Source of the DNA: Pseudovirgaria hyperparasitica
Lineage: Eukaryota; Ascomycota; Dothideomycetes; Acrospermales; Acrospermaceae
DNA: 64,000 nucleotides
Reading direction: 5' to 3'
Assembly: GCF_010093815.1 (NCBI RefSeq)
Contig: NW_022985553.1
Span: forward strand, 1,522,133-1,586,132
Both the position numbers and the translations under genes were made by a program. Below are positions 1-64,000 of the stretch, piece after piece. Under the pieces are notes generated by a model. That model was not told the DNA's origin, made no database searches, and was given only the letters and a program-made list of their open reading frames with translations. Positions within the stretch are counted from its first letter, which is position 1. The number at the start of each line of letters is the position of its first letter.

Positions 1-944
1 ATCTAGACGCCGCATCATTCTTGTTCTCATCAAATACTACCCTGAGCCTTGCGTGCGGTTTAGTCGCCATAAATTTAGCAAAGGAACGGGCAGTACACTG
101 AGAATATTGGCCTGGGCATGTAACTACACAGCTCATGCCCAGCCAGAGGGTTGCATAGCTCGAGCCTGGCAGACACGGCCACTGTGACGACAACAATGCA
201 CTACCTTCATCCTCATGGTTGGTTATATGTAGATACATACCAGCTGTGGATAGGATTAGGGATTGTGTCTAAGGGGTTATCGCAACGTGTGCGGGACCAG
301 TGTAGTTATAGCGTATACATTCTTCTTGCCAATGTGCTCGGCTATATGAATCAAAGAGAGATACGATTCTTCGTTAACTCAAGTCGTCAATGCACAGCAG
401 ACTCATATATTCGAAGGCAGGGATCCAAGTCCACATGCGGGTAGAGATCGGTCCAATGTGCCTGTATACATCCTCGTGCAGATGGAGTGAAAGGCCAAAC
501 ATCTATGCCAAGCACAGATCGCCCAGTCTGAGCTGGGGGCAGACAAGTGAGTGGGTACCAACATGGACCCCCCCTCAATCCATATCGCACTCCCAAGATC
601 ATCTCACCGACATGTTCTCCCTACTCTGGTCGCTTCTGTAGCCCATGCCCCCCCATGCTACCAATGTTGAAGACGCCGTTGCGTTCCCGCGAGCTGGTCG
701 GGACTACGCCAATCCGGAACCGCCTCATAGGCGGCTGAGTCTGTCCCTGTCTCCGCCCAGATTTAGACCTTGTGCCACAGGGCCCATGCTTGCTCCTTGG
801 CAAACACAATGATCTCGACGTTCATTTGTATGTAAGCGCTCATTGCTACATTCTTTATATTCAAATGTCTGGTCACGCCTTGTTCTCAAGTATACTACAT
901 GACTTTCATTGGGCGTCACTTTTATCATCGCCTCTCTGCTCCAC
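1..944. other. Intergenic region at window start
   Basis: No supportable gene. Open frames here are short, mostly lack an ATG and show no recognisable domain. The last few hundred bases probably hold the promoter and leader of the downstream transcription factor gene. Confidence 0.5.
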
Positions 945-3111
945 ATGTCTCTCGTTATGGATCATCACTACTTCGCTACCACCAGCGATCTTAATGATGT
1001 GACTGCTGCATTCGACTTTTCTAATTTCCCACCAGAATACCCCTGGGGCACAGCAACTGACACGAACTCTTGTGAACAACAAAGGCCAGTCCCTGCATCA
1101 GAGTCAAACGAGCAATGGTACACAGTCTCAACGTCGTCTCATTTTCAAGAATAACACCTTGCATAGGCCTACATCTTCCAGTGGTCCATATCAAATAGCG
1201 CAATTCTCCCCAAACTATCAGGCATACCAGTATCAAGCTCTGCCTTTCACCAGCCCTCTGCCAACGACCTGGAACTCGTCTCCTGCGCCGCTACCATATG
1301 AAAATATTGCAGCTGATATCCCGAGGACTCTCGAATACGATGCACAGTGTGGCCTAACACCGACACTCCTGGGTGCCCATGATCTTTCGGTCTCGCCAAA
1401 GACCATGCCGTTATCTTTTGCACCAGACGTGCAATCGCAGTGCGAGTCAAGAAAAGCGTCTACGAATCGCAGTCGACTTTCCTATGAGGCTCGAGCAATT
1501 CTAGACCGGTGGTTTGAGCAGAACAGATCAGACCCGTATCTTGAGAAACCAGAGGCCGAGGATCTGGCCACCGAGACAGGACTGACTGTCCGGCAGGTGC
1601 GAACATATTTTGCAAACGCTCGTGCTCGCAAGCTGCCTCCCGCATCGGCCACAGAGTCGAGTGGCGATACGTCCAGCCGAGCCCAGACAGAAACTCCAAG
1701 AGGCTCTATGGATCAGGAGGATCAGACCCAGGCTCCTCCACGACGGCGGCGCTGGGCATCACATGAACGAGTGTCGATCAGTCAGCAGCCAAGCCCTATG
1801 GAGCGATTCCTTCACAGTTCGCCTGAAGAGGAAGGGATTCCTGAAGGGATCGTGGAATGCGCGGCGAAGAATCTGGAAGAGCGGAGAGGCAGCGAAGCAG
1901 GATCTTCGAGATCATTGCAAAAGAGAAAGCGAAACAGTTGCAAGATCGAAGTACAATCGGATATTGGGCGTAGCAGCAATCGTGGCTCCGAATGTTCGCA
2001 TTCGAGTAACGAATCCAATGCAAATCGACCTGGGCCAAGGCGTGGACGCAAACGACAACCGGACACCTTTCGGCTACCTCCAACGTCCCTCATAATTCGC
2101 GCGCCTTCTGATAGCAAGAAGATATTCCAGTGTACGTTTTGCCCGCGCGACTTTGCTCACAAGTATGACTGGCGCCGGCACGAGGAGAGCGTGCACTTCC
2201 CTCAGTTCGAGTGGATATGTATGCCTGATAATGAGCCAACCATACTGGCCGCGTCTGGTGCAATCACTTGCGCTTTCTGCGATCAGCCCAACCCTACTCC
2301 AGCGCATCTCGAGTCTCATAACTGCTCTGGATGCCTCGCAACGTCTCGTTCGCAGCGTGCCTTTACTCGAAAGGACAAATTGCTCCAGCACATTGGCCAA
2401 GTCCACAAAATGTCAGTGACACCTCGTCATCTCTCTACATGGAGTAGGCCTGTAGACCGGGATGTGTCATTCTGGTGCGGCATCTGCGGTATTCGTCTCA
2501 CTTCCTGGCAAGAACGAGTTGACCACATCTCTGGGCACTTCATGGTAGGCCAAACCATGCAACTCTGGAGAGGCGAACCAGGAAACATTCGTCTCGGCAC
2601 CGATACTTCTCTTCCATTCTCGCGAGGCACATCTCCAGCCCCAGAGCACTCTCCTGCTCTGACATTCTCCGGACTGCCCGGCCCAAAGCCACACATGTGC
2701 ACCACAGGCTGCGGCGAGCACTTTAGGACCCATACCGGCCTCGTCTTCCATGAGCGCCAAAGTCACAACATCTATCGCAGCCAGGTGATGTCGAGTCCCC
2801 CGCTCTTAGTCCCTTCCAATGCGACAACATACATGGACTTGCACTATCCTGTCCTCGCAACAGCGCCGGCCGCAACGTCATACTTCCACGACTTTTCGGG
2901 TTCGGAAATGGGTAGCACGGCCTTGATAGCCCCTCAGTATGCGCCGCCACCGACTGACTTTACACTCGCTTTCGATCCGAACTACCAGGGAATGGCTCAG
3001 CCTGTCCCCATTCATGCGAATTGGAGTCGGCGACACAGTGGAGCGGAAGGGCAAGGCGGCGCGGAAGTTGGCCTCCCAGGATCATCGGTGTCTTCTTCAC
3101 GTGGAGCATGA
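945..3111 (+). CDS. Homeodomain plus C2H2 zinc-finger transcription factor
   Basis: Predicted nuclear DNA-binding regulator; targets unknown. Two exons, 945-1117 and 1167-3111, are joined across a 49-nt GT-AG intron (1118-1166) that moves the start ATG into the frame of the long exon, giving about 705 residues. The first in-frame ATG is 945; a second ATG at 957 is an equally good start. A TALE/KN-like homeodomain lies near residues 158-215, with recognition helix QVRTYFANARARK: Phe49, Asn51 and Arg53 are kept, but the usual Trp48 is Tyr. A Ser/Arg-rich linker follows, then several C2H2-type units from about residue 377 to 590, beginning FQCTFCPRDF and ending CTTGCGEHF. Fungal proteins that combine a homeobox with C2H2 fingers are a known architecture. 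The family call is firm; the biological role is unknown. Confidence 0.85.
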
Positions 3112-5882
3112 ACAGGATACAGTAATGGGGGTTTTGTTGATGACTTTGGAGAACTTCTCAAGGCGTAAAGTTGGATTCCAGGCACCGACATTGGCTGGAC
3201 CGCTGCGCACACTCTATGCGACCTCCTTATCTTTCGACCTATTGACTCGGCGGAACACTTATCGAGCGCGGCGTTTGGAGGAGCTTTTTGCAGCGGAGGG
3301 TAAATTATCTGTTATCAAGTCAATACGGAAGGTATACCATTTTCATTTGTGCGGTTCGTAGATACGGCACTTTTCTTAATCCTCTGTCAATACTCCTGAT
3401 CCATATATAGCATAGTGTCAAAGCAAATTTACTCTGTTGTAGATATATGATATTGACTTTGGTTTGACTCGCATAACAAGCGCTCTTAGTCTGCAGCCTG
3501 TGCGACGTCCCACAAGTACTGTACTAATGCGGGTGTTCTGCGTCTGTCTGCGCCCACCAGGCTCGTGCTTCCAAGATAGATCAGATAGATGCACGTACAC
3601 AGCCTGCGCTGTCGCATTGCGACTATGCCAGTCGCAACAAATTGCGCAATGCATCGCGCACTGTCAGCACGCGGCGCATCACATGCTCTCACAAGCTCTG
3701 AGATGATTCAATTCTCTCGACACGCTTGGAGCTCTGAGAATGAAGAGCGCGAGAAACGCGACAAGTGCCAACGCTTGGTGCTGATGCAATTTCGGCAGAG
3801 CACGGAGGTGCGCGTGCACAGTACAAGTCGCGAGTCAGGCATCATCTTTTGCTTTGCCAGTACGGACGGACGTACAGGACTCTCTGTATGTCCAGAGCTC
3901 TACACGGTCGAGGGGACTGTTCGCGCTTCGGCGTTGAAAAAAGGTAGATTGTCCATTTGTGGATTGGCCATACACATACGAGATGTGCGAGCTTTGACTG
4001 CTGCTGCGAGGGTCATACTGTAGGTGAATCTCCAAGACTATGAGTATATATCAGTGGACAAGAAGTTTGGTTGTTGCGCAAACGGGCCGCACCGCAAGGA
4101 CACCTATGGATTGACGAGTGCTCCGTACATCAGGAATGGCAAATGATTCGGCATACAAATATACCTGGACGGCAATACTGGACTTGAACTAGGACTTTGC
4201 ACGGAGTGGATAGGGTAGAAGTTTCGCTTGGTGGTGGTTGAGAAGACCCAACTGAAAAAATGCCCCTTTTCTCTGATCACAATTACTGGATGCTGGCCTA
4301 TTGATAGAGTTGGGCAGCGTGGGGATGGTTACGCATGAACGTGACGATGCAAGTAAATGAGGTCGCAGGGTGGGTGGAGACATTGCATGGCAGGTTGCGG
4401 TGTGGACAGGGGGGATGCTGGACAGGGCGAGCGCAATAAGGATTGTGAGAACGTGGAGGGACTGCAGTGGCTGCAGAGCGACCGATTGGAAACGCCGACG
4501 TCAATGATGACTGCGATGCGCATCATCGGGCCCAGGCAGGGGCCAGGAGAGACGTGTATTGTTGTTGTTGTTGTTGGTGGCGAGGCTCTGGAGTAGAGGG
4601 AATGGTGGGACACAAGACAGTAAACAACAACAACACAACAACACAGCAAAGGCTCCGGTTGCCATGAAAGAAGGCTTTTCTATGAGTCGTTGAAACACGG
4701 ACAGGAATTAGGGTAGGGAGATATTAGGCATAAGGAGGATTTGATTATATTTTAAGGACATATATAGAGATCCGCAGCAATCTCCAGAGCGCAGGGTCGG
4801 CCTTATGTGGTGACAACCGAGTGATTAAGGACCCTGAAGGAGGCTTAAGGGCTGCATGACAGCGTGACAGACCGACATCAAGGCAGATATAAGGCCGCAG
4901 TCAGGCATCAATCAGGCACCAACCTGGGGGGGAAACAAAACACCGCACGACAAAACGCGGCTGCCACTCTTGATACCGGCTCGATATCCGTGGTGGGTCT
5001 GTGCTTGTCACGCTAGCCCAGATAGGCATAGCGACGTGTATCTAGCGCCACTGCACGGACTGTTATGGAAAAGCTCGCTGCGACGCGACTGCCAAGTTCT
5101 CTCCTCTCCCTCACTCGATCCTTCGACTCGCTCCTCCCTCGTCCACGGTCCAAGTGCCCGCGTGGTCTTGAGTCTCCATCCTTCGCGACTGCCTCTCCTG
5201 ACTGACTCTCTGTCCCCGATCTATTCTCGACTACTTCTCCTCTGCCTAACACCCGTCGCCCTTCTTTTCTTGCAACCTCTCGACGTCCCTCTCGTCGACT
5301 CATCGCCATCACCAAGGATTCTGTACTCCATCACGCTCTTGTTTGGACCCTTTTGACGCGTCCCCTGTCATTGTTTACATCCAACCCACGTCCACATTCC
5401 TTGCGCGATCGTCGCTACACGTCACCCTCAACCGCTCCAAAACCTGTCGCGATAGGTTACGGCTTCTCTCTCGCCACTCGACTCACTCAATCGCCAATCT
5501 ATATCCTGTTCTATTCCAACTAATCCTCCTCCCATGAACCCAACCTACATCAAACACTATCGAGGCCAACATCGAGGCTCGCTCCCACTGCACCAACAGC
5601 ACGCACACTGAGTCCTGAAGGCTTCCACAAATCGTACCCATACTTTATACTCGAGCGACGCTCACCGACAGCTTCTCTTCTGCTGCCTACACAGTAAAAT
5701 CACGTTCGAACATCCGTGTCAATATACACTGTGCTGGTCACATCGTGTGCGCGCGAAACTCGGTCCACTTCAATCTCAACCCGCATGGCTTGAGATTATT
5801 GTCCGTTCAACCACATTGTGCGCACATTTGTGGGAATAACTAACCATCCACGCGCCTAGCCACTCTTGCACTTACTAGCGAC
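3112..5882. other. Long intergenic region and leader upstream of the Wee1 gene
   Basis: No gene recognised in 2.8 kb. GTT/AAC trinucleotide tracts lie at about 4561-4575 and 4624-4641. From about 5090 to the kinase ATG the plus strand is rich in C and T, as in long fungal 5' leaders, and contains small ATG-initiated ORFs (see separate entry). A 144-codon frame at 3589-4023 resembles no protein and was not called. Confidence 0.5.
5065..5793 (+). promoter_or_regulatory. Candidate upstream ORFs in the Wee1 leader
   Basis: Three short ATG-initiated frames precede the kinase start at 5883: 5065-5205 (46 codons plus stop), 5534-5611 (25 codons plus stop) and a minimal ATG-GCT-TGA at 5785-5793. If the transcript starts upstream of them they would lower or condition translation of the kinase. 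The transcription start is not visible from sequence, so the functional role is inference. Confidence 0.35.
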
Positions 5883-8800
5883 ATGGACTTTCAATACTCG
5901 CCGCATCGTCAAGGCGGAGGTGGGCTGCACCTAGCTTCACCGACGCATCATGTTCACAATAACGGCTTTGTGTCGATCGACCGGATTCGTAGCTCGCTCT
6001 CCAGATCACCATCAAGGCCTTCACGCTTTGCACTTCACCACAATTCCCCGGAAACCCCTCGATCACCCATCTCACCGCTCGCGACCTCCAGAGCCTTCAC
6101 CCCGAAGCCCGCAAACGAACCTACCCAGTCATTCACACCTCCTACACCTCTTGCACCGCAAGCACCACAACAACCAGCATCGGCAGTCAAAGTCTCCAAG
6201 CTCACACTGCGCCGCACCACTCCGTTCCGCACTTCGATCCGTACGCGTACTGGTGGTACCAGTCCGAAACGCACCAGCCCACGACGTACGAGTCCGAGGC
6301 GTGCACTTGGAGATTCAGTAAACCAGGGTAATGCTTTGCCATTACGAACCTTGCCAGCGACCGAGCCTCCCGGAAAACGCTTTTCCTTAAACGTTGATAA
6401 GCCTGAGACTGCACCGCAGCTACCAGGAGCTATGCGCAGTGTCATCAATGACGAGCCGATCAAGTTCCCATTCTCGCGACCTAGGTCCGACAATAACATG
6501 TTGTCCAAGTCAGACATGTCAGCTCCGGCAAAATCAAGCCCACTGAAGCGCAGTGACGGAATAATGAACCTCGATCAAGCCAGCCTTGGTAGTCCAGTCG
6601 CGAAAAGGCGTAGTCTTCACGGAGCCTCTGCCTTTGGCGCAGACTTCAGCATTTTTGACCAAAGTTCTGATGCTGACCAGACGAATGGTAATGACAAGCA
6701 TCAAGACTCGGCCAATATCTTCTCTTCACCGAGAAGGTCACCTCCGCTCCGGAAGTCATCACTCAGAAAATCAACTTTTCAGCAGCGGTTCGGTCAGACC
6801 GCCTCCAAAACATCGAGATCTGGTGAACACGAGTTTACCGTGCCCGGCCCAGCTGCGTCAAAGCAGAAGCAACGTGCATCGTTAGACAGTTCTATGAACT
6901 TTGTGTCGACTTCGTCTCCCAACCCCTTCCGTCGTAGCACTCAATCCGACGGTCCGCAGGCGACAATGTCTCCACAGTCGTTCCTGGCAAGGTCTACGTC
7001 ACTACGAAATCAGCCACACCCTCTGTCGAACAGCTTGACCCCATCCTCTTCATCGTCGAGCCTTCTCGACGAATCTCCGACCCATCACCCTGCACCAGTG
7101 TTTGCTCATGGTCACAACTATACACATCAACCATATCGCGCCCCGAATGCTGAACCTCGTATCAACACCAACTTCGCCAAATCTCTTCCCATCGGTGCCA
7201 TTCGACCGACCGAGAACGATGACCAGTCTTCGGAGTTCTCCACACCTGCGACATACAAGATGGCCAAGCCTTTACCTGCTGCCTTCATGTCTACTGGGTT
7301 GATCTCCAAGCGCAATCGCCCCCTGGAAGAGACTCTGGCCGAGTCATATGTAATGCCCGATACTCCCTCGAAACGCAATTCGTTTCCTCCCGTCACGGCC
7401 ACACCATTCCGACGGAGTGGTTTCGGGGACTCAACAGTGCCAGACTTTGGTACTCCTGCTTCGCCCTTTAGCGTCAAGGGAACTCATGTATTCGGCAGAG
7501 GTGCAAACATATTTGGTGTTACCTTCGACCCGAATACCCGTCGCCGTACCAGCTTCCACAGTGTTGAAGGTGATGACTTTCCAGTATCACCCTCGCGTCA
7601 GGAAGACCGCCAGTCTAGTGCGGACGAGCTTCCTCCAACACCGACCAGGAATGCCGGCCTGCGTGGCAGCCTTCGCAGCAGTCTCTTTGGACGTCGTGTG
7701 TCACTTGGTCAGGATACCTTTGCTCAACCTGACGGGGATACCGTAACGTCTCCACAAAACTCAAAGGGTAAGTTCTTTCCACTTCAGGCCATGGTGACGA
7801 GAGTGGATGGTCCAACGGCTGGATGTTCGTTACCTCCAGAGGACTGCTCTCCGTCTAGGCTGTCTCCATCTGCGTTCGCTTTGTCTTTTGCTCGATCTCG
7901 CCTTCTACGGCATTCTGAGAAGCTCCAATCCCAAGAACTCCCCCAACTTTCTGTTTCAGTCACGTTTTCCACTACCGATAAACCGAACATGACTAAAAGA
8001 TCACCTCTCTCAACAGTTTCCCCAACCCCTGGATCAACTTCTGAGTGCTTGTCTCCCCATACACCTCAGGAATCGTGCACACCACCAGATCCTAGCAGCC
8101 TCTCCATCTCTAACCCCGCTCCCCGTCGTGGCTCTCATCATTTTGGAAACAGCACAACGAACATTGCTGCTTTCCCTCCGGCCACGCCAACCACGTCCCG
8201 CGAGAACTACTTCCTCGGTACCAAAAGACAAGGTTTTGTTCACCGATTGACTTCAAATGAGGTCGATACCGCTCTCACATCACGCTTTGGCACTGTCACC
8301 GCACTTGGAAAGGGCGAGTTCTCTTCCGTTTACCGCGTGGAAAAGCCTCTGTCCAACCCTTTTGCTGCTTCAACACCTACGGCTACATTTACCAAGGTTT
8401 GGGCCGTGAAGAAATCTAAAACCGTCATCACTGGGGCCAAGGATCGTCGGCGAAAGTATCGAGAGGTGGAGATCCTGAAGCTCATACAGGGTCACGAACA
8501 TATGGTGCAATACGTTGAGCATTGGGAAGATCATGGCCACCTATATATCCAGACAGAGTTCTGTGAGAACGGTAACCTTGAGACGTTGTTGGCTGCAACA
8601 GGCTTTAAGAGCCGCATGGATGACTTTCGAATTTGGAAGATCCTTTCGGAGCTGTCGGAGGTAAGTCTAAATCTGCTACTGCTATAGAGCCGCGCTTACG
8701 AATGGAAAGGGTATCGAATTTATCCATGGTATCGGGCTTGTACACCTCGACATTAAGCCCGCAAACATTCTCATTGACTTTTCGGGGGGGCTCAAGATTG

Positions 8801-9423
8801 CCGATTTCGGTATGGCTGCACAATTGCCTGTCGACACCGCTAGACACGAGGGCGAAGGTGACGTATACTACCTCGCACCCGAACAGTTGAAAGGCATCCA
8901 CGGCAAGCCAGCTGATATCTTCGCACTTGGTTTGATTGTTTTAGAGATGGCTGCGAATGTCTGCCTCCCACCCAGCGGACAGTCTTGGCAGAATCTACGT
9001 AACGCCGACTGGCATGAGGTTCCAAGTCTTTCCTGGAGCTCAACAAAGGACTCGATCCAGGACGAATCTAGCGAGCGGATCCATACTTCTGACCCTGAAT
9101 TCACCGAGCTATCGAATTCTATGTTTGGATCCAACTCAGCCGGGATGGAGGTACCTAAACAATTATTCAAGCCGAACGAACAAAGAACACCACCTTCCTT
9201 CATGGTGGACTTGGACGATCCTGACTCGCTTCTACATACCACGCGGTGGATGATGGCACCTGACCCAGAAGAGCGCGCTACTATCCAAGACGTTCGCAAA
9301 CTCCGCGGTATCGAATGGGTTGTCAGCCGTCGTCGTGCGGGAGCCACTGTCTTTGAGGGAATATGGGGACCTGCTGACGACGTTCTCAACTATTCAAATG
9401 ACGTTGACATGGTTGATGCGTGA
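5883..9423 (+). CDS. wee1: Wee1/Swe1-type cell-cycle inhibitory protein kinase
   Basis: Predicted to phosphorylate the inhibitory tyrosine of the mitotic CDK and so delay entry into mitosis; nuclear. Two exons, 5883-8660 and 8710-9423, flank a 49-nt intron (8661-8709, donor GTAAGT) and give 1163 residues. The first ~790 residues are low complexity, rich in Ser, Pro, Arg and Thr with many SP/TP sites, as expected of a CDK-regulated N-terminus. The kinase domain starts near residue 800 with glycine loop GKGEFSSV, then lysine motif WAVKK, catalytic loop HLDIKPANI (about 939), Mg-binding IADFG (about 955) and EGDVYYLAPEQ. The HLDIKP and EGD-type activation segment are typical of the Wee1 family. 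An acidic stretch is inserted late in the C-lobe, before a final conserved segment containing WMMAPDPEERATI. It is a single-copy regulator with no functional link to its neighbours. Confidence 0.92.
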
Positions 9424-10367
9424 TACTCTACATCACATGATCATGTTCCCAGTTACCAGTTTTCCTGTTTCATATTCTACCTGTTGGCTTTCGATGTTTT
9501 TATGCGAATCTTGCGCCGCCCTCGAACTGTTGAGGAATCTGTTGGTACTTGTACCTAGTCTTGTCGCTTTTTGCGCTCATGCATCTTACGTCCGAGGCTA
9601 CCTCATCGGTAGTTCTTACGCCCACGAAGGGTGTCACTTTTGGGTTTGCTTTTTTTTGGGGGTGGGAGGGGAACATATTATTTGTATTTTTGTTATCGGC
9701 GTCCCGGAATGGACCAGGCGATTATAGGGCACGGACTTGGCGTACTAAAGGAAAAAGATAACCCCTGGGCTTGAAAATTGATCGCGATGGACTGAAAGCC
9801 ATGCTGGCACGGGAGGTGGAATGGCCGAATTGAACACGATCGCTTTGGCGGGAACTGCAAAGGCCAATGTCGAGGTCCGTATTTAGGGGAAGTTAGGATA
9901 TGCTTAGGCTCCTTCGCAGTGTTCGCGATTCAGCGTACGCGATCCTGATGACAGCTTATGGGATCATGGCAATTGACACTGTATCCAAGACCACCTTTGA
10001 ATGATTGTGACAGTTGTGGTAACGTCAAGTAGCTGATGTGCACGGGATTTCGATGTCTATGCCCAAGCAAGCAAATTGCACTATTTCGAGAGAAACACAC
10101 CGAGACTCAAACTGTTGGGGTGAGGTTTCCGGAGATGAGTATCTATCTATCTACTATGGTATGACACCAGCGCGCCAAGAACACACTGGCAGTCTGGCAG
10201 GCAGTCGACGACCGCACCTGCAGCCACTAGTCAAGCACGGCCGCAACAAGCTCATATGACATAGCGCGACTAACCCCACTATCAACAAAACAACGTTTCA
10301 CGGCCTCTGGGTCGCCGCGAACGATCACCAGCTCTCTACTACATCCTAGACTGGCTGCTTAGCAAGT
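9424..10367. other. Intergenic region between Wee1 and Vid27
   Basis: No gene seen. It holds the kinase 3' region and the Vid27 promoter and leader. Open frames here are short and lack protein-like composition. Confidence 0.5.
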
Positions 10368-12870
10368 ATGTTCATGCTCCGAAATGGTCAGGTCTCCATA
10401 ATTTACCGTTTCTGTGCCTGCTAACGTTCCTGTCAGTCAGCAAATACCTCTTTGGTGACAGTTCAAAAGAATCTATCATAGACGTCCCACAAGGCCAACT
10501 GTTCCTCGTTCGACCACTTTCTGTAAAGGGCTACTCTGAACTTATCTTTAAAGACTCGACCACCTCCATTCGTCGGACAGGTCAACAATATCAGTATCAG
10601 CTGAACGTACAGAGGGTTTACGAGGAGGGCGAGGAAGAGCTTCTTGCCGAAGAACAAGGAGAAGACGCAGAAATCGAAGCGCTCACTGCAGACCGAGACG
10701 AGAAGACTTTTTTGCTCGACGAAGAACTTCAGTTTCGCACAGAAATCAGAGACACGGGCGAGAAAGTCTTTGCCTGGAGAGACCTCAGTGGTGACGAGGG
10801 CGATCTTTGGGAGTTTGTCTGCGATCACAGCACACCTGCCTCGACCGTCGAGACTTTTGAGTTGATTGCACTGCAGTGTCAGTTCGAGCGCAAATATCGC
10901 AAGCCACACGAGCAAGCAACGAACGGAGAACTTGAAGAGTTTAGGGCCTCGGAATCGACGATACCAGACGCTGGCAGTGTGATCACTACACCACTCGCAT
11001 CGCCGTCGATAGATCGTGACGGTTCGAAAGTCCTCGCTTGGTCTGCGCATGATAATATGGCGAGAAAGACAGCTGTGACGGCAACGCCGAAAGGGAAAGA
11101 GGCCGTAGCTCTGGCAGCCCCGGGGCCTTCAGCGGTTATAGTTCATCCTGAGGCGAGGGAGACACTCGCGGAGAGTGCAGCCGAGCTGTGGTTGTTCAAT
11201 TTAGAGAGCGGTGAATTCTTGCTCCAGGATGCGGGAGTGACAGCCTTGGTCACTGACCTCGGCAATTGGAAATACTGGCTTCAGATTAAGGGCAAGAATG
11301 ACTGGCTTGGGCAAGCTATCATACCAGACATCAACCCTGTGTTCAACTTTGAATACAAGTCTTTCATCTTCAATCAATATGACGAGGATGGCTCGGCGTA
11401 CTCATGGCTGTTGAAATTCAAGGAGACAGAGATCATGGAAATGTTCCAGGAAGGATTGATGCAAGCGTTGTGGGAGCACCTCCATGAGATGAAATGGGGC
11501 AAGGCTACCAAGACTGACCAGGATTATGTTCTGGATGCCTTTAATGATCTCACAATGGAAGACGCTCCAACTATCGAGGAAGAGGACGAAGATGAGTACG
11601 ACGAAAGCGAGGATGATAGTACCGCTCAGCAATCGGAACACTACGACAGTGACGAGTCGGAAGACGATGTGGAGGTCCGCGATAAGGATGGAAACGTCAA
11701 TTCACAGCTTGCCGTGGGCTATAAGCATGATCGGTCATTCGTCGTGCGTGGCTCCAAGATTGGTGTGTTCAAACACACTCCCGACAATCATCTTCAGTTC
11801 ACCACGAACATCTCCAAGGTCGCGACGCCCAAAGGCAAGCTATTCAGTCCCACAAAAGTCATGCTGCATCAAGAGGACCAGAATATGATCTTGCAGAACG
11901 CAGACAATCCGAATTCACTTTACAAGATGGATCTAGAGTACGGGAAGGTCGTTGACGAGTGGAAGGTCCACGATGACATTCCGGTCAAAATATTTGCCCC
12001 TGAGAGTGTAAGTCTCCGAGTATTCGAGCATGTTACATGTACTAATAATACACTCGTTAGAAATTTGCTCAAATGAGTGGCGAACAAACATTCCTTGGTC
12101 TGTCCAATAATGCTCTCTTCCGTGTGGACCCTCGTCTGGCTGGAAATAAGCTCGTTGAGAGCGAAAAACAAGGCTACGCAAGCAACGTAGACTTCTCTGC
12201 AGCAGCTACAACCAAGCAAGGATACGTCGCCGCAGCATCCAACAAGGGTAGCATTCGCCTTTTCGACCGGCTGGGCATCCGTGCAAAGACCGAGATCCCA
12301 GCTCTTGGGGACCCCATCATCGGCGTCGACGTCTCCGCCGACGGTCGCTGGATCCTCGCGACTACGCGCACGTATCTGTTACTTATCGATGCAGAGCAGA
12401 AATCGGGCAAGAACGAAGGGAAACTCGGGTTCGAGAAGTCGTTTGCGAAAGACTCCAAACCACAGCCCAAGCGCCTCGCTCTCACACCCTCTCACGTAGC
12501 GCAATTCCAGCATGAGACCAAGGTCCCCATCAGCTTCACGCCAGCGCACTTCAACGCTGGTGTGGACAGCGACGAGACTACCATCATCACCGCGACTGGG
12601 CCCTTCATCATCTCCTGGTCACTCAAGAAGGTCATGGCCGGCCGCAAGGATCCGTACTCGATCAAGCGATACTCGGAGGAGGTCAAGGCGGATAACTTCA
12701 AGTATGGATCCGACAAGAACCTGATTGTGGCACTGCCGAACGAGGTCAACATGGTGGCGAAGAGGGCGCTGCAGAGGCCGACGAGAGAGAGTATTGCGGG
12801 GCCCGGGCTGCGCACTCCGCGGAAGAGTGGCAGGTTGGGGAGGAATGAGGTGGTTGATTCGCCGTACTAG
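10368..12870 (+). CDS. vid27: Vid27 family cytoplasmic protein
   Basis: Homologue of yeast Vid27, a cytoplasmic protein linked by name to vacuole import and degradation; its biochemical role is poorly defined. Three exons, 10368-10386, 10437-12007 and 12061-12870, give 799 residues, close to the family length. The first exon encodes only MFMLRN plus one base. Intron 1 (10387-10436, 50 nt, CTAAC branch point) joins to SKYLFGDSSKE, the expected N-terminus. Intron 2 is 12008-12060. A PH-like N-terminal region and a middle block starting WLFNLESGEFLLQD lead to a highly acidic Glu/Asp-rich linker (about residues 385-425), then a C-terminal beta-propeller-like Vid27 domain. The tail is basic. The gene is convergent with lcp5, with 303 bp between the stop codons. 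Confidence 0.9.
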
Positions 12871-13173
12871 CTTTGTTTTTGGTTTTGTTGTTTTGCGACT
12901 GACTGCGACTTGACTTTGGGGACTTTGGGGTTTGTACTATCCTTCCTGTTACTGCGACGGTCTTTAAGTCTGGGGAAGAGGGGAGAGGGGACAGAGCACG
13001 TTTGGTAGTGGTGGATCTCTGGCTGTATTGCTTAGTCTTTTTTTTTTGATGTCGTGGTAAGCACGGCACGACGAAATATACCCTCTTTCTATCTCTATTG
13101 GTGGTACAGTAACACAATCTCGGGTATCACACATACAGAGCCTCTCACACAGACTCACACAAAATGCATTCAT
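12871..13173. other. Convergent spacer between vid27 and lcp5
   Basis: 303 bp with no gene. It contains a T-rich run near 13038-13047 and should carry the 3' ends of both transcripts. Confidence 0.5.
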
Positions 13174-14466
13174 TTACCTCCCCTTGCCAAAAAACTTCCT
13201 CTTCTTCCGCTCAAACATCTCCCCGCCCTGCACCCCACTGCCCCTCACCCCATCAACCGTCTCACGCGCCCTCTTCCGGCTCCGATCCAAGGCCCCCTTA
13301 CTACCTCTCTTCCCAGCCCCCTTTGTCATCTCCCCAATCCGACTGACGCTCTCCCCAATACTCCGGAAGTCCTCGCCGCCAAACTGGCCCGCGTGCCCGC
13401 CGCGCGCGTTGTTGCGCTGCGCCAACTCCTTCTTGCTCAAAGCCGGCAGGCGGACGAGGTTTGATTCTTCGTAGGCGCGGCGCTCGGCGTCTTCGCGGCG
13501 CTCGCGGTCCGAGGCCATGCGTCTGCCGCCTGAGACTATTGTGCTGCCGATGGAGGGCTCGGCGAGTGGGGCGGTGGAGAGCTCGTGGGTGATGTATTCG
13601 TCTAGGGTGTTTGATTTTTGGGGGCGGCGGGTGGTGGTGGTGGTGGATTTGGGGGTTGTGGTGGATAGGGTGTTGGTGGAGGAGGGCATGGCGGTTGGGT
13701 TGATGCGTGGTGGGCGGTATATGCCTGTGTCGGGTGTGGGTGAGGCGCGGGATTTGCGTGAGGTTGGTTGGGCGGGTGTTTGGGTGGTGATGGATGATGA
13801 TGGGCGGCGGAATGCGGAGGGGTTGGGGCGGTAGGAGAGGTCGTCGATTGTGGTGGTGTCGTTGTCGTTGTCGTGGTTGTCTGTGGCGGATGCAGCGTCG
13901 TCTGAGGAGTCGTTGTCTGAGCCGCTGCCGTCTGAATCGCTGTCATCTGAGCCATCGCTATCATCTCCAGACTCTCCTTGTGCTTGTGCTGTCTGTGTCT
14001 CCTTGACCAGTCCATTCGCGCCTTTCCCCCGCTCCGCATCCTCAGCCGCCCGGACGACTTTATCAACCTGATACTTCAACCTGCCCTCCAGCGGCCGCAC
14101 GCCCTTTTCGAGATAGACACGCAGACGGACGAGGTGTTTGACGATATCTTGCTGGAGGTTGTCTGCGCCAACATCATTATCTTCTTCATCTGTGGTTGCT
14201 TGTGCTATGCTGCCACCACGAAGTCGGCGAATTTTGACAAGCATGAGAAAGACAAAGTTGCGCAGATACTCGAGGAATAGCTCGTTTTTGGTGTCGAGGA
14301 GGGATATGCCATGTTCGGGTGGTGTTGTGAAGGTTTGGCGCGCGGCAGCTTCGTTATTGCCGTTGGTGGTGGTTTGGGGGAGACATTCGAGGGCGTCGTT
14401 GAGGGAGGTAGTGAGGGACGTGAGGAGAGTACTGAGGCTTTGAGGGGGTTTCTGAAGGGCTGTCAT
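13174..14466 (-). CDS. lcp5: Lcp5/neuroguidin-like U3 snoRNP-associated protein (Sas10/Utp3 family)
   Basis: Predicted nucleolar component of the small-subunit processome, needed for early 18S rRNA processing. Single exon, 430 residues, starting at the ATG at 14466. The N-terminal ~150 residues form the helical Sas10/Utp3/C1D domain (NELFLEYLRNFVFLMLVKIR, then VRLRVYLEKGVRPLEGRLKY and a Lys-Val-Val segment). A Ser/Asp repeat region follows (GDDSDGSDDSDSDGSGSDND), then a Thr/Pro/Ser-rich linker containing the conserved YRPNP and GIYRPPRINPT motifs. The tail is basic and ends ERKKRKFFGKGR, a likely nuclear or nucleolar signal. The acidic tract plus IYRPPRI motif and basic tail fit Lcp5/neuroguidin rather than C1D or Utp3. 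Several codons in the linker are biased to ACC/ACA, giving repetitive DNA. Confidence 0.88.
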   Translation of the reverse strand: MTALQKPPQSLSTLLTSLTTSLNDALECLPQTTTNGNNEAAARQTFTTPPEHGISLLDTKNELFLEYLRNFVFLMLVKIRRLRGGSIAQATTDEEDNDVGADNLQQDIVKHLVRLRVYLEKGVRPLEGRLKYQVDKVVRAAEDAERGKGANGLVKETQTAQAQGESGDDSDGSDDSDSDGSGSDNDSSDDAASATDNHDNDNDTTTIDDLSYRPNPSAFRRPSSSITTQTPAQPTSRKSRASPTPDTGIYRPPRINPTAMPSSTNTLSTTTPKSTTTTTRRPQKSNTLDEYITHELSTAPLAEPSIGSTIVSGGRRMASDRERREDAERRAYEESNLVRLPALSKKELAQRNNARGGHAGQFGGEDFRSIGESVSRIGEMTKGAGKRGSKGALDRSRKRARETVDGVRGSGVQGGEMFERKKRKFFGKGR

Positions 14467-14919
14467 GGTGCGTGGTGTTGTGTGCTGTGTGTCTTCCTGA
14501 ATGCGTGGTTGAATATTACCTGGGTATTAGTAGACATGAAGAATTGACAGAAAAGTTAAAGTGGAGTCGAAATCTTGGCACACTAGTACTTTTTACCTTA
14601 CCAGTCCTGTGGCCTCACAAACAAGGCTTCTGAATGATAATTCATTAGCCAATGACAACCCATTCATCTTTTCAAAACCGGCAAGTCGTTCCCGACTTGT
14701 CCTTGTGGAACTTCTCGACTGCATGCCTTAGACACGCACGTTATGCCCTCCCCTCGCCCTCGTTCTGACAACTAATTTTATATTCTTATGTTTATAACAA
14801 CATCGTAGCTTATCTTGTTGTAGATATATCTCTCTTTTCTACACTTTTCGCAAATAATATGTTGATTTATTGTCAGTCAATGTGATATGAACACAGGAAG
14901 AGATCACAAACGTGACGGA

Positions 14920-14958
<39 letters not shown>

Positions 14959-15239
14959 CGTTGGGCAACTCATGGGGGTATATAATATGTACACTCGAAC
15001 CTGTACTCGTCGTCTTCATGGACGGACGAGTATCATGATAAAATCCCTTTATCCTCCTTAGATGTCACACATACACTTTCTCTCTTCGATCTTCTTTGAC
15101 CAGCCGCAGCTTGTCCTAGCCACAGCCACGGTATGATTTCTCGTCTTGTTTTCAGTATTTCTAAAAAAGGCTTTCCAAGCACATTGTCCCCCACGAAAAA
15201 AAGGACGCCCGTATCAAGAGGGAAAGCAAAAATATATCT
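14467..15239. other. Intergenic region between lcp5 and the hexosaminidase gene
   Basis: No gene seen. It contains the lcp5 promoter (the gene reads left from 14466), an AC dinucleotide microsatellite at 14921-14957 and the 3' flank of the hexosaminidase gene. Confidence 0.5.
14921..14957. repeat. (AC)n microsatellite
   Basis: About 18 perfect AC units in a row, intergenic. Likely length-variable between strains. Confidence 0.9.
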
Positions 15240-19385
<4,146 letters not shown>

Positions 19386-22300
19386 CTACAGCTCATCCCG
19401 CTTCCGCTCCGCTGCCTTCTCAATAAACTCCCGTTCATTCTCCAGCTCCTGCTCGCTCTTCAGCGTCACTCTCTCCCCTTGCACCCGTTTCGCCAATGCT
19501 GCAATCTCGTCGTCGTACACTGTCCATTCCGGTACCTGTCTTCTTGCGCGGTCCAGCTTGGGCTCCTTTGTCTCTGGGTTGTTGCACAGGTCAATTGTCT
19601 TCGCTTCCTTGAGGCTTGCATCGCTGCACCATGTCTCACACCAGAGCCACTCTTGCGGCAGACTATGGATGGGAAGCATGGTCTGCATGTTGTTGGGCAG
19701 GTCCTGGTCTAGATTGCTCAGACTGTTGGGGTCCGCTGACAGCTGATGATACTGCTGGCGTAGTCGATCGCCAGCAGCCATCTGTCTGAATTGCTTCAGG
19801 TCGACCACGTAGAGAGCGCTGATGTGGTAGGGCAACCCGCGGAGGAAGCTTTTCCAGTAGCCCACCTTCCAGAACCGGTACCCCTCCATCTCTGTGCGAC
19901 TGTCGCACATGGGCGTGAATCCATAAGGTGCCCCTTGCAAGTCATGCTTCACTAGTTCGTACATGTCCGTTCGCACAATCTGGTCTGCGTCGACAAAGAT
20001 GACCTTGTCCAGGTCGAGCGGGAAGAGGACGTCGAGGAAAAGTATCTTGTAGCCCCAGATCTCGCGCTGCTTCTCCTTCTGCCCTCGTAGCCAGTGCGGC
20101 CACTTGTACGTGACCATCTCGTACTCAAACCCGTATTCAGCCGCCATGTTGGGGAGAAACGACTTGAACGATGGTGATAAAAATTGCTCAATGAACCAGA
20201 ACTTGACCGTATGGCTTGTGTGCTTCATCACACTCAGCATCATGATGTTGAGCATGCGTTCGTACAAATGTCCACTCGCCACAGAGAAGATGTTAATTTC
20301 GGCGTGCTTGGAGGCCTTTCCAGGACTTAGTCCATTGTGCGAGACCAGGTCTGAGAGCCCTTTCAGACCCTGCGATATTAGCTTGCTGCCTGATAAGCCG
20401 ACCTTGGAAAGGAGCGTGTCAACAACTTCACCAGCTGTATCAGCCAGATCGGCTGCAAAGCTAGATGGCCCCGACAACACATCCTCCTCTTCCATGCCGG
20501 GGTTGCGACTGAATCGCGGGTACAGTGTTGCTCCCTGAAAGCTCATCAGCGCAATTTCTGGGGTTTCATCTCCAGCCTGAGGGTTGTATCCTTTAGTTCC
20601 CGCGCTTTCAAGCTTGAATACCTCCTGACTACGCCCACTCTGAAGAGAAATGCTATAGAAGCCGGGCACAGCCTTGAATTGGAAGTACCCAAGATTGGCC
20701 ATGATGAGAGTGTCTGCAATTTGAGCGTCCTTGGCAGTCCCGAGAACAAGCTGCGCGCCGCGAGGAGCTACTGTTGTCGTCAGGTCTCGAGAATGTCCTT
20801 CGATGAGGATGTGTTCTAGTTTGTAGAGTGCATCTATAGATGCTAGCTGGCCTAGTGAGCTGAGCTTGATGTTATCCAAGTCGTGGATACTCTCTTCCGG
20901 AGCCACGAGCCATGACGCTGCTACGTCCATACCCATTGTCAACAATGCCTCCGCAGGGATGCCCGAAAACGATGCACGGAGACCACTAACAGACCCGTCC
21001 ACCTCGAACATTGGCTTTGACTCGAGGACGTATCGATAGAAACGCTTGATTGGGAGCTCGGATAAGCTTGGCTTCGGGTTCATGAAGATGCGCAAGTGGA
21101 TACCATCCAACTCTGACAGAACTTTGATCATCGGGATCCAGCGCTGAGCAACTTCACTGGCGGGGTCTATTGACGCGACCAGTTGGACCGTCGCCTTCGC
21201 TTCATCTCCGTTGACGATGGCAGAATGTGTCGAATTGAATTTGTCAAATATGCTAGTCCTGACCGTGTTGGAAGTCTCAAACATACCTTCAGGCACGTCT
21301 GATTTTGATGAGAGCGCAAGAATAGAGCTAAGCTTAGCAGCGTCGGACGGTGTCTTGATTCGGTCAATGAGATCCAGCTTTGAAATAGCTGCAACTGCAG
21401 GTCCAATGCGCTTCTTGACTTCATAATCCATCATTGTCTCAAAATCTGCTTTCAAGAACGCAGTACCTTCGGGAAGAGGTCCAACCAGCCGCCCATTGAC
21501 GAGCACGCCCTGCTCACCCGGCTGGAGTCCTGTCAGCTTGACCAAAGGTTGTGCCTTAGTCCAGAACCGCTGAGCATCTTCTTTGCTGACTTCATTGAGA
21601 TCTCCTGCGAATGAGTCTGTGAGCTCGATGGGTCTGAGTGACCGGCCATCTTTGTTAAGGACTAGGAGCCCACGTGACCAATGTGGTTCATCGGAAGACC
21701 CGGCTGAAGGGTTGTGGACGTATATTGTCTCGACGCTCGTGTTAGATTCCCTTAAGCGATACTGAGACGACTGTGACAGAAGCCGCCTGCCATCTACGCT
21801 GTCAAAGTCGGCGATGACTATCATCTGAGCCCAATTCTCTTTCGCAGCGTTGTCTTCAACCGCTATGCGCGGTGCACCTGTGAGGAATTCTCCATGATCT
21901 TCCCATATCTTTCCGACATCGAACAGACGGACGCTACTTTCGTCTTTGGGTATGATGAGTGGGTTGCGGTTCAAGGCGGCCTGGAATAGGAAGATTTCCG
22001 GAAGCCAGCTGTCATCCGTGAAAACTTTCTCAAAGACACCTCTCTGGATCTTCCTGAAATCTAAACCGATTCTAGAGCTAAGATTTTGAAGCCAGTCATC
22101 GTCCATAGTCACTGGTACCCCGTTCACAAACACAACGGATTCTGGTCCAGATATTGCTAGCCTGTTTGTATAACCACGAGCGCTTTCGAGACGCTTGGAA
22201 AGCTCCTCATCCACAAGAAGCTCTTCGAAGGTCAGTGCAGTTTGGTCCTTGCGTATGTTAACGCCTTCAATGGAGGATAGAAACGCAGACTTGTCCGCAG

Positions 22301-24122
22301 ATCCATAGCTTTTGCTAGAAACAACCTATCCGAATTGATCAGCAGTTCATATCAGGTGAAACATAGGACTGTTTACCATTTCTAGATATGATAACATAGT
22401 CTTGAGACCATATGTCTCCAAGAGGTGATATACAACTCGAGCTTGTTCGGCACTTGCGGAGGTCGTGGTAAGGGGGACCAAGCCCCATTGAACTGGTATC
22501 TTGCGCTGAATCAAACCACGCAGGGTCTCTAGGACAAGGCTGATATCCTTTGAAGCGGAGAAGTCGATGGGAACAATGCTGTTGTGCAAATCACGTCTCA
22601 AGGGTGGCAGCTGTCCGGGATACATCCGTTGAAGAAGCTGCTGGAGTTAGTCTCCATAGTTCTATTGAGGCCCTGATACTGACCGTAGTAAGTTGAGTCG
22701 GCCAGTCCTCGTATCGCTTGTCTTTTTCGATGTTGTTGAGCCATAGAAGCACCTTTCCGCCTTCATTCGCGTCCCTAAAGTCATACCGCTGAGGGTCATC
22801 TTCGCCGTGAGTTTGTGCAACTTCAGAGTGCGATAGCAATTTTATTGCTTCGGGTCCACTAAACCCAAGCCTTCGCACTCCATTGATCAGCTTCCTCTCC
22901 CGACGGAGATGGTCGAGCAAGGAGAATGGATCGACCTTCCGGGGATCGACTTGAATGCCATTAATCCAAATCACGTTGTAGCCAGCTGGTAGAGCAAGAT
23001 CACGATTTCCTTTCCATTCCTGGACAAATTCTTGCGATGCATTGTGCGCGCTGATGGCTGAAGAGTGTTTAGGGAAGTCCTGGGACAACTTCAATAATGT
23101 GTCAAGGGGATCTTTGCTCCCCAGAACAAAACTAGCAGCGTTTATTCCTAGAGACTCTAGCTCAGACTTTGAGAGAGGCTTCACATCCCGGATCTCATGT
23201 GTCCCCTCAAGCAGGGAATCTGCTTCGATGTTGACTTTCGCGGCCCCAAGCCCGTCACTCCGACCTTCCTGCCGGTCATCGATAACAATGTAGTCTGTCC
23301 TCTTCAGAGCTAGCTCGACTCCGTATCCGCTGACTAGCAAAGGTCTCGAAATCCCACTAGGGGGTTTGTGACGTATTCTATAAGAGGTTTTCCCTTGCCT
23401 TGCGGTTGCGCTCAGTGTTTTGTGGAATTGCGAGAATATCTCACTGGTGATGTCGACGTAAAGAATGGACGAGAGAGCGTTCAGAGGATCACCGAGGATA
23501 CGATCAAATGGCAACTGTGCGGACCTGGGCAAGGTTAGCTTGACTCTCGAAATGCCAGGCCACACGTCTTACCCAGAAGACACCAGAGACGTCTTGGGAG
23601 AATCTAAGGAGGGAGAGCAGTACTGCTTCCCACCAAAAGCCACCCAGGCTTCACACTTCTGTCCATCTGCCCCTGGAACTGACGGTTCTGCAGAGGTATT
23701 GTAATATTGGTAATGCGCCTCTATGCGCGGAGCTTCCGAACGTATGGATAGTGCCAGCTGGAATGAGGACAGAGCTTCCGGCTCTGTGATATGACCATCC
23801 ACCTCGAGTAATCCCAAGAACCTTGTATATAGTTCCTCGTCCGTTTGCACAGTGTTGAAATAGCCGTCTGCAATGCGATCAAGAATCGGGAAATAGGCTG
23901 TCACATTCTCTTCTGCGGCAGTCTCGCTACATCAGTCAGCTCTGTCCATTTCTGGGCGAGTACGAGGTCTCACAGGAGCTCTACTAGGTATGGAGGAGAG
24001 CCGAAAGCAGCTCTCAGGGCTACGTTTACTGGAGGCGTTTGTGCTAAGGTTGACGTTGGAACGAGGATACTAGAAGCGAGAAACGCTGTCCGTGTGCTCA
24101 GAGCCCATGTGTGTGCCTTCAT
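19386..24122 (-). CDS. gpt1: UDP-glucose:glycoprotein glucosyltransferase (UGGT), ER folding sensor
   Basis: Soluble ER-lumen enzyme that re-glucosylates N-glycans on misfolded glycoproteins so that they re-enter the calnexin cycle. Five exons on the minus strand: 24122-23974, 23926-23573, 23524-22684, 22637-22377 and 22325-19386. The introns are 47, 48, 46 and 51 nt. The joined frame is 1514 residues, the usual UGGT length. The start ATG opens a signal peptide (TAFLASSILVPTSTLAQTPP), followed by NVALRAAFGSPPYLVELLE, typical of the UGGT N-terminus. Thioredoxin-like sensor domains fill the middle. The GT24 catalytic domain begins near residue 1210 with INIFSVASGHLYERM and carries KVIFVDADQI (DXD metal site), CDSRTEMEGYRFWK and SNLDQDLPNN. 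The protein ends KRDEL, an HDEL-like ER retrieval signal. All introns lie in the first 40 percent of the gene. Confidence 0.95.
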
Positions 24123-24830
24123 GATTGCTCAGAGTATGTTTATAGAAAACCACGCATGAGTATTAGAAGCACACGAGATGATGTCCGCCAATCGACGCGG
24201 TAAGAAACACGAAGAGCGACAGATTTGGATTTACGCTCCAAATAAAGAGAAAATGCGAGACTAGATCATGCTTGCCATCATTGGAGATCTGCGCCGTCTG
24301 CCCAATGCGCCGACGTCAATCGTACTGCGTATGTGTTCTTTAGGTGAAGCCGAGGATTCGCCGCAATTTCGATATCGAGAGCCACAATCCGGATAGGTAG
24401 CCTTGTACGCTTCTTCGCCATTCTATCATCTATGCAGGCTTGAACGTATGACTAGATTCTTACGAGTGTCGATATGTAGAACATATGCGCCGATCGCCCT
24501 TCCCGCCCGCAAAAGACACTAATGTCGAATTCCACAAAGCACAATCTTCGTAGCGTCACACCAAGCAGACGTCGTAAATTATCTAAGGTTATAGTGGACC
24601 CATCCAAGTATGATTACAGGTAGTGGTTCACGAAGCCTGGAAATGGATACAAACACGCCTGGCCGAGCTTTCAAGAACAATAAAATCAGTCAATTTCGCC
24701 CCTATAGACAACAAACACCGACCATCGCAAGAATACTAATCTAGACCTAGAAATTCTGAATACGCCAACGCTATGCGGAATGGTATCTGAAAATCGCCCA
24801 CCGTCGTCAAGAACATTACATCGATTCTAC
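24123..24830. other. Intergenic region upstream of the UGGT gene
   Basis: No gene seen. It lies between the UGGT start and the stop codon of the cupin gene and should contain the UGGT promoter and the cupin 3' region. Confidence 0.5.
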
Positions 24831-25672
24831 TTAGAGGCCAATGCTGTGCATCTTGCCTTCGGTCTTGCACTTTTGATAGCACGCCTCAGTAGCAATAGCA
24901 AGGTTGGCCGGAATGTTCTGGCGGATAGTCTGAATATCGGCACCGGCGAGAGATTTGGGGAAGCCAATGACCGCTTTGACGACCTCATCGTTCAAGTTAA
25001 GGAAGTTCTGAGCAATCTGACCAGTGCCCGGGTCCTCGCTGTTGAGGGCAGCGACGAATGTGGTGTTGTCGCAGTTGTTATTAAACTGGTAGTGGATAGA
25101 CCCAACCGGGAAAACCGTGCCTTGTAGTTTCTCGACCCTCGCAGTGAGCTCAGACTGTTTGCCTGCACCGACAATAGCGTTCTCGAGAATGATACCGACG
25201 TCGACACCTGGCCCCTCTACAACAGTAAGGAATTCGGTAGCACGAGGATGGACGTGTCTGTAAACAATTAGTATATGTTTGCGCGGTGGAGAACGGAGAC
25301 ATACGGGGTATTTATACCACAGGGACCAAGGTTGGCGACAGTGACAGAGATGCCGAGATCAGTCAGAACCGGGAAGGTCTCGACGTTAGCAGATTTGACT
25401 GTGCCACCAGCTGAAACAGCACCATTGTTGAAGTCGAAAACCAATGCCTTCTTGAGAGCTTCGGCATCAAGGAGCTCAGACCCTTTTTGGTCTTTGGTAA
25501 AGAGTCTTTGGAAGCGGATCTTGGCGGAAGGGGCTGTCTGAAGCGATTCGAGGAAGGGGATATCAGGGCCAGCAGGGGCTTGACGAGCAGAGAGTGAGGA
25601 AGAAGCTGGTGCCGCTTGAGTGATTGAGGCCGTAAGGGCTAGGAACAGGATCTTAGTGATAGATGGTGACAT
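24831..25672 (-). CDS. Secreted germin/spherulin-like cupin protein
   Basis: Two exons, 25672-25305 and 25257-24831, split by a 47-nt intron (25258-25304), give 264 residues. The N-terminus is a signal peptide (ITKILFLALTASITQAAPAS). The cupin core shows PCGINTPHVHPRATEFLTV, with metal-ligand His-x-His and Glu positions; the intron falls inside this motif, so the join is well supported. A second-motif region follows at FPVGSIHYQFNNNCDN. These are the features of the germin / spherulin-1A type cupins of ascomycetes, which are secreted and often induced by stress or development. A specific enzymatic activity (oxalate oxidase, superoxide dismutase) cannot be assigned. C-terminal Cys residues in ACYQKCKTEGK may form a disulfide. 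A TATA-like element lies about 150 bp upstream. Confidence 0.88.
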
Positions 25673-26445
25673 TATGATGTTTGGTTTCAGTTCTCAACAA
25701 ATGTTTCAAACTGTAAGAACTAGTGATACAAGATCGTTGAGCAATGACACAACAGATGGTGGGTGTATTTGCTTGACGAGTGTGATGTAGATAATAGTTT
25801 TTTAGGTACATCCCATCGTCACTTTATACATTTCTCGTCTTGCATGAGTCCGTCTATCCACAAGCGCCCCATTGGACAGAAGTCGTCCAGCTATGCGCAG
25901 TGGCTGAGGCGAAGCTGAATTCGAAGCCCTTTGCCAAGCTCGTCAACATCAGAGGTTAGCCACGAAAAACGTGGGTGTTAGCTTATCTAGATTATCGTAC
26001 GGTGAGATTGACCCTGGCATGTGGTACAGATCCAAGATTTTCATGGGGTATCCTTCCTCGGAAACACGAGTGCCGTGCTGTGTTTAGCCGCGAGCTGGTG
26101 CGGCGCAGGCACTGCTCAAAATAGATATGGTTCATAAGCAAATGCCAAGGACCTTCGAATACCTGAGATTCCGATGCAAGGTCTGCAGCTGTCCAGCGAC
26201 CAAACCCCATGCAACTCTAGTTTCTCGCATTCGCTCTCCAAGTGCTCCATCTGTTCCAGCCACTTCATCAATTGTGCCTTCCATTTGGGACACCCAATGA
26301 TCATGAGCTTTAGACCGACACTAATGCACCAGAGGACAAAATTTGGACAGACCAGGATCCAGACTAATGCAGGAGAACAGGAGTTGTCAATATTGAAGAG
26401 AATCCTCTGCCACAAAATAGTAATAGCAGTCAAACAAAAGTATAT
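25673..26445. other. Region between the cupin and the hypothetical gene, with unexplained open frames
   Basis: Contains the cupin promoter (right part of that gene, reading left). Between about 25992 and 26433 the minus strand holds overlapping open frames, some of protein-like composition (for example a segment WTAADLASESQVFEGPWHLL in 25992-26210). No consistent gene model joins them. They may be 3' sequence of the neighbouring hypothetical gene, a decayed gene, or chance. Confidence 0.35.
25821..25828 (-). promoter_or_regulatory. TATA-like element of the cupin gene
   Basis: Minus strand reads TATAAAGT about 150 bp before the cupin ATG, a reasonable spacing for a regulated ascomycete promoter. 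Position-based inference only. Confidence 0.4.
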
Positions 26446-27366
26446 TTACGCCCTTGAGGAAGGACGACTTATATCTGAGTCGATAATCATAGGGTCATCG
26501 AGGACCCAGAATGGTAGAGCCTCAAGTGACGGCACGATCTCGCCATCCAACAGCGCTGGTGATGAGCGGAACGTGTCATGCCCGTTTGGCTCTTCATCCT
26601 CAGGGATGTTGAAACTCGGGAGCTCCTCGAAGGTAAGGGATGACCTGTCGCCTGGGCCACGCACACGACGTCGCAGTCGTCGAGCGCTACAACCCAAGTC
26701 ATGTGCATTCAATTCTTCGAGGTCGTCCGTGTCCGTGTCGCTACCTATACTTTGACTGTGTGTACGCTTGTAATAGCCTGCGCTCCATCTCTTCTTCTTC
26801 CTTCTGTATCTTCTCGCCTGCTCACCTGACACATTCTCATCGTCTGTACCGCAATTCATCCTCCGAAACCCTCCCAGAAGAATGTCTCTGTCATCGTGTC
26901 CATGATCACTAGTGACCTCCTCCGTGTTGTCTGGCCTCACGATTTCGACGTCACTGGCAAATGAAGATGTGGTATCAGCGAGTTCTTCGATGATGAGCTG
27001 ATCCTGCGATGCTTTCCTATCTAACGGTTTTTGGATGCCAAGGCCACTGTTCTGGGTTCCTGCATCTGACGGCTCTGGACTTGAAGCCTGTGCAAAGCTT
27101 GAGACGCTCGAGCGCCTTGCCGATGTATTCTGAGCCTGAGGCCTAGTATAGTTGAAATGATGGCCTTGGCCTATTGGCTCGATATGCTCGAGAGGAGGCG
27201 ATTGTGATTGACTGAAGGCTGAATATGTAAACAGACCTGCGTATCGTGTTGGAGGGTGGCTCGTAGCCGACGGGAAGCGGGGTTGTGTCTTTGAACTAGG
27301 TGTAGCTGGAGGAGACGTGGGCTGCGTGGGAAGAGGATGGGAAGTTTTGGGATCAGACTCGTTCAT
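26446..27366 (-). CDS. Conserved fungal hypothetical protein, charged and disordered
   Basis: Single open frame of 306 residues from the ATG at 27366. The N-terminal half is Ser/Pro/Thr-rich and looks disordered. The C-terminal part has a basic block RYRRKKKRWSAGYYKRTHSQ, then SARRLRRRVRGPGDRSSLTF and a terminal LPFWVLDDPMIIDSD motif. I believe this arrangement recurs in uncharacterised Pezizomycotina proteins, but I cannot name a domain. The basic clusters suggest nuclear location. The stop follows a possible donor (GTAAAT at about 26449), and a 45-nt intron there would open a further 100-codon frame downstream, so the 3' end is not certain. Function unknown. Confidence 0.6.
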   Translation of the reverse strand: MNESDPKTSHPLPTQPTSPPATPSSKTQPRFPSATSHPPTRYAGLFTYSAFSQSQSPPLEHIEPIGQGHHFNYTRPQAQNTSARRSSVSSFAQASSPEPSDAGTQNSGLGIQKPLDRKASQDQLIIEELADTTSSFASDVEIVRPDNTEEVTSDHGHDDRDILLGGFRRMNCGTDDENVSGEQARRYRRKKKRWSAGYYKRTHSQSIGSDTDTDDLEELNAHDLGCSARRLRRRVRGPGDRSSLTFEELPSFNIPEDEEPNGHDTFRSSPALLDGEIVPSLEALPFWVLDDPMIIDSDISRPSSRA

Positions 27367-28763
27367 GGCTATTCGCTGAGTGCAATAGTCAATCAATTTG
27401 AAAAATCCAGAATGTATTGGTCGTCAAATGTGACTTGGACGGGTTGATGCCACAAAGCGCAAATCAACAGAGGCCGGTCTATTGAAACGATGGGATCGAT
27501 CAGGGGCACAAAAGTGCGACGAGTATTTAGGATATGAATATGGAAGAATAATGGTTTGTAGACTTTGAGAGCATTACCATGTTTCGGACAGTCGGACTTT
27601 TGTTGAGCTTGACGTCGGCGCGCATGCCACGATAGCAAATCGTGGGAGTGTAAAGAAGTCAGTCCCGGCGACTTTGATGGCTTATCGTGAGGCGAGCGAA
27701 CAATGAACTCATAGGTAGCAGTGCAGGAAAATGACAGCTCAGAGCAGGAGACTTCGACCAGTAGGAAAAGGAAGACGTGGGGAAGGTCAAACCTACCCCA
27801 GAAAGAATTTTTCCACAGAGGCCTTGAAAGATGTGATGATGACTGTTCGGTGTTGGGTCTTAGGGTTCGTCGTGCAAAAAAGAAAGATCAATCCAGCGTC
27901 CGCCGGTTAGATTCTCGCCAGCTGTTCCATCGGCCTTTGAGCTGGCAAGCGGACGCCCAAGACCTTTCAAGGAGATGCCCATATGAAATGTGTTCGCCAG
28001 CAATTTGTGTGGAGCAGGACACACTGCAAGGGTAGTAGCCTTTCGCATCTCGCAGTAATTTCTGGCCTGCTGCAGTAGTGAACTAAGTGAAGCATGTCCT
28101 CGAACCAATCGCAGCGTCCGGTCATGTTCGCGTGAACAGGCCAATCCCTGTCATCGAGATATGGACGAGTGTATGAGATGGCTTCAGCATGGATGAGGCG
28201 TGTGTGGCAATGATCCTCCTCGAGAGCAAAATTCGGCTACATCATCATGTTCATATCGTCAGTCGCCAGAGCGCGAAATTTTCGACTGGGACCTTGCTGC
28301 TCGATCTCGACAGTCAGTAGTCAAGCAGATGGGGAAAAATTGTGGATACATCAAACATGGGCAGAACCTTCGAGGGTTCTATGAGTGGTGTATGAAGTGA
28401 CAGAATTGCCCCGAGAGGATGAAGTTTTCAAATTTCAGGAAGTTCCGGTCAACTTTTTCAAGTTTCTGCCTTAGAATATCCATCAGCCTGAGGCTTTAAA
28501 TAATATTATGTAAGCGTGTAAAAGCGCGCCTGCCTGCATCTGGAAAGCTAGACGAGTCGCGATGAGGCCAGAGAATACGTTCCGTCTGGCTGTTGTTGTG
28601 CGAAGCCAAAGGTGTATGCGGGCAGTACCCTCGACCCTTGAAATCCTCTTACGTCCCATTCCTCCCACGAACACGTCCATCTACACAGGCAATTGTAAAT
28701 CGCGAAGCCCTGTCAAGAGAGTATACGCAAGTACTGAAGCTGCGGCTTCCATTGCTCCTCACC
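27367..28763. other. Divergent intergenic region upstream of alpha-COP
   Basis: 1.4 kb between the starts of the hypothetical gene (leftward) and alpha-COP (rightward). No gene is recognised and the open frames are short. It should carry both promoters. Confidence 0.5.
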
Positions 28764-31700
28764 ATGGCATCTACTCCATCGATGCTCACTAAGGCATGTC
28801 GAACTCCGCACGCTTCACCAGCGCTGCCAACTGACTTGATTGATTAGTTTGAATCCAAGTCTTCAAGAGCGAAGGGTATTGCCTTTCACCCCAAGAGGTC
28901 AGATCTCTCAGTTTCCCTACCCCTCCGATATCTTACTAGCATCACAGACCATGGATATTGGTTTCTTTACACAGCTCGACGATTCAATTATGGGACTATC
29001 GCATGGGCACCCTGATCGACCGCTTTGAAGAGCATGATGGGCCCGTTCGCGGCATCGACTTCCACAAAACACAACCCCTCTTCGTTTCTGGCGGTGACGA
29101 CTACAAGATCAAAGTTTGGTCATATCAAACACGACGATGTCTGTTCACGTTGAATGGTCATTTAGACTACGTCAGGACGGTCTTCTTCCATCACGAGCTA
29201 CCATGGATCCTGTCGAGTTCCGATGACCAGACAATTAGGATCTGGAATTGGCAAAACAGGTCACTCAGTATGTCAAGAGCCAAGCTTGAGGGTTACTTGG
29301 ATAACTAACCCATCTTCAGTTTGCACCATGACCGGTCACAATCATTATACTATGTGCGCACAATTCCACCCGAAGGAGGACCTCATCGTTTCCGCTTCGC
29401 TCGATCAATCCGTAAGAGTGTGGGATATTTCTGGCTTGCGCAAGAAGCATTCTGCTCCAACGTCGATGACCTTTGAAGACCAAATGGCTCGTTCGAACCA
29501 AAATCAGGCAGATATGTTTGGCAATACAGACGCAGTAGTAAAATTTGTTTTAGAGGGTCACGATCGTGGAGTCAATTGGGTAGCCTTCCACCCTACTCTA
29601 CCGCTGATCGTTTCTGCCGGTGATGACAGACTGGTAAAACTCTGGCGCATGAGCGAAACTAAAGCATGGGAGGTTGACACTTGCCGAGGGCATTTTCAGA
29701 ACGCCTCAGCTTGTTTGTTCCATCCACATCAGGACCTCATACTTTCTGTCGGCGAAGACAAAACCATTCGAGTATGGGATTTGAATAAGCGCACATCCGT
29801 ACAGTCTTTCAAGAGAGAGAATGATCGTTTCTGGGTTATCGCGGCGCATCCAGAGATCAATCTCTTCGCTGCTGGTCACGATAATGGCGTAATGGTCTTC
29901 AAGCTGGAACGTGAGCGACCAGCCTCGACAATCTATCAAAACAACCTCTTCTACATCACAAAGGAAAAGCATGTACGCTCATACGACTTGACGAAGAGCT
30001 TGGAGTCACCTTCGATGCTCTCGCTGAAGAAACTCGGGAGTGCTTGGGTGCCCCCGCGCACTATGTCCTATAATCCTGCTGAGAGAGCCATCCTTGTGAC
30101 GTCTTCTGCCGATGGCGGCTGCTATGAGTTGATCAGTCTTCCTCGAGATGCGAGTGGCGCTGTCGAGCCCACAGACACGAAACGGGGCACCGGTAACTCC
30201 GCTGTGTTTGTTGCACGGAATCGTTTCGCAGTATTCACTCAGTCAAACCAACAAATCGATATCAAAGATCTCTCAAACTCAACAACAAAGACCATCAAGC
30301 CGCCGCCGGGAACTATAGATATCTACTTTGGTGGGACTGGGTGCCTGTTCCTGATCACAGCGACGTCCGTTGTTCTTTACGACATACAACAGAAAAAGCA
30401 GCTGGCTGAGCTTGCCGTCAATGGAGTTAAGTACGTTGTTTGGTCATCTGACAATCTTCATGCTGCTCTGCTAAGCAAACACAACGTGACAATCGTCAAC
30501 AAGAATCTCGAGCAGGTTAGCACATTGCATGAGACTATTCGTATCAAGAGCGCGACTTGGGATGATGCAGGTGTCTTACTCTACTCTACCCTAAATCATA
30601 TCAAGTATACCCTGATGAATGGTGACAACGGAATTGTGCGCACTTTGGAACATACTGTATACCTCCAAAAAGTCCGAGGTCGCAACATCTACTGCTTAGA
30701 TCGCGCCGCAAAACCCAAGATTCTTCAGATCGACCCAACAGAATACCGGTTCAAACTGGCCCTGATTAAACGCGACTATAACGAGATGTTGAACATCATT
30801 AAGAATTCTTCCCTGGTTGGCCAATCGATCATCGCATATCTACAAAAGAAAGGCTACCCTGAGATTGCACTCCAATTCGTGCAAGATCCGCAAACACGCT
30901 TCGAACTGGCGATCGAATGCGGTAACTTGGATGTGGCTGTTGAGATGGCTAGGCAGCTCGATCGACCCAAGCTTTGGAGCCGTTTGAGCACTGAAGCTCT
31001 GGCACACGGAAACCACCAAGTCGTGGAGATGACATATCAGAAGCTGCGCAACTTTGATAAGTTATCATTCTTGTATCTTTCCACCGGTGATTCAGATAAA
31101 CTTAAAAGGATGGCTAAGATCGCCGAGCATCGAGGCGACATGACAGCACGCTTCCAAAACGGACTTTACTTGGGTGATGCCGAGAATCGCATTGAGATGT
31201 TCAAGGAAATCGACCTTTACCCGCTAGCATATCTCACCGCAAAGACCCACGGACTTGAAGAAGAAGCGCAATCGATATTGGAGATCAGCGGCCTCACCGA
31301 AGACCAGATTTCTCTTCCACAGCTTGGTAGCCCTCTGAGTCCCCCAAAACCGGTGGTTCCTACATACAAAGCCAATTGGCCTGTCAAGACTACATCTTCC
31401 TCGGTCTTCGAGAAGGCACTTATGGGACAAGTCGACGCAATCGAGGACGCCGCTCCAGCGCCCAACGGATCAGCCGATGATGACCTGCTCGGCGACGAGC
31501 TAACAGGTGCAACGGGTGCCCTAGGTGAAGACGAGGAAGACGAGGAAGCTGCAGGATGGGACATGGGTGATGACGTCGAGGTAGAGGCAGAGAGCGACTT
31601 CGTCAATGTTGAAAGCGCAGAGGGGGGTGCTGGCAGCAGCGAAGCAGACATGTGGTCAAGGAATTCGCCCATTGCTGCAGATCACGTTGCTGCGGGATCA

Positions 31701-32681
31701 TTCGATACAGCAATGCAGCTGCTCAATCGTCAGGTTGGTGCTGTGAATTTCAAACCACTCGAGTGGCGATTCCAAGAGATTTACCAAGCAACGAGAACAT
31801 TTTTGCCCGCGAACCCTGGCCTACCTCCTCTTGTCAACTATGTGAGGAGGACAGTAAATGAAACCGATTCAAGAAAAGTATTACCAATCATTCCGCGCGA
31901 CTTGGAGTCAATCACTGCCGTCGACCTTCAGCAAGGGCGTAACCAAATGAAGAGCAACAAACTCGAGGATGGCGTCCAAACATACAAGAAAATTCTGCAG
32001 CTTCTCCTTGTGAATGCTGTCGCGTCGCAGCAAGAGGTCATTGAGGTAAATAAACCATCGATCGCAATGGTTATAGCTACTTACTTTGTCATAGGCCAAA
32101 TCCGTCATTACAACATCTGCACAGTATGCTCTTGCCATGACTATAGAATTGGAGCGTCGTAAGATCACCAACAACGCTACCGATGTATCCTCGCTGTCTG
32201 AGGACGTCAAAAAACGTGCCTTTGAGCTCTCTGCATACTTCACCATCCCCGAACTAGAACCCGCCCATAAGACTCTCACTCTCCTCGCCGCCATGAACTT
32301 TGCAAACAAGAACAAGCAACTCTCTTCTGCATTGAGCTTCGCGAATTCGATGATTGATCATGGCACTAATGCTAAGTTCAAGGAAAATGTACGCAAGTGT
32401 GCACTTTTGATGTGACATCACTAACGATACTTTTTTAGGCCAAGAAAATCAAGACCATATGCGAACGCAACCCCACCGATGTTATCGATATCGATTTCGA
32501 CTCCTTTGCCGATTTTGACATCTGTGCTGCCTCGCTTACGCCAATCTACCAGGGCAGTCCTTCTGTTGCCTGTCCATTCGACGGCAGCAAGTACCATTCG
32601 AAGTACAAGAACACGGTTTGCAAGATATGTGACGTATGCCAGGTTGGTGCACCTGCTAGTGGGATCAGGTTGTTCGTTTGA
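28764..32681 (+). CDS. cop1: Coatomer subunit alpha (alpha-COP)
   Basis: Large subunit of the COPI coat that drives Golgi-to-ER and intra-Golgi retrograde vesicle traffic. Six exons: 28764-28793, 28848-28897, 28948-29267, 29320-32045, 32095-32388 and 32439-32681, giving 1220 residues, the normal length. Exon 1 encodes [10 protein letters not shown] and joins to [17 protein letters not shown], the conserved start of the propeller. Intron 1 (28794-28847) must use a GC donor to keep the frame; introns 2-5 are GT-AG of 49-52 nt. WD40 repeats occupy roughly residues 10-320 (for example [35 protein letters not shown]), followed by the coatomer WD-associated region. An acidic linker ([16 protein letters not shown]) precedes the C-terminal COPI domain that binds epsilon-COP, ending with [20 protein letters not shown]. 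Its 3' end faces the next gene, with 157 bp between stops. Confidence 0.95.
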
Positions 32682-32838
32682 GCGTTTCGCCAGTGTGTTA
32701 CGATTGTGCCCTCAAAATTTAGATAGGGACCTTTGTAGCGATTGGAGTACTATATAGCCATCGTGATTAAAATGACAGGCGCTAATTAACATAGACTATG
32801 TTGTGATCAAACTACATTGTGATAATCCTGCAATAGCC

Positions 32839-34695
32839 TCAAAAGCTCATCGCCCGCCGCCTCTGCAGTTTACCCCTCTTCTTCGATTCTTGTAGTTGGA
32901 TATCGTCTTTCTTCACGTCTAACGCCGCTTCACGACCATCCTGATTGGATCTTTTGACCGTCTCTAACGACAAGCCCGATCTCAGCATACAAGCGACGTC
33001 ATAAGCGGCACACATATTTCTTCTCATCCTTCTTTCTCCTAAGCCCTCTCTGGCTTCAAGTGTCCTAGACCTTGTTCGTGCCGCTGATAGTGGTACCGGT
33101 GCCAGGACTGCTGGTCCCAGCAAGGGTCGAGGAGTTTCAAAGGTAGGCCGGCCGCCTCGCGACAAGTAGTGCTCTAGATCGAAAGGTGTGTTCAGAGGGT
33201 CAGACGTCGGTGAAATGGATTGAGACAACATGTGAGGCGAGGTTTCAGATGTGTGTGCATGTTTCTCTGAACTTGAGGCTAAAGGTGCTGAGAAGTAGTC
33301 TTCCGCCCCTGGAGAGCCCTCTTCGGTACCGCGACTCGGTGTAAGAAACATACCAGAAGAGGCAGTCTTGGATATAAGCAGCGGACTAGATGACCCCAGC
33401 TGTTGCTGTCCAGCTGTAGTGACGGTTTCTGTGACTGACTCGGTAGAGTTCCAAGGTGCCATAGATTCTTGTTGTATGCCATAGGTCCTGGTCTGTAGGT
33501 CTTTGCATGTCGCTGTATCCATGCGTGTTTCATTCAGATACTCGACCATACCAAGTTGATCTTCAGGGCGCGAATGAGGAGATAATGGAGATTCTCTGTA
33601 GCGAGCATAAAAGCTAGCCAGTTTTGGCCTACTAAGAGGCATCACAGGAGCCCGAGATGTAGGAAGCGAACTATTGGGTGGAATTCTAGGCATCTCGGGT
33701 GGTTGTAACTCCAAGGAACTATGTACAGTATGTCTCCGCTCTTTGGAAAGAATGGAGCCCAGTCGGTGGCGTAGAACGGCTTCCCAAGGTCTCTTCAGGA
33801 CGGGATCAGTAGTAGTGCGAAGAACGGGACCCATTGTGGAACTTCGACGTGTCCATGATCGCTTTATCCTGGTCAATGAATGCAAGAAGCCTGGTGACTT
33901 TAGGATGTGTGCAGGAGGGACGGACCCTCGCATAGCTTCCGATGATAGTGAGGTCATACTGTTCGTACGAGATGCTTCTGGTCCACTGTTCTCAGATAGG
34001 AGGAGCTCCGCTATGGTTCGAGATCTGATGCTGTCCGAATCATTCGTATCCGCTGAGCTAGCGTTGGTGGCCACTTCACGGAGCATATTTCTCTCTAGGT
34101 GTGCCGAAACTTCAGTCGTTCCCGGATTGAACTCGCTCCAATCTAGGAATTCCTGTAGTGACTCGATGGGATTCCGTTGCGGTTGCGTTTCAAGACTGGG
34201 GGAATCCGTTGTTTTCCTTGGAGCTGCAGAGTCTCCCAAGGATGAGCTGGAAGACTTATGTGCATGTGATGCAAGTAACGGACCCCTAGTATGATAAACT
34301 TGTGTCGGGTAACGTTTTCTTCTATTATGTTGGCGAAGACAACCCACAAACTCTGGTTGGTACTCTGGACAGGGGCTGCGACCTTGGCTACTGCGAGTCC
34401 CAACTGGCTTGACTGAATTATGACTAGTTGCTAGCATTTCAGCTGAGCTCAGTTGAATAGTATCGTTCCGGGTAGCCTCTGGAGAATTAGGAATGTGAGG
34501 GTCAGACCCCAAGGCGGAAACTTCTCCCGAGAGATTCCGTGGAAAAGTCTGTTCGTAAGTCGCGTGCTGCTCCATATGAAGCCATTGTGAGGCATCCTCA
34601 GTCATCTGTTCACCAAATTCTATTACACGAGCTTCTTGGACCAACTCTTCACACCCAGCGAATTCGTGCTGGTTGTTTTTTGGTATGTATTTCAT
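32839..34695 (-). CDS. Hypothetical protein, large and intrinsically disordered
   Basis: Single open frame; the first ATG at 34695 gives 618 residues (the frame extends a little further upstream without an ATG). I do not recognise a named domain. Composition is Ser/Thr/Pro/Arg-rich with many SP/TP and RxxS sites, suggesting a phosphorylated, disordered regulator. The most protein-like block is near the C-terminus: RRMRRNMCAAYDVACMLRSG, then LSLETVKRS, followed by a Lys-rich tail. Length, lack of stops over 1.9 kb and steady codon use support a real gene. Convergent with alpha-COP. Function unknown. Confidence 0.65.
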   Translation of the reverse strand: MKYIPKNNQHEFAGCEELVQEARVIEFGEQMTEDASQWLHMEQHATYEQTFPRNLSGEVSALGSDPHIPNSPEATRNDTIQLSSAEMLATSHNSVKPVGTRSSQGRSPCPEYQPEFVGCLRQHNRRKRYPTQVYHTRGPLLASHAHKSSSSSLGDSAAPRKTTDSPSLETQPQRNPIESLQEFLDWSEFNPGTTEVSAHLERNMLREVATNASSADTNDSDSIRSRTIAELLLSENSGPEASRTNSMTSLSSEAMRGSVPPAHILKSPGFLHSLTRIKRSWTRRSSTMGPVLRTTTDPVLKRPWEAVLRHRLGSILSKERRHTVHSSLELQPPEMPRIPPNSSLPTSRAPVMPLSRPKLASFYARYRESPLSPHSRPEDQLGMVEYLNETRMDTATCKDLQTRTYGIQQESMAPWNSTESVTETVTTAGQQQLGSSSPLLISKTASSGMFLTPSRGTEEGSPGAEDYFSAPLASSSEKHAHTSETSPHMLSQSISPTSDPLNTPFDLEHYLSRGGRPTFETPRPLLGPAVLAPVPLSAARTRSRTLEAREGLGERRMRRNMCAAYDVACMLRSGLSLETVKRSNQDGREAALDVKKDDIQLQESKKRGKLQRRRAMSF

Positions 34696-35308
34696 GTAGG
34701 CAAGATGCTGTATGGATGTGTGCAGCGAATTTTGTCGCACGGGCTCATATATAGAAATATGTTCATGAATTAGGAGGTTTTGACAATTAAGAACTCCTCA
34801 ATCGGAGTGGCGTGGTCAGGTAGTAAGGTGTACTAATTGAACGCGGAGACTGTGAGTCTATGGGTAATGAGACCGCTATACATTGGTAGAGACATACCCA
34901 GAACTGTATGTCAGCTCTCGTGTTGCGACGTCAGTCTGCTTTGGGCTGCCGAACTCAGTATCTGCTCTGTGCCAGGCAGGAACGCATAGGCTGTTTTGTG
35001 TATAAGCTAAATGAGGTAGGTAGGTAGGTAGATAGGCAGAGTCGTGCGAACGAACCGATAGGTAGGTAGCCAGAAACGAATTGGACAATCTTGAGAGGTT
35101 GGGCAACGTGTATTGTGCATGGTTGTATCCCCGAATCACTCTCACAGCAAGAACGTGTGGGAAGACTGCGGCGCTCGGAGTTGTGGTTTCCATATATGTA
35201 TTAATACAATATCAGCTCTAGTTACTACTAAACACACATATGAGGTACTGTGCGGGGAGTATTCTCTATTGGCTCTAGTATGAACTATGTGTCGCACTGG
35301 TTCCTGAT
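34696..35308. other. Intergenic region between two leftward genes
   Basis: No gene seen. A GGTA-type tetranucleotide tract (AGGTAGGTAGGTAGGTAGAT) lies near 35014-35033. It should contain the promoter of the disordered hypothetical and the 3' flank of the TFIIIC subunit gene. Confidence 0.5.
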
Positions 35309-36520
35309 TTACTCAGCGTCAATCATCTCTGTATCGTCCTCGTACAAGTCGTCTTCGTCATCCGAATCGGACTCAGAATCGTCCTCCGTGGTGCTCGTAT
35401 CGCTAGAGAGACTTGCATCTGATGACGCATCTGTTTCTGGAGCAGGCTCATGGGAATAAAGGGCGTCCTCAGTGCCTGTAACAATCGTGTCATCCGCTGG
35501 GTCTTTAGGGGCATTGCTAGGCCCTGTAACTGACGGGGGCATAGATTCGCCTGGTCGCGTATACGCATCTCGGGGTATAGGCGTATGCTTACGCATCTCC
35601 TCTTCGAATTCATCTCGCATCTTCGTTATGTCTCCATGTAGAGACCGTTCTGGCCTATTCCGGCGTCTCATGTTTGGTTTTGACTTGACAACGTGGTCCT
35701 GCAATGCTGTACCTTCGGTGGGGGAGTTATGCTGAGAACGTGAGTCGATCGCGTCATCTTCATCGTCAGATGGGGTGTATTGCGTTCTGTAACGCTGTGA
35801 AAAAACCCGATTCGGTCGAAAAGCACTCAAAGGGATCCTGTCTGTCTCATTTTTCTTTCTTTTGACTGCTTCTAGGCGGTTGATGAACCGTATCTGGCTT
35901 TGTTTCCCACCTGAGGCATCCCATCCAGGCCTTCCCGATAGACCATTGGTTAATATACCTTCTACTTCGTCCTCACCACCAGCACTTCTTTTTTTCAATT
36001 CAACACTAGTTGCTACAAGACGAGCGGAGCCGGCGCCGAGAAGGTCGAATTTCTTGCCAGCCTTGAGGGGGTCTTCGTTCATCTCGAATGTATCGACAAC
36101 ATTCGAAAAGTATAGGTCCGTCCCAAGAGCTGATGCCCACCGACAACTGAATACCTTGCCACCGTAGGAGATGATCGGGTTTTGGCCATGGAGCTCCATG
36201 ATTTGAAGCTGGGTCTTTTCCTCGGTGTCATCTCCATCGATAGCATCACTTTCTTTATCCGACCTTGGCGCGCCACGCTCTTTGCCCTTCGGCTTGGAAG
36301 CAGTGGCCACGCCCGTCAAATCGAGAGTTACGTAGAAATCCTGGCATGATCAGTAATGCAAAGACAGAGTGTTGAGGAAGTAGCTGACATCGAATTCATC
36401 TTCATGATATTCATATTCCCATTCGTCCTCTTCATTGTTTTCGTGGTGTTTCTCATGTTCCTGTGGAGGAGCGATAGGTACCGCACTCAAGGAAGATGCT
36501 GTCGAAGCTTCATCTGCCAT
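35309..36520 (-). CDS. sfc7: TFIIIC small subunit (TFIIIC_sub6 domain, GTF3C6/Sfc7-like)
   Basis: Predicted subunit of TFIIIC, the factor that binds A and B boxes and recruits TFIIIB for RNA polymerase III transcription of tRNA genes. Two exons, 36520-36389 and 36340-35309, are split by a 48-nt intron (36341-36388) and give 387 residues. The splice joins an acidic N-terminus ending EYEYHEDEFD to DFYVTLDLTG, recreating the signature of the sub6 beta-barrel domain. The domain continues through LQIMELHGQNPIISYGGKVF, SCRWASALGTDLYF and FDLLGAGSARLVATSVEL, ending near residue 170. The C-terminal half is low complexity and ends in a strongly acidic tail (SDDEDDLYEDDTEMIDAE). No histidine-phosphatase domain like that of yeast Tfc7 is present. 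Confidence 0.85.
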
Positions 36521-37020
36521 TACACACTGGACGGGCCGGAGAAGTGGTCTGGGTAGAGGAATAATTCCACCATGCTACGAGGGCGCATAGTGTTTATAGC
36601 AGAAGCGTCGTGCTCACTCGCAGAGCTCAAGGAAGAGAAAAGCTAACCAAAGCTATAGCTCTTGAAAGCACGGATAGCGGGGAGTCCCGGGGATAAGCGC
36701 GCGCATCCATGGATCTTCCGTGCTTTGAGCTGGCCCTCAGACCCCACTAAATCTACGGTGACGATTGCATTGTAGGGCTGAAGGATGACCAAGGGACTAT
36801 CGTAAGCTGTTGCAGGGAACAACATCATGAGCTCACTCCAGGCTCTCTACAACCCTTCTGGAACCGACTGCGATGCCGTCAAGATCCAGCAAAGTTCTTA
36901 CTATAAGTTGATATCTGGCGCTCCGATTTTGTCGAGCTGTAGCATCTTCTAGCCAGCTGACAGGCGGTCACTAGTGAGTAGACTCCCATGTCTTCAACCT
37001 CGCTTTGCATAGCCATATAA
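36521..37020. other. Divergent intergenic region
   Basis: Promoter region shared by the TFIIIC subunit gene (left) and the Vps62-like gene (right). A 42-codon ATG frame beginning at about 36827 could be a missing first exon of the Vps62 gene, but no splice join could be verified. Confidence 0.35.
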
Positions 37021-37623
37021 CTTCAATGCTCGAAGCTGTTATACACCCTAATTTCGCAAGATGTGTATAGAAGATACACTCAGCGCTTAGGCACGATAAT
37101 CGCTGACCATTTGTTGATAGTGCCAGCTGTTGTCAACCATGGTGGCCAGGTGCCCTTTGACTTCCAGCCTTCCTTAGGATATCCTTTAAACCCATCAATC
37201 ACGTCCAAGACAAATACACAAGAATCAGAATCTACTATCCGCAATAGTGCTACGGAACAACGCTTTATTAAGCCTGCGCCGGCCAATAGCAGGTCTACTC
37301 CTGACTCAATTGTTGTGAATATAACGGCCGGACCTGAACAAAGCCCTACATTGGATAGCACACACGTTTCTGCGAGTCTTTTCTCAACCATTCTGAAATA
37401 CTTGACGTATCCAAATACATGTGAGAGCAGCGATACCCGGACAGCATCCAGCCCTAAGGGCTATAGTAAGACAATATCAAAACCAAGTCTGCTGTCTTGG
37501 GTCGGGGTCAAAGCTTCTGCGTGGCTCAATATATGCGGTCTAAGGCTCGTAAATTCTTGGGACAGGACCCGATATAGGCACGCTGCGCAGAGTCAGGACA
37601 CGACACATCAGGGCAAGGACTCG
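37021..37623 (+). other. Open frame in phase with the Vps62 gene but lacking an ATG
   Basis: About 200 codons are open and in the same frame as the downstream Vps62 coding sequence, with no ATG. The last part (for example WLNICGLRLVNSWDRT, then HQGKDSMSGHSV) reads like the usual luminal lead-in of Vps62 proteins. This is probably true coding sequence whose start lies in an unidentified upstream exon. A 5'-truncated gene is the alternative. Confidence 0.4.
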
Positions 37624-38845
37624 ATGAGCGGGCACTCTGTTTCTGACATGTGGTCCGAGACCGGAATGATGACCCGAGAGATTCCTGATTACGTCTTTGA
37701 ATACGCACCGCTAGTACACCTTTACTCGGGTGAGAAATACTGGCCTGGAGACATTGGAGATCATCTGATACATACAACTCCCCACCTCAACTACACGCCA
37801 ATTCAAGCACAGTCAGATCACCCAAATCTGACCAATCTGAATGATCTGAACCAATGGGGACGATTCGTGTATCTTCAGAGTGATGACAATGTGGAAGATT
37901 ACCCAGATTGGCTAGGTGGTCAGAAGAACATACCTACAGAACCGAGTCACAGTATTGGGCGTATCACTAAAGAGAAATATGAGAGTACAGAAGAATCATT
38001 TGCGAACACGAAGGAGACCGTATCAGGATTACCTCTTAAGTTGTTCGGCAAGCGAACAAATGGCGGTCGGAGCGATGCTCCGGCAGTCTTGGTGGTCGTA
38101 CCGAAACCGAACGGGGTGGTCGATGCTTTCTGGTTCTTCTTTTACAGCTTCAATCTAGGTAATACTGTGTTTAATATTCGCTTCGGTAACCATGTAGGAG
38201 ACTGGGAGCATACTCTAGTGCGCTTCCAGCACGGCGAGCCAACGGAGATCTTCTTTAGTGAGCACAACTTCGGGCAAGCCTACTCGTTTGATGCAGTAGA
38301 AAAATCGAATAAACGAGTAAGTGCAATTCTTGCTGGGATCTATCGACCATTCATACTGATTGCGTTAACTCAAGCCCGTGGGGTATTCCGCCACAGGCTC
38401 ACACGCAATGTATGGCACTGCAGGCGAGCATCCATACGTTCTTCCGAATGGAGTCTTGAAAGATGTCACCGACCGTGGTCCGCTTTGGGATCCACTTCTC
38501 AATGTTTACGCGTACACCTATGACTATTGGAGGGATGTTCTTCGTGCTTCGACTAGAACACCAGAGGCACCACTTGAATGGTTTTACTTCAGTGGCCGCT
38601 GGGGCGACAAGATCTACCCACTCAGTGACCCGAGGCAATACATGCTACTCGGAAACTACCACTATGTGACTGGTCCAACAGGACCTCGTTTCAAAAATCT
38701 AGCAAGGAAGAATGTGTGCCAGAATAATGATCGATGCATCATCAAGCACTGGCTGAGTGTTGACACGGAAATTCGTGAGCTCTCAAACTTCCCGAACGGC
38801 GAAGAAGTTTGGCAGGATGATCAGCCTCCAGATCAAGTGGAATGA
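37624..38845 (+). CDS. vps62: Vps62 family protein (vacuolar protein sorting 62)
   Basis: Homologue of yeast Vps62, implicated in cytosol-to-vacuole protein targeting; mechanism unclear. Exons 37624-38316 and 38375-38845 are joined across a 58-nt intron (38317-38374, donor GTAAGT) so that KSNKR continues as PVGYSATGSHAMYG. From the first in-frame ATG (37624) this is 387 residues, but the frame is open further upstream and the true N-terminus is probably longer. Conserved family motifs are visible: PDYVFEYAPLVHLYSGEKYW, VVPKPNGVVDAFWFFFYSFN, FGNHVGDWEHTLVRF, HPYVLPNGVLKDVTDRGPLW and FSGRWGDKIYPL. The His/Asp/Glu-rich GDWEH and GSHAMY motifs are typical of the Vps62 domain. Confidence 0.82.
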
Positions 38846-39302
38846 ACATTGGGCATGCAATGTACACTAAGCTTCCAGATTTCAGTCGAAAATGCGCAAT
38901 GCCATACATGTTTCTCGGAATCACTATTACAATGTCATTGTTCTAGATATTCTTAGACGTCTAAGTCCCAAGAACATATTTCTGATACGACTCACTAAAT
39001 TAGCAATTGACTATACAGGTCAATCAACAGCAGGCATAATTACTTCTAGGATAAGTATATTGTCGAATTGGTGGTAATTTTTGTGGTAATAAGGGGCGTG
39101 GTCCGTGCTAAACTAGTGAGTTTCCACGGACCTTTGTGTCGGCGCGTCGCGTCTCGCGTCAGTTGCTGGATGCTCGACGTGAACCAGTGCCAGACATTAT
39201 TAGGCGTGGATAATAGCTATAAAGCTGCACATGCAATCAAGTATTAACTAAGCTTTAATACAACTTTATTCATTATCTGCAAATTTATATTCACCACTGC
39301 AG
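38846..39302. other. Intergenic region upstream of the DNMT5 gene
   Basis: 457 bp, AT-richer than the flanking genes, with no gene. It should contain the vps62 3' end and the DNMT5 promoter. Confidence 0.5.
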
Positions 39303-42300
39303 ATGTTGTCGTCGAATCGACCGAGAAAATTCGTCGGCGTTGTCATCTACAATGATCCTGTATCACGCGTTCAGGGTCAAACAACTTTACCGAAGAGGCC
39401 GCGCCGAGATACCAATGAAGGACTCTGTGAACTGAGGCAAGAACCTGGACCGTCTGGTGTGAAGCGCAGGAGGATATTTTCTCATGTGGAGAGTAAGTAT
39501 TGGAATATTCATTAACTTGGCTATCTATCCTCAGCCAGAAGGGATCATTGACAACCGGTAGTCTTCAAGAAGCCTAATACAACGTATGATGTCGAGGCAG
39601 TTATTGAAATTCCACGTCATGCGAACACGAGTCGACGCAACAAACCTCGCGTGTCCTATAAAGAGGTCGAATTTTTGTCCGCATCAGACAGCGAGGATGA
39701 TTTCAAATTCGAAGTATCTTCTGATGAACAGTCGAACTTTGCCGCAGATACTGACAGCCAACCCGATACCGACATAAGCTCCGCATCAGAAACTGAACCA
39801 GAGTATACCGATGAATCAGAGATACAGCATGATGATGAACCCGTCCCAAAGTCCCAGCAACGAAAGCTGCCAGCGAAACAGAAGTCCATCAAATATGGTG
39901 TGTCCGAAGGCTCATTCAAGGCTATTTCAGAAGCTAAGCAGCTTCCACTCCCAACACTTGGTCGTCAGTCAAGCAAAGGCTTGGATCCAACCTTACCACC
40001 ATTGTCAAAGATCGATGACATCTTCATTGACATCACCGACAAGGCTTTAACTCTTGGTCTGAGTGACGTGCTGAAGTTTCTTGGGGGCAGACCACTTCGC
40101 GTAGCCACCATGTGTTCAGGGACAGAGGCGCCTATGTTGGCCCTTAATCTGATATCCAGGTCTCTGCCCATGTCCGAGGAGATGCTGAACATCGAGCACG
40201 CCTTCAGTGCGGAATTTGTGCCTTTCAAGCAAGCATACATTTATCGAAATTTTGCACCAGATGTCCTTTTCCGAGACATTCGCGAATTTGAGAACGACAT
40301 GGACAAAGCAGGCGCGACAACTGTCTGGGGAAGCAAAAAGACACCTCCTGGAAACGTCGACCTGTTAGTCGCTGGCTTTAGCTGTAAGGACCGGTCGCCT
40401 CTTAACATGCATCGTAAAGAAGTTGGTAAGAAAGGCGAGACAACCGACACTCTTAAGGGCACCATAGCGTATGCGCGAGAAAAAAGACCAAGGATTGTCG
40501 TCTTGGAAAATGTCAAGGGTATTGAGGACGATTGGCCAAAGATTCAAAAATATTGGGAAGACATCGATTATGCGGTAATGAAATTGAATGTTGATACCAA
40601 GAATTACTACATCCCAGCAACGAGGCAAAGAGTAAGATCCTACACTCAAAGTTTCATGTAGGTTCGTAAGCTAAAATTCGCAGGTGTACATTTTGTGCCT
40701 CGATAAGAAAGCGTCTAAAGTCGACACTAAAGAACCACTGCACAAATGGGAGGATTTGATGTTGCAATTCCGGCGGCCAGCTTCTTCTAGCATGGAGGCT
40801 TTCATGCTCCCGGACGACGATCCACGGGCACGTCACGTACAAAAAGGAGATCCTTCACGTGAAACTGATTGGACCAGATGTCGAGAGAGACACCTGAATA
40901 TGAGAGCTAGGTATCGACTTGGTGAGCGTCGTCCATTCACTGAAGGTTACCAGCTCCAAAAGCCTCGGGTACCAGACTTTTCGAATCACGCCTGGCACAC
41001 AAGACAAGCCAAGCGTGTACTCGATCTCCTAGACATATCGCATTTGAGAAACGCAAGACCCGAAAGGGGTGGCTATGATTCATGGTACAAGCTGCGCTGC
41101 TGGAACCCAAGTCAAAATGTCGACCATGCTAGTGGAGCAGATACGCAAGCTTTTGGCATAGCACCATGCCTTACACCCAGAACCATCCCGTACAATAGTT
41201 GTCGTGGCTCGATGATCTCTGGCTTAGAAGCATTAGCTTTGCAAGGAATCCCCATCGATGATCTTTTGACCATTGAGACAGATTCTGAGCTGGCTGATCT
41301 CGCTGGGAATGCAATGACAACAACCGTCGTAGGGCCGGCAATATTATCAGCACTTATTGTGGCATTGCCTCACATGCGACTTTCGTCAGGTTCACCTGGG
41401 CCTCCAAAAGATACTGCACGAATTACGAAGCCAGAGCCACGAACAGTTGCGACACAGAGAATAGTTCAAGCGTCATCCGGGCCAAAATCTGAACACTTGC
41501 TCACGACGCAGAAGCTTCTTGGGGAAGCTATTGCAAGCTCCCGACGATGCTCATGCGAGAAGCAAGGGGAGACTAAGAGCTACGTACGCGAGTGTAGCAG
41601 CTGTGGGTACACTGCTTGCACTGATTGCCTTGGGAATCCTCAGCACGTGTACATTGAACGAACTTATCTTGTAAAGTCTTCACGTAGCAGTCCGATGGAA
41701 TTCGTGGCGGAGTGGAAGCCTCGACTTCCTTTATGTCTAAACTTCGACGGCGTTGGGAATTGTACTTCGATGTTAAAGCACATGACTCTATCGACAAAGG
41801 AGCACAAAGATCGATACCTGACACTCCTTCAAGGTCTTTACGAACAAGACTTCGTGCTAGGTCCGTTTCGCCGGTCTGATGGGCACTGGACCGTTATGTA
41901 TGAGTCATCGAACGGCTACTTGAAGCTCATTCTTGGGTCCAAGCCAAAGTGGCTCTTATACCTAAAGTGTCCTTCCGATTTACCTGTCAACAGTGAGCTA
42001 CGAGCAACCATATCGCAACCTGTTGCTCGCTCAGAGGGCTTCATTAGCGTATTCGGTGACGGTTGGAGTCAGTTTGTTCCATGCAGAAAGAAGATCAGTT
42101 TCACAGTCACAGCCTCCAGCTCTACCTCACCGTCATGGAGAGCCGTGCTAGGCTTTCCAGATTTCGAGAATGAGACGGTCCCAACTCGCTTGACCATAAA
42201 AACGTCGAAAGATGCTCATGGACTTGACGAATCCCTCGATGGCGAATATAGACACCTGCCAGAGTGTGGGACTGCGTCTCAGATGCTGTATCAGCGGACT

Positions 42301-45300
42301 GGCACAGATCCGTTATACCTGTTTCTCGATCCGTCCAAAACCGGTAATCCAGATGAAGATACAATGGTTTTCAGCTACGAGCATCGTAGGCTCATGGTTG
42401 ATGAAACGCGTGTGACAATTGCTCGTTTAGACCCAAAATTTCGTCCGTGGGACTTTGCGCAGGGACCCAGTACAAGAACGATTACAGGTGAAAGCAATGG
42501 AAATTGGTCTGCCAACGATGTTCTGAGTTTACACCCTAAGCAAACCAAAGCGAACGCGCTCATCCCGTCAAGTCTCAGACAGTGGCTCGACTCGTGTGAC
42601 GTAGATACTTGTGGGCAGCTCACGACGATACTGTGTTGTGAGTTTCGTATTGACACCTCGACTCAGAATGAGCTTTCACAATGCAGATCCCCAGCCTCCG
42701 CGCAGGATCTGCTGTTGTCTCGCTTCATATCATTCGCACAACACTGGCAAAGCCATGTAAAGCTGAGCGAATGGCAAAGTATGGACGTCAATGACAAAGT
42801 TTGCGGTAAATGCGAGCCAACAAGACCTCCAGTCACATGGGCCGTCGATAAGAAAGGCAACAGCACGGTCAGATGGATTGAGTTGGCTGAACCAGCTGCG
42901 GTTTATGAGCGAGCCGTATCTCAAAGACCTCTGGCCCATAGTCTGCAGGCAGAGGTTCGCCAAGGCCAAAGCGGTGGCTCCGGTCGTATTGGGGTTGCCT
43001 GCGATGTCGTTACACTACTGCATCGAGCTATGGCCAGGTTCAATGGGAAGAATGGATCAGAGAGCGCACAGTGCAGACTCCTCACAAAACCCCAACTAGG
43101 GACCATTTACAAACGAGAACGTTTCATACTCAAAGACAATTCAGGCGACAGGACATACTCCGTAGAGCTTGCGAATGGCTACAAACTGTTCAAGAACCAG
43201 CAGAGGTCATTACATTGGATGCGACAAAGAGAGTTGCATCAGAGCTGCATTGTTGTCGAAGAGGTTGAAGAAGATGTTATTCCACGTCTTGAGTGGCGCA
43301 TGGAGGTGAAGGCCACACGGAAAGTTGGTGTCAGAGGAGGCTGCTTGGCTGACACTGTCTCGTATGGCAAAACCCTTCTCTCTCTCTCGCTCATACATGC
43401 CGAATTCCTCGACAAGTCTATGCGAGACCTTGAGCAAGAGAATGAAAAGATAGCAGGGGATCTGATTAATGTCCCCGCAAGCTTGGTCATATGTCAGCAA
43501 AGTTTGACTACTCAATGGGAGAATGAAATTAATAAGTTCCTCCCTAAAGAGGCTTATAAAGGCACTGTACTCGTCATCCGAAAATTTGGGGACCTACAGA
43601 AACTTAACGTGGAAAATATCCGCAAGGCAAAAATTATCATTTTGTCTTGGTCAGTGCTCGCAGACAAGTCATACATCGAGAATTTGGGATCATTCGTGGG
43701 TATGCCTACGGTTGAGGCCGATAGCAAGTACTCGTATGGTCGTCTGTACACCCTCTGGATACAATGCTGTGCGGAGCGGATTCCGAAGTGCCTCAATAAT
43801 TTGCGGGCCGAGGGGCTTGCCAAGTTCTCTGAGTCGGAGCCGCAGAGATTAGAAGAGAATTTATCACGACCAGAATTTGCGGGTGTTCTTCCTGATAAAT
43901 ATTACACCGGGCAACGATATGTTAAGGAGGCAGAGAAGCAACGCCTTGTTGCAGAAAGAGATGCAAAAGTCCGGAAGAGCGGACCATCGAAACAGAAATC
44001 AAAGAAGCTTGCATACAATGCTTCGGATTCGTGGAAGGACCTGCAAGGCCCTCCCATGCATATTTTCTCATTCAATCGAATCATTGTCGACGAGTTCTCC
44101 TATCTCGAAGAGGGCACTTCCCAGGACAAAAGCCATCCCGTCCTATACCCTTCCATCAAAAGCTTGACCGCACCAAAGAGATGGATTCTTTCCGGGACTC
44201 CGGCGTTGGACGACTTCATCGATGTGAAGCGCATGGCCGCACTGATAGGCGTCGATCTAGGTATCAATGACTATACCCCAGGAGTCGTCACGAAGAGGAA
44301 TCTAGAAGCATCAAGAAAATCACAGACGGTCCTCGAGCAGTTTGAGACATATCGGAAGGCCAAGTCTGTTGATTGGCACCAGCATCGGGACGCAGGAGCG
44401 CAGCAGTTTCTCGATCAATGTGTGCGTCGAAACGCTGCTGATCTACGGTCTATATCATGGTCCGAACGACTTGTTACGACGATACCATTATCAGGTCAGC
44501 GCATTCTCTATGACGAGGCAGCCGCGCACCTTTCTATTCCCAATATCAAGAGAACTAGCCCGGCATCCGATCCCTCAGATCGCGCTTCCTCAATCCGAAT
44601 GTTCTGGCAGGAATCTGACACATTTGAAGAGGCATTGGTCAGAGCTTCAAACGAATCGACACCGCTGCGAGATATAGAAGAAATCATCTCGACAAGGGCA
44701 GCAGAGAAGAATCAAATGTCCGAGAATCTCGACAAGCTCCTGTCTCAGGTCAAGGGCCTTCCTGTATCCCTTCGTGACGACCGATACTATAGCGGCTGGC
44801 TACGAGAGGCAGATAAGAACCATGACCTGAAGGCGCGATTTGACGCAGTCGTCGCAGGTCCCAAACAGAGTTTCGGCACAGAGGGACTGAAAAATCTCTT
44901 CGACAAAGTCCGGACCACGACGTACAAATTACAAGTCATGGAGAATGCCCTGAATTACGCAAAGCAGGTGAGGAGATTCGAGGCTCGCGGACCTCCGAGA
45001 TGTGCGACTTGCACCAAGTCTGCAACTGTGGTGCTTCCTCTGTGTGGTCACGCAGTGTGCGAGACTTGCTACGAACATGCCGCGGCACGATCAGAATGTG
45101 TCGATGGATGCGAGGCGCTTTCAACATTCGCGACTCGCGACCTCGACTTCAGTCGTGCGGAGACGAAGATGACAGGACTCATCAAAGTCATCAAGGGCAT
45201 ACCGAAGGACGACCAGGCACTCATCTTTGCACCGGGCTCGGAATCGGTGAAGAACATCCGAAAGGTGCTCCGAGAACATAATGTATCCTGCTTCGCCATC

Positions 45301-45938
45301 GTCAGCTCCGAGGAGCGCGCCGTCGAGGATCTCGAGGAGTTCAAGGCAGACAGAGACCCTAGCACGAAGCGCAAGGTGCTTGTGCTCAACGTCGGCGATG
45401 AAACTGCGGCTGGCAGGTAAGTGCTACGAACTCAGCAGTTCGACCACGACATACACGTGTGTATATATACTGATACGAAGCCAGCAACCTGACGAATGCG
45501 AATCACATCATCTTCATCGCCCCACTGCTCTCTCGAACTCAAGAGCACTACAACCAAGCAATGGAGCAGGCAATCGGTCGCGCCAGGCGGTACGGGCAGA
45601 AGAAAGAGGTCCAGATATACCGCTTTGTCGCCTTGGGTACGATCGAGGCAGACATTCTTCAGCTCAGAGAGCGGAGGAACTGTGCTTTGAGACAAAGGCC
45701 AGATGAAGAAGAAGTAGAAGCAATCACCGTCCAGGCTAACGACGGCAAAAAGGAGCCGACTCTGTTCGTTCGTTCGGAACAGGGCGAGATTGCGCTTGTG
45801 CCGGCGTCCTGGGCGAACAGAAAAGAAGATTTTTCGAAACGGTTGCCAGGATTTAACTGTAAGAGTCCGAGTACGGGGGCGGATCTGAGGCTTGGATCTG
45901 GTGGACAGCACGTATTTGCTGAGCACTACTTGGCTTGA
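39303..45938 (+). CDS. dnmt5: DNMT5-type C5 DNA methyltransferase fused to RING and SNF2 ATPase
   Basis: Predicted nuclear ATP-dependent maintenance CpG methyltransferase. Four exons, 39303-39492, 39562-40631, 40684-45416 and 45485-45938 (introns 69, 52 and 68 nt), give 2148 residues without a stop. The N-terminal ~150 residues are basic then acidic. The C5 methyltransferase domain shows motif I VATMCSGTEAP (~243), motif IV GFSCKDRSPLN (~335, catalytic Cys), motif VI VVLENVKGIEDD (~378), motif VIII YYIPATRQR (~417) and motif X LAGNAMTTTVVG (~628). A Cys cluster (CSCEKQGETKSYVRECSSCG, ~712) follows. The SNF2 half has P-loop LADTVSYGKT (~1309), Walker B IIVDEFSYLEEG (~1555), RWILSGTP (~1589), an inserted RING (CATCTKSATVVLPLCGHAVC, ~1858) and helicase motif VI QAIGRARRYGQ (~2028). 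This domain order is diagnostic of DNMT5. The SNF2 part alone resembles Rad5/SHPRH-type ATPases. Confidence 0.93.
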
Positions 45939-46109
45939 TGGAAGCATATGTGCGTTAGTTCATAGATTGGATGAGTTTGGCATGCATTACGGCGTCATCG
46001 TTGAGCGAATTGTGTAGCATAGTCATACTTAGGGATACATCAAAGGCAAACAAAGCCAGCATGTTCCACGGCGACGGATGATGGACAATATGTACTTTTA
46101 TTTCGGGTA

Positions 46110-47608
46110 CTAGTTCACAAGCCCGAACATTTTTCCAGCCACGATATCCCATTCGTCGTCCCAGCGATGCGTGCATTCCTTCTCTGCACCGTCTCTCAGC
46201 CGTTTTAGGAGACTACCGTCGTCTCCGAATAATTCCGCTAATTGCTCTGATAGCTGCTTCGCGCTCGTGAAGCCTCTGCCGTTGAAGTCTTCCTTGACAA
46301 GCTCCGACCAAGCTTCAAAGTCACTCCAGCCTAGTACTGGCAGTCCTGTGCCAAACATGTCCACGACTTTCATGGGCAAATCCACGCCCGATGATGAAGT
46401 GTGCAGTGACACGCCAAGATCAGCTGCTCCGAGGAGCAGCGCATAGTCTGCGGTACTGAGCCAGGCCGTTTGTACGACGACGTTCTGGAGTTGTTTGGCT
46501 TGACAAAGTGCGTTGATTTTTGAGAGGTAATACTCTTTCTGGGGTCCTTTGCCTGTGATGATGGCTAGTACTCTGGGTAATCGGAAGTCACGAGTTGCTG
46601 CTGCTGAGTAGCTCACGAGGGCATCCAGAAGAATGGAGAAGTCTTCGTCAGGGGTCCAGGAAGTGGAGCTGACGACGAGCTTCCAGGTACCTTTCTGGAT
46701 GTCTTGTGCATATTGTGCCGTCTCACTCAAACGAGAGAGGAAGTCTGAGCGTTCCGTCGATGTCAGAGGCTGAAAGATGGGAGCCGGTCGGTCGTGTAGG
46801 GGAGAGGCAGAGACATTGTGCTCAACTGCAAGCGTTCGACACATGGAATTAGTGACTGCGAGATGAGATGTTGCTAGACGAGAAAATGCAGATTCGTAGA
46901 TTTCAGATATTCGGACGAGCGGATGTGAAGAGCTTAGTCTCAAAGCCAGGATGGAATAGCCAAAGTTATGCCAGTCAATGACCAACTTGGTGTTCCGTAG
47001 AAAGCATATCATTGATGCTATTGCTAATGTTGGTATAGACGGTGGGTTCTGAGCCGTGTTAGAAGTATATTATACCATGCCTCAATATCAATCATGATCA
47101 CCTGTACGAGCATCCATTGGCTTGGCCTGGATCGATAAGCCAAGGCATAATACAAGCTCCATACCTGCCACAGAACTTTCAGAGGTCCAATAATGAGGAA
47201 CAGCACTCGGTTGCTCGTTCTGAGAAAGCCTGGAGGCGGCGCAATTGGAATGATGTTGATGCGTGAATTGCCTTGGATTTCAGGATGAAAGTCTGAATCA
47301 GTGTAGCCGACGAGATCTACACGACCTCCATGTTTGGCTATGCTGATAGCATGATATTGCATACGTGGACTCCTGCCTATGTCTCCAAGCACTACGACTT
47401 GCACCGACGTCTTTGCTTTGACCTGCCGCCTTCGGTGTTGTTGGCCGTCGGCGGCAGCGTCAGGTGGTGCATGGTCATCTATAAAATCTTCCTGGGATGG
47501 GCTGTAGCTGGATGGCAGTAGCAGCAAGAGGATGGTAAAGGCCGTTGAAACTCCAAGAACTAATGCTATGACGAAGTTGAAGTTTTGGTGCAGCAGAATG
47601 CTCGTCAT
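46110..47608 (-). CDS. alg1: ALG1 chitobiosyldiphosphodolichol beta-1,4-mannosyltransferase
   Basis: Adds the first mannose to GlcNAc2-PP-dolichol on the cytosolic face of the ER in N-glycan precursor assembly. Two exons, 47608-47102 and 47048-46110, with a 53-nt intron (47049-47101), give 481 residues. A membrane anchor near the N-terminus (FVIALVLGVSTAFTILLLLL) is followed by VVVLGDIGRSPRMQYHAISI, the conserved start of the GT33 fold. The join restores QNPPSIPTLAI, then KLVIDWHNFGYSIL. The GT-B C-domain has KLVVSSTSWTPDEDFSILLD, VLAIITGKGPQKEYY and LGVSLHTSSSGVDLPMKVVD, all strong Alg1 motifs. The second His-rich loop is intact. Convergent with dnmt5, with 171 bp between stops. Confidence 0.95.
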
Positions 47609-48260
47609 GCTTTAGTCTGCGCGATGAAAGGTGAAAGCAGTTGACGTGATGTCAAAGAAGGTTTAAGGTTTATCCAGTTAGCAGAGAGGCCGCCAAGACT
47701 GGCGCGCCACACACAGTAGTGATAGGGTGAAGACAGTCAGGATTCCCGGCCTAGAAGTGCCCACGTTCTCCCGCCCACGAGGCCCAGAACATCCAGTAAT
47801 TTTAGCTGCCCACCCCCCTGGGACTTTGGCTGCCCAGGCCCCCCGGAGCCGCCCTCTTCTGCTCCCCAAAGGCAGCTACCACTTTCACTTTAGCTGCTGC
47901 TCGCCGCCCCGCCCACCTGCTTTTCTGGCGATAGCGCGGGCCGGATGACGACCTGCGTTAGAACTGTTTTAAACGTGAACGTGTTTAGACCCTCTGGAGA
48001 CCCCTGAGGCTCGCGCCCTCACACTCACTCTCCCACTGCGGCACTACCATATCATTGTCTCGGAAAGATGCTATATTCGCCTCTTCATGTGTTGCAGCTG
48101 TAAATATATCCGTTCAATGCATCGCCGTCGTCCTTCATTATACTACGACTCCACCTGGAATTAGCTCCTCTTATCTCTCCACTTCCGCAATCCTCCATCC
48201 TCCTGCACGTCACGTCGGACGCTGCGCGAAACAAACGCTCCAGCAAGACGATACGACTGC
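47609..48260. other. Divergent intergenic region between alg1 and the zinc transporter gene
   Basis: 652 bp with no gene. It carries two promoters reading outward and a C/G-rich stretch around 47750-47930. Confidence 0.5.
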
Positions 48261-51200
48261 ATGGCCCAAACGTATACACTCCCTCTTGGAGGCAATGGAC
48301 ACGCCAAAAGCTCGTATGATAGCCACCTGCGTTCAAACAGTCGTTCACTCCGTGGCGACTGGTTACCTCCAGTGAACGTGGCCGTGGGAAGAAAACACCT
48401 GGACAGTGACATTGCCCCCAACAACCACAAATCTAGCCACTCCGGAACGCATGGACGTATTGCTCAAAATAGTGAACACGTTCATACTGGCCACAAAGCG
48501 CGTTACACACTTACGGACGGGTCAAGCATCCCAGACTTCATAAGGGGTCGCACAAGAGGAGATTCAGACCTGGGGCGCGCCAACGGCCATGCGACCAACG
48601 CGACGAAAGCTTATGAGAGCGCTCCAATTCAAGAAGATATGACAAGCACAGAGTATGTCTACAGTGCATGGAGAAGACCTTCAGCTAATGATTTGGGTTC
48701 AGTGCATCGCTAAGTCTGAGAGAAGCCATGACAGCAATCCTCATACCTCTTCCCTACCTCCTCGCTACCTTTGCATATCCTCTGTCCGCCACGCATACGA
48801 CAACCGCACAACCTTCACCATTCGACCAGTTGAAGGATGCCGTCTCTAGGGGGAAGGTCTCCGAAGAAGCCCTCTCACGGATATCTGAAGGATCAGCATT
48901 TATACAGGCGTGTTGCCTTACCTCAGGCACTCTCCTTTTGATAGGACTACTGGGAAGCATATACACGCCAAAACAGCGATCAAGCCTCTCAAAAGCAATC
49001 TTAGGTGGCGAAGGAGCCAGAACTCAGGCAGGGTCTTCCTCACGCTCCAATACTGTGGCAAGAATCATAGAAAGAGCGCTATCAGTTGGACTACCATTCT
49101 ATGCGAGCATGCACTTGGGTGGCTCTCGCACAGGACTGATTCTTCTCACGACCATTGCGTCAGGATTGAATGCAGCGACCCCTATATTCAGAGGTCAAGG
49201 ACGAAGCTTCTTCGCCGCTTGGAAAAACATGGCGTTGCAACGCAAGCTGACTTGTCTCGTCCTTTTCCTGAGTGTGGCAATGGACTTTTCTGGGATGTAT
49301 GGAGGCCACAGCAATTGGTCAGTGATTCGCGGTCATCTGGCTCTCTCTCTTTCGATATTCTTCGTACCTTTGCCCTTATCGGGGTCAGTGTCTCCTTTTC
49401 TAGGCGCTCAGACATCTGAAATGAGCAATTCCGCACCTACCGCACCTTTGGCAGCACATGCCTCGATATCTTCGGCGGAGGACACGAAGCTTACACTTGT
49501 ATCCGGGATTCTCACCACGATATTCACGATCTTGACAACGGTAATTACTTCGACTTCACCATCAGTTTCAATCTCCTCGATGATATTCTCCTCGCTTTCC
49601 ATAGGCTCAGCGCTAGGTCTAGTCGCTTTCGCTACGCCTGTTTCCTTGAAAACCCAGCAAAAGCTTGGCCTAGCCATGGGCTATGTCACCACGATACTTC
49701 CCAGCTACTTCTCCAGTTTCGATGCCTGGAGAGGCTTCGCGGTGATGGGCCTTGTCTCTTGCGTCTCGTACGCCACTGTGCGTTACGAGACGGGTCATAG
49801 AGGCGCAAAGGTCGCACACAATCACAACCATAAACACCATAACCATGACCATCACGGTTCGTACTCAAGACTTACTGGACTCTTACTAAAGCAATTCCCC
49901 CCTGGATCCATCATGTACAGCATTCTTTCTGAGAAGGATTCTCGGCGAATTGCCTACTTTGCGCTGTGAGTGCAAACACAAAAGTTGGTAGTACCACTAA
50001 TACTAACGCCCATATAGTCTAAATTTGGGGTTCATGCTTGTTCAATTCTTCTATGGCTTCGTGAGCGGCTCACTGGGTCTTTTGACCGACAGCATACATA
50101 TGCTCTTCGATTGTTTGGGGCTAGCAGTCGGTCTGGCTGCGGCAGTCATGAGCAAGTGGCCACCTGACAGCAAGTTTCCCTACGGCTATGGCAAAGTCGA
50201 CACTCTGTCGGGCTTTGCCAATGGTATTTTCCTCATGTAAGCACTGGATGAGAAATTCATCATACTCCACCAGCTGACATCATTCTCAGGCTTGTGAGTA
50301 TTGAGATTGTGTTCGACGCATCCGAAAGGCTTATGGAGGGCCATGAGCTGCAAAGACTGAACGAGCTGTTGATCGTCAGTGTACTGGGATTTCTGGTAAA
50401 CATTGTTGGTTTGACAGCATTTGGACACGCGCATCACGGTCACGACCACGGGCATGATCACTCTCATGATAACGAAAATATGCAAGGTATCTTCTTGCAC
50501 ATTATGGCCGATGCTCTGGGGTCCGTTGCAGTCATCATCTCGACCTTGCTAGCAAAGTACTACGGCTGGTCAGGGTGGGATCCTATCGCCTCCTGCATCA
50601 TTGCAATTCTGATTTTCGGCTCGGCTGTTCCTCTGGTGAAGAGCTCTGGGATGCGTCTGTTACTGTCACTCCCTGCCGACGTGGAATACGGCATACGCAA
50701 CGCGCTACAAGAGATAAACACACTGAGAGGCGTCATCGGATACAGTGTACCTCGTTTCTGGCTTGAAGATTCGGGGCCAGCACATAGTCACTCTCACGAT
50801 CATCATCACGGCCATAAGCATGACGAGCACTCGCATGAATGCAACGGGCACTCGCATGAACATAGCCATGGCGATCATGAGCATCACCATCATTCCCACT
50901 CGCACAGCCACAGCCACAGCCACAGCCACAGCCACAGCCACGAACCTTCTCCCACTCATCCGCAGCCTCACGCGCATTCGCACTCGCACAACCACAGCCA
51001 CGCTCACGAAAATACACTCTCTCATTCCCATGATCATCATGCCCATTCCCACGAAGGGCATGGACACGGACATGAGCACTCGCACGATCATGGCCACGGT
51101 CCAGCGAAGGTTCAAGGCATCATCCACATTATCGCCGCGCGCAACGCAGATCTCGAAGACGTTCGACAACGCACGGGAGAATTCTTAAAAGAGCGACACC

Positions 51201-51274
51201 TGAACGTCGTCGTACACGTCGAGAGAGACGGGGACCGTTGTTGGTGTGGAGGCGGAGCATCGAAGATGAGTTGA
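48261..51274 (+). CDS. msc2: Msc2-type zinc transporter (cation diffusion facilitator family)
   Basis: Predicted to move Zn2+ into the early secretory pathway (ER/Golgi), as yeast Msc2 and animal ZnT5 do. Four exons, 48261-48652, 48703-49965, 50018-50236 and 50290-51274 (introns 50, 52 and 53 nt), give 952 residues. The N-terminal half has a polar leader then several hydrophobic segments, the extra membrane region of the Msc2/ZnT5 type. The CDF core begins near residue 550 (LNLGFMLVQFFYGFVSGSLG) with LLTDSIHMLFDCLGL, where the His/Asp of the Zn site sit, and PYGYGKVDTLSGFANGIFL. A second site lies in IFLHIMADALGSVAVIIST. A short His loop separates TM4-like and TM5-like segments, and a very large His/Ser-rich loop (about residues 780-890) sits between the core and the short C-terminal domain. 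A further His cluster lies at about 530. Confidence 0.93.
50903..50943 (+). repeat. (CACAGC)n repeat encoding His-Ser dipeptides
   Basis: Seven or so near-perfect hexanucleotide units inside the zinc transporter gene, read as alternating His and Ser. The unit length keeps the frame, so expansions would change only loop length. Likely polymorphic between isolates. Confidence 0.85.
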
Positions 51275-54200
51275 GGGATACGTGGTAGTGAAGGCAGGGC
51301 GGAGTTTTGATCAACACACTTTTGACTGGGCATCAACATCGGCGTTATGGACGGATTTTCATCAAATTTTGGAGTCACTTTTAAATTCGAATATTTTTGG
51401 GCACGAATGCATCAGAGGATAGCACAGTATATCGGGAGACGCGGACAAGGAAAGGACATTGTACAGAGTGGATAAATAAGGAGATGTAGGAGTAGGTATG
51501 TACAGGCGACACACACGCAGACATCTTTGTGCATATCTATTCGATGGCCCACTACGTAGATATATACTCTAGAAAGCTAAAGACGAACATTACATAGCGC
51601 AAGTGAAAGAAACAAAGGATCAGTAAAATTTCCCGACGATGCTCAAAATGAGTCTCCCCCACGCTTACCAAAAGACTAACCGCCGCCCCGGTCAAGTTTC
51701 CGGCACTAGGTAATACTGAAGAGGTCGTTTTGTGATACGGTACATCCATCAAACAACTAAGTCGGGGAATTTGTCAAACCTGTATGATTGAGGATGGGAG
51801 ATGTTCCCTACGAATCGAGACTCGCCCATCGTTGTCATCATAATCATTGATTTGGGAGATATGTTGATTTCCATTGGTGTGATGATTCGTGTTCACGTAC
51901 AAGTCCATACATACGATTGTCGTCTTGATAACAATTGGGCAGACTAGCTTAGTAAGGGAATATATTATCCAATTCGATCCGATTCAATTTTGATTCAACT
52001 CGATTAAATTATAATTCAACCCATTTCAATACCGCAATCGATGCCTTCCCCCAGCACTCGATAACGTACGCACGTACGTACTAGCAGCAAAGAATGTGCC
52101 GGACGGACGATGGATCGCGGCAAGCTCCGGGAGCGGCCGTGGTGAGTATGGTACGGGTGTGCGGGGGACCGCTACGCTAAGCAGGTATTCTGGATGTGAG
52201 TTTTGGACGGTTGAGAATGGGGGATTGGGGATGGGAATTGGGAGTGGGGATTTTGTAGATAAGGATGGGGGATTTTTGTTGTTGTTGTTGTTGTTGGTTG
52301 GTGTTGGGCTTGGGCTTGGGGTTTCTTATCGCGGATATTCAATTATATGGATGCTGTGTTTGGTACAGTCCATGACTCTATGACTATGGACGACACGACC
52401 AAGCCAACGGTGTTGAAGTACATATCAGCACATCGTACGCATATATCAGCATTCACTCCAAAGCTGGGAATTTACCTTTCTCATTCGCTCCACGCATCTT
52501 AAATCAGCGAAAACGCGAGAACCCCACTGTCCCTGCATTTCATGCTTCCACGCATGCATGTACGCATCCACCCAAAGCCAAAAGATGGAGCTCGCTCAGA
52601 TCACCATCCTCTACTTCTTTCTCCAAAGGTCTCTCCACAAATAATGGGGAGGGTCCAGAAAACATGACATGTCAGTGTGCTCTGTTATGTTGTATTCCGG
52701 TGTTGTATGATGGAATAATGACACAGCCTCGTTTCACATCTCACTTCCAAAACGAAACACTGATATGCGGCGGGTCCATACTCACTCACACGCTCAGCCC
52801 AGATGCTCAGCCTAGATGCTCAGCCTACTACCTACATTCACACTGACTCCTCCGTAAACTCGATACAGTACGTGCTGAGAAATGCCTCGTTGAGTTGAGC
52901 AAACCCGGAGGAGAGAGAAGGGGGCACACTCTGGTCCATCCCCCTCCCGGCCAGGGATACCAGGCAGGATGCCTAATTACATCTCACACCAAAAGCTACC
53001 CTCTCAACTTTGTCCAATCGCATCACTTTCATAGCATCTGCGTGGGGCCGGGGGTTAATGAGCAGATTGATGGTTGGTCGGCATTGTTGGTATAGCTGGT
53101 ATAGCTGGTAAGGCTGTTTTAGCTACAGTATTGTAGTACCGTATCCATTATCCATTATGCGAACACTACGACCATCCATGCATCCATCCATGGGGCAATT
53201 CCCCACTCCCCCTCACCCGCCCGCCAGCTTAGACTATGGACGTTGTATGTGAACGAAACGTCGCTCCCGAGCGCTGTCTCGGAGGGACATACGCCTGTTT
53301 CGGAGCGCGTGAACCTTATACGCATACACATACAAACGCACACACAATCTCCGCGGAATCGCGCGTGCGGCACAGGCAGCACTTGCAACCAGTTGACTCG
53401 TCGTTGTAGCAGTAGTACAACAATGTACGAATAAATGTAGTATTATACCTCCCAAACTCCCTCCGAGGGAAATCCTAGCGCGATCCCGACAACGACTAAC
53501 GACGTGGGGAAACCCTGTAATACCAGTGCAGAAAGTTCCGACAAACTCCATCATGACGAGGCGCATTCGTTGGTGGGGAAGGGAGGGCTGGCACGACATG
53601 AAGCAAGAGGTGTTGGGGAATGCGCATTGTGATTGGAAAACGCTGTACAGTCCGAGGGGAAGAGAGAAAGATTGAAGGGATGATTGATAGGTAATGAGGG
53701 GTAAGTATCAAGATTCATGAATCGCGGTTGTCTGGGGTTGAAGGGCTGGATGGTTGAGTGGATGAATGGGTACTAGTGGGGCTGCGTCTTGATGCATTCA
53801 TCGGATGCGTTTCTTGGTATTGCGTGGTCTCTGTGATAGATAATTACATATCGTGGATGCGGGTACGTTTGTGTGGGGAAGAACATGATGGGTAATCATA
53901 ATGGAAATTGAGAGGGTATATTCGCTAACTAGGAAAGAGCTATAGAATGCCCACACGACGTCGCCTGATTGGTGAACAGAACAAGGAAAACGCTCCGTAA
54001 ATGCCGTGACGCTATTGGTCGCAGGCTGTACGACTTCAACGCCTTTAGTCGTCCATACAGACCGGGCGCGGTGAAGAGAAATCCGATATACGCCTACACC
54101 GGCCGGTCAAGTTTTTGACTTGAAGAGGAAGGTTTACAAGCACGCATCGAGCGTGGTTCCATTGATTCATCGCAGATATGCCATATGTGCCACCAGTAGA

Positions 54201-54284
54201 TACCGTCCACGCCAACCAACAATGAAAGTCGTAAATATTGTACAGCAGAAGTCCAAATGGGTGATGATACAAGACACAGAAACA
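51275..54284. other. 3-kb intergenic region
   Basis: No gene seen on either strand. It contains a GTT trinucleotide tract at about 52278-52296 and AT-rich patches near 51960-52040. Open frames are short, of low complexity and mostly lack an ATG. Confidence 0.5.
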
Positions 54285-54872
54285 CTATAACGTCAGCTCA
54301 AGCCCAGACTTGATGCTTGACGCAAGTGCAACGCTACCAGACGAAGCTTCACTGCTGCGACGACGTCGTTGACCTTTCATCTCCATCTCGGCGTCCATAA
54401 GCTTGCCTTGCACAAACATACGGTAGTTGTCGTTGGTACGGACAGAGTCGGTGTTGAGGAGCTCTGTAAGGGCAGCCTTGATCTGCTGGTTGATATGGTA
54501 AAGCGCTCGACTATTCTCATTATCCACGTCTGGGTCGCTGACACTCCGAGCGCGAGAGGTGTGAGTAGGAGCAGGATACGAAGTCGGAGTAGATGTTGGG
54601 TGCGATTCGTGGTATGACGGCGGGAAGTCATAGCCCGAACGAAATCCCATAGGCGTTGACTGGGTAGAGCTCCATTCCGGTGGTGACGCGGCAAAGGGGC
54701 ACGTGAAAGCTATTGAAGATTTTTGTAGTAGTTGCTCCTTTTGATTCTGGAGTGAAAGGTATTTTTGTAGACAGTCGTCGTTCTGGGAAATACTTAGTCA
54801 ACTACTCAGGACTACGACAATAGCTGTGATACTTACGTTATACATATTGTATGTGGTGGAATCGGAAGCCAT
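54285..54872 (-). CDS. Small hypothetical protein, spliced
   Basis: Two exons, 54872-54837 and 54782-54285, with a 54-nt intron (54783-54836, donor GTAAGT), give 177 residues. Exon 1 encodes MASDSTTYNMYN and joins to NDDCLQKYLSLQNQKEQLLQ, which looks helical. The middle is Ser/Thr/Pro-rich; a second helical stretch reads ALYHINQQIKAALTELLNTD, followed by VRTNDNYRMFVQGKLMDAEM and a basic RRRR run. The frame is only coherent with the splice, which supports a real gene. No named domain is recognised. The paired helices could mediate protein binding. Function unknown. Confidence 0.7.
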
Positions 54873-56911
54873 TATGAGGCAATAGTTTCGGTATCTTGAT
54901 AGATGCTGTTAATAACGAGACCATGAGATGGTGAGAGTGTAGAACAGCAGTGGAGTTTGGTGGACTGATGGAGAAGAAGGAGAACAGTTGCTGGGCCCTA
55001 CGAGCTAGATATATTGGGGAAAGGTAGTACATACCTGAGTAAGCAAAGAAGGGAGGTAAAGCTCGAAGAAGTAGTTAATGGTTGGTCGGAATGGCGCGGG
55101 CAGGAAAATAAAGGCTGTAATTTTCCCGACAGGTAGGTATATGACAGTGGATGGTCGAAATGAATAATGTTCCAGGGTTTGGACCATGGACGACGACGAC
55201 GCTTGCGAAGGGATACGGAAGTGAAGAAAGCGAAGGGATCGATGGATGTCGGAGTTTGACTTGTCTGGGGCTGGTAGTGAAGGACGTCAATGGCGGATAT
55301 ATTAAATGTTGTTTTTTCGAAGGAGTGCGACGCCGTCTCCCAGAAATAGCGACAAAGCCCCCTAGAGCCTGCAACGTGGGGAGATTGGGATGACGTCGTG
55401 GGGGTGGTCTGAGCATGGTGAGCTTGAGACAGCCCTGAGTGAGAGAGCTGACACTGACACCACCACTGACACCACCACTATCCATCCTCCCTCCCCCCAA
55501 AATCACTCTGCACCTCACCCAATGCTCATTCCAGTCTCATGTCCCATGCCCATTTCTATTTCCATTTCCATTCCTGTTCCTATTCCTGTTCCTATTTCGA
55601 TCCCTATCCTTATCCCTATTCCCATTCCCATTTCCATTCCCGCTCGTATAACCACACCTAGAGCTGTGATAGAAATATACGATAAGAGAAACAGGACACT
55701 TGTTCGCATGCATGGCCCATGTACTCTCCCAATTCGCCGCCGGTGAGTTGCACGCTTCCATGTCTGACTGCTCGGCATGCGGCGTCATTCGGCCTTTCGA
55801 AGCCTGATTTACACGAAACACGCACACGCCATGCTTCTGATCGCTGTGTGGCAGGGAAACAGGCTTCTGCTTCGCTCCCCAGCGACGCATTGCATTCTGC
55901 ACAAGAAGGCCAGACCCGTTCCAAGACCGCTCAGTATGCAGCAAAGGCACAGCGACGCAGTTGCATGTGCGTTATCAGTGTATTACTGCAATTCTCTGTC
56001 GCAGCACACCAAAGTGATCGCCGAGTTGCTGATTGGCAGACGCAGGTCGATCGATGCCTGGAACGAAATTCGAGCCACGTGATGCTCGTGTTATTGCATG
56101 ATTGACTGCATCATGTAGGATCTTCATGCCAGATGTAATCTTTTACGCAGGTACGACCCGAGGTTGTATTAACTTTGTGGTGCCCAACAGCCTGGCCTCC
56201 TTTGTGGTCAAGGTATGTGGTAAAGTATCATTATACTGTACTAACAGTGAGTGTCGGTGTCAGTGTTAGACCACCCTTAGCAGTCCCGCTGCCCGGGATC
56301 GCGGCGACTTTCCGCTGCTCCTTGACCCACCAGGCTGAAAGTGCTGCTGCACTTTGCATGCAGTCGTTATTAACCATCGTTGCCGTGGTTCTTCACGTTA
56401 TGGACTGTATCTTAATTGCTCACTCATCAGTCATCCACTGGTACTGGTATAGTTCTTCATCGTCACCGTTCGTGACCAGGTCTGCTAGCCCAGCACCGGG
56501 CCAGGTTTGCCTATTAGCCAACTTCACTTGGTATGACAGATGACGTCGACAGGCTGACCATTTTTGTTTCACCTTCACTCGTTACTTTGCACCAGTAGCG
56601 CCTGTCTGTAAACGTAAGCCGTTGAAACTGCCTCGCCAGGCTTGTCAATCATGTATACTGCTCGAGAGCTGTACGCCATTCCAACACTGAGCACCTGGAT
56701 TTTTGTGATCACCCGTCAGCCAGATACTGTGCTGGGCGCGGTGCACACTGTTGGCACCAATGGATTCTTCAGCCTGACTCCCACCCACCACCGAGATACA
56801 GGATTGTGATTCTCAACTTTCATGGCGCGGGTTCGCGGAAGTCGCCTACAGCTGCTGTTGGCAGCTCGACAAGACCGGGTTGACGTGGAAGACCCCTGCA
56901 CTCCTCTGATT
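54873..56911. other. 2-kb intergenic region with a period-6 tract
   Basis: No gene supported. It holds the promoter of the small hypothetical gene (left) and 3' sequence of the SET gene (right). A pyrimidine-rich period-6 repeat lies at 55550-55648 and produces spurious open frames on both strands. Confidence 0.5.
55550..55648. repeat. Imperfect pyrimidine hexanucleotide repeat
   Basis: About 16 units of a TTCCAT-like hexamer (variants TTCCTAT, CCCTAT, TTCCTG) in tandem. The plus strand is almost all C and T at five of six positions. Units differ by single substitutions, so it is an old or gene-converted minisatellite. Confidence 0.75.
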
Positions 56912-57580
56912 TTACGATACGCCATCGTGGAGAGGCGGACTGTCGAAGCGACCAGCCCAGAATCCCTTGCCGTAGCTGACAAGAATTTCCTCGCCTTTGG
57001 CGATACCTTTTGATTTTTTGCCAGCCTTCCCGGCCGCAAGTACAAATATCCCAACTCCCTGCTGGAGCTTTCCACGTCCCATATCAACCCAGATGTCTCT
57101 GAACTCGGCATTTGGCCCGGAGGCGATGCCACGGTAGTCATTCGTGAATCTCGCCTCGTTTCCCATATTAGTAGCATCTATCGCAACCCCAAACTCTCGT
57201 TCGAGCGAGATATCGTAGTCTGAGACCGGGTCTGTATCGTTCTCCCCGTGGACAAAGCCTATATACGGCAGTATGAAGGCCGATGGCTGGAGATGCTGGG
57301 CTGCGAAGAGTCCGCACTGTCCATTAGCAGGATGTGAAATGTTGGATATCCGCGTTATACGGACTTTTTGGGAGGGTCCGCGGTCGTGTGGAGTAATCGA
57401 TATATGCGGTTCATCGCTTATGTTCTTGAAGAGCGCCTGTTTGGTGTCCGTGAGCAGCAAAGATGAATATATAGGCTGATCAATAAAGGTCACATTCGAT
57501 GGCCATGATTTTGGTAGTTGTAGCGATGATACTAGCTTGGGAGAGAAGTTGGACGGTTTTTTCGCTCTCTGGTGGGCCAT
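56912..57580 (-). CDS. SET-domain protein, putative lysine methyltransferase
   Basis: Single exon, 222 residues from the ATG at 57580. The open frame extends upstream to 57649 only without an ATG. The SET domain starts near residue 75 with NGQCGLFAAQHLQPSAFILP, has the inserted IGFVHGENDTDPVSDYD segment, then NEARFTNDYRGIASGPNAEF, where the Asn (in RFTNDYR) takes the position of the SAM-binding NHS motif. It closes with KGEEILVSYGKGFW, the C-terminal Tyr-bearing SET motif. There are no pre-SET or post-SET Cys clusters. Small stand-alone SET proteins like this are common in ascomycetes. Substrate (histone or other) cannot be told from sequence. Confidence 0.82.
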   Translation of the reverse strand: MAHQRAKKPSNFSPKLVSSLQLPKSWPSNVTFIDQPIYSSLLLTDTKQALFKNISDEPHISITPHDRGPSQKVRITRISNISHPANGQCGLFAAQHLQPSAFILPYIGFVHGENDTDPVSDYDISLEREFGVAIDATNMGNEARFTNDYRGIASGPNAEFRDIWVDMGRGKLQQGVGIFVLAAGKAGKKSKGIAKGEEILVSYGKGFWAGRFDSPPLHDGVS

Positions 57581-59235
57581 TCTGCTGCAATAGCTTGTCG
57601 CTACTCGCCGGTGTACCACCGCATAATCAAGAGTAGAGCGTGGATGCACAGCTATAAGCAGAAGTGAGTCTCAGAGCTTACAACACAGGTAGGAGTAAAG
57701 AAGATAGATAGACCACCCGCATCAATAATATATAAAATAGCAAACTGAACGAGTGTTGAATGAAGGGCGTAGCCGGGCACAAGTGATGGGTTTGTGCTGG
57801 GTTCTGCCGCCCTCTCTACGCTAGAACTAATCCGGCAACAAGCAATTAGCTGGTACAGTATATACTATTATCATATAACCCTTCCATCCATACACTTCCA
57901 TCGTTCCTCCGTCCACTTCCACTACAGAGCATGACATGAAAAACTTTTATTCCTCAAGGAGGATTCCATGCCGCTGCAGTCACCCACCACGTACACAACC
58001 AGTCATGTTTGTTTCCGTGCTACGACAGGAGTCACTCGTTTTGGACCACCGTCATCGGAATATGGAGACTAGTCTCTCCTTCAGCTATCATACGAACATG
58101 GATTCGTAGGTGCTTCGCCGTCCGTGATTAGAACAGCTTTATCGACGCCCCCCAACATCCTCGTATCGCGCGCGATTTTCAGACAACGGTACCCGGTATC
58201 CAAGTGCACTCGGACCGGATTGTGATAAAGAATACATCAGGTTGCAAGGTTGCACCACTTTCAAGCCTGCCTGGACGAGTGAATCATGCAGGAACCCGTT
58301 CAGCCAGGTGCTTGACACAACCAATCACCGAACTGGCATGCATATATGCGCTCTAATGTGGTTCTACTTTAGGTTCTTGGGAGCCAGACTGAGCACGATT
58401 CGCCGAGGGTCTTCAGCCTTCCTCCACAAGTCTTTGCATGTTCATAATCATTAGCAACGAGCATTTGGAGACCGTTATGGTGAAAGTTTCAACGTAGAAT
58501 ATCAGCCAGGACTCATGAAAACGTGCAGGAGCGGCAGATGTATATATGTTAACGGCAACTCAACGATCCACAACACCGTTGCTATAGAACGACCTACATA
58601 TGTCAAGAGCCTGTCGCCAGACGTTCCACGGGGGAGCTACTCACTCTCGACCCAGTCACGACTGCATCTGTAAGACGAAGAAGCAACTGCATCTGTGGTA
58701 CTCAACACTCAGTCGGCGATAGCATACTCTCGAGACCAAACGGACACTTATAGCACGCTCAGAGACTGATGAGGTAGAGTAATTCTTGTGATACACTTTT
58801 CATTATTGGGCTGTAAGAACTGCTGTCGATTCTAATTTCCTGATGCTTGATTGCCAGCTGAGCCGTACCATATATCCCTGTACCTGTTACTTGTGCATGT
58901 CCTGGGAAAGGCCATCCATACTACTGTAAGACTTCTGATTGTATCGGATCCACCGCTGCAACTGCCCAATGCTACATACTCCTTTCCTTTTTAGATGGTA
59001 AACCCAAACGCCATACTCGGCAGGCTTTATCCATGGGCTTCCAACCTGGTACGCTAGCAGGCTCGTATTATGTATAAAACAGTCTCTCATCTTGTTCTTC
59101 CATCTCTTTTCTCTTTCACCACACTCTCGCTCACTACACTACACCAGTACACACCGACTTCGCTCGCTCACCAACCTCTCCTCACATCGTTAACTCTACT
59201 ACTTAATCAGTAATCCCCAAACAATCATTTTCAAA
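57581..59235. other. Intergenic region upstream of the wall protein gene
   Basis: No gene seen in 1.65 kb. The final 170 bp carry a TATA box and a pyrimidine-rich leader typical of a strongly expressed gene. Confidence 0.5.
59073..59079 (+). promoter_or_regulatory. TATA box of the wall protein gene
   Basis: TATAAAA lies 157 bp before the ATG and is followed by a CT-rich leader (TTCTTCCATCTCTTTTC type). This arrangement is typical of strongly expressed ascomycete genes. Confidence 0.55.
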
Positions 59236-59727
59236 ATGCAGTTCTCCTTCGCCGTCGCGGCCGCTGCTCTCCTTGCATGCGTTGCTGCCAGCAAAAACGG
59301 TACCGCCCCGGTATATGTCACTGAGGTAGTCACTGCGTACACTACCTACTGCCCAAATCCCACCGAGATCACCCACGGCACGAATACCTGGACTGTCACC
59401 AAGGTAAGCTCAAGTGATCCGTCTAGGCGATACGTTCCATTTCTGACTGCAGATTAGGCCACAACCCTCACAATCACGGACTGCCCTTGCACAATTACCA
59501 AGCCGGTTGTCCCAACGGCAGCTCCTCCAGCTCCTCCAGCTCCTCCAGCTCCCCCAGCCAACAACGGTACTATTCCAGTTGTTCAGCCATCCGTCCCGGC
59601 CTCCAAGACCGTCCCTGTCGCTCACACTGGTGCCACTCCCATCGCTACCTTCACAGGTGCTGCCAACAACCTCCAGGCCGGTGCTGGTCTTGCGGCTGCT
59701 GTCGGTCTTGCTGCTTACGTCCTGTAA
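59236..59727 (+). CDS. SED1-like GPI-anchored cell-wall protein (CCG-6-like)
   Basis: Two exons, 59236-59403 and 59458-59727, with a 54-nt intron (59404-59457), give 145 residues. The signal peptide is MQFSFAVAAAALLACVAAS. The conserved core spans the splice: TEVVTAYTTYCPNPTEITHG, then NTWTVTKATTLTITDCPC, with paired Cys, as in yeast Sed1/Spi1 and Neurospora CCG-6. A Pro/Ala repeat (APPAPPAPPAPPA) and Thr-rich spacer lead to NLQAGAGLAAAVGLAAYVL, a hydrophobic tail with small residues ahead of it, as expected for GPI attachment. It probably ends up linked to beta-glucan in the wall. The TATA box and pyrimidine leader suggest high expression. Confidence 0.85.
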
Positions 59728-60896
59728 AAAGCTTCAACCAAAACATTGATGGGTGTACGTCAGCTGTGACTTGGCTTACGGCTTGCATCAATCAAGACAT
59801 GCGAGCTGCATAGCCAAGCAGAACTGGAGAACGGAGTAGGATGATCTGAACAGCATTCAAGTTCGAAGGTGGTAATTGTATCTAATGCACACTGATTGTC
59901 ACAAAGATGTGTATGGAGGCGAGAGACGTGTCTGTATTGCTTTTGAAATAATAATACTCTATAGATATAATAGAAATTATGACAATTGTCAATCTGACAT
60001 GTTTACTCGCTGGACTGTCTGGATCTTAGTATGAAGCCATGTTCTACTAAAGCACCCCTAGGCCAACAATACTTTGTAGCACGCACTCTCTTGATCTAGC
60101 CATATTTTCCCCAATACAGCACATACGTGTATTTCTGTTACGCTGAAGTGTTCCAGATGTCCACCGAACCTCCACGACATTCCGTCCCCAAGTCCCAGTG
60201 CACCAAGCACCGACCATACGTTCACACTGGCCCCGGTACAGCTAGCCGAGACACAGGCAGGGGTTCGGAAATTAGGAGGCTTGCGTGACTGTAGGGCTAA
60301 CATCTGCATGTGTTTATCGCCGGATGACGACGACAACCATCGTCCTCATCAAGTATGGCGAATGCTAGGTTATTGATAGGCGATTGAGCCAATCGGACTT
60401 GAATCGATGTAACCTAGCCGTAGGTAGTATGCTCCCTGGCTGCTTTGCTAATTATATGAATATTGCCGTCAGCTGAGATCAGGCTGTGCAACAAACGTGC
60501 AGGTCTGCATTTGGTACTGTGCATTTGCCTGCCCTAATTAGGTATTTATTACTCTATCGAAAAGAAAGGAGAGAAGAAGAAAAATCAATCGCCCCTACTT
60601 ACTGGGAGCCATACTACTATATGTATGTATGTATGTATCCTGATGATTGCGTTATATCCATGCTATCGCTTCGCTTATGGATTAGCGTAGTCTAGTTCGT
60701 CTACTGCTAGGTAGGTACTACTAATAATACCACTAGGTAATTATTACTACGGCGAGGTAACTAGGTACTAGGTACCAGGTATATATAACCTGCCGTCTGC
60801 ATGCTCAATTGTCGGCAATGGATGGAGCGTTAGAATATTGACATGCGCAATTTCCCACCCGCAGGTAGGCAGTGCGGGGGGCGTAGGTGCGGTGCA

Positions 60897-60919
60897 TGTC
60901 GTGTCGTGTCGTGTCGTGT
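60897..60919. repeat. (GTCGT)n microsatellite
   Basis: About four tandem pentanucleotide units in intergenic DNA. Confidence 0.75.
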
Positions 60920-61033
60920 TCTGGCGAGAGTGAGTCGGTTCATGTGATATAATGAATACCACCACGTTGGAAACCAAATCTTCCGATTGTTGTGTCTGGT
61001 GGAAAGGAGAGGAGCAGAGCAGAGAGTGAGACT

Positions 61034-61052
61034 GTCGTCGTCGTCGTCGTCG
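61034..61052. repeat. (GTC)n microsatellite
   Basis: About six tandem GTC units in intergenic DNA. Confidence 0.75.
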
Positions 61053-61512
61053 AGATTATCTTTGCGGGCTCGGAGAGCGGTGCGTAAATGAACGAAGCGA
61101 AGCGGGGCTTTGCTTGGCTGTGGTGATGGATGCATGGATCGTCAGGTACAAGTGTGCGTAGAGTGGATGCATGCTGGGCAACGGTGGGCGAGGTTGGGGC
61201 AGGTATCAGTCATTGAAGACTGTCAGATTTCCTGCATATTGGGAGAGAGTCTTCGACTACAATGACAAGTCTCTTCCCCGTGTTACTTAGTTATTGTACT
61301 CCTATGTGCCCAAGGATACTCGAAATATCGAACTTATTGGCAGTCCTCATGCGGACGATTGGACTTCTCGAATATAATAGATCCGTGGCGGAAGGTTCCG
61401 CGTAACACCTCGCGTCATAGGGTACCCCACACCGGAACTGATGCGCGGGGGGCTTTATCGACTTCTATGCCTAAGAAGAGAGAGACCTGTGTTTTCAAGA
61501 TCAATCAGCACC

Positions 61513-62548
61513 ATGTCAATTCAAAAAGTCGCCTTGATCACAGCGGGTACTGCCGGTCTGGGCGCAGCTGTAGCTCGCGTGCTTGCTCCGGACTTCCGAG
61601 TAGTAAGTGTCCCTGGCCATGAGTCCTTATAGCATTGTGAATGTGTGATGCAGAACAATTAATGTGACTGAAGGTTGTCAACTATGCCAACAACTCGTCG
61701 CGAGCAGAGGCTCTTCTCGAGGAACTATCCGGCATACCCAGTACAGTCCAACATTCTCAGGCACCTCGCTTTCACGCCATCAAAGCAGATGTTGGAGATA
61801 AGACAGCTGTACAAAACATGGTAGCCGAGACCATCAAGACTATGGGCAGACTCGACGTCGTTGTCTCGAATGCAGGCTGGACGAGAATAACGGACTTCAC
61901 GAACCTGGACGAGGGCGTCATTGACGAGGACTGGGATAAATGCTTCCTTTACAACGTCAAGACTCATCTATGGCTTCTGTATAGTAGTAAACAATACCTC
62001 GATGAGACAGAGGGTACTTTCATCTCTACAGCCAGTGTTGCTGGAGTGAAACCAAGCGGGAGCTCTTTGGTGTGTAGACTTGTCACGAAAAAGCTAGCTG
62101 GAATTGACATCAGATCTAGCCATATTCCGTGACCAAAGCCGCGCAAATCCATCTGGCTAAGGCTCTCGCTGTAATATGCGGTCCCAAGATCAGGGTGAAT
62201 TCGGTATCGCCAGGATTGATGTTGACTGTGGGCGGTCTAATACCTGCATATGCTTCAGGGCTAATGGTGTCCAGGAATGGGGCATGAAATTCCCCGAATC
62301 GAAGAGAGAAGCGGCGAAAAATAGTACAAAGCTCAAGCGTCTGGCCACTCCAGAGGTTCGTGAAATGCCATATAACATTGCAGACCCGCTTCGCTGACGT
62401 CTCAGGATGTTGCTGATCAAGTGCGAACGCTTGCAATCTCCAGGTCTGCCACTGGGCAGAACATCTGCATCGATGGAGGTAAGCATAAACAGCCCTTGAG
62501 AATTTGGATTCAATACTGAATGCTGGTATATCAGGCTCATCGTTGTAG
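61513..62548 (+). CDS. Short-chain dehydrogenase/reductase (classical SDR)
   Basis: NAD(P)H-dependent oxidoreductase; substrate unknown. Six exons, 61513-61602, 61674-62069, 62120-62227, 62275-62355, 62406-62478 and 62535-62548, give 253 residues. The five introns are 71, 50, 47, 50 and 56 nt; only the first 3' splice site (AAG) is weak. Rossmann motifs in order: LITAGTAGLGAAVA (TG of the usual TGxxxGxG is TA), VVNYANNSSRAEA, VSNAGWT, the catalytic Ser in FISTASVAGV, and SLPYSVTKAA (YxxxK) restored by splicing. Further on are VNSVSPGLML, then EWGMKFPES, and the end IDGGSSL. Length fits the family. It is the most intron-dense gene in the window. No neighbouring biosynthetic genes point to a pathway. 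Confidence 0.87.
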
Positions 62549-63375
62549 CGGATTCAAACGGGGGCTTTCTGGTAGCACTTGATTTAAAGAGCATGTCCGT
62601 GGACTTTTAGTCACGTCGGACCCATATGCTTGAGCTTGATGTATGCATAGTGATATTCCGTCAATACCTCTTTCGAGATGTAATATCTTGAGGGGTCTCA
62701 TAATGCTGTCAACGCAGCACATACGTATGAAGTGACTGCTTGTTATGTTCTAAGCTTTCATATATGAGGGGGTGATGTTCTTATTAGTCAACTAGCATGA
62801 ATGACATCGATGCAGGTCCTAGAAAGGATAATGTGGTGTCACAGGCTTCAATAGTTGTCTGCTCGCAGCAAACTCTTATCTCTTTGCGAGGAATGCCCGT
62901 GGACGAATACATCGGAGACCCCCGGCTTATCGTGGGTGGCATGTCTCAGCGAGCCCAAAAGTAACACAAAGGCTGCACAGGCTGGCAATGGAACAATGAG
63001 ACGATTGTCTACGAGGGTGTATGGAGAACGGCGATAGTGATGGTTCTATGAGTCAGTGAATACTAGATGACCAAAAGTTCGTGCCGATGAATGAGAGTGC
63101 TGGCTTCACAATTAACATTAACCTTTTGAGGAGGCTGTGCACGGTGAGTGGCGAAGGTCAGAGGAAATGTCACTAGCCCCGTTTCTGCCTGGCGTCGCCC
63201 GCCTCTTTGCCTTCTTGCCCAGCCCTCCATTCCGACTCCTTCTCTCCTTCAACGAACCACCAACAACCACTCTCCACTCCACTTTCTACGATCCAAGTCA
63301 CCACCAGCCGCGGCTATCCCCCAGAAACCCTCAGTTCAACAACACCATCAAAGGGTTACAGCAAAACTCGAGTTT
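62549..63375. other. Intergenic region and leader upstream of eIF1
   Basis: No gene seen. The last 200 bp before the eIF1 ATG are C/T/A-rich and probably form its 5' leader. Frames read through it (for example from 63167) are leader sequence, not separate genes. Confidence 0.5.
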
Positions 63376-64000
63376 ATGTCAATCATCGAGAATCTCAAAG
63401 ACAAGGGTAAGTGTGTTGCCCCGCTTCTGACGGCCCCTCCGATGGCTCTTCGCCGCGTCGCTTGAAGTATTTCAGGATGCTCGCGTTACGATGCTTTCGT
63501 GCTTGGAGGCGTTACGAATCGTGTCATATATATTTGAAGTAGAGAATTGTGTACTAAGTATCCGCTCAGACCCGTTCGCCGAGGCCGACGACGACTCTGG
63601 CGAGAAGGTCCACAAGTCCCAGGACTACATTCATATTCGTATCCAGCGTAAGTTTAGCAAATCTTCCACACAAATACCTACTGTGTATTCCTGTATATCG
63701 AGCTTGGTCAAGCTACTCGTCGCTAACGATGTCGTCTGCAGAGCGCAATGGTCGTAAGACCCTTACTACTGTCCAAGGTTTGAACAACCAGAAATTCAAC
63801 TTCGATCTGATTATCAAACACTTCAAGAAGAAGTTCGCTTGTAATGGTACTATCGTCCCGGAAAGCGTCGAAGACAAGAATGCCGAGCTAGACGCCAAAG
63901 CCGACAAGAAGTCGGACGACGAGGCCGAGAAGAAGGATCCCAAGAAGTCTGAGAAAAAAGACAAGAAGAAGAAGAGCACCCACAAAGAGGTGATTCAACT
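63376..64000 (+). CDS. sui1: Translation initiation factor eIF1 (SUI1), truncated by window end
   Basis: eIF1 binds the 40S P-site region and enforces start-codon accuracy. Exons 63376-63406, 63570-63647 and 63742 onward (introns 163 and 94 nt) give MSIIENLKDK then DPFAEADDDSGEK, YIHIRIQQRNGRKTLTTVQG, and KKKFACNGTIV. Both splices restore the canonical eIF1 sequence. After NGTIV the frame runs through 43 codons rich in Lys, Asp and Glu (63858-63986) before resuming with the family motif EVIQL at the window edge. Other eIF1 proteins have only about six residues there (loop 2). The last ~30 residues lie outside the window. The start context has T at -3, which is weak, as expected of the autoregulated eIF1 gene. 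The introns are longer than elsewhere in the window. Confidence 0.9.
63858..63986 (+). other. Charged 43-codon segment at eIF1 loop 2
   Basis: Encodes a run dominated by Lys, Asp, Glu and Ala between the NGTIV and EVIQL motifs. The DNA is GA-rich with AAG/GAC codons and no stop. I see no convincing intron that would remove it while keeping frame with CTAAC-like branch and pyrimidine tract. It appears to be translated. Confidence 0.65.

Follow-up and report, generated by a model that had tools for sequence, protein, structure and literature searches.

A review describes Cryptococcus Dnmt5 as ATP-dependent, active on hemimethylated CG and unreactive towards unmethylated DNA (PMC13297926), and DNMT5 has been treated as an ancient, broadly occurring maintenance enzyme (PMC10538959). 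In Verticillium, which has the same three methyltransferases as the genome studied here, nearly all methylation was reported to depend on Dim2 (PMC8091789). Loss of Dnmt5 alone left nearly all methylation in place, and methylation in the dim2 dnmt5 double mutant was slightly below that of dim2 alone; the authors speculated that Dnmt5 serves special conditions only or other DNA processes (PMC8091789). In Zymoseptoria without dim2, low CG methylation remained and was attributed to Dnmt5 (PMC8016269). High CG methylation was also reported in two ascomycetes that combine RID and Dim-2 with either DNMT1 or DNMT5 (PMC7862722). Why fungi retain DNMT5 when Dim2 does most of the methylation is a puzzle raised by the Verticillium work (PMC8091789).

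The first-pass annotation of the present DNA described DNMT5 as patchily retained among ascomycetes, and the literature supports this in part. Most Sordariomycetes are reported to have lost DNMT5, and nearly half of the surveyed species are without one of Dim2 and Dnmt5 (PMC12543289). On the other side, a DNMT5 carrying the methyltransferase, SNF2 and helicase C domains was reported in 88/94 Aspergilli, which are without Dim-2 (PMC9676040), and Dim2, Rid and Dnmt5 together were given as the commonest ascomycete set (PMC8091789).

Gene structure and domain organization

Positions 39303-45938 of the window (the whole 64-kb stretch of DNA that was analysed) translated into a single 2148-residue protein encoded by four exons. 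In the splice test, the donors were fixed at 39493 (GTAAGT), 40632 (GTAAGA) and 45417 (GTAAGT). For the acceptors, intron 1 was given 2/9 listed AG sites, intron 2 all AG in 40650-40719 and intron 3 all AG in 45450-45519. Two combinations were open, giving proteins of 2148 and 2140 aa. The shorter version used a later intron 2 acceptor and lost the eight residues VYILCLDK after TRQR. The 2148-aa model was preferred because these residues align to the Dnmt5 chain described below. The spliced frame of 2148 codons with introns at 39493, 40632 and 45417, as first annotated, was thus reproduced, and the observation of one intact gene was confirmed. The gene structure is as follows:

39218..39223, plus strand: possible TATA box TATAAA, 80 bases upstream of the start codon, proposed from the sequence only
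39303..39492, plus strand: exon 1, aa 1-63 plus one base, beginning at the first ATG of the frame
39493..39561, plus strand: intron 1, GTAAGT...TAG, 69 bases, placed only by the splice consensus and the reading frame, as no Dnmt5 chain aligns to the N-terminal region
39562..40631, plus strand: exon 2, acidic linker followed by the first part of the methyltransferase
40632..40683, plus strand: intron 2, 52 bases, within motif VIII (TRQR|VY); the Dnmt5 alignment continues across the splice
40684..45416, plus strand: exon 3, open throughout, from the rest of the methyltransferase to the start of the helicase C lobe, in the order methyltransferase end, cysteine-rich module, linker region, SNF2, RING, helicase C lobe start
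45417..45484, plus strand: intron 3, GTAAGT..., 68 bases; the Dnmt5 alignment continues across the splice (AAGSNLT)
45485..45938, plus strand: exon 4, remainder of the helicase C lobe and C-terminal tail
45936-45938, plus strand: stop codon TGA, at the end of exon 4

All the elements claimed in the first-pass annotation, namely motifs I, IV, VI, VIII and X, a RING within SNF2 and helicase motif VI, were located. A second cysteine-rich module, which follows the methyltransferase at aa about 707-737, was absent from that annotation. The names and catalytic roles of the methyltransferase and ATPase motifs are common knowledge for these families.

40104-40133, plus strand: motif I ATMCSGTEAP, aa 245, exon 2
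40374-40397, plus strand: motif IV GFSCKDRS, exon 2, with the nucleophile Cys338 (codon 40383-40385)
40503-40514, plus strand: motif VI LENV, aa 378, exon 2
aa 417, plus strand: motif VIII TRQRVY, split by intron 2
41305-41334, plus strand: motif X GNAMTTTVVG, aa 628, exon 3
about 41542-41634, plus strand: cysteine-rich module after the methyltransferase, common to the Dnmt5 chain 7r76
43345-43374, plus strand: Walker A LADTVSYGKT, aa 1308, exon 3
44080-44106, plus strand: DE box IIVDEFSYL, aa 1553, exon 3
44182-44202, plus strand: WILSGTP, aa 1587, exon 3
45001-45111, plus strand: RING, aa 1860-1896, exon 3
45567-45599, plus strand: helicase motif VI QAIGRARRYGQ, aa 2026, exon 4

A single polypeptide carried the methyltransferase and, C-terminal to it, the SNF2 ATPase. 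Pfam matched PF00145 (54.7 bits, cut-off 22) and PF00176 (61.8 bits, cut-off 24.9), and PF00271 scored slightly under its cut-off (23.4 versus 23.5 bits). Pfam gave no RING match in the protein, only a weak metal-binding TerY_C (E 0.1); the RING was assigned from the pattern C-x2-C-x10-C-x-H-x2-C-x2-C-x9-C-x3-C, the later part of which aligns to the Dnmt5 chain. Neither a Chromo family nor BAH was matched by Pfam at E <= 1, and none of the 58 chromodomain matches from an exon-by-exon search of the genome lay at this locus. The N-terminal 229 residues matched no Dnmt5 chain, their sole match being an unrelated one with an E of 0.093.

Relationship to Dnmt5, DIM-2 and RID-type methyltransferases

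The genome (35.0 Mb, 59 contigs) was searched with PF00145. All seven candidates were scored, giving four matches that we read as three genes. One is the window gene, and the other two lie on contigs C4 and C20 of the genome (G000):

C4:139280-140446: PF00145 match
L005 2041-5448 (G000:C4:135500-144500): DIM-2 orthologue, 1136-codon frame
C20:121867-122771: two PF00145 matches
L006 3080-5070 (G000:C20:118500-126500), minus strand: RID-type methyltransferase, two open frames

The DIM-2 orthologue matched 9bap with an E of 1.1e-152, followed by DNMT1 chains at 6.6e-30, and carried DUF7893 plus a BAH below cut-off (26.4 versus 30.8 bits). We take 9bap, which is listed as DNA (cytosine-5-)-methyltransferase, to be Neurospora DIM-2. 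The RID-type gene showed PPCQ at motif IV and EET at motif VI, and its closest solved chain was an unspecified cytosine methyltransferase (4.6e-12). EET or EQT at motif VI has been given as a mark of RID (PMC6709928). The two frames of this gene, with a TAA-containing gap and a GTAAGT donor, are probably split by a short intron.

A phmmer search of the solved chains with the whole window protein gave 7r76_A at an E of 8.8e-245 (818.8 bits), aligned in two stretches (query residues 100-1795 and 1868-2098), and the next chain was a helicase-like protein at 1.6e-6. We assume that 7r76, 7r77, 7r78 and 7t02, which are filed as DNA repair protein Rad8, are Dnmt5 of Cryptococcus neoformans. The methyltransferase half alone matched 7r76 at 3.1e-99 and then HhaI at 1.7e-6, and the C-terminal 854 residues matched 7r76 at 4.1e-68 as the sole chain at E <= 1e-8. 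In a methyltransferase tree of five stretches, a small sample consisting of the window gene, 7r76, two DIM-2 and one RID-type, the window gene and 7r76 were joined with a support of 1.000, apart from DIM-2 and the RID-type gene. The window methyltransferase shared 46.8% identity with 7r76 in this comparison, as opposed to 15.9% and 19.8% with DIM-2 (the genome's own copy and 9bap, respectively) and 21.4% with the own RID-type copy. Both halves are thus closest to the Dnmt5 chain, in agreement with the family first proposed, within a narrow test that set closeness to Dnmt5 against DIM-2, RID and DNMT1 among the solved chains and the genome's own genes.

An identity as DIM-2 was rejected, since the E <= 10 listing for the methyltransferase half, 13 sequences in all, contained neither DIM-2 (9bap/9baq) nor a chain named DNMT1, and the protein has no BAH match at E <= 1. 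An identity as RID/Masc1 was rejected because motif VI reads ENV, not EQT or EET, and SNF2 is present. Both families share the C5-methyltransferase domain with the window protein, but they have no SNF2 match; the own DIM-2 copy carries DUF7893, and the own RID-type copy differs at motif VI. Against NCBIfam, none of the DIM-2, RID-type and exon 3 proteins scored above the cut-off of a curated model. Scans with exon 3 gave seven pattern matches among prokaryote contigs and two among viral contigs, none of them confirmed; fungi are not expected in either set.

Sequence comparison with Cryptococcus Dnmt5, similar enough to settle the fold, showed the same domain order, the cysteine-rich module after the methyltransferase, the RING in SNF2, and the catalytic and ATPase motifs. 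The two differ in that the methyltransferase identity is the 46.8% given above and the Cryptococcus-type N-terminal chromodomain was not detectable in the window protein. Verticillium Dnmt5, which we compared by description only, is also reported to be without an N-terminal chromo-type domain (PMC8091789), and for this reason the chromodomain was not treated as DNMT5-defining. The gene content also differs: Cryptococcus is reported to be without Dim2 and Rid (PMC8091789), whereas both have counterparts here, an orthologue of DIM-2 and a gene of RID type. Together with RIP, these two suggest that the present genome is that of a filamentous ascomycete. In its gene content it resembles Verticillium dahliae and Zymoseptoria, in which, by description, Dim2 and Rid genes coexist with Dnmt5 (PMC8091789, PMC8016269). 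Besides the window gene, a genome search with the C-terminal 854 residues returned nine matches. The DNMT5 gene looks single-copy, because the best of these nine reached only 4.2e-8. The gene is a member of a known family in its expected setting, and DNMT5 itself is already known; what it adds is one clean DNMT5 in a genome that combines DIM-2, a RID-type gene and DNMT5 with a strong RIP history.

From these comparisons, we consider the gene to be an intact DNMT5 orthologue, whose product is probably an ATP-dependent methylase that maintains CG methylation in a role secondary to that of DIM-2. That two separate genes, a methyltransferase and an SNF2 helicase, were misread as one is scarcely conceivable. 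Nothing beyond the unusual size speaks for such a reading; exon 3 is contained in a 1581-codon open frame in the six-frame translation of the window, motif X, Walker A, the DE box and the RING share this unspliced frame so that the two halves have an exon in common, and the order of the modules is that of the solved Dnmt5 chain. A decaying pseudogene is very improbable as well. Genes of the DNMT5 family have been reported as repeatedly lost (PMC12543289, PMC9676040), but the chosen splice model has no in-frame stop across its 2148 codons, the motifs are intact, and the composition is gene-like (TA/AT 0.60) and not RIP-like.

We regard as unlikely, though less so than these two, that the protein is DNMT5 by identity with a main job other than methylation, its SNF2-RING part serving DNA repair or chromatin remodelling in a Rad8/Rad5-like manner. 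The filing of the closest solved chain as Rad8 and the almost absent methylation effect of the Verticillium dnmt5 deletion (PMC8091789) would fit this. However, a review considers fungal proteins reported as Rad8 to be likely DNMT5 (PMC7862722), the residual CG methylation of dim2-less Zymoseptoria was attributed to Dnmt5 (PMC8016269), and the methyltransferase motifs, nucleophile Cys and ENV included, are retained, which would be unexpected if catalysis were unused.

Predicted role in CG methylation

As a CG-maintenance methylase, the window enzyme would work as inferred from Cryptococcus Dnmt5: hemimethylated CG DNA would activate the SNF2 ATPase, ATP would then rearrange the active site, and the enzyme would copy CG methylation to the new strand. 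By analogy with Verticillium and Zymoseptoria, DIM-2 would deposit most of the repeat methylation and DNMT5 would be secondary. The slightly greater loss in the Verticillium double mutant speaks for this role (PMC8091789); the near-complete methylation of Verticillium without Dnmt5 alone (PMC8091789), the failure to detect a chromodomain, CpA as the chief mutation context of the repeats and an SRA protein closest to SUVH9 speak against it. Delivery to heterochromatin may require a partner such as HP1 or an SRA protein, because no chromodomain was detected in DNMT5 itself.

The first-pass annotation had further predicted that CG methylation could be inherited and last even with no de novo enzyme. 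This scenario of maintenance alone is inapplicable here, because an orthologue of DIM-2 and a gene of RID type are encoded alongside, and in Verticillium, with the same set, Dim2 accounts for nearly all methylation (PMC8091789). The low CG methylation of dim2-less Zymoseptoria (PMC8016269) and the high CG methylation of the two ascomycetes mentioned above (PMC7862722) are in its favour. The earlier interpretation is therefore partly supported, being right in the identity of the gene and not in the inference of persistence.

Several candidate heterochromatin genes were found in the same genome. On contig C2, Pre-SET and SET lay in one DIM-5-like frame. On C13, the only chromoshadow match and the best chromodomain match were located ~280 bases apart, an arrangement consistent with HP1; the chromodomain match contains three stops, perhaps reflecting an intron. 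The genome also gave one SRA match:

L007 1501-2517 (G000:C4:1502901-1506257), minus strand: SRA-domain frame, 339 codons

No RING match was found within this 339-codon frame, and the closest solved chain of the SRA protein was plant SUVH9 (E 1.3e-5). Of the genes that had been proposed for a genome search, dim-2 was present as an orthologue and rid as a RID-type gene, whereas the SRA protein was closest to SUVH9 and not to UHRF1. Help to DNMT5 by an SRA-type adaptor is described as undocumented outside Cryptococcus in the review cited above (PMC13297926), and the SRA protein found here is a candidate for it.

Mutation of repeats and other features of the window

A reverse-transcriptase search of the genome, in which 150 of 424 candidates were scored, gave 150/150 matches, and by eye most of them contained TAG and TAA stops with few TGA. 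A strong RIP composition (TA/AT at least 1.29, (CA+TG)/(AC+GT) at most 0.57) was present in 25/30 fetched reverse-transcriptase loci and lacking in 5/30; the 18 window tiles had a TA/AT of at most 0.93 and a (CA+TG)/(AC+GT) of at least 1.10. The five loci without RIP composition (L017, L018, L020, L022 and L023), four of which are on contigs under 65 kb, are possibly recent or escaped copies. The loci L017-L046 and L052-L071 are retroelement copies, most with a strong CpA-to-TpA RIP signature.

The mutation contexts were compared in one retroelement family, with L071, which contains the least RIP-like copy of the family (L018), as the reference. The comparison took in 48 other copies (29 from the first set and 19 picked from the list by stop pattern), 35 of which aligned over at least 600 bases; one of these 35, L028, with 64.6% identity, probably belongs to another family. 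C to T changes in the 35 copies reached 71.1% at CA, 26.8% at CG, 12.3% at CC and 10.2% at CT, indicating that CpA (RIP) is the main mutation context of the repeats and CG a secondary one. One hit on CG creates CpA, the favoured RIP target. After correction for such CpA-creating hits, the CG excess over CC/CT was 1.52-fold, with a bootstrap interval over copies (1.40-1.64) that is too narrow because the copies are related. By copy, the excess ranged from 0.71 to 2.28 and by eye was generally higher in the more diverged copies; 3/35 copies showed none (0.71, 0.93 and 0.95). In smaller sets counted beforehand the ratios were 1.34 (n=8), 1.14 (n=2) and 1.06 (n=2), and two other loci taken as reference had no copy that aligned to them.

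Among the 1214 hit CG sites, 914 ended as TA (75%), which is near the CA-to-TA rate of 71%. Because 75% became TA, the CpA mutator had access to the CG hits, which did not occur later than its end. The CpA-creating hits and this conversion to TA weaken the CG excess as a mark of methylation, and the excess is at least as compatible with RIP having CG as a second-choice context, or with DIM-2. It cannot be ascribed to DNMT5, nor does it show DNMT5 activity. We consider it distinctly improbable that DNMT5-copied CG methylation in repeats leaves its own mutational trace next to that of RIP; if it did, former maintenance methylation could be read from the sequence itself, in a genome with DIM-2 and RID as well. 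The CpG observed/expected ratio was 0.90 in the window and 0.95 to 2.13 in the 30 repeat loci. Since CpA loss inflates this value in repeats, CpG depletion was rejected as a sign of CG methylation.

Elsewhere in the window, ARAGORN found no tRNA, and Rfam gave no match at gathering score. A 652-codon open frame at 32842-34797 on the minus strand had no Pfam match at E 0.001. The open frame at 1003-3108 showed homeodomain matches and a weak C2H2 below cut-off and is likely a transcription factor, and the one at 56915-57670 on the minus strand matched a SET domain (24.3 bits against a cut-off of 22.4).
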